The notes under the pieces are model-generated. The model searched no databases and was not told the origin of the DNA. It saw only the letters and a list, made by a program, of their open reading frames with translations. This document shows positions 1-64,000 of a stretch of DNA of 64,000 nt, piece by piece. The stretch is from an uncultured Gammaproteobacteria bacterium (GTDB lineage: Bacteria > Pseudomonadota > Gammaproteobacteria > DRLM01). Position 1 is the first letter of the stretch. The number at the start of each line of letters is the position of its first letter. Made by a program: the position numbers and the translations under genes. The stretch is from positions 1 to 64,000 of the forward strand of contig CAMYKQ010000028.1 in the NCBI GenBank assembly GCA_947259075.1, in the 5' to 3' direction.

Positions 1-193
1 GCGCCGGAGCAGGGTTTCGTCACGCGGGTGCTGCCGCTGGAGGATTGGGCGCAGCAGGCCGAGGCGGAATTGGCGGCGCGGGCGGACTCAGCGGCGCATC
101 GATCCGCGCCGTGCCCGCCGCCAATTCCGCCTCGGCCTGCTGCGCCCAATCCTCCAGCGGCAGCACCCGCGTGACGAAACCCTGCTCCGGCGC
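1..193. repeat. Perfect 78-bp inverted repeat (1-78 / 116-193) with 37-bp spacer at window edge
   Basis: Bases 1-78 (gcgccggagcagggtttcgtc...gaattggcggcg) are the exact reverse complement of 116-193. Confidence 0.95.
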
Positions 194-328
194 TTGCGGC
201 ACACCGCCGCCGTGCCCCCACCATTCGCGCTCGTGACCGAAGTCGAGCACGAAGGGGATGACGATCACCGCAACGGCCACCAGCACCACTCCGCCCACGA
301 TCCGCTGTTTCAGTAATCCGCGCTCCAT
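79..328 (-). CDS. DedD/SPOR-family protein, N-terminal part only (downstream part disrupted by fold-back)
   Basis: MERGLLKQRIVGGVVLVAVAVIVIPFVLD N-terminal TM segment; located downstream of folC, as in the common accD-folC-dedD order. Reading frame past ~79 is antisense copy of itself. Confidence 0.7.
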
Positions 329-329
329 C

Positions 330-1679
330 TCAGCCTGCCCGCCGCACCGGCGGCGCCGTGTCCGCGCCCCACAAGGCCCGCCCCGCGGGCGTCAAGGCCG
401 CCGCCACGGTATAAAACGAACCGAAGACCACGATACGCTCGCCCGCTTGCGCCGCCGCCTGCGCCCCGGCCAGAGCCGCGGCCACCTCCGTATAGTCGCT
501 CAAATCCGCCGCGCCCGCGGCGCGCAGAGCGTCGGCCAGTTGCGAGGCGGCGGTACCGCGTTCGCCCTCAAGACCGGCGACATGCCAGTGATGCACCGCG
601 CCGCTCATGGCCCGCGCCACCGCCGCGTGGTCTTTGTCCGCCAGCATCGCCAGCACCGCGTGGGTGCGGGCGGGGGGCAGCGTCGCCAGATTCGCCGCCA
701 GCGTGCGCGCCGCTTGCGGGTTATGAGCCACATCGCAAATACGCAGGGCGTGGCTGTCCAAAATATGAAAGCGCCCGGGCAGGTCGGCGGTCATCAAACC
801 CAAACGCAGGGCCTGTTGGTCCACCGGCAGGCGCGCCGCCAGTGCCGCCAGCGCCGTCACCACCGCCGCGGCGTTTTTGCGTTGGTAAGCACCGCGCAGG
901 CGCGGATAAGGCAGGGCGTAACGGGTCTGGCCGTCGCCACCCTCCCAGCGCCAGCCCGCGGTGTCGGCCGCGGCATGATAATCGCGGCCGGAGACCTGCA
1001 GCCCGGTACCGAGGACGCGGGCCTGTTCCAACACGCTTTGCGGCGGGTCGTCATCGCCGTAGACCGCCGGGCGGCCCGCGCGGAAGATACCGGCCTTTTC
1101 CACGCCGATGCTTTCGCGGTCCGGCCCCAGCCAGGCGGCGTGATCGATGTCGACCCCGGTGAGCAAGGCCACGTCGGCATCCAAAATATTCACCGCGTCC
1201 AGGCGCCCGCCCATGCCGACTTCCAACACCGCCACATCGAGTCCGGCGCGGTAAAAAATATCGAGTGCGGCCAAGGTGCCGAATTCAAAATAGGTGAGGC
1301 TGATGTCACCGCGCGCGGCGTCGACCCGGGCGAAGGCGGCGCACAAGTCCGCGTCGCTCACCGCCTCGCCCGCGACGCGCACGCGCTCGTTGTAGCGCAA
1401 AAGGTGCGGCGAGGTGTAGGCGCCGGCGCGATAACCCGCGGCGCTGAGTATGGCCTCGAGCATGGCCACGCAAGAACCCTTGCCGTTGGTGCCGCCGACG
1501 GTGATAACAACGAAAGACGGCGCCGCCGCGTGCAGACGCCGCCACACCGCGCGCACGCGTTCCAGACCAAGATCGATCTTATTGGGGTGCAGGGTTTCCT
1601 GCCAGCGCAGCCAGTCATCCAGGGTGGTGAAACGCGGCGCGGGCGCGGCGGAATGCGTCGGCCCGGCGGGATTATTCAT
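330..1679 (-). CDS. folC: Bifunctional dihydrofolate synthase / folylpolyglutamate synthase
   Basis: VTVGGTNGKGSCVAMLEAIL P-loop and TSPHL motifs; synteny with accD. Confidence 0.95.
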   Translation of the reverse strand: MNNPAGPTHSAAPAPRFTTLDDWLRWQETLHPNKIDLGLERVRAVWRRLHAAAPSFVVITVGGTNGKGSCVAMLEAILSAAGYRAGAYTSPHLLRYNERVRVAGEAVSDADLCAAFARVDAARGDISLTYFEFGTLAALDIFYRAGLDVAVLEVGMGGRLDAVNILDADVALLTGVDIDHAAWLGPDRESIGVEKAGIFRAGRPAVYGDDDPPQSVLEQARVLGTGLQVSGRDYHAAADTAGWRWEGGDGQTRYALPYPRLRGAYQRKNAAAVVTALAALAARLPVDQQALRLGLMTADLPGRFHILDSHALRICDVAHNPQAARTLAANLATLPPARTHAVLAMLADKDHAAVARAMSGAVHHWHVAGLEGERGTAASQLADALRAAGAADLSDYTEVAAALAGAQAAAQAGERIVVFGSFYTVAAALTPAGRALWGADTAPPVRRAG

Positions 1680-1718
1680 GATCTAAGCCGCTATGCACTA
1701 ACGTGCCCTGGGCCACGA

Positions 1719-2579
1719 TCACGGCGCGGCTTGATGCGTCATGATAGCCAGCATGCTGGCGACGCGGTCGCGCATATCACGGCGGTCGACGATCATATCG
1801 AGGGCGCCGTGCTTCACTAAAAATTCGCTGCGCTGAAAGCCCTCGGGCAGGGTCTCGCGCACGGTCTGTTCGATCACCCGCGGACCGGCGAAGCCGATGA
1901 GCGCGTTGGGCTCGCCGATGTTGACGTCGCCCAGCATCGCCAGACTGGCGGAGACACCGCCCATGGTGGGGTCGGTAAGCACGGAGATGAAGGGAATGCC
2001 CTTTTTACTCAAGCGCGCCAAGGCGGCGCTGGTCTTGGCCATTTGCATCAAGGAGAACAAGGCCTCCTGCATGCGCGCGCCGCCGCTGGCGGAGAAGCAC
2101 ACCAAGGGGATTTTTTTCTCGAGGCTGACCTCGGCGCCGCGCACGAAACGTTCGCCCACCACCGCGCCCATGGAGCCGCCCATATAGCTGAACTCGAAGG
2201 CCGCCGTCACCAGCGGCAAGCCCTTGAGCTTACCCTGCATGACGATGAGCGCGTCGCGCTCGCCGGTGGCCTTCTGCGCCTGGGTGATGCGGTCGCGGTA
2301 TTTTTTACTGTCGCGGAATTTCAGCACGTCATTGGGTTCGAGATCACCGCCGATCTCCACTCGCGGCTCGGGATCGAGAAAGGTGTCGAGGCGGCGCCGC
2401 GCGCCGATGCGCATATGGCAGGCACATTTGGGACACACGTCCAGGCTGCGCTCGAGTTCCGAGCGGTAGAGCACCGCGCCGCAGGATTCGCATTTAGTCC
2501 ACAAACCTTCGGGCATCGCCTTTTTGGTCTTCCCCTCGGTACGGATCTTGGAAGGCAGCAGTTTTTCAAACCAGCTCAT
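1719..2579 (-). CDS. accD: Acetyl-CoA carboxylase carboxyltransferase subunit beta
   Basis: Zn-ribbon [44 protein letters not shown]. Confidence 0.97.
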
Positions 2580-2654
2580 ATCAATTTATACCCTGAGTAG
2601 CCCATCGCAAGAATACGATTTTTCACTTGCCATGCGCCATATGAAACATGCCGC

Positions 2655-3461
2655 TTACTGAGCATCCATCGCCCGGCGCATCTCGCCGAGCACCCGCGCC
2701 ACCTCGGCGGGAATCTTAGCAGGCTCCCCCGCCAGGGCGGCAATTTTATTCACCAGCGCGCTGCCTACCACCACGGCGTCGGCCACCGCCGCCACCCGCG
2801 CCGCCGCGGCGCCGTCGCGGATGCCGAAGCCGACGCCGATGGGTAAATCGGTGAGGGCGCGGATCTCTTTCAGCTTACGCGCCACCGCCTCGGTGTCGAG
2901 GCTGGCGGCACCGGTCACGCCCTTGAGCGAAACGTAATAGACGAAGCCGCTGGCGGCATCGCAGATCGTTTTCACCCGTGCGGCGGTGCTGGTGGGCGCG
3001 AGCAGGAAAATGGGGTCGAGGCCGTGTTCGCGCAAGGCCTGCACCAAATCGTGGCCCTCCTCCGGCGGCAGGTCCACGCTGAGCACGCCGTCCACCCCGG
3101 CCGCGGCGGCGGCGTCCGCGAAGGCGGCATAGCCCATGACCTCGACGGGATTGAGATAGCCCATCAACACCACGGGCGTCGCGCTATTGTCGCGGCGGAA
3201 CGCGCGCACCATCTCCAGCACCTGACGCAGACTGGTGTGATGCACCAGCGCCCGCTCGCAGGCCTGCTGGATCACCGGGCCGTCGGCCATGGGATCGGAA
3301 AAGGGCACGCCCAGCTCGATGATGTCGGCACCCGCCGCCACCATGGCGTGCATCAAGGGCACGGTCACGGCCGGATTGGGATCGCCGGCGGTGACATAGG
3401 GGATCAGCGCCTTGCGGCCGCCGGCACGCAGGCGCGCGAAGCAATCGGCGATGCGGCTCAT
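2655..3461 (-). CDS. trpA: Tryptophan synthase alpha chain
   Basis: [18 protein letters not shown] motif. Confidence 0.97.
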
Positions 3462-4663
3462 AGGGTGATCCCCTCGCGCGCCGCCACGGTGTGGATGTCC
3501 TTGTCGCCGCGTCCGGAGAGATTCACCACGATGAGCTGATCCTTTCTCATTTGCGGCGCCAGCTTGGCCGCCTGCGCCAGGGCATGGCTGGATTCCAGCG
3601 CGGGAATGATGCCTTCGATGCGGGTGAGCGCGTGAAACGCGGCCAGGGCCTCATCGTCGGTGATGGCGACGTACTGGGCGCGGCCGAGGTCTTTGAGCCA
3701 GGCGTGTTCGGGACCGACGCCGGGGTAGTCGAGCCCGGCGGACACGGAATGGGTCTCGATGATCTGGCCGTCGGCGTCTTCCATTAAATAAGTGCGGTTG
3801 CCGTGCAGCACCCCGGGACGGCCGGCGCTGAGCGGCGCGGCGTGACGGCCGCTGGCGATACCGTCGCCGCCGCCCTCCACGCCCACCATGGCCACGCCCT
3901 CGTCGTCGAGGAAGGGATAGAACAGACCGATGGCGTTGGAGCCGCCGCCGACACAGGCCACCAAGGTGTCCGGCAGCTTGCCCTCAGCCTCTAAAATTTG
4001 CGCGCGCGCCTCGCGGCCAATGATGGCCTGGAAATCACGCACCATCGCCGGATAGGGATGCGGTCCGGCGACGGTGCCAATAATATAAAACGTATTGTCG
4101 ACGTTGGTCACCCAATCGCGCATCGCTTCGTTGAGCGCGTCCTTCAGCGTCTTCGAGCCCGAGGTGACCGGCACCACGCGCGCGCCCAGCAGCTTCATGC
4201 GGAAGACGTTCGCGGACTGGCGCTGCACATCTTCGGCGCCCATGTACACCACGCACTCCAAACCCAGGCGCGCCGCCACCGTGGCGCTGGCCACGCCGTG
4301 CTGACCGGCGCCGGTCTCGGCGATGATGCGGGTCTTGCCCATGCGTTTGGCGAGCAGGGCCTGGCCGATGGTGTTGTTGATCTTGTGCGCGCCGGTGTGA
4401 TTCAAATCCTCGCGCTTGAGATAGATCTTGGCGCCGCCGAGCTCGCGGCTCCAGCGCTCGGCGAGATACAGCGGCGAGGGCCGGCCGACGTAGTGGCTGA
4501 GATCGGCGTCGAACTCGGCGAGAAAGGCGGGGTCGTTGCGGTACCGTTCATAGGCCAGCCGCAATTCCTCCAGCGGCGCCATCAAGGTCTCCGCCACGAA
4601 ACGCCCGCCGTAGACGCCGAAATGGCCGTTGGCGTCGGGTAATGAGTTAATCAATTTCGACAC
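3458..4663 (-). CDS. trpB: Tryptophan synthase beta chain
   Basis: [45 protein letters not shown]; overlaps trpA start. Confidence 0.98.
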
Positions 4664-5273
4664 TGTTCACACCTCTGATAAACGCGGCGATCTTGGCCGC
4701 GTCCTTGATACCCGGCGCCGACTCCACGCCGCCGCTCACGTCCACCGCCCAGGGCCGCGTCTGCTTGATTGCGGCCGCGACATTATCCGGATTCAAGCCA
4801 CCGGCCAGCACCAGCGGCCGCGGCAGGCGGGCGGGCAGGCGCGCCCAATCGAAGGTCTGGCCGGTGCCGCCCGGCACCCCTTCCACGAAGCTGTCCACCA
4901 AAATCCCCGCCGCGTCATCATAGGGCCGGGCCAAGGCCGACAAGTCCACGCCCGCGCCCATGCGCAACGCCTTCAAATACGGCCGCCCATGTGCGCGGCA
5001 GTCCTCGGCCGCTTCATCACCGTGGAATTGCAGCAGGTCCAGCGGCACCGCCGCCAGCACCCGCTCGATCTCCGCCGGCGCGGCGTCGACGAACAAACCC
5101 ACGCTGGTGACGAAGGGCGGCAGCGCCCGCAGAATGGCCCGCGCCTGATCGGCGCTCACCGCCCTCGGGCTTTTGGGGTAGAACACCAGCCCGATGGCGT
5201 CGGCACCCAGCCGCGCCGCCGCCATGGCGTCCTCCACTCGGGTGATACCGCAGATTTTAACGCGGGCGCGCAT
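4647..5273 (-). CDS. trpF: Phosphoribosylanthranilate isomerase
   Basis: [33 protein letters not shown] motif. Confidence 0.96.
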
Positions 5274-5297
5274 GGAATTCGTCAGACCTCAAAATTT

Positions 5298-5338
5298 CAT
5301 CCCCTCTCCCTCTGGGAGAGGGGGCGGGGTGAGGGGAT
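5298..5338. repeat. Dispersed palindromic repeat, family R1 (ctctccctctgggagaggg...ggggtgagggg)
   Basis: Same consensus recurs at ~30139, 37956 (inside valS), 61047 and 61104. Confidence 0.8.
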
Positions 5339-5360
5339 ACAACCGCGAAAGGGCGACAGG

Positions 5361-6143
5361 TTACCAGACCACCCCAGTCGGCGAAAGCGGCGGCAGTTCG
5401 AAACGGGCGGGATAATCCACCCCGGTGAGGTACAAACCGTGAGGCGAGGCGGTGATGCCGCCCAGGGTGCGGTCGCGGGTCTCCAGCACCGCGCGCGCCC
5501 ACTCCGGCGGCTGCTTGCCCGCGCCGATGTCCATCAACACCCCCGCGATATTGCGCACCATGTGGTGGAGAAAGGCATTGGCCTCCAAATCCAAAAAGAG
5601 CAGATCGCGGTCGCGGCGGATATCGAGTTGGTACAGCGTGCGCACCGGGCTCTTGGCCTGGCAGGCCACGGCGCGGTAGGCGGAGAAATCATGCTCGCCG
5701 ATGAGATGCCGCGCCGCCTCTTGCATGCGTATCTCATCCAGCGGCCGGTATTCCCACGACACCCGCCCGGCGAGAAAGCTGGGGCGGAGTTCGCGGTTGA
5801 GAATCACATAGCGGTAACGCCGCCGCAGCGCGCCGAAGCGCGCGTGAAAATCATCGGGCACCTCGCGCGCCCATTGCACACACACGCCCTTGGGCAGATT
5901 GGCGTTGGCGCCGTAGACCCAGGCGCGCGGCCCGCGCACGGCCTCGCTGTCGAAATGCACCACCTGCGCCGTGGCATGCACCCCGGCGTCGGTGCGCCCG
6001 GCGCAGATCACCCGCACTGGATGGGCCGCCACCTTCGACAGCGCCTCTTCGACGCAGCCCTGCACCGTGCGCACCTCGCCCGCCTGCAACTGCCAGCCGG
6101 CGAAGTCACTGCCGTCGTATTCGATGCCTAAGGCGATGCGCAT
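5361..6143 (-). CDS. truA: tRNA pseudouridine(38-40) synthase
   Basis: EYDGSDFAGWQLQ, CAGRTDAGVHATAQVVHFD motifs. Confidence 0.97.
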   Translation of the reverse strand: MRIALGIEYDGSDFAGWQLQAGEVRTVQGCVEEALSKVAAHPVRVICAGRTDAGVHATAQVVHFDSEAVRGPRAWVYGANANLPKGVCVQWAREVPDDFHARFGALRRRYRYVILNRELRPSFLAGRVSWEYRPLDEIRMQEAARHLIGEHDFSAYRAVACQAKSPVRTLYQLDIRRDRDLLFLDLEANAFLHHMVRNIAGVLMDIGAGKQPPEWARAVLETRDRTLGGITASPHGLYLTGVDYPARFELPPLSPTGVVW

Positions 6144-6300
6144 GGTGATATGCTTTCCGAATTAAAAAGGGCAGTGTACTTCAGATTTTATTAGAATAGA
6201 GCGTGAGCTCATTCGAATGCGGATCGACGATTTTCGTATGAAGCCAGCCAATTAAAATAATCTACTGCGTTTTTGCTATTAATTTTCTGGGGAGGAGATA

Positions 6301-6930
6301 ATGAAAAAACTAAACTTTGTGCGCGCTGGAATACACGTCTTATTACTCTACCTGATCATTACACCTGTATCGGCTAATGACTTATATTTAGGCGCGGGCG
6401 TGGCCCAAGCCGAGATAGAATCCGGTAGCTGCAGCGACCTCAACGACCCTACGCCCAGCACATGCAGCATTGATGGCAGCGACATAGGCTTCAAGCTCTA
6501 TGGGGGTTATCAACTCCGGCCTCAACTGGCGATTGAATACGGCTATGTCAATCTGGGGGAAGCCAAGTTTGCGGCCAGCATTAATAGGGGATCGGGACAG
6601 CCGCCCTTCATCATCACGGGCGGTGGTAAAGCCGAGGGCTTTTTCCTGCAAGCTGTTATCGGCGCCCAGGTTTTAAACAAGCTTACTTTTTTCGCTAGCG
6701 CCGGCCTGCTGTTGTCTGATACTGATGTGGCATTCACCATTGACGGGTTTCAGGTGAAGGACAGCGGCAATGATATTGAGCCTAAATTCGGCCTAGGGAC
6801 TAAAGTCGCTCTCAGTGAATATATTTCCGTGAGGGGGGAATGGGAGCGTTACCTGGCTGTGGGTGATGACGATACCGACGAGAGTGACATTGACCATTTA
6901 ATGCTGGGAATCGAATTTCTAATCCCTTAA
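6301..6930 (+). CDS. Outer-membrane beta-barrel protein
   Basis: Signal peptide; alternating beta-barrel pattern (GFKLYGGYQLRPQLAIEYGYVNLGEAKF...), RBS ggggagga upstream. Confidence 0.7.
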   Translation: MKKLNFVRAGIHVLLLYLIITPVSANDLYLGAGVAQAEIESGSCSDLNDPTPSTCSIDGSDIGFKLYGGYQLRPQLAIEYGYVNLGEAKFAASINRGSGQPPFIITGGGKAEGFFLQAVIGAQVLNKLTFFASAGLLLSDTDVAFTIDGFQVKDSGNDIEPKFGLGTKVALSEYISVRGEWERYLAVGDDDTDESDIDHLMLGIEFLIP

Positions 6931-6937
6931 TCGTACT

Positions 6938-6973
6938 GAGCTGGCTGGCAGCGCCGCCAGCCAGTCAGCTCAA
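6938..6973 (+). terminator. Hairpin downstream of OM protein gene
   Basis: gagctggctggc ... gccagccagtcagctc inverted repeat, with a bulge. Confidence 0.5.
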
Positions 6974-7017
6974 AACGAGCATCACCCGCTGAGCGAATCG
7001 CATGAAAAGAAGGGCGC

Positions 7018-7932
7018 TCACGCCGGCGTATCAGCATGCGCCAGGGCGCGGCGTTCGCTTTTGATCAGCCAGTCGCGGATGCGGTTGGAGTCGCCGTATT
7101 TGCTGAGCTTGCCCCAGGAATTGAGCAGCACGATGATGACGGGCCGCTCGCCGATCACGGCCTGCATCACCAGGCAATTGCCCGCCTCGCTGATGTAGCC
7201 GGTCTTGCTGAGATTGATATCCCAGGTCGAGGAGCGCACCAGGCGGTTGGTGTTGACGAAGTCGATGTCGCGGCCGCGGCGGCGCCGGTCTTTGATGCTG
7301 AACTCACCGGTGGTGGACAGTTTTTTTATCATGGGATATTTGGCCGCGGCGGCGGTCATGATCGCCAAGTCCTGCGCGGTGGAGACGCTGCCGCTGTCGA
7401 GCCCGGCGGGGTCGGCGTAGCGCGTGTGCTTCATGCCTAAGTGGCGGGCCTTGGCGTTCATCGCGCGTAACAGCGCGGCGCGGCCGCCGGGGTAGTTGCG
7501 CGCCAGGGCCGAGGCGGCGCGATTGTCCGAGGCGGCCAGCGCCGCGAGCAGGGTATCGTGGCGCGTCAACACCGCGCCCACCGGCAGGCGCGAGCTGGAA
7601 CCGCGGCGGCGGTCGAGGTCGTCTTTGCTGATGGTGATTAATTCGTCCATGGGCAGGCGGGCGTCCAGGGTCACCATGGCGGTCATGAGTTTGGTGACCG
7701 AGGCGATGGGCCGCTGCTCGTCTTCGTTGAGGCCGTAAAGCACCACGCCCTCGCGTTGATCCAAAACCAGCACGGATGATGAGCGTAGATTCGGCGCGCG
7801 CGTATTGCCGTAGCGAACGATGTCGGCGGCGCTTATCGTTACCGCTTCATCCGCGCCCGCCGCGGCGGCGAAGCTGGGCGCCATCACGGCCACGCCTATC
7901 AGCGCGACCGCGAGCCCCAAGGTTTTATTCAT
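7018..7932 (-). CDS. pbpG: D-alanyl-D-alanine endopeptidase (PBP7-type)
   Basis: ASVTKLMTAMV (SxxK), SDN, KTGYISEAG (KTG). Start chosen at MNKTLGLAV. Confidence 0.9.
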   Translation of the reverse strand: MNKTLGLAVALIGVAVMAPSFAAAAGADEAVTISAADIVRYGNTRAPNLRSSSVLVLDQREGVVLYGLNEDEQRPIASVTKLMTAMVTLDARLPMDELITISKDDLDRRRGSSSRLPVGAVLTRHDTLLAALAASDNRAASALARNYPGGRAALLRAMNAKARHLGMKHTRYADPAGLDSGSVSTAQDLAIMTAAAAKYPMIKKLSTTGEFSIKDRRRRGRDIDFVNTNRLVRSSTWDINLSKTGYISEAGNCLVMQAVIGERPVIIVLLNSWGKLSKYGDSNRIRDWLIKSERRALAHADTPA

Positions 7933-8072
7933 GGTTTTGAAAAATGTTTTGAAAAATGAAACACGTCGCATGGACATCGCACACCGCATATTTCTCCGCA
8001 TGATAAGCAATCGCCGGAGAAAATATAAGCACCCGCCGCCTATTCCAGCTTAACGGCCCGTTGCCAGAACTT

Positions 8073-8933
8073 TTAGAGTCCGCGGCCGCCGGCGAAGACT
8101 TGATTCAAATGCTCAAGAAAGCGCTGACGCTGCTCGGGCCGGGTCAAAGCCTCGATGTGATCCGCCCCCGCCACCCGCCACATGGTCTTGGGTTGCCGCG
8201 CCGCCGCGTATAAAGCCTCGGCATGATGCAGCGGCACCACCCGGTCTTTCTCGCCGTGAATAATCAGCACGGGCATCGGACTCAGCAAAGGGATGGCCGC
8301 GAGCGGGCTGTACTCGCCGCTCACGGTCAATGACAGCGGCCACTGCAGCGGCCAGGTCAACCAGAAGTCCGCGAGTTTTTCCCGGACGATGCCGCGAAAA
8401 TCACTAAAGGCGCTGTCGATCACCAAGGCCTTGATTAAGTCGCGGTGAACGGAATGGGCCACGGCATACACCGCCAGCGCCCCGCCTAAACTCTGACCGA
8501 ACACCATCATGCCTTCCGCTTGCACCTCGGGACGCGCGGCCAGCCAATTGAGCGCGGCCGCCGCGTCAAGCATGGCACCCTCCAGCGAGACTTCGCCCGC
8601 CGACTGACCGTAACCGCGATAATCGGGAAGCAGCACATTGTAGCCTTGCGCGGGCAGCCAATAGACGCTGGCGATGTGGCTGCTGATGTTTTGCGCATTG
8701 CCGTGGAGAAACAATACCGTGCCCTTGGCCTCGCCCTGCGCTGGTAAATACCAGGCGTGCAGGCGCACACCGTCGCCGCTCTCGAAATGAATATCTTGAT
8801 AGGCGAGGCCAATGCGCCCGGGCTCCAAACGCATGACGCGATCGGGGAGGAAAAAGGCGCCGCTGCACGCCTGTAACAATCCCGCGCACAGCAAAATGAG
8901 AGCGAGGCCGCGCATCAAAAATACCAATGCCAA
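8073..8933 (-). CDS. Alpha/beta hydrolase lipoprotein-like
   Basis: FLHGNAQNISSH, VFGQSLGGALA nucleophile elbow, GEKDRVVP, D/H triad; LLCAGLLQAC lipobox. Confidence 0.85.
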   Translation of the reverse strand: MALVFLMRGLALILLCAGLLQACSGAFFLPDRVMRLEPGRIGLAYQDIHFESGDGVRLHAWYLPAQGEAKGTVLFLHGNAQNISSHIASVYWLPAQGYNVLLPDYRGYGQSAGEVSLEGAMLDAAAALNWLAARPEVQAEGMMVFGQSLGGALAVYAVAHSVHRDLIKALVIDSAFSDFRGIVREKLADFWLTWPLQWPLSLTVSGEYSPLAAIPLLSPMPVLIIHGEKDRVVPLHHAEALYAAARQPKTMWRVAGADHIEALTRPEQRQRFLEHLNQVFAGGRGL

Positions 8934-10840
8934 GCCAGCTCGGCGCTGGCGCGTTCGGCGCCGCGCTCGCGCAGGCTGCTCAAATTCAGGCGTATGGCAT
9001 GACGACGGCTGAGGCTAACGCTCTGTTCCAAACGGAACTCACGCTCGGTGTGCTCATCGCCAAAACGATAATCTTGCAAGCGCGCATGCAGATTTATTTT
9101 CCAAGCCGGTAGCGGGCGGACGAACACGCCGAGACTGGGGCCCAGACCCAAGGCATAATCGCCGTCCAGCCGTGCGCCCACATCCAAAGTAGCCTCGACG
9201 AAGCCGTAGACCACCGCGCCGTCCCAGCCGCCCCAAGCCAGTCCGGCGCCGCCGTTGGTGCGGAATACCGCGGCGCGTTCATCGTCGCGCAATCGCGTCC
9301 GTGCAATACCGGTGTTGATCTTCCACGACACCGGTTTGAAAAAATCATCGCGCGGCGCCAGCGAATAGATGTCCACTAGGGCCAATTTTTCCAGCGCCAC
9401 ACGGCCGCTGTTTTGATAATGACGCAGATGGATGTCCATGAAATTAATTTGCGCACCTTCGGTATAGCCGCCAGCGGGATCGAGCAAATCATTATAGGCG
9501 GGACGCAGGGCCAGACTTTGAAAATCACGGCCGTGCTCGCGCCCCAGACCCAACGCCAGCCGCCGTGTCGGATGGCCTTGATCGGGACGTGGCGTCGGCA
9601 CGGGCGGCTCACTGCCCTCCTCCCCCGCTGATATATGGCTGCGGGCGAGCAACAACTCGCGTGAGCGGCGCGCGGCGGCGGCGTGATCGCGCAAGCCTTC
9701 GCTGGCCTCATAACGCAGCAAGGCGTAGGCACCTTCCAGCAATAAGGGCTGCCGCACCGCGGACACGTCTGCCAAGACCGTGCGCGGCGGCGCATCCGTC
9801 AACAAAGCATGGAGCAGTTCGCGCTCGTGAAGGCTCAATTCCGCCAAGCGTGCGCGCAAGCGCGTGTTATTCGCTGGACGGTAAACGACCTCCGTCAGCA
9901 TATCCTGCTGTTCCGCCAAGCTTCGCACGGTGTCCACCGGAATCACCCAGCCGCGGAAACGATCGGTCAAATGCAAGCTGGGCCGCGCCACTTCAAATAA
10001 AGAGAGCAAGTGATAAGCGCAGTTCTCATCAAAGAAGTAATAATCGAAACGGGTGGGACCCAGTTCCCAGGCATGCATCAGCAGCCGGTCGATCTCTTCC
10101 TGGGTGAAATTGAGGCGGTATTCCCATATGTCCCGGTTCTCCATATCGCTGTACTCCTTCACCTTGACGTAATAAGGCGACAGGGAAAACACACCGGGGT
10201 AAGCGCCGATCAAACTTTTGAAGGTGAACAACACGCCATTATCGCCATCCGGCCCCACGGCGTAATTGATGGCATAGGCCAGCAGGCGGGTACGTTCGTC
10301 TTGGTCGGCGCCATCCACGCGCAACAAGGTGTGGCCGAACATCGACGAGGGGTTGTTGATATAGGCCGAGGGAAACACTAAGGTGAGTGACCGCGCATTG
10401 AGGGCATCACGCCAGGCGTGAAAGCGCGGACAAGGCTGCGGCGGCAAGCGGTGCGGATCGAAGTTTAAAACCTCACGCAGCCACTGATAACGCGCGATAA
10501 ATTTACACTGCGCGTGTTGCAGACTATCAGTCTCGACCAGCGGCGGCGCGAAAAAAGCTTTCAGACTGGCTTCCAATTCCGCGGCCGGATCGGTCTTGCC
10601 CGCGGCGGCGAGATAAAAAGCGGGGTCATCCGCTTGGCCGGTGACGCCGGGGAAGATGAGATTGTCGCGGTAATGCATGAGCGCGCGCCACTGGCGCGTC
10701 TCGGCCAAACCCCCTGCACGCGCCTGTGCCGTGAGCGTTTGCAGATAATCAGCGTCAGCGCTAAAAACCGGCGAAGACGCCAATAATCCGAACAATGCCA
10801 AAAAAATAATTAGACGCGACATGCGATAAACGCGATTCAA
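8915..10840 (-). CDS. DUF4105 domain-containing protein
   Basis: SAYINNPSSMFGHTLLRVDG...DENCAYHLLSLFEVARP typical of the DUF4105 family (recalled). Confidence 0.8.
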   Translation of the reverse strand: MNRVYRMSRLIIFLALFGLLASSPVFSADADYLQTLTAQARAGGLAETRQWRALMHYRDNLIFPGVTGQADDPAFYLAAAGKTDPAAELEASLKAFFAPPLVETDSLQHAQCKFIARYQWLREVLNFDPHRLPPQPCPRFHAWRDALNARSLTLVFPSAYINNPSSMFGHTLLRVDGADQDERTRLLAYAINYAVGPDGDNGVLFTFKSLIGAYPGVFSLSPYYVKVKEYSDMENRDIWEYRLNFTQEEIDRLLMHAWELGPTRFDYYFFDENCAYHLLSLFEVARPSLHLTDRFRGWVIPVDTVRSLAEQQDMLTEVVYRPANNTRLRARLAELSLHERELLHALLTDAPPRTVLADVSAVRQPLLLEGAYALLRYEASEGLRDHAAAARRSRELLLARSHISAGEEGSEPPVPTPRPDQGHPTRRLALGLGREHGRDFQSLALRPAYNDLLDPAGGYTEGAQINFMDIHLRHYQNSGRVALEKLALVDIYSLAPRDDFFKPVSWKINTGIARTRLRDDERAAVFRTNGGAGLAWGGWDGAVVYGFVEATLDVGARLDGDYALGLGPSLGVFVRPLPAWKINLHARLQDYRFGDEHTEREFRLEQSVSLSRRHAIRLNLSSLRERGAERASAELAWHWYF

Positions 10841-10875
10841 AAATAAGGCACCCAGCGCGCCGCGCTGGGTGCCTT
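10837..10875 (-). terminator. Rho-independent terminator for the DUF3015 gene
   Basis: Perfect 15-bp arms aaggcacccagcgcg/cgcgctgggtgcctt followed on the minus strand by a T-run. Confidence 0.8.
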
Positions 10876-10893
10876 GGATGGATGAGAAATTAA

Positions 10894-11379
10894 TTAAACG
10901 AGACGGGCGTATTGCGCCAACTCAGCCTCTTGCGCCAAGACACGATTCAAGCCAGCGATGACGTCTTGGGTATTGGCGCGCTCGGAAGAAATGATCTCGG
11001 AAAAATGCGCCTTGGTGGCCGCGAAGAAGGCGGCCTTGTGCGCACCGTCGACGCCAATGAGGTTGGCCAGGGATTCCAAGGTTTCACCTTGACCCACCGC
11101 CATATCGTAGGCGAGTTTGTCGAGGTTGGTATCGAGGAACATGCTGACCTTCATCGGGTTGGCCACCACGCCGTCTTCGGAACAGCCCAAGGTGCCGGAA
11201 GTAATGCCGAAGGTCTGGTTACCCAGCGTGCCATTGGTGGTCACCGCCAGCACCTGCGGCGCAACGCCGGATTGACCTTCGAAGATGATGGTGCCGACAC
11301 CGCAACCAACATTGTTCGGCGCCGCCATGGCGGCGCTGATGGAGGATAGACTCAATACGGCTGCTAATGCGATTCTGTT
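10894..11379 (-). CDS. DUF3015 family protein
   Basis: NVGCGVGTIIFEGQSGVAPQVLAVTTNGTLGNQTFGITSGTLGC; signal peptide MKNRIALAAVLSLSSISAAMA. Confidence 0.8.
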   Translation of the reverse strand, partial: NRIALAAVLSLSSISAAMAAPNNVGCGVGTIIFEGQSGVAPQVLAVTTNGTLGNQTFGITSGTLGCSEDGVVANPMKVSMFLDTNLDKLAYDMAVGQGETLESLANLIGVDGAHKAAFFAATKAHFSEIISSERANTQDVIAGLNRVLAQEAELAQYARLV

Positions 11380-11699
11380 TTTCATGGTCGTCCTTTTCTC
11401 TCTATGGATGAAAAATGAATGATGGAGTATATGCATCTGCTATACGCCCCACCTTTCTTAAATCCATAGCGCATCTTTGTCAAGCTCAGCGCGAGATTAG
11501 CGGCATCCGTTCGGTGATAGCACGGGCGTGAAAAACAACCCGCCTCAAAATCGCTCGGGCCTAGGCGGCTTATTCTTGACTCAAGCAATCCCCCGCGGCA
11601 CGGCGGGGCAGACGAAGCGAGACCGGGGAATCCGGCGCCGGCACCGGTCGCGGTATAGTATTGGTGTTTTAAATATAAAAATAGGGACCAGCGGCGAAC

Positions 11700-13391
<1,692 letters not shown>

Positions 13392-13415
13392 CTACGCGGC
13401 GCCAACCCTGCTGCA

Positions 13416-14912
<1,497 letters not shown>

Positions 14913-14914
14913 CG

Positions 14915-15829
14915 TTATTCCCCCGCCTTCTTCACCGCATGACCGCCGAAGGCGTTGCGCATCATCGACAATAAGCGATAGGGATAGCCTTCCTTGTCTT
15001 GACTGGCGAAACGCATCTGCAAGGCCAGGGTCAGCACCGGCGCCGGCACGCCTTGGGCGATGGACTCCTCCACCGTCCAGCGGCCCTCGCCGGAATCGGC
15101 CACATAGGGCGCGATGCCCTCGAGTTTCTGATCGTTCTTGAGCGCCTCGGCGGACAGATCCAGCAACCAGCTGCGCACCACCGAGCTGTGGCGCCACAAC
15201 TCCGCGATCTGCGCCAGATCGAGATTGAATGCCTCCTTGCCGCGCAGCAAGGCGAAGCCCTCGGCGAAGGCCTGCATCATGCCGTACTCGATGCCGTTGT
15301 GGATCATCTTGGTGAAGTGGCCCGCGCCCACCGGCCCGACATGGGCCCAGCCGCGATCGGCGGCGGGGGCCAGCACTTTTAGCGCGGGAATGACATGCGC
15401 CACCACCTCCGGCGCGCCGCCCACCATCAGGCAGTAGCCGTTGGCCAAACCCCAGACACCGCCGGAGGTGCCGGCATCCATGAAGCCGATGTCGTGCTGC
15501 GCGCACAAGGCGCCGCGGCGTTCGCCGTCGTGAAAGTTGGAGTTGCCGCCATCGACGATGACATCGCCCGGGGCCAGCATGGGAATCAATTCGTGAATGG
15601 CCTGCTCCGTGGCCTCACCGGCGGGGAGCATCAGCCACACCACCCGCGGCGCCGTCAGCTTGCTCACCACGTCCGCCAAGGACGCGGCGGGGATCAAACC
15701 GTCTTCCGCGGCAAGCGTGTTGACGATCTCCGGTGAGCGATTGTAGCCCACCACCTCGATGCCGCCGCGGCACAAGCGCCGCGCCATATTGCCACCCATC
15801 TTCCCTAAGCCTACCATTGCCATGCGCAT
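14915..15829 (-). CDS. gnd: 6-phosphogluconate dehydrogenase, short decarboxylating form
   Basis: [53 protein letters not shown]; ~304 aa length. Confidence 0.93.
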
Positions 15830-16024
15830 AAAAATCCTTTCTCCTTGCGTCGTGCGCCACGCTTCGCGGCGCGTCCGGGTCTCCACTATATCGCCACTAG
15901 GGCACAGCACCTTTAATCCGTAGCTTAGCACCCTGCTTTACGCTAATTCTCTATGCTAAGGTAACAAGCATCTGATACTAATGTTAGGCCTTATATCACG
16001 CCTCCGCTGCTAGGAAAGGACCCC

Positions 16025-17518
16025 GTGGCCAAACCCGCACCGCGCCCCGCGAAAAAACTCAAAATTCTCTTTGCCGCCAGTGAGGCCCACCCGCTGATAA
16101 AAACCGGCGGCCTCGGTGACGTCGCGGGCGCCTTGCCCGCCGCGCTCCATAATTTAAGGCAAGACGTGCGCCTGATCCTCCCCGCCTATCGCGCGGCCAT
16201 GCTTGGCATCGGCAATCTAAAGATAGTGAGTCTGAGCCTGCAGACTGATCCGTATCCGCTACGGCTGCTGGAAGGCAAACTGCCCGGCAGCGGCGTGCGC
16301 GTGTGGCTGGTGGATGCGCCGCACTACTTCGACCGCGACGGCAACCCCTACACCGGCGCCGACGGCCATGACTGGCCCGACAATGCCGCGCGCTTCGCCA
16401 CCTTCGCCCGTGCCGTCAGCGCGGTGGCGCTCGATCAGGCCGGCCTGCGCTGGCGGCCCGATGTGGTGCATTGCAACGATTGGCAGACCGGCTTGGTGCC
16501 GGCCCTGCTGTCTTTGGAGCCCGCCCGCCCCGCCACGGTGTTCACCATTCACAATCTAGCCTATCAAGGCATCTTTCCCGCGGCGGATTACCGCAGCCTC
16601 GGTCTGCCGCCGCAACTATGGGCGATGGACGGCCTGGAATTTTATGGCCAGGCCTCCTATATCAAAGGTGGCCTCAATTACGCGGACATGCTCAACACCG
16701 TCAGCCCGACGTACGCCGAAGAGATCCGCACCCCCGCCTTCGGCTGCCAATTGGACGGGCTGTTGCGCGCCCGCGCCGCGCGCTTGACCGGCATCCTCAA
16801 CGGCGCGGACTACGCCGAGTGGGACCCCGCCACCGACCCCCACTTGCCGCAGCACTACAGCGCGAACGCCTTGCAAGGCAAGGCCGCCAATAAATCCGCG
16901 CTGCAACAGGAATTGGGCCTGCCCCGCGCCGCCGAGGTGCCGCTCATCGGTTTCGTCGGCCGGCTGGTGGAACAGAAAGGCGTGGATTTGCTCTTGACCA
17001 TCCTGCCGCAACTGCTGCAACAGGAGGTGCAAGTGGTCATCCTCGGCAGCGGCAACAAGGCCTTCGAAACCGCATTAGCCGCCCTGGCCGTCCATTACCC
17101 GCAACGCTGCCACGTCAAGATCGGTTTCAGTGAAGCGCTCGCCCATCGCATCGAGGCCGGGGCCGATTTATTTTTAATGCCCTCACGTTACGAGCCCTGT
17201 GGCTTGAATCAAATCTACAGCCTGCGTTACGGCACGCTGCCGTTAGTGCGGCGCACCGGCGGCCTGGCCGACACCGTGCAAGATTGGAGTGAAGGCACGG
17301 ACCGCGCCACCGGCTTCGTCTTCGACGAGGCCACGCCCCGCGCCCTGCTCGACACCCTGCTGCGCGCCCTCAAACTCTACGGCAGCGACCGGCGCGGCTG
17401 GCGCCGGGTCATGGCCAACGCCATGGCCCGCGACTACAGCTGGCAGCAAAGCGCCAAGGCCTATCTCGAACTTTACCGGCTCGCCATCACGCACGCGGGG
17501 GCAGGCAAAGCGCCATAA
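16025..17518 (+). CDS. glgA: Glycogen synthase (GTG start)
   Basis: KTGGLGDVAGALPAAL; HCNDWQTGLVPALL; PSRYEPCGLNQIYSLRYGT. Confidence 0.97.
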   Translation: MAKPAPRPAKKLKILFAASEAHPLIKTGGLGDVAGALPAALHNLRQDVRLILPAYRAAMLGIGNLKIVSLSLQTDPYPLRLLEGKLPGSGVRVWLVDAPHYFDRDGNPYTGADGHDWPDNAARFATFARAVSAVALDQAGLRWRPDVVHCNDWQTGLVPALLSLEPARPATVFTIHNLAYQGIFPAADYRSLGLPPQLWAMDGLEFYGQASYIKGGLNYADMLNTVSPTYAEEIRTPAFGCQLDGLLRARAARLTGILNGADYAEWDPATDPHLPQHYSANALQGKAANKSALQQELGLPRAAEVPLIGFVGRLVEQKGVDLLLTILPQLLQQEVQVVILGSGNKAFETALAALAVHYPQRCHVKIGFSEALAHRIEAGADLFLMPSRYEPCGLNQIYSLRYGTLPLVRRTGGLADTVQDWSEGTDRATGFVFDEATPRALLDTLLRALKLYGSDRRGWRRVMANAMARDYSWQQSAKAYLELYRLAITHAGAGKAP

Positions 17519-17608
17519 ACCGGTATAATGGCCGCCCTTGCGCCCCCGCCGGCCTAGCCGCGCGGCGGTGTGTCCACACCCATCTAACGACAAAGTCAGT
17601 GAAGAGAT

Positions 17609-20395
<2,787 letters not shown>

Positions 20396-20514
20396 GTTAG
20401 CGCTACAAGTCAAAGACCCGGGCCGGAAGTCTCAGATTTCCGGCCCGCTGGTCATAAAAACGCAACATAACTGTCGTAGAGTGATTGAGTTTGAAATCGC
20501 GCGGCGGACCGCTC

Positions 20515-21177
20515 ATGTCGTATAAACGCTATTTCGCCGAACTCATCGGCACTTTTATTTTGGTCTTCGCCGGTACCGCCGCCATCGTGGTCAACGACAT
20601 CAGCGGCGGCGCCATCACCCATGTCGGCATCGCCCTGGTGTTCGGCTTGGTGGTCGCCGCGCTCATTTACACCCTGGGCGACATCTCCGGCGCCCATCTC
20701 AATCCGGCGGTGAGCATCGGCTTCTGGGCCGCGGGCCGCCTGCACGCCCGCGAACTGCCGCCCTATCTGTTCAGCCAGAGCGCCGGGGCGCTGCTGGCCA
20801 GTCTCGCGGTGAAGCTACTCTTCTTAAACGGGCACACCAGTCTCGGCGCCACCCTGCCCGCGGGCGGCGCGGGACAAAGCTTCGTGCTCGAAGTGATCCT
20901 CAGCTTCATCCTCATGCTCACCATCATCAACGTCGCCACCGGCGCCAAGGAAAAAGGCCTGATGGCCGGGGTGGCGGTGGGCGCGGTGGTGGGCTTGGAG
21001 GCCCTGTTCGCCGGGCCGATTTCCGGCGCCTCGATGAACCCGGCGCGCTCCTTGGGCCCGGCGCTGGTGAGCGGCCACCTCGATGCGCTTTGGATCTATT
21101 TGAGCGCGCCCTTGATCGGCGCTTGTTTGGCGATACCCTGTTGCCGTTGCCTGCGTGAGAAGGAGTGCTGTATATGA
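20515..21177 (+). CDS. MIP-family aquaporin/glyceroporin
   Basis: Two NPA motifs (GAHLNPAVS, GASMNPARS), six TM segments; stop overlaps arsC start (ATGA). Confidence 0.93.
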   Translation: MSYKRYFAELIGTFILVFAGTAAIVVNDISGGAITHVGIALVFGLVVAALIYTLGDISGAHLNPAVSIGFWAAGRLHARELPPYLFSQSAGALLASLAVKLLFLNGHTSLGATLPAGGAGQSFVLEVILSFILMLTIINVATGAKEKGLMAGVAVGAVVGLEALFAGPISGASMNPARSLGPALVSGHLDALWIYLSAPLIGACLAIPCCRCLREKECCI

Positions 21178-21566
21178 AAAAAATTCTGTTCGTGTGCGTG
21201 GAAAATTCCTGCCGCAGCCAAATGGCCGAGGCCTTCGCCCGCATGCACGGCGCCGGGATGCTTGAAGCCTACAGCAGCGGCTCGCGGCCTTCGGGCAGAG
21301 TCAACGAGCGCGCGGTGCAATTCATGCGCGAGCGCGGCTATGATTTAAACCGGCACGGTTCCAAGGCACTCAGCGAAATTCCCACCGTGGAATACGACTA
21401 CGCCATCACCATGGGCTGCGGCGACGAGTGTCCTTTGGTGCGCGCCAGACAACGCGAGGACTGGGGCATCCCCGACCCCAAACACATGTCCGACGACGAC
21501 TTTCGCGCAACCCGCGACCTCATCGAAAAAAAGGTGCAAGCGTTGATCGCTCAATTGCGGGCTTGA
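21174..21566 (+). CDS. arsC: Arsenate reductase, low-molecular-weight phosphatase fold
   Basis: ILFVCVENSCRSQMAEAFAR (CX5R P-loop); WGIPDP motif. Confidence 0.88.
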   Translation: MKKILFVCVENSCRSQMAEAFARMHGAGMLEAYSSGSRPSGRVNERAVQFMRERGYDLNRHGSKALSEIPTVEYDYAITMGCGDECPLVRARQREDWGIPDPKHMSDDDFRATRDLIEKKVQALIAQLRA

Positions 21567-21589
21567 GCCATCCGCGCGGACGCGAATAA

Positions 21590-21615
21590 AAAACGGCCCC
21601 GCACGGGGCCGTTTT
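21590..21615. terminator. Bidirectional rho-independent terminator
   Basis: aaaacggccccg-ca-cggggccgtttt between convergent genes. Confidence 0.9.
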
Positions 21616-21637
21616 CATCACTGCACTCAAGCGGCGT

Positions 21638-22222
21638 TTAGAAATTCACGCCCAGTTTGGCCAGGGCGCGGAAGTTGTCCAAACCCTCATCATTGACGCC
21701 CAGCGTTTTACCTTCGGTGACTTGATAGCGCGCTTCCACGCCGGCGAAGAACGCGCCGCGATAGTATTGCGCACCGGCGCCCACTTGCAGGGCGAACATA
21801 TCGGCGTCCGCACCCGCCTTGCTATCGGCCATCACATAGCCGAGACCGGGGCCGAAGCCCAGCGCCCAATTGGGCGTGAGGTCGATAGTGTAATGCGGAT
21901 TGAGTTCGAGGCTGCTCACCTCCAAACCGCCGTCGTCGTATTGGGTGTAACTGAGCTGCTGGCGCACGCGGTTAGTCGGCGGCTGCAAGAGAATGCAATT
22001 GAAGGCGAACTCCACGCCCACGGCCTCGGCGCTGCCGCCCTGCTTGGAATCGGGATCGAACACGCCGTAGATGACGGAGACGGTGGGCTTGAGTTCGAAA
22101 CCGGCGTCATTCAGCGGCAACAGGCGCCAGCCGCCCTCGCCCGCCGCGGCGGAACCGCCCGCCAAAAGGGCAGCCGCGGCCCCCAGCGCCAGTAGTTTAT
22201 TTTTGATTAAACGCGTTTTCAT
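21638..22222 (-). CDS. Outer-membrane beta-barrel protein
   Basis: Signal peptide; beta-barrel strands; terminal F (LAKLGVNF). Confidence 0.65.
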   Translation of the reverse strand: MKTRLIKNKLLALGAAAALLAGGSAAAGEGGWRLLPLNDAGFELKPTVSVIYGVFDPDSKQGGSAEAVGVEFAFNCILLQPPTNRVRQQLSYTQYDDGGLEVSSLELNPHYTIDLTPNWALGFGPGLGYVMADSKAGADADMFALQVGAGAQYYRGAFFAGVEARYQVTEGKTLGVNDEGLDNFRALAKLGVNF

Positions 22223-22313
22223 GGTACCCCCGCGATAATTAATATTAGGAATACCTAATATTACACCTCGACGCATATACGTCAACGCAAGGCCCAGGGG
22301 CAATCAAGAAAAG

Positions 22314-22694
22314 TTACGCCACCTGCACCGGGATGGCGTTGCTGGTGCGCACTACGTGGTTGTGCTCGTCGAGATACACCAGGGTGGGTTTGAAATTGGC
22401 CAGCTCGTGCTGGTTGAGAATGGCGTAGGTACAGATAATCACCCGGTCGCCGGGTCCGGCCTTGTGGGCCGCGGCGCCGTTTACCGAGATGATGCCCGAA
22501 CCCGCTTCGGCGCGGATGGCATAGGTGGTGAAACGCTCGCCATTGGCCTTGTTGTAGATTTGAATCTGCTCGTACTCATGGATGCCCGCCAAGTCCAGCA
22601 AGGCGCCGTCGATGGCGCAGGAGCCCTCATATTCCAGCTCCGAGTGGGTGACCCGGGCGTGGTGAAGTTTGGATTTGAGCATCGTGTACTGCAT
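22314..22694 (-). CDS. panD: Aspartate 1-decarboxylase
   Basis: [25 protein letters not shown] (G-S self-cleavage site). Confidence 0.97.
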
Positions 22695-22779
22695 AAACCG
22701 GCTATCCCTCAGCGGATGACGTCCGCGCCCGCCGCAACGGCGGCGCACGCACTAGCGTTCGACAAGTGATTATGGGGAT

Positions 22780-23640
22780 TTACTCTGGATTCTTCAATGT
22801 CACGGGCAAATTATCGATGAGCCGTGTTTGTCCGAGCCAGGCCGCCGCGAGGATTATCAACCGTGAATCAGCTGCTTGGGGTTCAGCAAGGTCATCGGCG
22901 CGGCGAATGCTGACATAATCCGGCCGCAGCCCGCCCTCCACCAGCATCTCACTCGCTTGCGCACAGAGCGCTTGATAATCCCGTTTGGCCGTCACCAACA
23001 CCTCCCCCGCCCAGCGCAGGGCACGGTAGAGGCCAGGCGCCCGCGCACGCTCCTCGGTGGAGAGGTAACCGTTACGCGAACTCAGGGCCAAACCATCGGG
23101 CTCGCGCACCGTGGGCAGACCGATGATCTCGATGGGCAGGCACAGATCCGCCACCATACGCCGCACCACTAAGAGCTGCTGATAATCCTTTTCACCGAAC
23201 ACCGCGACATGCGGCCGCACCGCGTTGAATAATTTGGCGACCACCGTGGCGACGCCAGCAAAGTGACCGGGCCGCGAAGCGCCGCATAAAATATCGGACA
23301 GTCCCGGCACCAGCACCTGGGTTGTATGTTCAGCCCCAAAGGGATAGAGCTCGCTCGCCTCGGGCGCGAACAAGAGATGCACCCCGCTCTCCGCCAGCTT
23401 GAGGCTGTCTTGTTTGAGGGTACGGGGATAGGTGCCGAAATCCTCACCCTCAGTGAACTGGGTGGGATTGACGAAGATGCTCACCACCACCCGGTCGGCG
23501 GCGCGGGCGGCGCGCTTGACCAAGTGCAAATGCCCCTCATGCAGATTACCCATGGTGGGCACGAAGGCGACACGCTCACGGCGGCCGCGCCACTGGTCCA
23601 CCGTGGCGCGCAATTGCGCGATGGTGTGTACGGTCTGCAT
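22780..23640 (-). CDS. panC: Pantothenate synthetase
   Basis: FVPTMGNLHEGHLHLVKRA; GEKDYQQLLVVRRMV. Confidence 0.98.
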   Translation of the reverse strand: MQTVHTIAQLRATVDQWRGRRERVAFVPTMGNLHEGHLHLVKRAARAADRVVVSIFVNPTQFTEGEDFGTYPRTLKQDSLKLAESGVHLLFAPEASELYPFGAEHTTQVLVPGLSDILCGASRPGHFAGVATVVAKLFNAVRPHVAVFGEKDYQQLLVVRRMVADLCLPIEIIGLPTVREPDGLALSSRNGYLSTEERARAPGLYRALRWAGEVLVTAKRDYQALCAQASEMLVEGGLRPDYVSIRRADDLAEPQAADSRLIILAAAWLGQTRLIDNLPVTLKNPE

Positions 23641-23648
23641 CTTCTGTA

Positions 23649-24470
23649 CTACTCGAAACAGTGTTCCGGCGCGGGAAAGGCGCCACTCTTTACCGCCTGC
23701 ACATAGGCCTCCACCGCCGCCCTCACGCTGGTCTGTCCCTGCATGAAGTCACGGGCGAATTTGGGCCGGTGGCCGGGGGTGATGCCCAGCATATCGTAGA
23801 GCACCAGCACCTGGCCATCACAGGCCGGCCCGGCGCCGATACCGATGACGGGGATGTCCACGGCGCGGGTGATCTGTTCGGCGAGCACGACGGGGACGCT
23901 CTCCACCAGCAAGACATCGGCGCCCGCCGCTTGCAGGGCTTGGGCATCTTGCAGCATCTGTTGCGCGGCCTGCTCATCGCGGCCCTGCACGCGGTAGCCG
24001 CCCAAACGGTGCACCGACTGCGGCTGCAATCCGAGATGCGCGCACACCGGAATGCCGCGCGCGGTGAGCTGACGCACGGTCTCGACTTGAATGGCGCCGC
24101 CTTCCAGCTTGACCATATGCGCGCCACCCTCCTGCATCAGCCGCGCGGCGTTGCCCAGCGCTTGCTGCGGCGTGGCATAACTCATGAAGGGCATGTCCAC
24201 CATCAACAAGGCACGGCGGCGGCCGCGCGCCACGGCGGCGCTGTGATAGATCATTTCGTCCATGGTGACCGGCACCGTGGTCTCGCGGCCCTGCACCACC
24301 ATGCCCAGCGAATCGCCCACCAGCAACACCTCGACGCCCGTCGCGTCCAGCAGCGCGGCGAAGCTGGCGTCGTAGGCGGTGAGGCACACGAATTTCTCGC
24401 CCGCGTGACGCAATTTTCGCAGCGTATTGACCGTCACCGCGCCGCCCGCCGCCGGCTTGTTTGCGCTCAT
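23649..24470 (-). CDS. panB: 3-methyl-2-oxobutanoate hydroxymethyltransferase
   Basis: [40 protein letters not shown]. Confidence 0.97.
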
Positions 24471-25123
24471 GCCAGCATGTCCGCGGGCAAGGGGTTAATG
24501 TAGTGGCGGCCGCTGCGGCTGCGGCGGATGTGCTCAACCAAGGTTTGGTAATCCTCTTCGTTATCCACCCAATCAATGTCGGCGGCGTTGACGATCAGCA
24601 GCGGCGAATTAGCGTAGTGATAAAACAGCTGGGCATAGGCGTCGGCCAGCCGTTGCAGATAGGCGGACTCGATGAAGCGTTCATAAGCGATGCCGCGGCG
24701 TTTGATGCGTTCCAGCAGCACATCCACCGGCGCCTGCAGATAGATCACCAAATCCGGCTGCGGCGCGGCGACCGAGACATGGGCGTAGACCTGCTCATAC
24801 AGCCGCAACTCATCATCGTCCAAAGTGAGCTGAGCGAACAGGCGGTCTTTCTCCAAGAGAAAATCGCTGATCAAACGGCCGCGGAACATATCGCCTTGAC
24901 GCAAGTGCTCCACTTGCTGCACCCGCTGAAACAGAAACGACAACTGCGTGGGCAGCGCGGCTTGCCGCGGCTGCTGATAGAAACGTTCGAGGAAAGGATT
25001 GTCCTCGGCACGCTCCAGCAACAGCTCGCTGGCGAAGGTCTCCGCCAAACGCCGCGCCAGGCTGGTTTTGCCTACCCCTATCGGGCCTTCGACGATGATG
25101 TAGCCGGGCGCGTCTTGACTCAT
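24467..25123 (-). CDS. Deoxynucleoside kinase family protein
   Basis: [24 protein letters not shown]-loop; [13 protein letters not shown]. Confidence 0.88.
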
Positions 25124-25623
25124 ACCGCGGCGTGCATGGCCTGCAAGGCCGGAGGCGGACAACTCGCCATTAGATTGGCCAGGCTGCCAGCGCCGGGAAT
25201 GTGCAACTCGGGCGCGATTTCATGCAGCGGAAACAACACGAAGTCACGCACCGGCAAGCCGGGGTGAGGCACGGTCAGCGCTTCACCCTCATGAGTTTGA
25301 TCGCCATAGAGCAACAAATCCAAATCCAAGGTGCGCGGCCCCCAGCGATCGCCGTCGCGGACGCGGCCGTGCTGCGCCTCGATGAAATGCAGCTCCTGCA
25401 ATAATTCGTGGGCCGACAGATGCGTGTCCAACGCCGCCACGGCGTTGACGTAATCGGGCTGCGCGCGCTCACCCAGCGGCTTGCTGCGATACAAAGAAGA
25501 ATAGGCGACGCAACATGTCGCGGTAATGGAATCCAATGAGGCCAGTGCGCTGCGAATTTGCCGCACTGGATGATTAAGATTACTGCCCAGGCCCACATAG
25601 GCCCGCACTAGACTGGAATTCAT
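25120..25623 (-). CDS. folK: HPPK (2-amino-4-hydroxy-6-hydroxymethyldihydropteridine diphosphokinase)
   Basis: YVGLGSNL; RWGPRTLDLDLLLYG; PHPGLPVRDFVLFPL. Confidence 0.97.
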   Translation of the reverse strand: MNSSLVRAYVGLGSNLNHPVRQIRSALASLDSITATCCVAYSSLYRSKPLGERAQPDYVNAVAALDTHLSAHELLQELHFIEAQHGRVRDGDRWGPRTLDLDLLLYGDQTHEGEALTVPHPGLPVRDFVLFPLHEIAPELHIPGAGSLANLMASCPPPALQAMHAAV

Positions 25624-25663
25624 GTTCTTCCCCCTCGCGTTATGGCAACCCGTTGCCGGGACC

Positions 25664-27001
25664 TCAGCCGTTGGATGTTGGTTTGTCTTGCTCGGCCGTC
25701 TTCCGTTTGGCCCGCCGTACACGACGTTTCTTCCCTGTCGCCCCCGCCTTGCCCGCCCCCCGGACCCGGCTAAGTCGCCCATTCTCATCCAAGGTCTGAA
25801 ACTCTGTCCACCATTGGCATAATTCCCCCAAATCCTCTCCGGATTCAGCGCGCAACAATAAAAAATCATAGGCGGCGCGGAAGCGGGGGTGTTCGAGGAG
25901 CTTGACCGGCCGCAAGCCGGTGATTTTTTTGAGCCGGGGCTGCATCGCCCAGATCTCCCGCATGGGCAGACTGAAACGTTTAGGCAGTGAAATGTGCGCC
26001 AATTGGGCGTCGACCACGTCTTTGGCGGCGTCCTGCAAGGCCTGCGTTTCGGGCTCGCCGGCGGCCTCGCGCTCGGCCAGGGCCTGGCGCAGCGGCTCCC
26101 ACAACAGGGCCGCGTACAAAAACGCCGGGGTCACGGGCTTATCCTCGGCAATGCGCTGATCGGTATTGGCCAGCGCCCGCGCCAGCATAATCTTGGGATA
26201 ACCCTGCTCTTCCTTGGCGAGACAGGCCTCGGTTTGCGGAAAAAGGTAGGCGAACAAACGATAGTGGCGCAGCAGCTCGAAGGTTTCGAGTCCGCAGCCG
26301 CCCTGCAAGAGTTTGAGGCTCTCATCGAATAAGCGCGCCGGCGGAATCTCCTCCAGCAAATGGCCGAGTTCGAAGATCGCCGCCTCGGTGTCGCGGTGAA
26401 TGCGAAAGCCAAGCTTGGCGGCGAAGCGCACCGCGCGCAACATCCGCACCGGGTCTTCACGGAAGCGCTGCACCGGATCGCCGATCATGCGCAACACACC
26501 GGCCAGCAGATCTTTCATGCCGCCGACGAAATCCACCACCGAGAAATCTTCAATGTTGTAATACAGGGCGTTGATGGTGAAATCGCGGCGCCAGGCGTCT
26601 TCCTCGATGGTGCCGTAGACATTGTCGCGCAAGATACGGCCGCCCTCAGTGCGGGCCTCGTCTTCGCTGGCACCGTCACCCTGGGCGCGGAAGGTGGCCA
26701 CTTCAATCACATCGCGCCCGAAACGCACATGGGCAAGACGGAAGCGCCGCCCGATCAACAGGGAATTGCGGAAGAGTTTCTTCACCTCTTCCGGCAGGGC
26801 GTCGGTGGCGATGTCGAAATCCTTGGGCTCACGCCCCAGCAACATATCGCGCACGCCGCCGCCCACCAGACAGGCGGCGAAACCCGCTTCCTTCAAACGG
26901 TAGAGCACCTTGAGGGCGTTGGGGTTGATATTGGACCGCGAGATCGCGTGCTCCGAGCGGGGTATGATGCGTGACCGTGCGTTAATAGTGCGACCTTCCA
27001 A
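25664..27001 (-). CDS. pcnB: Poly(A) polymerase I
   Basis: LVGGGVRDMLLGREPKDFDIATDALPEEVKKLFRN; Arg/Lys-rich C-terminus. Confidence 0.95.
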   Translation of the reverse strand: MEGRTINARSRIIPRSEHAISRSNINPNALKVLYRLKEAGFAACLVGGGVRDMLLGREPKDFDIATDALPEEVKKLFRNSLLIGRRFRLAHVRFGRDVIEVATFRAQGDGASEDEARTEGGRILRDNVYGTIEEDAWRRDFTINALYYNIEDFSVVDFVGGMKDLLAGVLRMIGDPVQRFREDPVRMLRAVRFAAKLGFRIHRDTEAAIFELGHLLEEIPPARLFDESLKLLQGGCGLETFELLRHYRLFAYLFPQTEACLAKEEQGYPKIMLARALANTDQRIAEDKPVTPAFLYAALLWEPLRQALAEREAAGEPETQALQDAAKDVVDAQLAHISLPKRFSLPMREIWAMQPRLKKITGLRPVKLLEHPRFRAAYDFLLLRAESGEDLGELCQWWTEFQTLDENGRLSRVRGAGKAGATGKKRRVRRAKRKTAEQDKPTSNG

Positions 27002-27096
27002 GGCGTGCGGTGGCTAACTTCTTCTTTTCAAAAACTTGTCAGTTCAAGTCGCCGCGTATAATATCCGCTTTTCGCGCGCCGTCGCAACGCACAACC

Positions 27097-27172
27097 GCTC
27101 CCTTCGTCTAGCGGCCTAGGACATCGCCCTCTCACGGCGAGAACAGGGGTTCGAACCCCCTAGGGAGCGCCA
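27097..27172 (+). tRNA. tRNA-Glu (anticodon CTC), CCA encoded
   Basis: gctcccttcgtctagcggcctagg...cgccctCTCacggcg...ggttcgaacccc...agggagcgcca; acceptor arms gctccct/agggagc pair. Confidence 0.96.
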
Positions 27173-27175
27173 TTT

Positions 27176-27901
27176 TCAGCGGCCCGCCCGCCCGCGGCGG
27201 CGCCCCTGCGGCGGCTGATTGATCCGCAGCACACCCCGCACCGGGTCCCAAATCACATCGGCATCGGGGTCGATAGCGCCCTCCCACAGCAGCGTGTCAC
27301 CCTCCAGCACCCGCAATTGCCGCTCCTCCTGCACCGCCTCCACCTCTTCCAGCAGGGCCTGCGTCCGCTGCAGCACCGCCTCGGCGTAATCCGCCTCCCA
27401 GCCGCCGCCGTACACCGCCGCGCCGCGGTCATTGGGGCGGCTGCGCTTGTATTTATGGCCAACGCTGAAACCGATGGTGCCGCCGGCCTGGAAGAAGCGC
27501 TGAATACTCTCGCACAGCACCCGCGCCAGACGCGCCTGCCCCGCCTCCGAGCGCAGCCATTCGGCGTGTTGAGGATTGCTGGCGAACAGCGGCTCGAGCA
27601 GCAAGGCCGGCATATCGGTGTAGCGCAGATTAAAATCACCGCGCCCGCCGTAGCCGCCCACCATGATGCCGGCGTCGCCGCCCACCGGCACGGCGAACTC
27701 GCGCGCCATCGCCGCCGCGTACCAGCGCCCCCAGTTCTTACTGGTCTGCGAGGCGTTGGCGCCGGTAATCACCACCGTGTACTTGGCGGAAGGATCGGTG
27801 CTGCTGTTGAAATGATGTTCGACATAGGCCACGCAGCCGTCGGCGTTAGCGGCCCGCTGCCGTTCCAGATACTCGCCCTTGTAAAATTTCACCTTGTACA
27901 T
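27176..27901 (-). CDS. N-acetylmuramoyl-L-alanine amidase (Amidase_3-like)
   Basis: AYVEHHFNSS and ALLLEPLFASNPQHAEWL match Amidase_3 metal/catalytic motifs; no signal peptide seen. Confidence 0.65.
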   Translation of the reverse strand: MYKVKFYKGEYLERQRAANADGCVAYVEHHFNSSTDPSAKYTVVITGANASQTSKNWGRWYAAAMAREFAVPVGGDAGIMVGGYGGRGDFNLRYTDMPALLLEPLFASNPQHAEWLRSEAGQARLARVLCESIQRFFQAGGTIGFSVGHKYKRSRPNDRGAAVYGGGWEADYAEAVLQRTQALLEEVEAVQEERQLRVLEGDTLLWEGAIDPDADVIWDPVRGVLRINQPPQGRRRGRAGR

Positions 27902-28061
27902 GGCACCACCTCCCTGCCCAAGCCCGAGAACCCCTCGCCCCTTAATCTACGGGATAAATCTAGCCGTGTCGCCACCCCGCCGCCCGCCGCTCAAACGCAA
28001 GATTGCCCGTGCCGATAACCCCCTAAAGTACGCCCGTCCGCCCTGCCCCGCGAGGTGAATC

Positions 28062-28298
28062 ATGAAAATCGACTCCGCCATGCAATCCGCCCTCTCCGGC
28101 ATGCAGAAAGGACTCAGCGATATGAAAGGCAACGCGGCCAAGGTGGCCGGCGCCGGGAGCTTCACGAGTGACAATCCAGCCGACTTGGCCCAACCCTTAG
28201 TGGAATTACAAAGCAATCGCCTCCAGATCGAGGCCTCGGCCAAGGCGCTCAAGGCCGCCGCCGACACCGTGGGCAGCCTCATCGACATCCTCGCCTAA
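28062..28298 (+). CDS. Small protein resembling flagellar basal-body rod C-terminal domain
   Basis: LVELQSNRLQIEASAKALKAAADTVGSLIDILA; no flagellar genes nearby. Confidence 0.6.
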   Translation: MKIDSAMQSALSGMQKGLSDMKGNAAKVAGAGSFTSDNPADLAQPLVELQSNRLQIEASAKALKAAADTVGSLIDILA

Positions 28299-28376
28299 CC
28301 TAGATTCCGTCGCCCCCGTCATCCAAAAATGATGGCGGCGCTAAAAGTGGACTAAGCACCCCGTCCGCTACGCGTC

Positions 28377-28457
28377 CACCCCTCATTGGAAAGGAGGGGA
28401 GATATAAATCTTTTTCCCCTCCTCTTTGAGGAGGGGTGCCCCGCAGCGGCGGGGTGG
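28377..28457. repeat. Palindromic repeat cluster, family R3 (cccctcctctttgaggaggggtgccccgcagcggcggggtgg)
   Basis: Nested inverted repeats cccctcctc/gaggagggg and ccccgc/gcgggg. Confidence 0.75.
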
Positions 28458-28484
28458 TAAAGAAGCCGACACCCTCAATCAAAG

Positions 28485-28593
28485 CCTTAAAACGAGCTTT
28501 GAATCTATTCAACGATGACTACCGATGCCGGCGATCAAAAACTTGAGCACCAACACCTTAAAACGAACTCTGAATCTATTCAGCGATGACTAC
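28485..28593. repeat. Two 38-bp direct repeats (28485-28522, 28556-28593), 71-bp period
   Basis: ccttaaaacgaRctYtgaatctattcaRcgatgactac; 3 mismatches in 38. Confidence 0.85.
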
Positions 28594-28616
28594 GGTATGC
28601 CGCGGCCCGCAGGAAA

Positions 28617-28642
28617 CGATTCGTACATCCATGTACGAATCG
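28617..28642. repeat. Perfect 26-bp palindrome cgattcgtacat-cc-atgtacgaatcg
   Basis: 12-bp perfect arms, 2-nt loop. Confidence 0.9.
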
Positions 28643-28806
28643 ACCTCGGTCTCGCGGCGTTGATTCCTTTCGCTCCGGCCGACCTGCGGCCGCCACGACG
28701 CGCCAGTGTGCGCATCGCCTCATGGCGACCACGGTGATTGACGCCGCTGCGCGGCGACCGCGTGCTCATCGCCATCATTTCGTTCTCCTTGACCCGTCGT
28801 CGCAAT

Positions 28807-30084
28807 TCAATCGATCGCTTCCAGCACCCGCGCTTGGCGGCGGCCCTCCTCTTCATCGACGAAATACAGCACCGCCGCGCCCACCGCGAACAAACCCACC
28901 ACCGCCCACAGCGAGGCGCGTGTACTGCCGCTGAGCACAGCCACCACCCCCATCAAAGCTGGGCCGAGCACCGCGGCGAACTTGCCCAGCATATTGTAGA
29001 AACCAAAAAACTCCGCGGCCTTGTCCGCGGGAATCAGCCGCGCGTACAAAGAGCGGCTGAGCGCTTGCACCCCGCCCTGCACCAGACCAATCACCGCCGC
29101 CAAGATATAAAACTCATGCACCTGATCCATGCGCATCGCCCACAGCGTCACCGCGACGTACACGGCGATGGCGATGAACAGCCCGCTCTTGGCGCCGAAG
29201 CGTTCACCCAATTTGCCGAACACCAGCGCCGCCGGGAATCCCACGAACTGCGTGATGAGCAAGGCCACGATCAAACTCTCAGCTTTGAAGCCCAGCGACA
29301 AACCGTAATCCACCGCCATGCGGATGATGGTGTCCACCGCGTCGATGTAACACCAATAGGCGATCAGAAAGGTGAACACCACCCGCAGGCGGCGTATCTC
29401 GCGGAAGGTGGCCGCCAACTGCCGCAGACCGCCCGCCACCCATTGCGCGACGCCGGGTACTTGCGCCGCACGCGGCTCGCGCACCCACACCATCACCGGA
29501 ATGGAAAACAACGCCCACCACAGCGCCACCATCACGAAAGAGACCCGCACCGCCTCGGCGCTGTCCGCCAAGCCGAACACCGGCGGCCATAAAGTCATCG
29601 CCACGTTGAGCGCGAACAACAGGCCGCCGCCGAGATAACCCAGCGAATAGCCCAGCGCGGAGACCACATCGTATTTTTCCTTGGGCGCCACCAGCACGAT
29701 CAAGGCATCGTAAAACACATTGCCGCCGGAAAAACCGATAGTGGCCAGCACGAATAACGCCACCGCCCACTGCCACGCGCCCTGTTCCACGAAATACAGC
29801 GCGCCGGTCATCACCACGCCCATGGCGGTGAAGAACAACAAAAACTTTTTCTTGGCGCCGCCCTGATCGGCGATCGCCCCCAGCACCGGCGCCAGCGCCA
29901 CGATGACCAGACTCGCGAAGGAATTGGCCACGCCTAAACGCAAGGTGCTCTCGGTCACATCCGCGCCCGCGCTCCAATAATTTTTAAAAAAAATGGGGAA
30001 GAAACCGGCCATCACCGTGGTGGCGAAGGCGGAGTTGGCCCAATCGTAAAAGGCCCAGGAGAGGGTTTCTTTTTTATTTTTCAT
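28807..30084 (-). CDS. MFS transporter, UMF1/Atg22-like family
   Basis: SWAFYDWANSAFATTVMAGFFPIFFKNYWSAG; ~12 TM segments. Confidence 0.85.
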   Translation of the reverse strand: MKNKKETLSWAFYDWANSAFATTVMAGFFPIFFKNYWSAGADVTESTLRLGVANSFASLVIVALAPVLGAIADQGGAKKKFLLFFTAMGVVMTGALYFVEQGAWQWAVALFVLATIGFSGGNVFYDALIVLVAPKEKYDVVSALGYSLGYLGGGLLFALNVAMTLWPPVFGLADSAEAVRVSFVMVALWWALFSIPVMVWVREPRAAQVPGVAQWVAGGLRQLAATFREIRRLRVVFTFLIAYWCYIDAVDTIIRMAVDYGLSLGFKAESLIVALLITQFVGFPAALVFGKLGERFGAKSGLFIAIAVYVAVTLWAMRMDQVHEFYILAAVIGLVQGGVQALSRSLYARLIPADKAAEFFGFYNMLGKFAAVLGPALMGVVAVLSGSTRASLWAVVGLFAVGAAVLYFVDEEEGRRQARVLEAID

Positions 30085-30138
30085 TCGCGAGAGACCTCTG
30101 TAACCGTAACTGGCAGACAAAACGAAGCGCTTACAATT

Positions 30139-30179
30139 ATTCTCCCTCTCCCTCCAGGAGAGGGCTGGGGCGGGAGAAT
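30139..30179. repeat. Dispersed palindromic repeat, family R1 (variant)
   Basis: tctccctctccctccaggagagggctggggcgggaga. Confidence 0.65.
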
Positions 30180-30323
30180 AAAATAGCCGCACACCATTCC
30201 TTCATCCCGTCTTTATTCAGGAAGGAGAAAAAATTCAAAGGCAAGAGCGCCCGTACTCTTTACCGGTCACTAGACTAAGTCAATCACAACCCGGAAACGA
30301 GACGAGTCCAGCCGGAAAACCAC

Positions 30324-31565
30324 TCAAGCATTCGAACTCGCCGCGGTTTGAAACACGCGCCGCGTCTCGAACACCGCCGGCGCGAAACGCCGCCCCTCGG
30401 CCTTGAGCCGCCGCTTCAACACCCAATCGAACAACAGCGGATTGTAAGGCCGCAGCTCGGACAACAACGCCGCTTCGTCCCCGTCAATGAAGCCGTCTTG
30501 CACCAAGGCGCGCAGCGAAAACAGCGGCATCACGCCTGGCAAAGGGTAATCCGAACCGTTAAGCAAACGCGCGTGCCAATCATCGCGCCGCAACAGCGTG
30601 TGCAAATACGGTCCGGCGCGATTGATCTGGGTGATGGCGGAAATATCACCGAACAAACGGCCGCGGTACGCGGGCTCATCCATCATCCGCGCGAACAACG
30701 CGAAATTCTCCCGCCGCGGCCCGTCCGCGCCGCGATCCAGATCCACGCCCTCGCCCATGGAGGCGCAATGCGCCACGATCACCCGCACCCCCTTTTCCAA
30801 AGCGCGGCGCAGACGCAGCGGATTACCGAAATCCTGCGCATCAGCGCCATGCACCGCGAGTTCATCGCCGCCGTGACTCAACAGCGGCAAATCATGACGC
30901 GCCATCGCCGCGTAAAAACGGTCACACAAAGGCGAAGCCGGGTCCATGCCCATGGCCGGCGGCAGCCACTTCACCGCGCGCGCGCCGCGCCGCACCGCTT
31001 CATCTAGCGCCTCGACGCAATCCGCGCGATAGGGATGCACCGAAGCGATCCACTCAAAACGCGCGGGAAACGCCGCCGCCATCGCCGCCGCGTAATCATT
31101 GGGCGCGTGAAACGCACTCAGCGCCTCGACACGTTCACCCGCCTCGTTATAGTGATAATCAAAGGCCAGCAACATCAGCTTCATCCCGGCGGGCAGACCC
31201 TCGCACAACTGCCGCAACCGCGCCACATACGCGGCGTCCACGTCGCCATTGTCCGCCACGCATGAGGCATTGAGATAAAAACGCAATTGCGTCGACTGCA
31301 CGGGGTGCCACACACTGCGCATCGCCGGGTTCACCCACACGCCGCTGGCATTGTCGCCCACCCCGATCAAATGCACATGACTGTCCCAGCACCGCGCCGG
31401 ATCCAACCCCGCCCACGCATCGAGCACCCACGGATGCGCCGCCAAATGCGGCGGCAACACCGGAGCAAGACAAGGATTCCACAAGCCCTCGTCCGGCCAC
31501 CAGCGCACACAGGCCGCGCTCACGGCCCCCACACCCAGCAAGCCGAGAAATGCGCGGCGCTTCAT
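30324..31565 (-). CDS. Amidohydrolase family protein, exported
   Basis: CWDSHVHLIGVGDN; VKWLPPAMGMDP; HGGDE; GSDYPLPG; N-term MKRRAFLGLLGVGAVSAAC. Confidence 0.8.
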   Translation of the reverse strand: MKRRAFLGLLGVGAVSAACVRWWPDEGLWNPCLAPVLPPHLAAHPWVLDAWAGLDPARCWDSHVHLIGVGDNASGVWVNPAMRSVWHPVQSTQLRFYLNASCVADNGDVDAAYVARLRQLCEGLPAGMKLMLLAFDYHYNEAGERVEALSAFHAPNDYAAAMAAAFPARFEWIASVHPYRADCVEALDEAVRRGARAVKWLPPAMGMDPASPLCDRFYAAMARHDLPLLSHGGDELAVHGADAQDFGNPLRLRRALEKGVRVIVAHCASMGEGVDLDRGADGPRRENFALFARMMDEPAYRGRLFGDISAITQINRAGPYLHTLLRRDDWHARLLNGSDYPLPGVMPLFSLRALVQDGFIDGDEAALLSELRPYNPLLFDWVLKRRLKAEGRRFAPAVFETRRVFQTAASSNA

Positions 31566-31878
31566 GCCGCACATTCTTTACGACGAAATAACCGCACCAC
31601 TACGCGATCCATTCAATGCTTCCTTCCTCTCTACCGATACATGTAACAGGTATCCGCACCCGCCGTTTATCCGTCAGCTTGAAATGTACACTGAAACTAA
31701 ACGATGGGTAGAGTTCCGCCCTAGCGAGTAAAACCCGGCAAAGCCTGGCCGCTGCGTCACAGCGGCGCGCGGCTTGGCTGTGCTACCATAAATCGCGTTT
31801 CGGGACGACAAGGTGTAAAGGCGTAGATGATATCCTGCGGCACTGAATGCCGCTTGAGAGAGTCACACAATTTAGAGA

Positions 31879-32922
31879 ATGACGATGAAAAAGCTGTATC
31901 ACACAAAACATTCCGCCCTGGCAAAAATCAGCGGCCTGTTGCTCACTCTGCTGTTAGGCGGCTGTCTCAGCGACGGCAGTGAACTGATTCCGGCGGAAGA
32001 GAACGCGGTGCGGGTCAGCGGCCTTACCGTGGGTATCGGCGTCACACCGACTTACACCTGGAATGTCGGCCCCATCTCCTCGCTCAACGTGGTGCGTCTG
32101 AGTGACCCCACCAACCCGGTATGGGGCTTCAGTGTGTTCAACGACACGGTTTCCTCGCCGGTCACCCACGGCAATATCCCCAGTGGCGCGCAAGGGGTAG
32201 GCGGCAGTGAACCCATTCTCACCGCGGGGATACAATACCGGGTACTGATCGAGCGGCGCACGGAGGGAAGAAGCTTTACCGCCTTCTTCACCCCGCCCGA
32301 CGGCACCGTCACCAGCACCATACCCGCCGCGCTCAGCAGTTCCGCCGCGGGCGCGCATGCCTTAGCGCTGACCGCCAACGGCACGCCGTGGAGCTGGGGC
32401 GCCAACGGCAGCGGTCAATTGGGCACGGCAACCGCGGGCGCGCAGGGCGCGCCGCAAGCGCCGGGGCTGACGCAGGTGGTGGCGGTGGCGGCGGGCGGCG
32501 CCCACAGTTTGGCCGTTACCGCCGACGGCGCGGTGTGGAGCTGGGGCGCCAACGGCAGCGGCCAATTGGGCGGCGGCGGCACGGCCGACAGCGCGGTGCC
32601 GCTACGCGTGCGCGGTTTAAGCGGCGTGACCGCCGTGGCGGCGGGCGAGCGGCACTCGCTGGCGCTCACCGCCGGCGGCGCGGTGTGGGCCTGGGGCGAG
32701 AACAGCAGCAGTCAATTGGGTGACGGCACCACGGTGAACCGCGACACGCCGGTGCAAGTCGGCTTCCTCGGTAAGATAGCGGCCATCGCCGCGGGCAAGC
32801 TGCATTCCATGGCCTTGGCGCAAGACGGCACGGTGTGGAGCTGGGGCGGCAATTATCAAGGCCAATTGGGCGATGGCAGCGCCGCCAACGCGGCGGCGCC
32901 GGTGCAAGTGCATGCGCCGTGA
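31879..32922 (+). CDS. RCC1-repeat lipoprotein
   Basis: Lipobox LLLGGC; four WSWGANGSGQLG-type RCC1 units. Confidence 0.85.
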   Translation: MTMKKLYHTKHSALAKISGLLLTLLLGGCLSDGSELIPAEENAVRVSGLTVGIGVTPTYTWNVGPISSLNVVRLSDPTNPVWGFSVFNDTVSSPVTHGNIPSGAQGVGGSEPILTAGIQYRVLIERRTEGRSFTAFFTPPDGTVTSTIPAALSSSAAGAHALALTANGTPWSWGANGSGQLGTATAGAQGAPQAPGLTQVVAVAAGGAHSLAVTADGAVWSWGANGSGQLGGGGTADSAVPLRVRGLSGVTAVAAGERHSLALTAGGAVWAWGENSSSQLGDGTTVNRDTPVQVGFLGKIAAIAAGKLHSMALAQDGTVWSWGGNYQGQLGDGSAANAAAPVQVHAP

Positions 32923-33006
32923 CACCGCTTCAGCGCGGCCGTCCCCGGCACACTGCAGCAGCGCGTCCCGTCTCCGGCGGCGCGGGGCTGATGCAGCGGC
33001 GGCCCG

Positions 33007-34071
33007 CTAACGCACCCGCGCCATCAACACGACGGCCAAGATTAGAAATAAGACCGTGGGCAAGGCGGCGCTCATCAGGGCGGGAAATTGATAGACCAAA
33101 CCGACGTAGCTGAAGGTTTGATCGAGCAAGTAAAAGCCGATGCCCACGAGCATGCCGACGAAGATGCGCTGCCCCACCCCCACCGAGCGCAGCGGCCCGA
33201 AGATGAAGGGGATGGAGAGAAACACCATGACGATGGTGGTGAGCGGCAAGACTAATTTATTCCACAGTGCGAGATAATAGCGGTCGGTGCTTAGACCGTT
33301 GTCTTTGAGATAGCGGATGTAATCCACCAAACCCTGCACCGACAGGCTGTCGGGTTTGACCGCCACCACCTCGATCATCTCCGGCGTCAGCAGCGAACGC
33401 CACTCCAGTTCGGCGAAGTGCTCGGTGCCCACCCCGCTCACGTCGATGCGGCTGCGTTCGACTTTTTGCAGCCGCCATTTTTCGCCGCTGTAACGGCCGC
33501 TATCCGCCACGGTCATGGTGCGCAGGCGGCGTGCCTCATCAAACTCGTAGATGCTCACGCCCTTCACTTCATTCTGCGAGGGCACCTCGAGAATATGGAT
33601 GAATATCTGGCCATCTCGGGCCCACAGGCCGTTGTCACTGGTGATGGCGAAACGTTCGGCCAGTGCCGTGCTGCGCATATTGTGGGCGAATTTTTCCGCC
33701 GGCGGCGCCAGGTATTCGCCGAGTATCACCGCCAGCGCCATCCACAACAGACCTACTTTCATCACCGCCAAGGCGATGCGCGCCACCGAGATGCCGGCCG
33801 CGCGCATCACCAGCAGCTCGTTATTGCTGGCTAGGATGCCGAGACCGATGACGCTGCCCAGCAACGCGACCACGGGAAACAATTGATAGGCCAGCCGCGG
33901 CAGGGTGAGCAGGACATACTGCGCGGCGTGCATCAGGTCGTAATCGCCCTTGCCCACCGAATCCAGTTCCGCCACGAAGGCGCCGAAGGAGAACAGCGCC
34001 ATGAGCACCAGCAGCACGATGAAGGTGCTGCCGGCGATGCTCAGGCCGATGTAACGATCAAGCAGATTCAT
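33007..34071 (-). CDS. lptG: LPS export ABC transporter permease LptG
   Basis: LDRYIGLSIAGSTFIVLLVLMALFSFGAFVAEL; paired with lptF. Confidence 0.95.
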   Translation of the reverse strand: MNLLDRYIGLSIAGSTFIVLLVLMALFSFGAFVAELDSVGKGDYDLMHAAQYVLLTLPRLAYQLFPVVALLGSVIGLGILASNNELLVMRAAGISVARIALAVMKVGLLWMALAVILGEYLAPPAEKFAHNMRSTALAERFAITSDNGLWARDGQIFIHILEVPSQNEVKGVSIYEFDEARRLRTMTVADSGRYSGEKWRLQKVERSRIDVSGVGTEHFAELEWRSLLTPEMIEVVAVKPDSLSVQGLVDYIRYLKDNGLSTDRYYLALWNKLVLPLTTIVMVFLSIPFIFGPLRSVGVGQRIFVGMLVGIGFYLLDQTFSYVGLVYQFPALMSAALPTVLFLILAVVLMARVR

Positions 34072-35161
34072 GCGCGGCCCCGTTGGCGGAGAAGCGCCAC
34101 TTCACCCCCATTTGCCTCACGGCCAGCACGAGCACCAGCAGCAGTAACAAGGCATGCACCCACCACATGCCGATGTAGGGCGGCACCGTGCCTTGCTCCA
34201 GCCACGAACGCGACACCACCAGTAAATTCATATAGACCACGTACACCAGCACCGCGACGAAGAGCTTGGCGAAACGCCCCTGACGCGGCGTGGTGCGGCT
34301 GAGCGGCACCGCCAAGGCGGCGAGCAGCAGCGTCGCCAGCGGCATGGCGATGCGCCATTGCAGCTCGGCAACCTCATGCCGCTCCTTCCCGCCCAGCAGG
34401 GCCGGGGTGGGATAGGCGATCACCTTGCGGGCGCTGCTCACCACCGCGCGTTCTTCCACCAGCAGACCGTGCTCCTTGAACTGAATGACTTTGAATTGCG
34501 GATCGCCGGGCTGGCCTTCGTAACGGTAACCGTTCTGCAACACCAAATAGCGGTCGCCCGCGGTTTCATCCACGAAGTAATAGCCGCGCTCCGCCGCCAG
34601 CACATTGCGCACTCCTTGCGGGCCTTGGGTCTCGACGAAGACGTTCTCCATGGTGCGGCCGTCATTGCTGAGGGTTTCGACGTAGAACACCAGCTTGCCG
34701 TCGCGCAACTCGCGGAAACGCCCCTCGGCCATGCCGCGGGTATCGGCGCCCGCCTTCAAGGCGTCGGTGATGCGATAGCTCTGCTCCTCCGCCCACGGCC
34801 CGGCGTACAGCGAGATGCCCGCGACCAGCCCGGCGAAACCGAAGGCGGCCCACAACACCGTGCGCAGCAGGCGGCCCGTGCCCACGCCGCAGGCCGCCAG
34901 CGCCAGCATCTCGTTGTCCTTATACAAGCGCCCGAAGGCGATGAGCACGGCGAAGAACAGCGCCAGCGGCAACAGCGTCACCAGATTGCTGAGCGATTTC
35001 AGCGCCAGCAATTGCACCACGACATCGCCCGGGAGATTCCCGCCCTCGGCGTCGGCCAAGAGGCGGATGAAACGATTGCTCACATAAATGACGTACAGCA
35101 CCCCGGTGACCGCGATCAGGGCCAGCACTATTTCGCGCAGTAAATAGCGGCTGATTATCAC
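34058..35161 (-). CDS. lptF: LPS export ABC transporter permease LptF
   Basis: MIISRYLLREIVLALIAVTGVLYVIYVSNRFIRLLADA. Confidence 0.95.
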   Translation of the reverse strand: MIISRYLLREIVLALIAVTGVLYVIYVSNRFIRLLADAEGGNLPGDVVVQLLALKSLSNLVTLLPLALFFAVLIAFGRLYKDNEMLALAACGVGTGRLLRTVLWAAFGFAGLVAGISLYAGPWAEEQSYRITDALKAGADTRGMAEGRFRELRDGKLVFYVETLSNDGRTMENVFVETQGPQGVRNVLAAERGYYFVDETAGDRYLVLQNGYRYEGQPGDPQFKVIQFKEHGLLVEERAVVSSARKVIAYPTPALLGGKERHEVAELQWRIAMPLATLLLAALAVPLSRTTPRQGRFAKLFVAVLVYVVYMNLLVVSRSWLEQGTVPPYIGMWWVHALLLLLVLVLAVRQMGVKWRFSANGAAHESA

Positions 35162-35482
35162 CGTCTACTCCACCGCGCCGCGCGCCGGGGACCGCGCTGG
35201 AAAACGGCGTCTTTTGCGGTACACTGTGAACTCATAGAGTTTTTCCTTTTATTCCTCGCGGCCCGGCGCGAACAGGCTTATACCATAGCAAATGCCACAA
35301 GACTTGAGATGAGGGGTGGGCGTTCTCATGCAAGGCGAACTAGTGAATCGCGCCCCCGCCCCTTGCGGGGCCGCGGGAAGTCCTTTATATCAGCACCCGT
35401 GTTCACTATCGCGCGGCGAGGCCCAGCCCTCACGGTACTTTAATCGCCGGCATACTAAATGGCGCACTCAACAGGAGCAAAC

Positions 35483-36982
35483 ATGGATTTCACGGTAAAG
35501 AGCGGCACCCCGGAAAAACAACGCAGCGCGTGTCTGGTGCTGGGGATTTTGGAAGCGCGGCATCTGTCGCCCGCGGCGGAAAAGGCGGATGAGGCCGCCG
35601 GCGGCTTCATCACCCAGCTGCTGCGCCGCGGCGATATGGACGGCAAACTCGGCCAAACCCTGCTGCTGCACAATGTCCCCAACCTCGCCGCCGACCGGGT
35701 GCTGCTGATCGGCTGCGGCCCCAGCCGCGAGCTGGGCGACAGCCAATTCCGCAAAATCATCGCCAAGGCCGCCACCACGCTCAACGACACCGGCGCCAGC
35801 GAGGCGGTGAGCTATCTCGCCGAACTGCCGGTGAAGGGCCGCGACACGGCGTGGAAGGTGCGCCAAACCGTGGAGAGCTGCGAAGACGCGCTCTATCGCT
35901 ACGAACAGACCAAGAGCAAAAAAGACGAGACCCGCCGCCCGCTGCGCAAGCTCGTCATCAACGTCGCCGAGCGCGGCGAACTTGCCGGCGCGGAAGCCGC
36001 GGCGCGCACCGGCATGGCCGTGGCCGCGGGCATCAAGCTCACCAAGGAGCTGGGCGATCTGCCGCCGAACATCTGCACCCCGAGCTATCTCGCCGATCAG
36101 GCCCTCGCCCTGGCCAAGCGTCACAAGGCGCTCAAGGTCAAGGTGCTCAATACATCCGACATGGAAAAACTGGGCATGGGCGCCCTGCTGGCCGTCGCGC
36201 GCGGCAGCGAGGAGCCGCCCAAATTCATCATCGCCGAGTACCGCGGCGGCAAAAAAGGCGACAAGCCCGTGGCGCTGGTGGGCAAGGGCGTGACCTTCGA
36301 CTCCGGCGGCATCTCCATCAAGCCCGCCGCCGCCATGGATGAAATGAAATACGATATGTGCGGCGCCGCCAGCGTGCTCGGCACCCTCGCCGCCATCGCC
36401 GAGATGAAGCTCACCATCAACGTCGTGGGTCTGATCCCCGCCACCGAAAACCTGCCCAGCGGCCTCGCCACCAAACCCGGCGACGTGGTCACCAGCCTCT
36501 CGGGCCAGACTATCGAGATCCTCAACACCGACGCCGAGGGCCGCCTGATCCTCTGCGACGCGCTGACCTATGCCGAGCGCTTCGATCCCGTGGCGGTGAT
36601 CGACATCGCCACCCTCACCGGCGCCTGCGTCATCGCCCTCGGCAAACACGCCTCCGGCCTGCTGGGCAATCATCCGCCGCTGCTGCATGCGCTGCTCAAC
36701 GCGGGCAAAGACACCGGCGACCGCGCCTGGGAGCTGCCGCTGTGGGAGGAATATCAGGAGTCGCTCAAGACCAATTTCGCCGATATGGCCAACGTCGGCG
36801 GACGCGAAGGCGGCACCATCACCGCCGCCTGCTTCCTCTCGCGCTTCACGAAAAAATATCACTGGGCGCATTTGGACATCGCCGGTACGGCTTGGGTCAC
36901 GGGCGAGAAGAAAGGCGCCACCGGCCGGCCCGTGCCCTTGCTCGCGCAGTTCTTGATGCAACGCGCGGACGGCGGCAAATAA
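35483..36982 (+). CDS. pepA: Leucyl aminopeptidase
   Basis: [38 protein letters not shown] aggagc. Confidence 0.98.
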
Positions 36983-37001
36983 GCCGCCCAGCCACGGACT
37001 C

Positions 37002-37448
37002 ATGACCCGCGTCGATTTTTACGTGCTGGAAGACGCCGCCCCCCAAGGGCGGGAGCGGCTGGCCTGCCGCCTCGCGGACAAGGCCTTCCGCCTCGGGCAG
37101 CCGGTCTACATCCACACCCGCTCGCGCGACCACGCGGCGGCGCTGGACGATTTGCTGTGGACCTTCCGTGCCGGCAGCTTCGTGCCACACGAGCTGTACG
37201 GCGCGGCAGACGCCGCGGACAGCCCCGTGCTCATCGGCCACGAAGACCCGCCCGGGCACGCCCACACATTGCTGATCAATCTGGCCGACACGGTGCCCAG
37301 CTTCTTCAGCCGCTTCGAAAGGGTGCTGGAGATGGTGGATCAAAACCAGGACAATAAGCTCGCCGGCCGCGAACGGTTTCGTTTTTACCGCGACCGGGGT
37401 TATGCTCTACACACGCACACACTGAGCGCACAGGCCGAGGATGAGTGA
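37002..37448 (+). CDS. holC: DNA polymerase III chi subunit
   Basis: VDFYVLEDAA...ACRLADKAFRLGQPVYIHTRS...LLWTFRAGSFVPHEL; pepA-holC-valS order. Confidence 0.93.
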   Translation: MTRVDFYVLEDAAPQGRERLACRLADKAFRLGQPVYIHTRSRDHAAALDDLLWTFRAGSFVPHELYGAADAADSPVLIGHEDPPGHAHTLLINLADTVPSFFSRFERVLEMVDQNQDNKLAGRERFRFYRDRGYALHTHTLSAQAEDE

Positions 37449-37800
37449 CGACACCCGCAATCTCTCCCCCTCCGCCGCGGGCACCCCGCCGGTGCTGCGG
37501 GATGTCGTCGTGCCCGGCGAGGACGCGGAGATTCCGGTGCTCGATCCCTCGCAAGCGGTGAGCGAAACCCTGGAACTGCTCTCGGCCGAGGCCATGGCGG
37601 AACTGGCCGACACCCTGCAACTCTCGCTCACCCGCGAGTTGAATTACGCCATCGACGGCGCGGTGTATGAACGGCTGCAAGCGGCGATGGAAGAAGTCGC
37701 CAGCAGCGTGAAACAAAACTTACATCAACAACTGGAACATATGCTCCCCGATTTGGTACAAGCCGCGGTGCAACAACAACTCAAACACAAAGACCATTAA
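37441..37800 (+). CDS. Hypothetical protein between holC and valS
   Basis: ATGA overlap with holC; coherent ORF with helical C-terminus. Confidence 0.7.
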
Positions 37801-37867
37801 ACACGGCCGCGGCGCCACACGCGGCCCGCGCTCAACCTCAGCCCTTTTCGCTCAATCCGGACCCTCC

Positions 37868-40774
37868 ATGGACAAGACGTACAATCCCCACGCTATCGAA
37901 CAACATTGGTATAACACTTGGGAACAGGCCGGCTACTTCGCCCCGCAAGGTGTCAGCCCTCACCCCATCCCTCTCCCAGAGGGAGAGCCGGCGAAGAGTG
38001 AATCGGCCGGCGCGCCCTATTGCATCATGATCCCGCCGCCCAATGTGACGGGCAGCCTGCACATGGGCCATGCTTTTCAAGACACCCTCATGGACACGCT
38101 GATCCGCTATCAGCGCATGAACGGCCGCAACACCTTGTGGCAACCCGGCGCCGACCACGCCGGCATCGCCACCCAGATGGTGGTGGAGCGCCAGCTTAGC
38201 CAGCAGGGCAAGAGCCGTCACGATCTCGGCCGCGAGGCCTTTCTCGACGCGGTATGGAAATGGAAGGGCGAATCGGGCGGCACCATCACCCGCCAGCTGC
38301 GCCGCCTCGGCGCCTCGCCCGACTGGTCGCGCGAGCGCTTCACCATGGACGAGGGTTTGTCGGAGGCCGTGCGCGAAGTCTTTGTGCGCCTCCATGAAGA
38401 AGGCCTGATCTATCGCGGCAAGCGCCTGGTGAATTGGGACCCGGTGCTGCACACGGCGGTGTCCGATCTTGAAGTGATCTCCGAAGAAGAAAACGGCAGC
38501 CTGTGGCATATGCGCTATCCGCTCGCCGACGGCAGCGGTCATCTGGTCGTCGCCACCACGCGGCCGGAAACCATGCTGGGCGACGCGGCGGTGGCGGTGC
38601 ATCCCGAAGATGAACGCTATCAGCATCTCATCGGCAAGCAGATCAAGCTGCCCTTGACCGAACGCTTGATCCCCATCATCGCCGATGAATATGTTGATAA
38701 GGAATTCGGCACCGGCTGCGTGAAGATCACGCCGGCGCATGACTTCAATGATTACGCGGTGGGACAGCGGCACGGCTTGCCTCTCATCAACATCTTCACC
38801 AGCGACGCCCGCATCAACGAGGCGGCGCCCGAACAATATTTTGGACTCGACCGCTTCGAGGCGCGCAAACGCGTGGTCGCCGATCTCGACACGGCGGGCC
38901 TGCTGGAAAAGATCGAACCGCACAAACTCAAAGTGCCGCGCGGCGACCGCAGCGGCGCGGTGATCGAACCCCTGCTCACCGATCAGTGGTACGTGAAGGT
39001 GGGTCCGCTGGCGCAACCGGCGATTGAGGCCGTGGAGAGCGGCGCGATCAAATTCGTGCCCGACAACTGGAAGAACACCTATTTCGAGTGGATGCGCAAC
39101 ATCGAAGACTGGTGCATTTCGCGCCAGATCTGGTGGGGCCACCGCATCCCGGCGTGGTATGACGATCAGGGCAATATCTACGTCGCGCGCGACAGCGCAG
39201 CGGCACACGCGCAAGCCCGCGCGCACCACGGCAAAGATGTCGATTTGAGACAAGACGAGGACGTGCTCGACACTTGGTTCAGCTCGGCGCTGTGGCCGTT
39301 TTCGACCTTAGGCTGGCCGCAACAGACACCCGAGTTGAAAACTTTTTACCCCACCAGCGTGCTGGTCACCGGCTTCGACATCATCTTCTTCTGGGTGGCG
39401 CGGATGATCATGATGGGCCTGAAGTTCACCGGCGAGGTGCCCTTCCGCGAAGTCTACATCCACGGCCTGGTGCGCGACGCCCACGGCCAGAAAATGTCGA
39501 AGTCCAAGGGCAATGTGCTGGACCCCATCGACCTCATCGACGGCATCGATCTTGATTCCTTGGTGAAGAAGCGCACCACCGGCTTGATGCGCCCCGAAGA
39601 CGCTCCGCGCATCGAAAAAGCGACACGCAAAGAATTTCCGGATGGCATCGCCGCCTACGGCACCGACGCCATGCGCTATACCTTCGCCTCGCTGGCCTCC
39701 ACCGGCCGCGACATCAAATTCGATCTGGGCCGCATCGAGGGCTACCGCAATTTCTGTAACAAGATTTGGAACGCCTCGCGTTACGTGCTCATGAATACCG
39801 AAGGACAGGATTGCGGCCAAGAATGTAGCCTGGGTGTAGCGCAGCGAAACCCGGGAAGCCACGGTGGTGAACGCCACGAAACCCCGGGTTCCACTTCGTT
39901 CCACCCAGACCACATCGAACTCAGCCTCGCCGACCGCTGGATACGCTCGCGTTTGCAGATCGTCACGCGCCAGGCGCGCGAGCACTGCGAGGCCTACCGC
40001 TTCGATCTCATGGCGCAGACGCTCTACGAATTCACCTGGAACGAGTTCTGCGATTGGTATCTGGAACTGAGCAAGCCGGTGCTCAACGCCGAGGACAGCA
40101 GTGCGGCGGCGCGGCGCGGCACGCGGCGCACTTTGGTCGAGGTGCTGGAAAACATATTACGTCTCGCTCATCCCTTGATGCCCTATATCACCGAGGAGAT
40201 CTGGCAGCGCGTCGCGGCGCTGGCGGGCAAACAAGGCGAGACCATCATGCTGCAGGCCTATCCCATCGCAGACGAGGCGCTCGTCGATCACGCCGCCACC
40301 GGCGAGATGCAATGGGTGATGGAATTCATCCTCGGCGTGCGCAAGATCCGCGGTGAAATGAATATCCCGCCCCGCAAACCGCTGCCGGTGTTATTACAGA
40401 ATTGGAGCGAGGACGACCGCCGCCGCGTGGAAAATACGCGTCGCTACAGCGTGTTTCTCAGCTCATTGGAAACCATCGACTTCCTCGACTCCAATCAAAC
40501 CGCACCGGACGCCGCGACCGCCCTCGTCGGCGAGATGAAGATTCTGATTCCGATGGCGGGCTTAATCGACAAAGAGGCGGAATTGGCGCGTTTGAGCAAG
40601 GAAATTGAAAAGCTCACGAAGGATGTTCAGCGCTGCGAAGAGAAGCTGCAAAACCCCAACTTCGCCGACAAGGCGCCCACACAGGTGGTGGCCAAAGAGC
40701 GCCAGCGCGTGGATGAGATGCGCTCATCCTTGAGCCAGCTGGCGGAACAACGCCAGCGGATCAGCGCCATGTAA
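37868..40774 (+). CDS. valS: Valyl-tRNA synthetase with two in-frame repeat-derived insertions
   Basis: [15 protein letters not shown] (HIGH); [14 protein letters not shown] (KMSKS). Confidence 0.97.
37956..37990. repeat. R1 palindromic repeat inside valS (reverse orientation)
   Basis: ccctcaccccatccctctcccagagggagagcc; matches the R1 consensus of 5298-5338. Confidence 0.85.
39825..39912. repeat. R2 palindromic repeat inside valS
   Basis: gtagcctgggtgtagcgcagcgaaacccggg ... ccccgggttccacttcgttccacccagac: imperfect inverted arms, ~22/28 matching. Confidence 0.85.
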
Positions 40775-40811
40775 AAGTGCCCGGCCGCGGCCGGAGCGGG
40801 ACGGGCTTATA

Positions 40812-41522
40812 TCAAGCCGTTTGTTGCTCAGTGGCGTCGTCGATGCGTTCCAAACGGTAACCATGCTGATACACGGCGCTCAAACGCCATCCTAATTCGG
40901 GGCTCAAGCCCAATTTATTACGGATGCGGCTCATATGCGTATCGACGGTGCGAGTGTTGAGGTCCGCCCGCTGCCCCCACACGCTCTCCATGATGTGCTT
41001 ACGCGAAATCAAACGCCCGACATTGCGCAGCAGGAACGCCGCCAGATCGAATTCCTTATGCGTGAGTTCCAGCGTCTCGCCGTCGCGAGAAATCGCGCGG
41101 CGCACGCCGTCCACGGCATAATCACCGATTTCGAAAACCTTGTCTTCCGCCAGCTGCATGCCAGCGCGCCGCGCCAGGGCGGTAATGCGCGCCAACATTT
41201 CCAAGGGTTTCACCGGCTTGATCATATAGTCATCGGCACCGCGCTCCAAGGCGGAGACGATGTCCTGTTCGCTATCGCGCACCGTAATGAAGATCACGGG
41301 AATACGCCATTCAAGCCGCTCGCGCACTTGCTCTAAAACCACGTCACCGTTGATGTCGGGCAGCAACCAATCGAGCACGAGCAAATCAAAACTGTCAGTG
41401 GACACCGCGCGTAAAAATTTTTCGCCTCTAGCGAAATGCACGCACACATGCCCCGCCGCTTCCAGCCAGACCTGCATGTAACGCGCCTGTTCCAGGTCGT
41501 CTTCAAGCAATGCAATTCGCAA
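40812..41522 (-). CDS. OmpR/PhoB-family response regulator (orphan)
   Basis: N-terminal receiver (LLEDDLEQARY, LVLDWLLPDINGD, K in MIKPVKP), C-terminal winged helix (TVDTHMSRIRNKL). Confidence 0.92.
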   Translation of the reverse strand: MRIALLEDDLEQARYMQVWLEAAGHVCVHFARGEKFLRAVSTDSFDLLVLDWLLPDINGDVVLEQVRERLEWRIPVIFITVRDSEQDIVSALERGADDYMIKPVKPLEMLARITALARRAGMQLAEDKVFEIGDYAVDGVRRAISRDGETLELTHKEFDLAAFLLRNVGRLISRKHIMESVWGQRADLNTRTVDTHMSRIRNKLGLSPELGWRLSAVYQHGYRLERIDDATEQQTA

Positions 41523-41798
41523 TGTTATCCCCCCGCAATAGACAAACTCAGAAAATCCACACTGGCTTGAAGTCGCGCCAACATCTCGCTTCGTCTGTTA
41601 TTTTCAATTGGAACAGCATGTTACACGATAATGGCCTGGCGCGCAAAAGGGAAAACCCATGCTAGGGCAAGCACATAGCCAATACACCGCAAGAAAGACG
41701 GGGCCAACAGCGCCAATATTTGATCGCTTCGCCACCCAGCGATTGAGCAAGCCCTCGGCACCGTCATTCCATGCCCCCCCGTAATACACCTCATAATT

Positions 41799-41835
41799 TG
41801 TGAATTTCTGTGAAGGCGGGGTGAATATTTGTAAA
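41799..41835. promoter_or_regulatory. Phased direct repeats, candidate response-regulator operator
   Basis: TGTGAA-N4-TGTGAA-N5-GGTGAA-N4-TGTAAA at offsets 0, 10, 21, 31. Confidence 0.5.
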
Positions 41836-41989
41836 TTCGAGTTGTTACGCATTGTATCCCCGCCTTTGGCTCCCTACTATTTGCGCAGGCCAAACGCGAA
41901 CCGATGTTCATATCCGAAATATCAGTGACGCGTGGCGGCGCAACGAATTTTTGATCTAACAACGTAACCAACCTTAAGGGGATAATTAA

Positions 41990-43234
41990 ATGAAAAACAC
42001 GCGTCTGAGAAACACCTTGATCTGCGCCGCGCTCCTGCCTCTGGGCGCGAATGCCGACGCCCTTGATGAGCGTTGGTACATCGCTCCGTCCGTCAGCTAT
42101 ATCTTCGCCGACGAGCACCGTAATGCCGATGACGATGTCGGCGCGCAACTGAGCGTGGGCAAGCCGGTCAACGAAAAGTGGAACGTGGAATTGACGGCGG
42201 TGGCCGACAGCCTTGAACGCACCGCTGGCGGCGAATTCGATCAAGCGGGCCTCGGCCTCGACAGCTTGTATTTCTTCACCCGTAACCGCGGTTTCGCCCC
42301 TTATCTCACGGTGGGCATGGGCCTGCTGCGCACCGAGCTCGCCAACAACGCCAATACGCATACCACGGTGAGCGCGGGGCTGGGCTTCATGAGCCGCTTG
42401 AATGACTACGGCCTGGCGCTGCGCACCGACGCCCGTTATCGCATGGACAACGACAACTCCAGTATCGCCAGCGAAAATGGCTTTGGCGATTGGCTGCTCA
42501 ACGTCGGCTTAGTGATTCCCTTCGGCAGCCAGCATAAGGCAGTTGCCGCCGCACCCGCGGTAGCGGCCGTGGCGGCGGCGCCGAAAGCAGCCCCAGCGCC
42601 CGTGGCGCCCGCGCCGGTGGACAGTGACGGCGACGGCATCGCCGATGGCGCCGATCGCTGCCCTGGCAGCATGCTGGGCGCCAAGGTCGACGCCACGGGC
42701 TGTGAAGTCGATAGCGATAAAGACGGCGTGGTCGACAGCCGCGACAAATGCCCGGGCACGCCCGCCGGCATCAAGGTCGACAGCCGCGGCTGCGAGCTCG
42801 ACAGTGATGGCGACGGCATCGTCGACAACAAAGACCAGTGCCCCAATACCCAAGCTGGCACCAAGGTCGACAACAAGGGTTGTGAACTGCAGGCGGTGAT
42901 CAAGCTGGAACGGGTCAATTTCGCGAACAACTCCGCTCAGCTGGACCCGTCATCCGTCAACACCTTGGATGACGCGGCCGAGACCCTGCGCCGTCATAGC
43001 GATCTCAAAATTGAGGTGGCGGGCCACACCGATGACCGGGGTAATCACGCCTACAACGTCAGACTGTCGCAACAACGCGCCGAGGCGGTCAAACAATATT
43101 TGATCGGCCAAGGCGTCAACGCGGCCAATCTGAGCGCGAAGGGTTACGGCCCCGCCACCCCGCTGGCCGACAATGCTACAGCCAATGGACGCGCGGCCAA
43201 TCGCCGCGTGGAACTGCGGATCCTGGGGCGTTAA
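41990..43234 (+). CDS. OmpA-family protein with thrombospondin type-3-like Ca-binding repeats
   Basis: DSDGDGIADGADRCPGS... repeats; LKIEVAGHTDDRGNHAYNVRLSQQRAEAVKQYL OmpA C-domain. Confidence 0.93.
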   Translation: MKNTRLRNTLICAALLPLGANADALDERWYIAPSVSYIFADEHRNADDDVGAQLSVGKPVNEKWNVELTAVADSLERTAGGEFDQAGLGLDSLYFFTRNRGFAPYLTVGMGLLRTELANNANTHTTVSAGLGFMSRLNDYGLALRTDARYRMDNDNSSIASENGFGDWLLNVGLVIPFGSQHKAVAAAPAVAAVAAAPKAAPAPVAPAPVDSDGDGIADGADRCPGSMLGAKVDATGCEVDSDKDGVVDSRDKCPGTPAGIKVDSRGCELDSDGDGIVDNKDQCPNTQAGTKVDNKGCELQAVIKLERVNFANNSAQLDPSSVNTLDDAAETLRRHSDLKIEVAGHTDDRGNHAYNVRLSQQRAEAVKQYLIGQGVNAANLSAKGYGPATPLADNATANGRAANRRVELRILGR

Positions 43235-43244
43235 GCCCTGGCCC

Positions 43245-43275
43245 AAGCGCGGGACGGAATATCCGTCCCGCGCTT
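43245..43275. terminator. Strong hairpin between ompA and mscS
   Basis: Perfect 14-bp arms aagcgcgggacgga-ata-tccgtcccgcgctt; no T-run. Confidence 0.55.
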
Positions 43276-43309
43276 AACGGGTCCGCCAGGCAAGGATGAG
43301 GAGACCGTC

Positions 43310-44152
43310 ATGAATTCACTGATGCAGGAAGCGCAAAGTAGTGACCTTGTTACCCACTACCTTCTTCCTTGGGGTATCAATATCGCCCTGGCCTTGACGA
43401 TCTTCATTGCCGGCCGCTGGCTCGCAAAACTCATCACCCAAGCCAGCAAAGGCTTGCTGGCCAAGACCAAGACCGAGCTAACACTCTCCCGTCTTCTCGG
43501 CAACATCCTCTACACGGTATTGTTAGCTGTAGTCGTCGTCGCCGCTCTCGACCAACTCGGCGTGAACACCAACGCGGTATTGCTCGTGTTCGTGACCGTG
43601 GGTTTGGCGGCAGGATTAGCGCTCAAAGATTCACTATCTAATTTTGCCGCCGGGGTAATGTTGATCTTGTTCAAACCTTTTAAAACCGGCGACCTTATCG
43701 AGGCGGCGGGCACCAGCGGCATGGTGGAGGAAATCCGCCTGCTCGACACCCAAATGCGCAGTGACGACAACCGGGAAATCACCGTCCCCAATTCACATAT
43801 TTACGGCGGCACCATCGTCAACTTCACCGCCAAAAATACCCGGCGCATTGATTTGGTGGTCAGCATCAGTTATGACGACGACATCCGTAAAGCGAAAAAA
43901 TTACTTGAAGGCATCCTCGCCCAGAATGAACGTATCTTGCGTGACCCCCCACCCTTGATCGCGGTACTGGAACTGGACGAAAGCAGTGTCAATCTGGCCG
44001 TGCGGCCTTGGGTGAAAACCCCTGATTACTGGCCCGCACGCTTTGACTTGAACGAAAGCATCAAAGACGTGTTCGACGCCAATGGCATCAATATTCCGCG
44101 CCCTCAATTGGACGTGCATCATCGCGGCCATAAAAAATCGTACGCGGCATAA
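43310..44152 (+). CDS. Small-conductance mechanosensitive channel (MscS family)
   Basis: VGLAAGLALKDSLSNFAAGVMLILFKPFKTGDLIEAAG; ITVPNSHIYGGTIVNF. Confidence 0.95.
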   Translation: MNSLMQEAQSSDLVTHYLLPWGINIALALTIFIAGRWLAKLITQASKGLLAKTKTELTLSRLLGNILYTVLLAVVVVAALDQLGVNTNAVLLVFVTVGLAAGLALKDSLSNFAAGVMLILFKPFKTGDLIEAAGTSGMVEEIRLLDTQMRSDDNREITVPNSHIYGGTIVNFTAKNTRRIDLVVSISYDDDIRKAKKLLEGILAQNERILRDPPPLIAVLELDESSVNLAVRPWVKTPDYWPARFDLNESIKDVFDANGINIPRPQLDVHHRGHKKSYAA

Positions 44153-44166
44153 ACCCATCCCCCTTC

Positions 44167-44200
44167 AACCGGCTTTAGTTATTACAAGCCGGTTTTTTTT
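44167..44200 (+). terminator. Rho-independent terminator after mscS
   Basis: aaccggctt...aagccggtttttttt. Confidence 0.9.
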
Positions 44201-44328
44201 GCGCAAACACCCCTATTACTCAATCTGGCCTGTTCATCTCAAAACGAGTAAGCTTGATTGCCGGGCCCCCGGCTCAAGGCATGACGAATCAAACCGCCAA
44301 GGATCAGCACGTCACGAAGGAATCAGCC

Positions 44329-44757
44329 ATGAATACCAATCTGTTCAAGCGCGCATTGAGCGCGATACTGCTAACGGCATTACTACAACTCACACCTTTC
44401 GCTTGGGCCCAAGATGGGGCCGCCGCAAACGCCAGCGCCTCGCGAACCGGCTTTACCAGCGCCATCAATGATCGCGAACCGGTGGACAGTCTGTCTTCCT
44501 TGAGCAACGAGCACCGTCAAGTTTATTTCTTCAGTGAGCTGCACGGCCTCAACGGCCAAAGCGTCATTCATCGCTGGCAGCACAACGGTCAAGTGATGGC
44601 GGAAATTAAATTCGAGGTAGGCGCCAATCGCTGGCGGGTATGGTCGAGCAAGAACTTACTGCCGGAATGGACGGGGGAATGGCGGGTCAGCGTTATTGAT
44701 GGCGCGGGCAATACGCTCGGTGAATCAACGCTCGACTACACCGCCGCGCAACCGTAA
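44329..44757 (+). CDS. DUF2914 domain-containing periplasmic protein
   Basis: VYFFSELHGLNGQSVIHRWQHNGQVMAEIKFEVGANRWRVWSSKNLLPEWTGEWRVSV. Confidence 0.85.
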   Translation: MNTNLFKRALSAILLTALLQLTPFAWAQDGAAANASASRTGFTSAINDREPVDSLSSLSNEHRQVYFFSELHGLNGQSVIHRWQHNGQVMAEIKFEVGANRWRVWSSKNLLPEWTGEWRVSVIDGAGNTLGESTLDYTAAQP

Positions 44758-44868
44758 ACGCCAACGCCGGGCAAAATTCGCGCCGGGTACGCGCCGGAAG
44801 AGAATGAGATTAATCGCAGCGGGGTGACGCATCACCGGCCATGTGGCGGGTGATGCGTAATTGCCCCC

Positions 44869-45633
44869 TTACATCGCCCCCACGGCCCGGGGCATCGCGG
44901 CTACGGCGAGTTCGCTGTGCAAATGAAATGCGCGCTGACGCCCATCCGGACCCCTCTCGCCCATCATCGCCTGCGCGAACTGCTCGAATAAATGTTCGAC
45001 ATTCACCAAAAAGGGGTAACGCTCGCCGCGATGCCAGGCGGGTTGACCCACCTGTTGCAAATCCAAGTGCAGCACATGACCGATCACTTTGGACAAGGCC
45101 TTAGTGATGAACATATACCAATGCTCCGCGCCACACTCACGGCTATAGGCAACCGCCGCGTCCAATAGGACGCGCAGTATCTCCGCGGTGCGTAAGCGTT
45201 TGCGCATTTCAACCCGCGCCTCATCCGCCGCCCTTGCGGCATTAAGCGGAGAGGCATCGCGCCCTTCGCAGGGCAGCGCTTGGCCTTGCAGGCGGCGACG
45301 GTAGTGACCGACCATGCACAAGCGGGAGATTTCCAATACCTGATTACAAGGGGGGCGCAGAGCCTCTTCAATTTCGGTGCGCGTTTCAATAGGCAAGACA
45401 TCGCCGTGAGGCAGGATCAGCCGCATCGCGGCAACCCAACGATTGTTCTCCCGCTCCCGCACTAAGAAATGGACCGCTTTGTCATCCCATTCGTCTTTTT
45501 CTTCGCCATCAGGAAATAAGGCGGGATCCTCATAACCCGTCTCCACGCAAAATACCTGATAACGAAGCTGATAATGTATACGGCGACTCCACTCATCGTC
45601 CGCCAGAACAACTTCAAAATGTTCCTTAGGCAT
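44869..45633 (-). CDS. PEP-CTERM/exosortase system-associated acyltransferase
   Basis: RYQVFCVETGYED...EEKDEWDDKAVHFLVRE...EISRLCMV architecture typical of this family (recalled). Confidence 0.85.
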   Translation of the reverse strand: MPKEHFEVVLADDEWSRRIHYQLRYQVFCVETGYEDPALFPDGEEKDEWDDKAVHFLVRERENNRWVAAMRLILPHGDVLPIETRTEIEEALRPPCNQVLEISRLCMVGHYRRRLQGQALPCEGRDASPLNAARAADEARVEMRKRLRTAEILRVLLDAAVAYSRECGAEHWYMFITKALSKVIGHVLHLDLQQVGQPAWHRGERYPFLVNVEHLFEQFAQAMMGERGPDGRQRAFHLHSELAVAAMPRAVGAM

Positions 45634-45761
45634 GATCGCTCCCTGGTCTTTCCCTTCGATGGGCCAATGACTCATTCCTTAATCTTCCCTACACTAAACA
45701 TGACCACTCGCTCCTCCCTGCCGCCGGAACCTTCCAAGCAAGAACTAATTAATAGGCGCCG

Positions 45762-46060
45762 AAAAACATGGCCGCATGGACCGGCCGGGCTGAACCCTGA
45801 ACCCGCGTAAAGTGGTAAACCCTCGAAAAGCGAATGGACAACACCGGCGGACGCCCCTGCGGTAACCACGGCCACGGGTCCGAAAAATGGGGGTAGGCAT
45901 ACTAAGGCGAAGGGTCAACGACACGGCCATATCACCGCCCATTATCATGCGAGCACGCCCGTTGATACAGACATCCCCGATGAGACCGGCGCAAGGTCGT
46001 AGAAGTGGATGCATCCTGCCAACTGTAGGCTCCTTACTTAAGCAATCACCAAGTGATCGC
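45762..46060 (-). ncRNA. Candidate sigma54/GlrR-controlled small RNA (or long 5' leader of the acyltransferase)
   Basis: Predicted TSS ~46060 from the sigma54 element at 46071-46086; 5' hairpin 46042-46060; weak GC hairpin plus T-run at 45762-45790; no convincing ORF. Confidence 0.4.
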
Positions 46061-46070
46061 ACACCGTATT

Positions 46071-46086
46071 AGCAAACCCTGTACCA
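46071..46086 (-). promoter_or_regulatory. Sigma54 (-24/-12) promoter candidate, minus strand
   Basis: TGGTACA-GGGT-TTGCT vs TGGCACG-N4-TTGCW; correct GG/GC spacing, 10/12 matches. Confidence 0.65.
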
Positions 46087-46150
46087 GCAAATGATTAGCT
46101 ATTAAATACAAACCGTTAAAACCACTCCGCCCTCACGCGCAACGGGACCG

Positions 46151-46168
46151 CGTCTCATAATGGAGACA
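46151..46168. promoter_or_regulatory. GlrR-like box 1 (CGTC-N10-GACA)
   Basis: cGTCtcataatggaGACA; 22-bp flanking unit repeated at box 2 with 2 mismatches. Confidence 0.6.
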
Positions 46169-46215
46169 ATATCCCGCAAGCGAAATTTATGTCAATGAAT
46201 CCACGCAATTTTACG

Positions 46216-46233
46216 CGTCTCCTTATGGAGACA
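46216..46233. promoter_or_regulatory. GlrR-like box 2 (CGTC-N10-GACA)
   Basis: cGTCtccttatggaGACA. Confidence 0.6.
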
Positions 46234-46290
46234 ATGTAAAAAAGGGGCGTATATTCATTGCCCAGGGTCATTCAGCCATGCTCTATACTG

Positions 46291-46308
46291 TGTCCATTTG
46301 CCGGGACA
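46291..46308. promoter_or_regulatory. GlrR-like box 3 (TGTC-N10-GACA, exact consensus)
   Basis: TGTCcatttgccggGACA. Confidence 0.6.
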
Positions 46309-46431
46309 GTCCGTCAGTAAATGGCACAGGGGCCAAGCCCGACGGGGGCCAATTAGATGCAATGCAGGCAATACAGGCCGGACCAGCGGCAATGGCGCCC
46401 GACACAACCCACTCACAAAACGGACAGATTG

Positions 46432-47940
46432 ATGTTGACGGGGACGAAACGCACGATGCCACCTACCTATACTCACCCCCCCAGCAAATCCCTGTATTTT
46501 TACGGCCCGAAATCTTTTCTGACTTTGGCCTTGATCGGCTTCGCCATCGTGGCTTTGCCACTGACCTTCGCCTTGATTTATGGCGCCATCCATGTCGACC
46601 GCCTTGCCGCGCAAAGTCAGGCCACGGTCTACAAAGCCGTACGAACCACGCAACACACGCGCATGCTGCTGGAACAGTTAACCGCGATGGAACGCACCGC
46701 CCGCCAATACCGCGTGCTGCGCGACGAAGTCCTGTTTCAAGCCTACGCCGAGAAACACCAGAACTTTCAGTTGACGGTCAATATGCTGTTAGATGCGCTA
46801 CACGATCCCGCCGTGGTCAGCCGGCTCCATGAGCTCGCGGAAAAGGAAAACCAGCAGTTTCTTTTACTCAGCAAACAGACGGCTAATTCCCCAGGCGCCG
46901 AGGAGGCCATTTCACAATTCATTGCGCTTACCGACCTAGCCCAAGGCGTCTTGACCAAGAGCAATCAAATCATCGACGACGAAGTCGCCGAAATGCACCA
47001 AGCCACCGAACGCACCCTAAAGGCATTTCTCTGGCTCGCTTTTTCCTTAGGACCCGCGGCGGTCGTCTTCGCGGGCTTATTCGTTGTGTTGCTGAATCGG
47101 CCCATCAAGCAGATCGACCAAGCAATCCGCCGGCTTGGGAATGGAGAATTCACCGCAGCCGTCACCGTCACCGGCCCGCGTGACATGGAATACCTCGGGC
47201 AGCGGCTCGAATGGTTACGCCAGCAGCTCATTGACCTCGAGAAACAAAAAACCAAATTTATTCGCCATGTCTCTCATGAACTCAAAACCCCGCTCACCGC
47301 CCTGCGCGAAGGCGCAGAACTACTCGCCGATGAAGTCGTGGGCGATTTGCACGGCGAACAAAAAGAAGTTGTCAGCATCCTCAAACAAAACAGCATCAAA
47401 TTACAAAAACTCATTGAGGATCTTCTGAATTTCAATCTTGCCGCCACGCCAGCCGCCGCCCATCACATCGAATCATTAAGACTGGATGAAATCATCGCTA
47501 CCGTGGCCAATGATCACAAGCTCAGCATGGTAAGCAAAGACATCCGCCTGAAAACCGAAATCGGCCCCACCACTATCGAAGGTGAACCGGAAAAACTCAG
47601 AGTAATCGTCGATAATTTACTGTCCAATGCCGTAAAATACTCGCCCCACGGCGGCACCATTCGTCTCACATTGCGCGAGCAAGGCAAGCACGTTATTCTC
47701 GACGTGCGTGATTCCGGCCCCGGCATCGACCCCGAGGAATCACCCAAAGTTTTTGATGCGTTTTACCAAGGGAAGGCACCCATCGATGGTTTTATTAAAG
47801 GCTCCGGCCTAGGCCTATCAATCGCGCGCGAACACGCGCTCGCCCATAATGGGCGGATCGAGGCCATACCCGACACCAGCGGCGCCCACCTGCGCGTCAT
47901 CCTCCCTCACAAACAAGCCGACCATGTTCATGCCGCATAA
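46432..47940 (+). CDS. glrK: Sensor histidine kinase, GlrK/QseE-like (start uncertain: 46432 or 46456)
   Basis: FIRHVSHELKTPLTALREGAELLADEVVGDLHGEQKEVVSILKQNSIKLQKLIEDLLNFN closely resembles E. coli GlrK; HAMP and HATPase present. Confidence 0.88.
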   Translation: MLTGTKRTMPPTYTHPPSKSLYFYGPKSFLTLALIGFAIVALPLTFALIYGAIHVDRLAAQSQATVYKAVRTTQHTRMLLEQLTAMERTARQYRVLRDEVLFQAYAEKHQNFQLTVNMLLDALHDPAVVSRLHELAEKENQQFLLLSKQTANSPGAEEAISQFIALTDLAQGVLTKSNQIIDDEVAEMHQATERTLKAFLWLAFSLGPAAVVFAGLFVVLLNRPIKQIDQAIRRLGNGEFTAAVTVTGPRDMEYLGQRLEWLRQQLIDLEKQKTKFIRHVSHELKTPLTALREGAELLADEVVGDLHGEQKEVVSILKQNSIKLQKLIEDLLNFNLAATPAAAHHIESLRLDEIIATVANDHKLSMVSKDIRLKTEIGPTTIEGEPEKLRVIVDNLLSNAVKYSPHGGTIRLTLREQGKHVILDVRDSGPGIDPEESPKVFDAFYQGKAPIDGFIKGSGLGLSIAREHALAHNGRIEAIPDTSGAHLRVILPHKQADHVHAA

Positions 47941-48523
47941 TTGGCGAATCATTTCCATCGGACTCATCAGCCTCGGCGTCAGCGCCTGCGGGATGATGCC
48001 GCCGCAAAAACAAGCCACCGGAAATAATACATCGACACCCTCGGCGCCGGTGGAGGCACGCGAAATAAGCGCTTCCGAACTGGCTGCCTTGGCAACCATA
48101 CGCTGGTGGCTGGATTATCAGCAAAGCATTAGCACGCAGACGCAAAAACTGACCGCCGCCGAATACAAGAGCGCCGAATCCAGCTTGATTATGGACGCTT
48201 CTCTACATAACCGCCTGCGTATGATTACGCTACTCAGCGTACGTGGCACACCCTTCCACAATCCGGAACGGGCGCTGAAAATTCTGGATGAAATCATCGC
48301 CGATCCGCACACACAGTCCAAACTCATCCGCGACAGCGCTTCCTTGGCGAAGGCGAACATCCTTAGTTCACAGCAGGATCAGAAAAAAATCCAAGCGCTT
48401 ATGGAAAATATAAAAGAGTTACAGAACAATAATACCGCCATCCAAAATCAATTGGATGCCTTGAAGGAAATCGAACGAAGCATTTATGAACGCCGAAAAG
48501 TCGAGGTGACAAACAAGCAATGA
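47924..48523 (+). CDS. QseG-like lipoprotein
   Basis: Lipobox SLGVSACG; coiled C-terminus; lies between kinase and regulator as in glrK-qseG-glrR. Confidence 0.75.
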   Translation: MFMPHNWRIISIGLISLGVSACGMMPPQKQATGNNTSTPSAPVEAREISASELAALATIRWWLDYQQSISTQTQKLTAAEYKSAESSLIMDASLHNRLRMITLLSVRGTPFHNPERALKILDEIIADPHTQSKLIRDSASLAKANILSSQQDQKKIQALMENIKELQNNNTAIQNQLDALKEIERSIYERRKVEVTNKQ

Positions 48524-49887
48524 ACCGCGCAAAAGGAAAAGTTTTACTCATTGATGACGATCCGGGCCTGCTGCGGCTCATCTCCATCCGGCTAAACACG
48601 GCCGGTTATGATGTAATCCCCATGGACAGCGGCGAACGCGCGCTGGCGCAGTTTCCCATCCACCGCCCGCAGGTGGTGGTCACCGATCTCCGCATGAACG
48701 GCATGGATGGTATGGCGGTGTTCGATGCTATTCATCAACGTTACCCCATGGTCCCGGTCATCATCCTAACCGCGCACGGCACCATTCCCGACGCGGTCAA
48801 TGCCACCAAGCGCGGCGTGTTCGGCTTCCTCACCAAACCCTTCGAGAGCAAGGCGCTGCTCGATCAAATCAACAAAGCCATCAGCATTAACGGTAACGGC
48901 CAGAGCGCGGAAAGCCAGGGAGGGAGCGATGGCGCCTGGCGGCAGGAAATCATCTCGCGCAATCCCGCCATCGAAGATGTGCTGCATCAGGCACGCCTGG
49001 TGGCGGAAAGCGAGATCAGCGTCTTTATTCATGGAGAAAGCGGCACGGGCAAAGACCTGCTGGCGCGCGCGATTCACAAAGCCAGTCCGCGTCACGCGCA
49101 ATCCTTCGTCGCCATCAATTGCAGCGCCATCCCCGAACCCTTACTGGAATCCGAGCTGTTCGGCCACAGCAAAGGTTCCTTCACCGGCGCCACCCGCAAT
49201 CACAAGGGCTTGTTCCAAGCCGCGGACAAAGGCACTTTATTTCTCGATGAAATTGGTGACATGCCGCTGTCATTGCAAGCGAAGTTACTACGGGTATTGC
49301 AGGACAGAGAGGTGCGCCCGGTAGGTTCCACCGAATCGGTGAAGGTGGACGTGCGCGTCATTTCCGCCACGCATCGCAATCTCGAACGCGCGATGACCGA
49401 GGGACAGTTCCGCGAGGATCTGTATTACCGTCTCAATGTCGTCGCGCTGGAAATCCCCACGCTGGCACAACGCCGCGAGGACATCCCGCTGCTCGCCGGC
49501 CATTTCCTCAGTCTCCTCGCCGTGAAAAACCGGCGCGAGATCGAAGGATTTTCACCGGAGGCGATGGAGCTGTTAGTGGGCGCGCCCTGGCCGGGCAATG
49601 TGCGGCAATTACTCAACGTCGTCGAACAAGTAGTCGCCTTATCCACCACCCCCATCGTGCCCGCCTCTTTGGTCAACAAGGCGCTGCGCAATGAATCGGG
49701 CGACATCCTGGCCTTCGCCGACGCCCGTAACCGTTTCGAACGAGATTATTTGGTGCAACTCCTGCAAATCACCCAAGGCAGCGTCACGCAGGCCGCGCGC
49801 CTGGCGAAGCGCAATCGCACGGAATTCTACAAACTATTACGGCGCCATCATTTGGAACCCGGCCTATTTAAAGAAGCGGCGGGTTAA
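48520..49887 (+). CDS. glrR: Sigma54-dependent response regulator, GlrR/QseF-like
   Basis: LLIDDDPGLLRLISIRL, VVTDLRMNGMDGMAVF, ILTAHGTIPDAV; AAA+ GESGTGKDLLARAIH, ELFGHSKGSFTGA (GAFTGA variant GSFTGA), C-terminal HTH. Confidence 0.93.
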   Translation: MNRAKGKVLLIDDDPGLLRLISIRLNTAGYDVIPMDSGERALAQFPIHRPQVVVTDLRMNGMDGMAVFDAIHQRYPMVPVIILTAHGTIPDAVNATKRGVFGFLTKPFESKALLDQINKAISINGNGQSAESQGGSDGAWRQEIISRNPAIEDVLHQARLVAESEISVFIHGESGTGKDLLARAIHKASPRHAQSFVAINCSAIPEPLLESELFGHSKGSFTGATRNHKGLFQAADKGTLFLDEIGDMPLSLQAKLLRVLQDREVRPVGSTESVKVDVRVISATHRNLERAMTEGQFREDLYYRLNVVALEIPTLAQRREDIPLLAGHFLSLLAVKNRREIEGFSPEAMELLVGAPWPGNVRQLLNVVEQVVALSTTPIVPASLVNKALRNESGDILAFADARNRFERDYLVQLLQITQGSVTQAARLAKRNRTEFYKLLRRHHLEPGLFKEAAG

Positions 49888-49912
49888 ACCGGAACGAGCG
49901 CGGCACGGGCGT

Positions 49913-51493
49913 TCAATGTTCCCGTGTCGCCACAAACTCAATCTCGGGCCAACGCTCCATGGTTAATCCCAAGTTGACGCGGGTCGGCGCCAAATAGGTG
50001 AGATCGCCGCCGCCATCCAGGGCCAAATTGTCATGGGCTTTACGGCGGAATTCTTCGAGACGCTTGGCGTCACCACACATCACCCAGCGCGCCGTGGCCA
50101 CCGCCACCGGCTCGAAGATGCACTCCACGCCGTATTCATCCTGCAGCCGTTGCGCCACCACGTCGAACTGCAGCACGCCCACCGCGCCGAGAATCAGGTC
50201 ATTGCTGTTGAGCGGGCGGAACAACTGCGTCGCGCCCTCTTCGCACAATTGCTCCAGGCCCTTCTGCAGCGCCTTCATCCGCAGCGGATCACGCAAACGG
50301 GCGCGGCGGAATAACTCGGGCGCGAAGTGGGGTATACCGGTGTACTTGAGGATTTCGCCCTCGGTGAAGGTATCGCCGATTTGAATGGTGCCGTGATTGT
50401 GCAGACCGATGATATCGCCAGGATAGGCATCTTCCACCTGCTCGCGCTCGCGCGCCATGAACGTGATGGCATTGGCGATCTTCACGTCGCGGCCGAGCCG
50501 CACTTGATGCAGCTTCATGCCCTTGCTATAGGCGCCGGAACACACCCGCAAGAAGGCGATACGGTCGCGGTGCGCCGGGTCCATATTCGCTTGTATCTTA
50601 AATACGAAACCGGTGAATTTCTCTTCGGTGGGCGCGACGTCGCGCGCGGTGGCGTGGCGCGGCAAGGGACCGGGGGCGTATTCGGCCATGGCGGTCAACA
50701 AATCCTCCACACCAAAATTATTCACCGCGGAGCCGAAAAACACCGGAGTCAAACGCCCGGCGCGGTAGGCGTCCAAATCAAACTCGTGGCTGGCGCCCTT
50801 CACTAGCTCCACTTGATCGCGGAATTCTTCCGCCATGGTGCCGAACAGCTCATTGAGGCGCGGGTTATCCAGACCTTGAATCACCTCGCCCGCTTGAATG
50901 CGGCCGCCATGGGTCGAGCTGAACAAATGCACGCTGTTGGTGTAGAGATTAAACACGCCTTTAAATCCCTTACCCATGCCGATGGGCCAGGTGATAGGCG
51001 CACATTGAATCTTAAGTACGGACTCGATCTCATCGAGCAAATCGATGGGTTCGCGGCCGTCGCGGTCGAGTTTATTGATAAAGGAGATGATGGGCGTATC
51101 GCGCAAGCGGCACACCTCCATCAGCTTGATGGTGCGCTCCTCGACGCCCTTAGCGCTGTCAATAACCATCAGCGCCGAGTCCACCGCCGTCAGCGTGCGA
51201 TACGTGTCCTCGGAAAAATCCTCGTGACCGGGGGTATCAAGCAGATTGACCACAACACCTTTATAAGGAAACTGCATCACCGAGGTCGTCACCGAGATAC
51301 CGCGGCGCTTTTCCAGCTCCATCCAGTCCGAAGTAGCATGACGCGCCGCCTTGCGCCCTTTCACCGCGCCCGCCAACTGAATGGCACCACCATAGAGCAA
51401 GAGCTTCTCGGTCAGGGTGGTTTTGCCGGCATCAGGGTGAGAAATGATGGCGAATGTGCGCCGCCGCGCCGCCTCTGCTGCGATACTTGCCAT
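49913..51493 (-). CDS. prfC: Peptide chain release factor 3
   Basis: [48 protein letters not shown]. Confidence 0.98.
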
Positions 51494-51861
51494 GAAAATT
51501 CTTTATATCAATGCGAAGAAAAAGGTTGGGCATTATACACACAGCTACTTCCTCTTCGTAACCGGCGGGTGCTTGGCATTCATACCGCCCCCTCAAGGCA
51601 TCACCGCTCTAGGCTAGGGCGCGATTATTTCCCACCCAGATGAAACCTCCTCGCTTAATCCAGTGTCGAAAAAATGGCGACCCCGATAGAAAGGTTTAAT
51701 AATTGACGGCCTCCAGCCGCTAACTATCGTAGGACAGCAAATACCTTGGATTAAGACATTACTTTATTAAACGATTGTCTATACTGGAGTAAATGGCTTG
51801 GGGGATGAATCAGGCTCTCTCTAGAGCCAGGCAAGGACAGACCCCCACCCGAGCAAGAGAT

Positions 51862-51877
51862 TGGCCTGATAGTTGCA
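51862..51877 (+). promoter_or_regulatory. Sigma54 promoter candidate upstream of prkA operon
   Basis: TGGCCTG-ATAG-TTGCA; correct -24/-12 spacing, 10/12 matches; ~100 bp from prkA start. Confidence 0.65.
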
Positions 51878-51975
51878 ATTTCTTAACTGCAACGCCAATA
51901 CGCTTGGTACGCATAGACAGGGACACCATCGGCATTGGGCAACGGCGGCCCCGCAAAGCATGGGAGTAGTCGATT

Positions 51976-53898
51976 ATGAGCATATTCGATAGTTATCAGG
52001 CGCGATACGAAGGAACCCGCGAAGAAGAGATAACGCTTCACGAATACCTCGAGATTTGCAAGAAAGATCCTTCCGCTTACGCTACCGCGGCCGAGCGCCT
52101 ACTCATGGCTATAGGCGAACCGGAACTAGTGGACACCAGCAAGGATTCCCGCCTTAGCCGCATCTTCGCTAACAAGGTGATTAAGATCTACCCCGCCTTC
52201 CGCGATTTTTATGGAATGGAAGAGACCATTGAGCAGATCGTCGCGTTCTTCCGCCATGCGGCACAAGGCCTAGAAGAGAAAAAACAAATTCTCTATCTGC
52301 TCGGACCACCGGGCGGCGGCAAATCCTCCTTGGCGGAAAAACTCAAATCGCTGATGGAGCACATCCCTTTCTACGCCATTAAGGATTCCCCGGTAAACGA
52401 GTCTCCTTTGGGATTGTTTTCGCGGGAAGAAGACGGCTCTATTCTCCAAGAAGACTACGGCATTGAACAGCGCTATCTCGGCAAAATCATGTCGCCTTGG
52501 GCGGTCAAACGCCTGCATGAACATAACGGCGACATCACCAAGTTCAAGGTGGTGAAGCGCATGCCATCCATCCTGCGCCAGATCGCCGTAGCTAAAACCG
52601 AACCCGGCGATGAAAATAACCAAGATATTTCCAGCCTGGTGGGCAAGGTCGACATCCGTAAGCTCGAACAATTCTCGCAAGACGATCCCGATGCGTATAG
52701 CTACTCCGGCGGTCTGTGCCTCGCCAATCAAGGTATGCTGGAATTCGTCGAGATGTTCAAAGCGCCGATAAAAGTATTGCACCCGCTACTGACCGCTACG
52801 CAAGAGAGCAATTACAAAGGCACTGAAGGTTTCCCCGCCATTCCTTTCGACGGCATTATCCTCGCGCACTCCAATGAATCGGAATGGCAAGCCTTCCGTA
52901 ACAACAAGAACAACGAGGCCTTCCTTGACCGCATCTACATCGTCAAGGTGCCTTATTGCCTGCGCGTCCACGAAGAGATGAAAATCTACGAAAAATTGCT
53001 GACCAATTCATCGCTGTCGAGCGCGCCCTGCGCGCCCGGCACGCTGGAAATGATGGGACAATTCGCAATCTTGTCTCGCATCAAAGATCCGGAAAATTCC
53101 AGCATCTATTCGAAGATGCGGGTCTATGATGGTGAGAATCTTAAAGATGTCGACCCGAAGTCCAAGTCTTATCAGGAATACCGCGACTTCGCTGGCCCGG
53201 ACGAAGGCATGTCCGGCCTCTCCACCCGCTTCGCATTCAAGATTCTCTCCAAGGTCTTTAATTACGACCACTCAGAGATCGCCGCCAACCCAGTGCATCT
53301 GCTGTACATCCTCGAGCAGCAGATCGAACAGGAACAATTTCAACCCGAAGTGCAGGAGCGCTACCTCTCCTTCCTTAAAGGTTATCTGGCGCCGCGTTAT
53401 GCGGAATTCATCGGCAAAGAGATTCAAACCGCCTATCTCGAATCTTATTCGGAGTTCGGTCAAAACATCTTCGACCGCTACGTCACTTACGCTGATTATT
53501 GGATTCAAGATTCGGAATACCGCGACCCGGATACGGGTGAATTCCTTGATCGCGCCTCGCTGAACGCCGAATTGGAGAAGATCGAGAAACCGGCCGGCAT
53601 CAGCAATCCAAAAGATTTTCGTAACGAGATCGTCAACTTCGTTCTACGGGCACGGGCTAATAACGCCGGGAAGAACCCATCATGGACCAGTTACGAAAAA
53701 CTCCGTGAAGTCATCGAGAAAAAGATGTTCTCGACGACAGAGGATCTGCTGCCGGTGATTTCCTTCAACGCCAAATCGACGTCCGATGACAAGAAGAAAC
53801 ACGAGGAATTCGTCAATCGCATGGTAAGCAAAGGCTACACTCCGAAACAGGTACGCCTGCTGTGTGAATGGCACTTACGCACACGGAAGTCATCTTAA
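51976..53898 (+). CDS. prkA: PrkA serine protein kinase (YeaG family)
   Basis: [23 protein letters not shown]; full-length 640 aa. Confidence 0.97.
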
Positions 53899-53918
53899 GC
53901 AAGACAGGACTGGATAGC

Positions 53919-55184
53919 GTGTCACAATTCATCGACAGGCGGCCCAATGGCAAAAATAAAAGTGCGGTTAACAGGCATAAATTTATCCGGCGGTATAAAA
54001 ACCAGATAAAGAAAGCCGTCTCCGACGCGATTGCCGAGCGCAGCATTACCGACCTGGATCGCGGTGAGAAGATCAATATACCGGCGAAGGATATTTCCGA
54101 GCCGGTCATTCATCACGGACCGGGTGGACATCGCGAAACCGTCCACCCCGGCAATACTGACTTCGTCACTGGTGACCGCCTAGCGCGCCCACAGGGTGGA
54201 AGTGGCGGCGCTGGCGGGGGCAAGGCCAGCAACAGCGGCGAAGGAATGGATGATTTCGTCTTCCAAATCTCCCGCGAAGAATTTCTCGATCTATTCTTCG
54301 AAGATTTAGAGCTACCCGACCTCATTAAAACCCAGCTGCAAAAGTTGATGCGGGAAAAAACCGTGCGCGCTGGCTACACCAGCGACGGCGTGCCTACCAA
54401 TATCAACATCATCCGCTCCCTCAAAGGCGCCCTCAGCCGCCGCATCGCGCTGCGATCACCGCTACAAAACCAGTTACGCGAGGCGGAAGAAGAACTGGAC
54501 GCGCTCCGCCTGATAAACGATGAAGACAGCGCTCGCGCTTCCGCGCTAAGGGAAAAGATCGCTCACTTAAAGACACGCATCAAAGCAGTACCCTTCATTG
54601 ACACTTTCGATTTGCGCTATAACAACCGTGTAAAACAGCCCTACCCCTCCAGTCAAGCCGTGATGTTCTGCTTAATGGATGTATCCGGCTCGATGGATCA
54701 AGCCAAAAAAGATATTGCAAAACGTTTTTTTACGCTTCTTTATTTCTTTTTGACTGGCACATACGACCATATCGATTTGGTCTTTATCCGCCATCACACC
54801 ATCGCCAAAGAGGTGGATGAAAATGAATTTTTCTATTCGCGGGAAACTGGCGGCACTGTGGTCTCCAGCGCGCTCAAGCTCATGGAAGAGATAATAGATA
54901 AACGTTATTCCCCTACGGAATGGAATATCTATGCCGCCCAGGCCTCAGATGGTGACAACTGGAGCGATGACTCCCCTCTCTGCAAAGAATTACTCATCAA
55001 ATCCATCATGCCGCGCACTCAGTATTACGCCTATATTGAAATCACCGAAGACACGCCGCGCGGCTTGTGGCGCGAATTTCAGGGTGTAAAAAAGGTCCAC
55101 TCCAACTTCGCCATGCAACGAATCGAGAAGGTGGCCGACATCTTCCCGGTATTCCGCAAACTCTTCAAAAAGAAGGTCGCATGA
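53919..55184 (+). CDS. yeaH: YeaH/YhbH family protein (DUF444), GTG start likely
   Basis: [57 protein letters not shown] (vWA/MIDAS). Confidence 0.94.
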
Positions 55185-56680
55185 ACGCCAAGACCTTACC
55201 CTACACGTCGGAATGGACCCATGATCTCTTGCAGCGTTATGACGAGGAAATCGCGAAAATCGCCGCGGAGTATAAACTCGATACCTACCCCAACCAAATA
55301 GAAATCATCAGCGCCGAACAGATGATGGATGCCTACTCCTCCGTAGGCATGCCAGTGGGTTATCATCACTGGTCCTTCGGCAAACAATTCTTGAGCGTTG
55401 AACAGCGCTACAAAAGGGGCCAGATGGGGCTCGCCTATGAAATCGTGATCAACTCTAACCCTTGCATCGCCTACCTCATGGAGGAAAACTCCATGACCAT
55501 GCAAGCGCTAGTTATCGCTCACGCCGCCTACGGCCACAACTCGTTCTTCAAGGGAAATTACCTGTTCCGCACCTGGACCAATCCTGATTCGATCATAGAT
55601 TATTTGGTATTCGCCAAAAAATATGTGGCGGAATGCGAGCGGCGTCACGGCGAGGAAGAAGTGGAATTAATCCTCGATTCTTGTCACGCCCTAATGAATT
55701 ACGGCGTGGATCGCTACAAACGGCCACCCCGCCTCTCCGCGCAGGAAGAACGCATGAGGCAACGGGAGAGAGAGGAGTTTCTCCAATCACAAGTTAATGA
55801 CCTGTGGCGCACGCTTCCCCGGGCGGACAATGCGGCTGATGCCGCGAAACTAGCCCAATTCCCCGCCGAACCGCAGGAAAACATGCTGTACTTCATTGAG
55901 AAAAACGCGCCCTTGCTAGAGCCCTGGCAACGCGAATTGGTGCGAATCGTACGTAAGATCGCCCAATATTTCTACCCGCAACGACAGACTCAAGTCATGA
56001 ACGAAGGCTGGGCGACATTCTGGCACTACACCATTTTGAATACGCTTTACGATAGAGGGCTGGTCAGCGATGGCTTCATGATTGAATTTCTAAAAACGCA
56101 TACCAACGTCGTGTATCAGCCCCCCTACAATAGCCAATATTACTCCGGCATCAATCCCTATGCCCTCGGCTTTGCAATGATGAGCGACATCCGCCGCATC
56201 TGCGAACACCCCAGCGAGGAAGACCACCACTGGTTCCCCGAACTAGCGGGCACCGATTGGGTGGTATCATTAGATTTCGCCATGCGTAATTTTAAGGATG
56301 AAAGCTTTATCGCCCAATACTTGTCGCCGAAACTGATCCGGGACTTCAAACTCTTCAGTGTGCTGGACGACGACACTGAGAGCCATATGGAAATATCCGC
56401 CATTCATGATGAAGCCGGCTACCGCCAAGTGCGGCGTATCTTGGCCAGCCAATACAACTTGAGCGTGCGCGAACCCAATATCCAGATATACAACGTCAAT
56501 CTGCGCGGCGACCGCTCACTGACCCTGCGTCATACCCAACACAACCGCCAGCCCTTAGCCGACGATATTGATGAAATTATGCGTCATTTCGTCCGCCTGT
56601 GGGGCTTCACGGTTAAATTGGAATCCGTCGCCGAAGACGGTACCGTCGAAGTCACCCACGAATGTGAGCGGGAACACTGA
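55181..56680 (+). CDS. SpoVR family protein (YcgB)
   Basis: [61 protein letters not shown] overlap with yeaH. Confidence 0.96.
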
Positions 56681-56964
56681 ACCACGCCTCATGCCCTCAT
56701 ATGCTGAGGGTTAACTGGTTCACGGTCTTGTTGTTTCCGCTAATGGGTCCGCAAAAGTTTTCCGTACAACTCCCGATAACTTACATATGCAAATGGAAAA
56801 CCTGGGCATGCCGGGTGCACCATAGTAATTAAATTTCAACAACATCAAGACTTACCATGCCGAAACGGGACACATATTCCAATCTCTACCTCCGGTCACC
56901 CTCCGGCGGCTTACGCGGCCGCACGCGCTTACTGCGAATAGTTATTCCGGTTCAGGATTAATCC

Positions 56965-59460
56965 ATGGATAGCCCCATCGACTTCCCCGTACCCCCCCTC
57001 TGCGCTTTGCGCGCCGAAACCGCGGTGCATCGGGGCGAACGCGCCGTGGTGGAATTGATAGACGGCCGTAAAATCATTGGCAAACTCGATAAATTCGATT
57101 CGGATAAAGGCAAGATTGCCATCATCATCGATGGCCATGAAAAAACCAAGAATCTTGGCATGCATGAAATCCGGCTTATGCGCATACCTCATCCACGAAA
57201 ATGGGTAAGAGATGATGACTCCGTACTCTCCAACGCCAAAGGCGTGCTCGTCTCCACCGAGCCACTAGAATTCAACATTGAATTCACTGACCACAGCACT
57301 ATAGATGGCAACACCTTCGGTTTTCGCAACGGCCGTCACGGCATCCATTTGTTCCCCGTACAAGACGGCAACCAATACACCCATCTTTTCGTGCCGAATA
57401 ACGCCATCGCCCGGCATCGCATTGGAAAACACCTCGGACAACAGCTCATTAAAGATCGGGTAGTCAGCGACCAAGATGTCGCGATGGTGCTATTAGAACA
57501 ACAAGAACACCGCTCACGATCGCTGGGCGAACACCTCACACTTACCGCGATTGTCAGCAGCGAACAACTGGAACATGCCCTCAACCGCCAGAAAAAAATG
57601 CCTCATCTTCAACTCGGCGAAATCCTAGTACAGGAAAGACTTATTAGCCAACAGCAACTGGACACGGCTTTATCACAGCAACAACGTGAACGCAGCACGA
57701 CACTGGGTGAATTACTCTCCTCGAAGGGAATAGTAAAACAGGAAGACATCCAAAAAAGCCTCGCCACCAAGCTAGGCATTCCCTTCCTTGACCTTCGTCA
57801 ATTCCCCCTTGATATCACCATCCTCAAGCTACTCGATAAAAATATCGCCACGCGCCACTCCATCCTGCCATTACAGCGCCATCAGGGAAAGCTCGTTGTC
57901 GCGATGGAAGACCCCACAAAATGGGAAACCATCGATGCCCTGCGCGCCGCAACGAAACTCACCATTGAGCCGGTCATGGCTACCCGCTCAGATTTATCGT
58001 GGGCCATCAAACACTATTATCACGACGGCCATAACAACCCCTCATTGAATCCAGCCAGTGAAACAATGAGCGAGAAATGCACACCCGCTCCCAGCTCACC
58101 GCAAATCGCCGTCTCTAGCGAAAGCGTATTAGCTGACCCATCTATTTTGACGGCAACGTCCGGCCCTCTCGCTAATGAAAAGCAGAACCAGGTGATTGAC
58201 CGTGATGATGACGCCGATGACTATCTGCGCAAACTTATTCTCAATGCGGCACGCGATGAGACGCATGCTGTCCACCTTGAGTCCATACCAAGTAATGGCG
58301 CGCGCATCCGCTTGCGCAAGAACGGCGAACTGATCGAGAAAGGCAATATCACCGCTGATTTGTGGTCCAGATTGCAAACCCGGCTACACCACTTCTCCCA
58401 TCTCGATGGAATCGATTGCAACAATGCTCGGGCAGGGCTTATCGACGGCTCTTTTTTTTATCCCGCCACGCTTGAAGTACGAATATACGACATTCCCACC
58501 TTCAACGGTGAACATGATATCGTGCTTAAAATTACCTCACTCAGCCATACCCCCGCCTTGGCGGAGCTGGGCTTCAGTGACGCCCTTTTAAAACGCATCG
58601 ACGATCTCACATTGAAAGGCCACGGATTATTTCTGGTATGTGGTCCGGCGGGGTCAGGAAAAACAAGCTTGTTGCATGCCTTACTGCTGCACCTGAATAA
58701 CGATGTAAAAAAAATATGGATGCTCGACAACGTTGAACGAAAAATGCCCGCCAATGTCCGTCATGTCCGGCTTGGCGCAATTAACCTGGGGCACGGACCA
58801 CACCCCATCGACACCATACTTGGCGCCGATCCGGATCTGATCTCGGTTAACCCGCTCTCTCAACCCGACATCGCCAAACGAGCGATCAGCGGAGCATTGA
58901 GCGGTCCGCAAATCCTAGCCAGCCTCCCGGTCCGCGGTTCCGGCGAGGCGATAGAACGTCTCACCAATATGGGTGTACCGCGTTATGAATTGGCCGATGC
59001 ACTCAGCGCCGTGCTCAGCCTGCGTTCAATCAAAAAACTCTGCGAGAACTGCAAAAAACGTTATGTTCCTACCGCTGAAGAACTGCGAAGTCTCGCCACG
59101 GAATATTATGCCGACAGCCTTTCACCGGATGACCCGCCCGCGCGTGTCAACGCCTTGCGTGAAAAGATTTTAGAAAAATGGCAAGACGCCTGGGCGGATA
59201 GCACCGGGCAACTCCTGCTGCATCGCGCGGCGGGATGCAAGCACTGCCAAAAATCCGGTTACGCCGGACAATTGTCATTGCATGAATTACTGGAAATCAG
59301 CGCCACGGTTAAACGACCGATATTGGACGGCGCGAACGCACCCACCATCATGCGCGCCGCAATCGGCGCGGGCCTGAAGACACTCAAACAAGACGGCATT
59401 GAGAAAGTGCTGCAAGGTCACACTGACCTGATTCAAGTGCGCGCCGCCTGCGCGAGTTAA
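56965..59460 (+). CDS. GspE/PilB-like protein with MshEN-type N-terminal repeats and degenerate ATPase core
   Basis: LGEILVQERLISQQQLDTALSQQ repeats; Walker A GPAGSGKTSLLH; CENCKKRY...CKHCQKSGYAG; missing Walker B Glu and His box. Confidence 0.88.
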   Translation: MDSPIDFPVPPLCALRAETAVHRGERAVVELIDGRKIIGKLDKFDSDKGKIAIIIDGHEKTKNLGMHEIRLMRIPHPRKWVRDDDSVLSNAKGVLVSTEPLEFNIEFTDHSTIDGNTFGFRNGRHGIHLFPVQDGNQYTHLFVPNNAIARHRIGKHLGQQLIKDRVVSDQDVAMVLLEQQEHRSRSLGEHLTLTAIVSSEQLEHALNRQKKMPHLQLGEILVQERLISQQQLDTALSQQQRERSTTLGELLSSKGIVKQEDIQKSLATKLGIPFLDLRQFPLDITILKLLDKNIATRHSILPLQRHQGKLVVAMEDPTKWETIDALRAATKLTIEPVMATRSDLSWAIKHYYHDGHNNPSLNPASETMSEKCTPAPSSPQIAVSSESVLADPSILTATSGPLANEKQNQVIDRDDDADDYLRKLILNAARDETHAVHLESIPSNGARIRLRKNGELIEKGNITADLWSRLQTRLHHFSHLDGIDCNNARAGLIDGSFFYPATLEVRIYDIPTFNGEHDIVLKITSLSHTPALAELGFSDALLKRIDDLTLKGHGLFLVCGPAGSGKTSLLHALLLHLNNDVKKIWMLDNVERKMPANVRHVRLGAINLGHGPHPIDTILGADPDLISVNPLSQPDIAKRAISGALSGPQILASLPVRGSGEAIERLTNMGVPRYELADALSAVLSLRSIKKLCENCKKRYVPTAEELRSLATEYYADSLSPDDPPARVNALREKILEKWQDAWADSTGQLLLHRAAGCKHCQKSGYAGQLSLHELLEISATVKRPILDGANAPTIMRAAIGAGLKTLKQDGIEKVLQGHTDLIQVRAACAS

Positions 59461-59629
59461 GGCGGCCCCTGCTTTTCCAACGCCGCGTCAAATTCGGAAT
59501 ATGGTGACCTTGGACCCCGGACTACCAGGCGGCGCTGTTGTCATACACGCGCACCCAGCAACACGACCACGATAAACGCATACATCACCGCACTCGGCTC
59601 ATCCACCCGCTCAGCGTCATCAGCCTTCG

Positions 59630-59895
59630 TAAAAAATACTCCTTCAGATCCATACTCGCGTAAAATTGGGCGGCTGCATCGGCGCATCCGTTAAACATGC
59701 GCGTATCACGCTTGAAGAAATCGCCGAAACGGCGTTCCTTGGCCTAATTCCAGCGCGGGTGATCCATCGTGAGATTCACATTGGCGTAAAAACCATACCC
59801 CACGGGTCCGGCCTTGGCCCCTGCCGTTATCGGCCGCCGCTCGGCCCAACTGGTCTTGACGATGGACTTAATGCTTTTAAAGCCGTACTTACACT
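59630..59895 (-). pseudogene. msrP: Relic of protein-methionine-sulfoxide reductase catalytic subunit (MsrP/YedY), C-terminal part
   Basis: Minus-strand reading [56 protein letters not shown]...MFNGCADAAAQFYASMDLKEYF resembles the MsrP C-terminus; in-frame stop, no N-terminal domain. Confidence 0.7.
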
Positions 59896-60117
59896 ACATC
59901 TTGCCATTACAATCAGAGCCGGCCCACGCGCTCACTGAGGACGGACAACCCTTAACATAAATATGTTTTCATACGAAACCAAGACTCATCCAGTAAACAT
60001 AGACTAAGCCACCCGAAAATGAGCATAATTACGCCCGAGCACTCGCATGTAACAATACCCAAAAAGCAGTCCGCTTTTCATCACGGCTTTATCACAGCCA
60101 CTCAAAAGGAGTACATC

Positions 60118-60906
60118 ATGCGCACACTCTGGATCAGCGCGCTCTTGTTGACTTTGAACCTCGCCACGGCACAGGCCGCCGTCGTCACCCAGGAAATGAA
60201 CTACACCGTCGAAGGCGTGACCATGAAGGGTTACTTGGCCTATGACGACGCCATTACCGGCCCGCGCCCCGGCGTGCTGGTGGTCCACGAATGGTGGGGC
60301 CACAATGAATATGCGCGCAAACGCGCCCGCACGCTCGCCGGTTTGGGCTACACCGCGTTCGCTCTCGACATGTACGGTGAGGGCAAACAGGCCCATCACC
60401 CCGACGACGCCAACAAACTCTCCAGTGAACTCGGCCAAAATCAGGCCCTCGCCAAGGCACGCTTTCAAGGCGCTTACGACTTATTGGTAAGCCAGCCCAC
60501 CGTCAACCCGCAGCGCATCGCCGCCATCGGCTATTGCATGGGCGGCACCGTGGTCTTGGAAATGGCCCGCGGCGGCGCCCCTCTCGCTGGCGTGGCCAGC
60601 TTTCACGGCAATTTATCCACCGCTCAACCCGCTCAGCCCGGCGGCCTCAAAGCCAAGATTCTGGTATTGACCGGCACCGACGACCCCTTCGTCCCCGCCG
60701 AACAAGTCGCGCGATTCATGAAAGAAATGGACGCCGCGGACGCGGATTACAAACTCATCACCTACCCCGGCGCCAAACACAGCTTCACCAATCCCGACGC
60801 CGATCAATTCGGCAAAGAATTCAATCTACCCTTGGCCTACAACGCCGAGGCCGACCAAGCCTCGTGGCGCGAAATGCAGAAATTCTTCGGGGTGATATTC
60901 AAATAG
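60118..60906 (+). CDS. Dienelactone hydrolase family protein, exported
   Basis: VLVVHEWWGHNEYARKRA; AAIGYCMGGTVVLEMA (Cys nucleophile); GAKHSF; signal peptide; RBS aaggag. Confidence 0.92.
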   Translation: MRTLWISALLLTLNLATAQAAVVTQEMNYTVEGVTMKGYLAYDDAITGPRPGVLVVHEWWGHNEYARKRARTLAGLGYTAFALDMYGEGKQAHHPDDANKLSSELGQNQALAKARFQGAYDLLVSQPTVNPQRIAAIGYCMGGTVVLEMARGGAPLAGVASFHGNLSTAQPAQPGGLKAKILVLTGTDDPFVPAEQVARFMKEMDAADADYKLITYPGAKHSFTNPDADQFGKEFNLPLAYNAEADQASWREMQKFFGVIFK

Positions 60907-60928
60907 GTCCGGTACAACACCACTCAAT

Positions 60929-60960
60929 GCGCGAGGGTGGCTCAACCAACGCCCTCGCGC
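60929..60960 (+). terminator. Terminator hairpin after dienelactone hydrolase gene
   Basis: gcgcgaggg...ccctcgcgc followed by a T-containing tail. Confidence 0.6.
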
Positions 60961-61046
60961 TTTACTTAAAAGGTAGCGTAAAACCTATCTCAAAATTAAA
61001 TTTGGCTGCGTAATAACATATGTTCCACCGAGCTGATTAATCTTGG

Positions 61047-61141
61047 TTCCTTCTCCCTCAGGGAGAAAGACGGGATGAGGGGATCAAATAATTAAGGCAT
61101 TACGCCCCCTCACCCCAACCCCCTCCCTGAGGGAGAGGAAG
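61047..61141. repeat. Inverted pair of R1 palindromic repeats
   Basis: ttctccctcagggagaaagacgggatgagggg ... cccctcaccccaaccccctccctgagggagag: same consensus in opposite orientations. Confidence 0.8.
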
Positions 61142-61267
61142 ATAATAGGATTGCGTACCATGCCAGCCGTCGAGGCATTTTGGATCCCGTTCATATTTTG
61201 AGATAGGCTCTAAACACCGGCCGAACGCCGCGCACGGCACGCGCCCGGCAAATATCGGAAACAACGC

Positions 61268-61606
61268 ATGCGCCTGAAAATCACCGGAGCGATCCTGGCC
61301 ATGATCATCTTTACGCCCCCAAGCCAGGCCGGCTTCGATCGCGCCGGCGACGCGCGCGCTTGGTGCAAGGAAAAAACACTGGGTTATCTGCGAGACCACG
61401 GCTACACACCCTACAACTGGACGGCCAGCACCCATCTGAAAGACATGCACTACATCACCGAAGGCGAGTGGCGCCTCGACGTGGACGATCTCAAGGTCGA
61501 ATGCCGGTCGAAAAAAGACGGCAAACGCGCCTCGGGCAAATTCAAAATCCTCAACATCGAGATCATGGACGACGCGGCGTCCGCGCCCCGCCAAACGCGA
61601 CGCTGA
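61268..61606 (+). CDS. Small exported hypothetical protein
   Basis: Signal peptide MRLKITGAILAMIIFTPPSQA; no family recognised. Confidence 0.6.
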   Translation: MRLKITGAILAMIIFTPPSQAGFDRAGDARAWCKEKTLGYLRDHGYTPYNWTASTHLKDMHYITEGEWRLDVDDLKVECRSKKDGKRASGKFKILNIEIMDDAASAPRQTRR

Positions 61607-61732
61607 CACCGCGCCGCGGCCCGCCGCCGGCCGGGGCGGACGACCCGGATATGGCGTCGACTATTCTTACAGCCGCGCAGGGTCTTTCACCAAAACACCA
61701 TTAACTTATTGTTTTTAATTTCAATACAACAT

Positions 61733-61748
61733 TGGCGCTGATCGTGCT
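61733..61748 (+). promoter_or_regulatory. Weak sigma54-like element upstream of PEP-CTERM gene
   Basis: TGGCGCT-GATC-GTGCT: GG-N10-GC spacing kept, 9/12 matches. Confidence 0.35.
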
Positions 61749-61819
61749 TAGTTATATCTAATTAAGGAAGTACGCCCATCAAGGATGGTCCCTCAGCCGT
61801 ATCGCAGTAAAGGTGGACC

Positions 61820-62695
61820 ATGTCTTTCAAACGCAGCATTTCACTCACCGCCGCCCTCATCGCGGCCTTCAGTTCATCCGCCACCCTCGCCGCCCCGCTC
61901 ACCATTGACGGGAATCTCGGCGATTGGGGCATCAGTGTCGCCGACAATAACGCCAGCGACTTCACCCATCTGAAGACCGACATCGGTCTGCTCGGCTTCC
62001 ATTTGGAAGACCAAAACGATCTTGCCGCCAACGGCGCCTATCTCGGCCCTCAATACGGCGGACAAAACTACGATGCGGAATTCATGGGCGTGGCGCGACA
62101 AGGCGGCACCCTGTACATCGCCATCGTCACCGGCCAGCGGCCCGACAACGGCTTCAGCAATTATTCGCCGGGCGATATCCGCATCAGCACCAGCGACGGC
62201 CTCATCGGCATCGAAGTCGGCGGCGGCGCGGGCGGCGGCAGCGGCACGGCCCTCAGCGAGGGCGCCAGCGGCTCTACCTACGGCCTGAAATCGAACGGCT
62301 ACACCCTGAGCCACGGCAGCACCCAGGCGGCGCAAACCGCCGGTTCGGTGTGGAGCGACGTGGACTGGATCCTCGATCCAATCGGTCCGGTGCAAGAAAA
62401 AGTGCAATTCTCCATCAACGGCGCCAGTCAACAGCTAGGCAGCGCCGACTTCATTTTCACGCGCAACGGCGTCACCGGTCAGCACGCCATCATCGAACTG
62501 GCGATCAGCACCAGCCTCTTCGGCGCGAGTACGCTCGAGTCGATCTTCTGGGCGCCGAGCTGCGGCAACGATGAACTCAGTGTCTCCATGCCCGTGCGCA
62601 TCACCCAAGTGCCGGAACCGGCCGCCCTCGGCCTTTTCGGACTGGGCTTGCTGGCGATGGGCGTACAGCGTCGCCGGCGGCGCGCTACCGCCTAA
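61820..62695 (+). CDS. PEP-CTERM sorting domain-containing protein
   Basis: C-terminus VPEPAALGLFGLGLLAMGVQRRRRRATA; N-terminal signal peptide. Confidence 0.93.
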   Translation: MSFKRSISLTAALIAAFSSSATLAAPLTIDGNLGDWGISVADNNASDFTHLKTDIGLLGFHLEDQNDLAANGAYLGPQYGGQNYDAEFMGVARQGGTLYIAIVTGQRPDNGFSNYSPGDIRISTSDGLIGIEVGGGAGGGSGTALSEGASGSTYGLKSNGYTLSHGSTQAAQTAGSVWSDVDWILDPIGPVQEKVQFSINGASQQLGSADFIFTRNGVTGQHAIIELAISTSLFGASTLESIFWAPSCGNDELSVSMPVRITQVPEPAALGLFGLGLLAMGVQRRRRRATA

Positions 62696-62921
62696 GCGAC
62701 CAAAGCGGCGCGCGACGCCGCGGATTCTCACTGACGGCCGCGCGCGGCCGGGACTCACCGGCACACGGAAGCCGACCCGCTCCCACTCCTTATTTTCCCG
62801 TCCAAAAATAAGCCCCGCATCGGCGGGGCTTGAGTGGCGCAAAGCGCCCTTAGTTCATAAACACACGGAGCACGAGCGTTGCGCACGGCACAGGCTCTTG
62901 GATTAACCCGGCATCAAAACA

Positions 62922-63003
62922 AGCCCCTCTCTCCAACGCGGGAGAGGGGCTCAATTAAGTGATGCAATCAAGCCCCTTTCCCGCCGGGAGAGGAAGCGGC
63001 GTG
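62922..63003. repeat. Two adjacent GC-rich palindromic repeats (R1-like)
   Basis: agcccctctc...gagaggggct and agcccctttcccgccgggagaggaagcggcgtga. Confidence 0.6.
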
Positions 63004-63028
63004 AACCGGCTCCTTACTTGCCGCCGGA

Positions 63029-64000
63029 TTACTTGTCGGACTTATCCTCGGGCGCGGGCGTGCCGCGGCCGAACAGGGCGGGCACTTCGCGCCGCGCGGG
63101 ACGGTGGCGCACCACCGGCGCGGGACGCTGCGGCGCGGCCTGCTCACGGGGTTCAGCGAAGTCGCGGCGTGAGTCGAAATCACGGCGCGGCTGCGCTTGA
63201 TCCGCGAAACGCGGACGTTGTGGCGCATGACGGCGCTGGCCCTGCTCACCACGCGGGTTGGCCTGTTCATTGCGCGAAGCGGGATGCATCACATTACCAT
63301 TCACCTCACCACGCGGCTGCTCATGACGGCCGCCCCCTTGTCTTTGCCCGCCACGTTCGCCCTGTGGACGCCCAGCCGCGCGCGCCGGACGCGGACGCGC
63401 GCCTGCCTCCGGGCGGGCTTGATTACCGCGCGATTGATCGCCACGCGTTTGATCGCGCTGTCCTCGACCCAGGTAATTAGAACCGCGGCGCGCGGTATCA
63501 CGCTGAGGTTGCTCGCCCCGCGCCGCTCGCGGCGCGCCCCGCCCGCCGCGGTTATTACGGCCATTGGGAATGGCCTCGGCGCGGATGCTGGGATCATGTT
63601 CGAAACCAGGCACATTCACCACCGGCAGTTCACGTTTAATGAGGCGCTGAATACCGGACAATAAATCCAGCTCATCGACACACACCAGCGACACCGCCTC
63701 ACCGCTGGCACCGGCGCGGCCGGTGCGGCCGATGCGGTGCACGTAGTCTTCGGAGACATTGGGCAGTTCGAAATTCACCACATGCGGCAGCTGATCGATG
63801 TCGAGGCCACGCGCGGCGATGTCGGTGGCCACCAGCACGCGCACGGCGTTGGCCTTGAAATCAGCCAATGCCCGGGTGCGCGCGCCCTGACTTTTGTTGC
63901 CGTGAATCGCGGCGGCGCTGATGCCGTCCTTGTCCAATTGCTCGGCCAGGCGGTTGGCACCGTGCTTGGTGCGGGTGAACACCAGCACTTGGCGCCAGTC
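63029..64000 (-). CDS. rhlE: DEAD-box RNA helicase RhlE, C-terminal part (runs off window)
   Basis: [53 protein letters not shown]; Arg/Gly-rich tail. Confidence 0.92.

Follow-up and report, generated by a model that had tools for sequence, protein, structure and literature searches.

Introduction

Descriptions of the envelope-sensing system formed by the sensor kinase GlrK and the response regulator GlrR (QseEF) have dealt mainly with Enterobacteriaceae and the small RNA GlmY. At Escherichia coli glmY, GlrR/QseF is known to act together with IHF, and it also activates the sigma54-dependent rpoE P2 promoter of E. coli (PMC6075780). A second system, PrsK/PrsR, exerts sigma54-dependent control over PEP-CTERM genes (PMC1569441).

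Here we analyze a 64,000-nucleotide stretch of DNA (the window) from the 3.10-Mb, 65-contig genome of an uncultured gammaproteobacterium. A gap at 45634-46455 separates a leftward gene for a TIGR03694 acyltransferase from a rightward glrK-qseG-glrR operon (Table 1). The locus resembles the E. coli glmY promoter in having boxes of the same form (GTCGCTTTCTGGCGAC and GTCTCTTTTTAGCGAC, 63 bp apart in E. coli) with a sigma54 site downstream, in lying next to glrK-qseG-glrR, and in the possible presence of a sigma70 promoter there. It differs in that two boxes are supported rather than the three of glmY, in that the promoter is divergent from glrK, and in its product, which is probably an acyltransferase mRNA and not a small RNA. 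Like rpoE P2, it would have a protein-coding gene as the target of this regulator; the gene behind rpoE P2 is a different one and is not beside glrK. The likeness to PrsK/PrsR lies in sigma54 control tied to an exosortase system.

TABLE 1 Features of the locus and of the contig C15 RNA (window positions unless a locus is named)
Feature	Position	Strand	Remarks
Exosortase-associated acyltransferase gene (TIGR03694)	44869-45633	-	Predicted target; start set at MPKEHFEV by comparison with G001 and G003
Predicted acyltransferase mRNA leader, 427 nt	45634-46060	-	Start is a prediction
sigma54 -24/-12 element TGGTACAGGGTTTGCT	46071-46086	-	65 nt from proximal box; predicted start ~46060
Proximal predicted GlrR box GTCTCATAATGGAGAC	46152-46167		65 bp from distal box; followed by A
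sigma70-like TTGACA-18-TATTGT	46166-46195	-	Between boxes; 10/12 consensus matches
Distal predicted GlrR box GTCTCCTTATGGAGAC	46217-46232		Minus strand reads TGTCTCCATAAGGAGACG; followed by A
Third TGTC-N10-GACA match TGTCCATTTGCCGGGACA	46291-46308		Exact pattern; named in first-pass annotation
glrK, sensor kinase	46456-47940	+	HAMP, HisKA, HATPase_c; start from comparison with G001
qseG-like lipoprotein gene	47924-48523	+	Lipobox VSAC; placed between glrK and glrR
glrR, sigma54 enhancer-binding response regulator	48520-49887	+	NCBIfam GlrR PRK15115, 621.5 bits, below cut-off of 763
Putative C15 RNA, 162 nt	L021 4402-4563	-	Follows the second of the two exact box pairs in the genome, 65-bp spacing

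Results and Discussion

Genes flanking the gap

The acyltransferase scores 145.1 bits against TIGR03694, above the curated cut-off of 111.95, which is also exceeded by genes of four other genomes discussed below (G003, G004, G235, and G345). The rightward operon (46456-49887) lies divergent from the boxes and the promoter, an arrangement reported in the first-pass annotation and confirmed here. Orthologues of its GlrK are 81%, 57%, and 55% identical in the relatives G001, G003, and G004, respectively. The qseG-like product had no family match in profile searches and shows weak blastp similarity (28 to 29%) to the gene in the corresponding position of two further genomes. GlrR shares 55% identity with its E. 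coli counterpart, including an unchanged NRTEFYKLL in the DNA-binding region, and at 376.5 bits it falls short of the TIGR02915 cut-off (502.6) and is not a member of that PEP-CTERM regulator family. An exosortase gene is present in the genome.

A box pair precedes a perfect sigma54 element

Both boxes are GTCTC-N6-GAGAC palindromes, separated by a gap of 49 nt, and both match the E. coli TGTN12ACA/TGTC-N10-GACA form except for one end base (TGTC...GACG). Single boxes are unremarkable: two GTCNC-N6-GNGAC sites occur in the window versus 0.94 expected, which is not significant, and TGTC-N10-GACA occurs 31 times in the genome versus 21 times for a reversed-pattern control. The exact palindrome, by contrast, occurs at four places in 3.1 Mb (reversed control, 0). 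These four form two pairs, one in the window and one on contig C15, each with its boxes exactly 65 bp apart and a perfect sigma54 element beyond them; the box pair is therefore not a product of chance. Three boxes had originally been claimed, of which the two listed as proximal and distal stand. The match at 46291 does fit TGTC-N10-GACA exactly, as described, yet such matches occur at chance level and comparison lends it no support, a third box being no better than in shuffles across the 21 loci introduced below (53 versus 54 mismatches). It is probably a chance match.

The sigma54 element is the only perfect TGGYAYR-N4-TTGCW in the window, which bears out the minus-strand promoter proposed earlier, and its spacing from the proximal box agrees with the enhancer range then suggested. 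The hairpin noted at the predicted transcript start, GCGATCAC-TTG-GTGATTGC, is also present. An IHF-like site between the boxes is weak in the window (3 mismatches). The sigma70-like stretch sits in a 72-nt segment that is 82% identical in G001, the sole long conserved part of the gap, and is possibly a basal sigma70 promoter.

Conservation of the locus in relatives

The divergent acyltransferase-glrK order is kept in G001, G003, and G004. Of these, G003 carries both boxes together with a sigma54 element; in G004 there is a single box, and the sigma54 element has one mismatch. In G001, which belongs to the same genus, the distal box and the sigma70-like stretch are kept, the proximal box is degenerate, and no sigma54 element is recognizable. 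Box and promoter conservation, which had been named as a check, thus holds in G003, holds in part in G004, and for the promoter fails in G001, so not every relative keeps the promoter.

The boxes could mainly serve to autoregulate the rightward glrK operon, with the leftward sigma54 match being incidental. They do lie in the shared gap, 220 to 300 nt from glrK, and the lack of a clear sigma54 element in G001 would fit. However, no rightward sigma54 element was found near the pair, and the window, G003, and G004 all have the element on the side of the boxes that is distal to glrK, with helical spacing (see below) in the window and G003. We regard autoregulation as very unlikely.

The two-box element recurs, mostly next to glrK/glrR, across Gammaproteobacteria

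We searched 369 gammaproteobacterial genomes with a relaxed pair pattern (GTCNC-N6-GNGAC twice, gap of 46 to 52 nt) and found it in 21, versus 8 for a reversed-pattern control. Seventeen loci fall outside the window's family, and 13 of them (L089 to L099, L101, and L103) have glrK and/or glrR homologues within the 6 to 9 kb fetched. Among the other four, L102 carries two acyltransferase genes on a short contig, and L100 and L104 show no link; L074 was seen over 3 kb only. Measurements were made on 21 loci, 7 from the window's family and 14 others (L074, L100, and L104 being left out), each oriented toward its own sigma54 site.

Within 220 nt of the proximal box, 20 of the 21 oriented loci have a sigma54-like site versus 0.066 expected per 220 nt, a figure somewhat favored because the loci were chosen for, and turned toward, these sites. 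The distances in these 20 loci cluster at 63 to 67, 74 to 76, 85 to 87, and 105 nt and follow the helical repeat (R = 0.79, P ~ 5e-5 versus uniform or jittered distances); the 65 nt of the window fits this series, and the ~90 nt of E. coli glmY falls outside it. The gap between boxes is 49 to 52 nt in all 21 loci (starts 65 to 68 bp apart), a narrowness partly built in, since the search fixed the range; gaps of 46 to 48 nt were allowed yet are absent from the oriented set. An IHF-like site lies between the boxes, usually 16 to 18 nt in (32 mismatches versus 51 in shuffles, reached by 0 of 300; 21 loci). Because the loci share descent as well as the search pattern, P values are guides only. The boxes follow a 42-box logo, (C/T)TGTC(G/T)CC-N4-GG(C/A)GACA, which the distal box of the window fits.

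Given the glrK/glrR linkage, the spacing, the IHF-like site, the likeness to E. coli glmY, and the identity of the adjacent GlrR, the boxes are very probably sites for GlrR. A different enhancer-binding protein might be thought to use them, for example the exosortase/PEP-CTERM regulator PrsR, as the neighboring gene is exosortase associated and the genome has an exosortase. That reading is highly improbable: 13 of the 17 distant pair loci adjoin glrK/glrR, the E. coli glmY boxes share the same form, and, unlike in the PrsK/PrsR system, the adjacent regulator scores as GlrR and not as TIGR02915.

From the boxes, promoter, spacing, conservation, and gene order, we consider it likely that 46071-46232 is a GlrR-dependent sigma54 promoter of the TIGR03694 acyltransferase gene with a 427-nt leader. 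Phosphorylated GlrR, made from the divergent operon, would bind the two palindromic boxes, and DNA bending, probably by IHF, would bring it to sigma54 polymerase at the -24/-12 element. Transcription would then run leftward from ~46060 through the leader into the acyltransferase gene. The control element occurs a second time in this genome, on contig C15, where it would precede a separate small RNA.

The transcript from the window promoter is probably an acyltransferase mRNA

The first-pass annotation had favored a GlmY-type small RNA at this site, which would be ~290 nt long and end at a weak hairpin (45786-45770). GlrR does drive glmY in enterics (PMC6075780), and two of the features then described are there: about 290 nt (put at ~300) without a convincing ORF, and a GC hairpin of 5 pairs followed by a T-run. 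The hairpin is at chance level, however, with 1 such terminator found versus 1.3 in shuffles. The leader folds like shuffled sequence (z = -0.05 over 303 nt, -0.6, and 0.0), against z scores of -3.6 to -5.6 for GlmY and C15 RNAs. Its sequence is unconserved in three relatives: no alignable counterpart was found in G003 or G004, and the alignment with G001 is confined to the 72-nt box stretch. An Rfam search of the gap gave no match (RF00128 and RF00083, none up to E = 10), and the pairing with GlmS mRNA put forward as a check gave glmS complementarity equal to that of shuffles. A small RNA at the window site was rejected on fold, terminator, conservation, and Rfam search, and we consider such an RNA very unlikely to be the product. 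A 105-codon ORF in the leader (from GTG, 45745-46062) was likewise rejected, as it has no Pfam match and is not conserved.

What the same annotation offered as an alternative, a long regulated leader of the acyltransferase, fared better, the gap leading into the TIGR03694 gene. Two further families have TIGR03694 genes behind the same element. In G235 (238.5 bits) the element directly follows glrR and is followed in turn by the gene, and in G345 (186.9 bits) a perfect sigma54 site and a 147-nt leader precede it. The window leader is longer than those of these two genomes (~145 to 170 nt). Because the leader is featureless, the gene order is kept, TIGR03694 genes follow the element in G345 and G235, and the genome has an exosortase, we take the acyltransferase as the predicted target. 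The best reading of the site is thus as an acyltransferase promoter and not as a gene for a GlmY-type RNA.

A conserved putative small RNA follows the second box pair, on contig C15

The idea of a GlrR-driven small RNA in this nonenteric genome does fit contig C15. There, the second exact pair and its sigma54 element point into a gap between genes for an M90 peptidase (MtfA-like) and a DUF1631 protein. A strong terminator, ATAGCGCTGTC-TTCG-GACAGCGCTATTTTTTT, ends the putative transcript 162 nt from its predicted start. The RNA folds far better than shuffles (z = -5.5/-5.6; homologues in G001 to G004, -3.6 to -5.0) and is conserved in five genomes (its own and G001 to G004) of three genera. The GG-N10-GC of the sigma54 element is kept in all five, and exact or near-exact box pairs precede the RNA in four, the pair being degenerate in G003. 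The block GTTCATCCCTCCTTG(A/T)GCGA is invariant in the five but for one base and forms, in four of five minimum-energy folds, a small hairpin whose CCCUCC (anti-Shine-Dalgarno) loop contains UCCCUCCU. A GlrR-driven small RNA thus probably exists in the window's genome, on C15.

This RNA resembles GlmY (RF00128) and GlmZ in promoter logic, length (162 versus 184 nt), and similarly strong fold. It is unlike them in its invariant CCCUCC block and in not lying beside glrK. It also has no match to RF00128 or RF00083 up to E = 10, and its pairing with the glmS leader equals that of shuffles. Outside the window's family it was not found among the collections searched; the seed is absent from the window, and two matches to it, one in Rhodoferax without a terminator and one unrelated match at class level, were taken as chance. 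When GlrR is active, the C-rich loop may cover Shine-Dalgarno sequences; this mechanism is weak because searches for targets complementary to the seed gave no gene that different genomes have in common.

Separately, a 128-aa PilZ-like ORF just under the Pfam cut-off (L115, on contig C60 of the same genome) has a Shine-Dalgarno region, CAAGGAGGGATG, with 12 nt complementary to the C15 RNA loop. The complementarity was seen in this genome only and in none of the relatives.

Predicted targets of the element differ between lineages

Genes adjacent to the element differ by lineage and comprise exported EF-hand proteins, short lipoproteins, TIGR03694 enzymes, and terminated predicted transcripts with no convincing ORF. 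Small exported EF-hand genes, Pfam confirmed in two of seven cases and judged from sequence in the other five, directly follow the pair and sigma54 site in G129, G279, G121, G067, G194, G259, and contig C35 of G003 (loci L089, L091, L093, L096, L098, and L103, with L088 being the one on C35 of G003). Most of these loci are beside glrK/glrR, and L088 belongs to the window's own family. Short lipoproteins are next to the element in G058, G340, and G145. Predicted transcripts with good terminators and no convincing ORF follow glrR in G136 (L101, ~181 nt) and G074 (L092, ~330 nt) and are possibly further GlrR-driven RNAs. As in E. coli, most of the neighboring targets would have envelope functions.

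We lean slightly toward a broader reading in which, outside enterics, GlrK/GlrR is a class-wide envelope regulator working through a fixed two-box sigma54 element, with one set of targets exchanged for another from lineage to lineage. These targets would be small lipoproteins, acyltransferases associated with exosortases, exported EF-hand proteins, and, in the window's family, a small RNA of the anti-Shine-Dalgarno type that is independent of GlmY/GlmZ. What E. coli has with GlmY would then be one local outcome. No such GlrK/GlrR targets outside Enterobacteriaceae were described in the open-access literature searched. The two-box signature now proposes targets across Gammaproteobacteria, so that the ancestral role of GlrK/GlrR becomes testable; it connects the system with exported EF-hand proteins and with acyltransferases, and it indicates a previously undescribed candidate small RNA under the same control.

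Elsewhere in the window, a one-mismatch sigma54 element (TGGCCTGATAGTTGCA, 51862-51877, plus strand), a match at chance level for a stretch of this size, lies ~100 nt before a PrkA-type kinase gene (51976-53898). The yeaGH genes of E. coli are sigma54 dependent.
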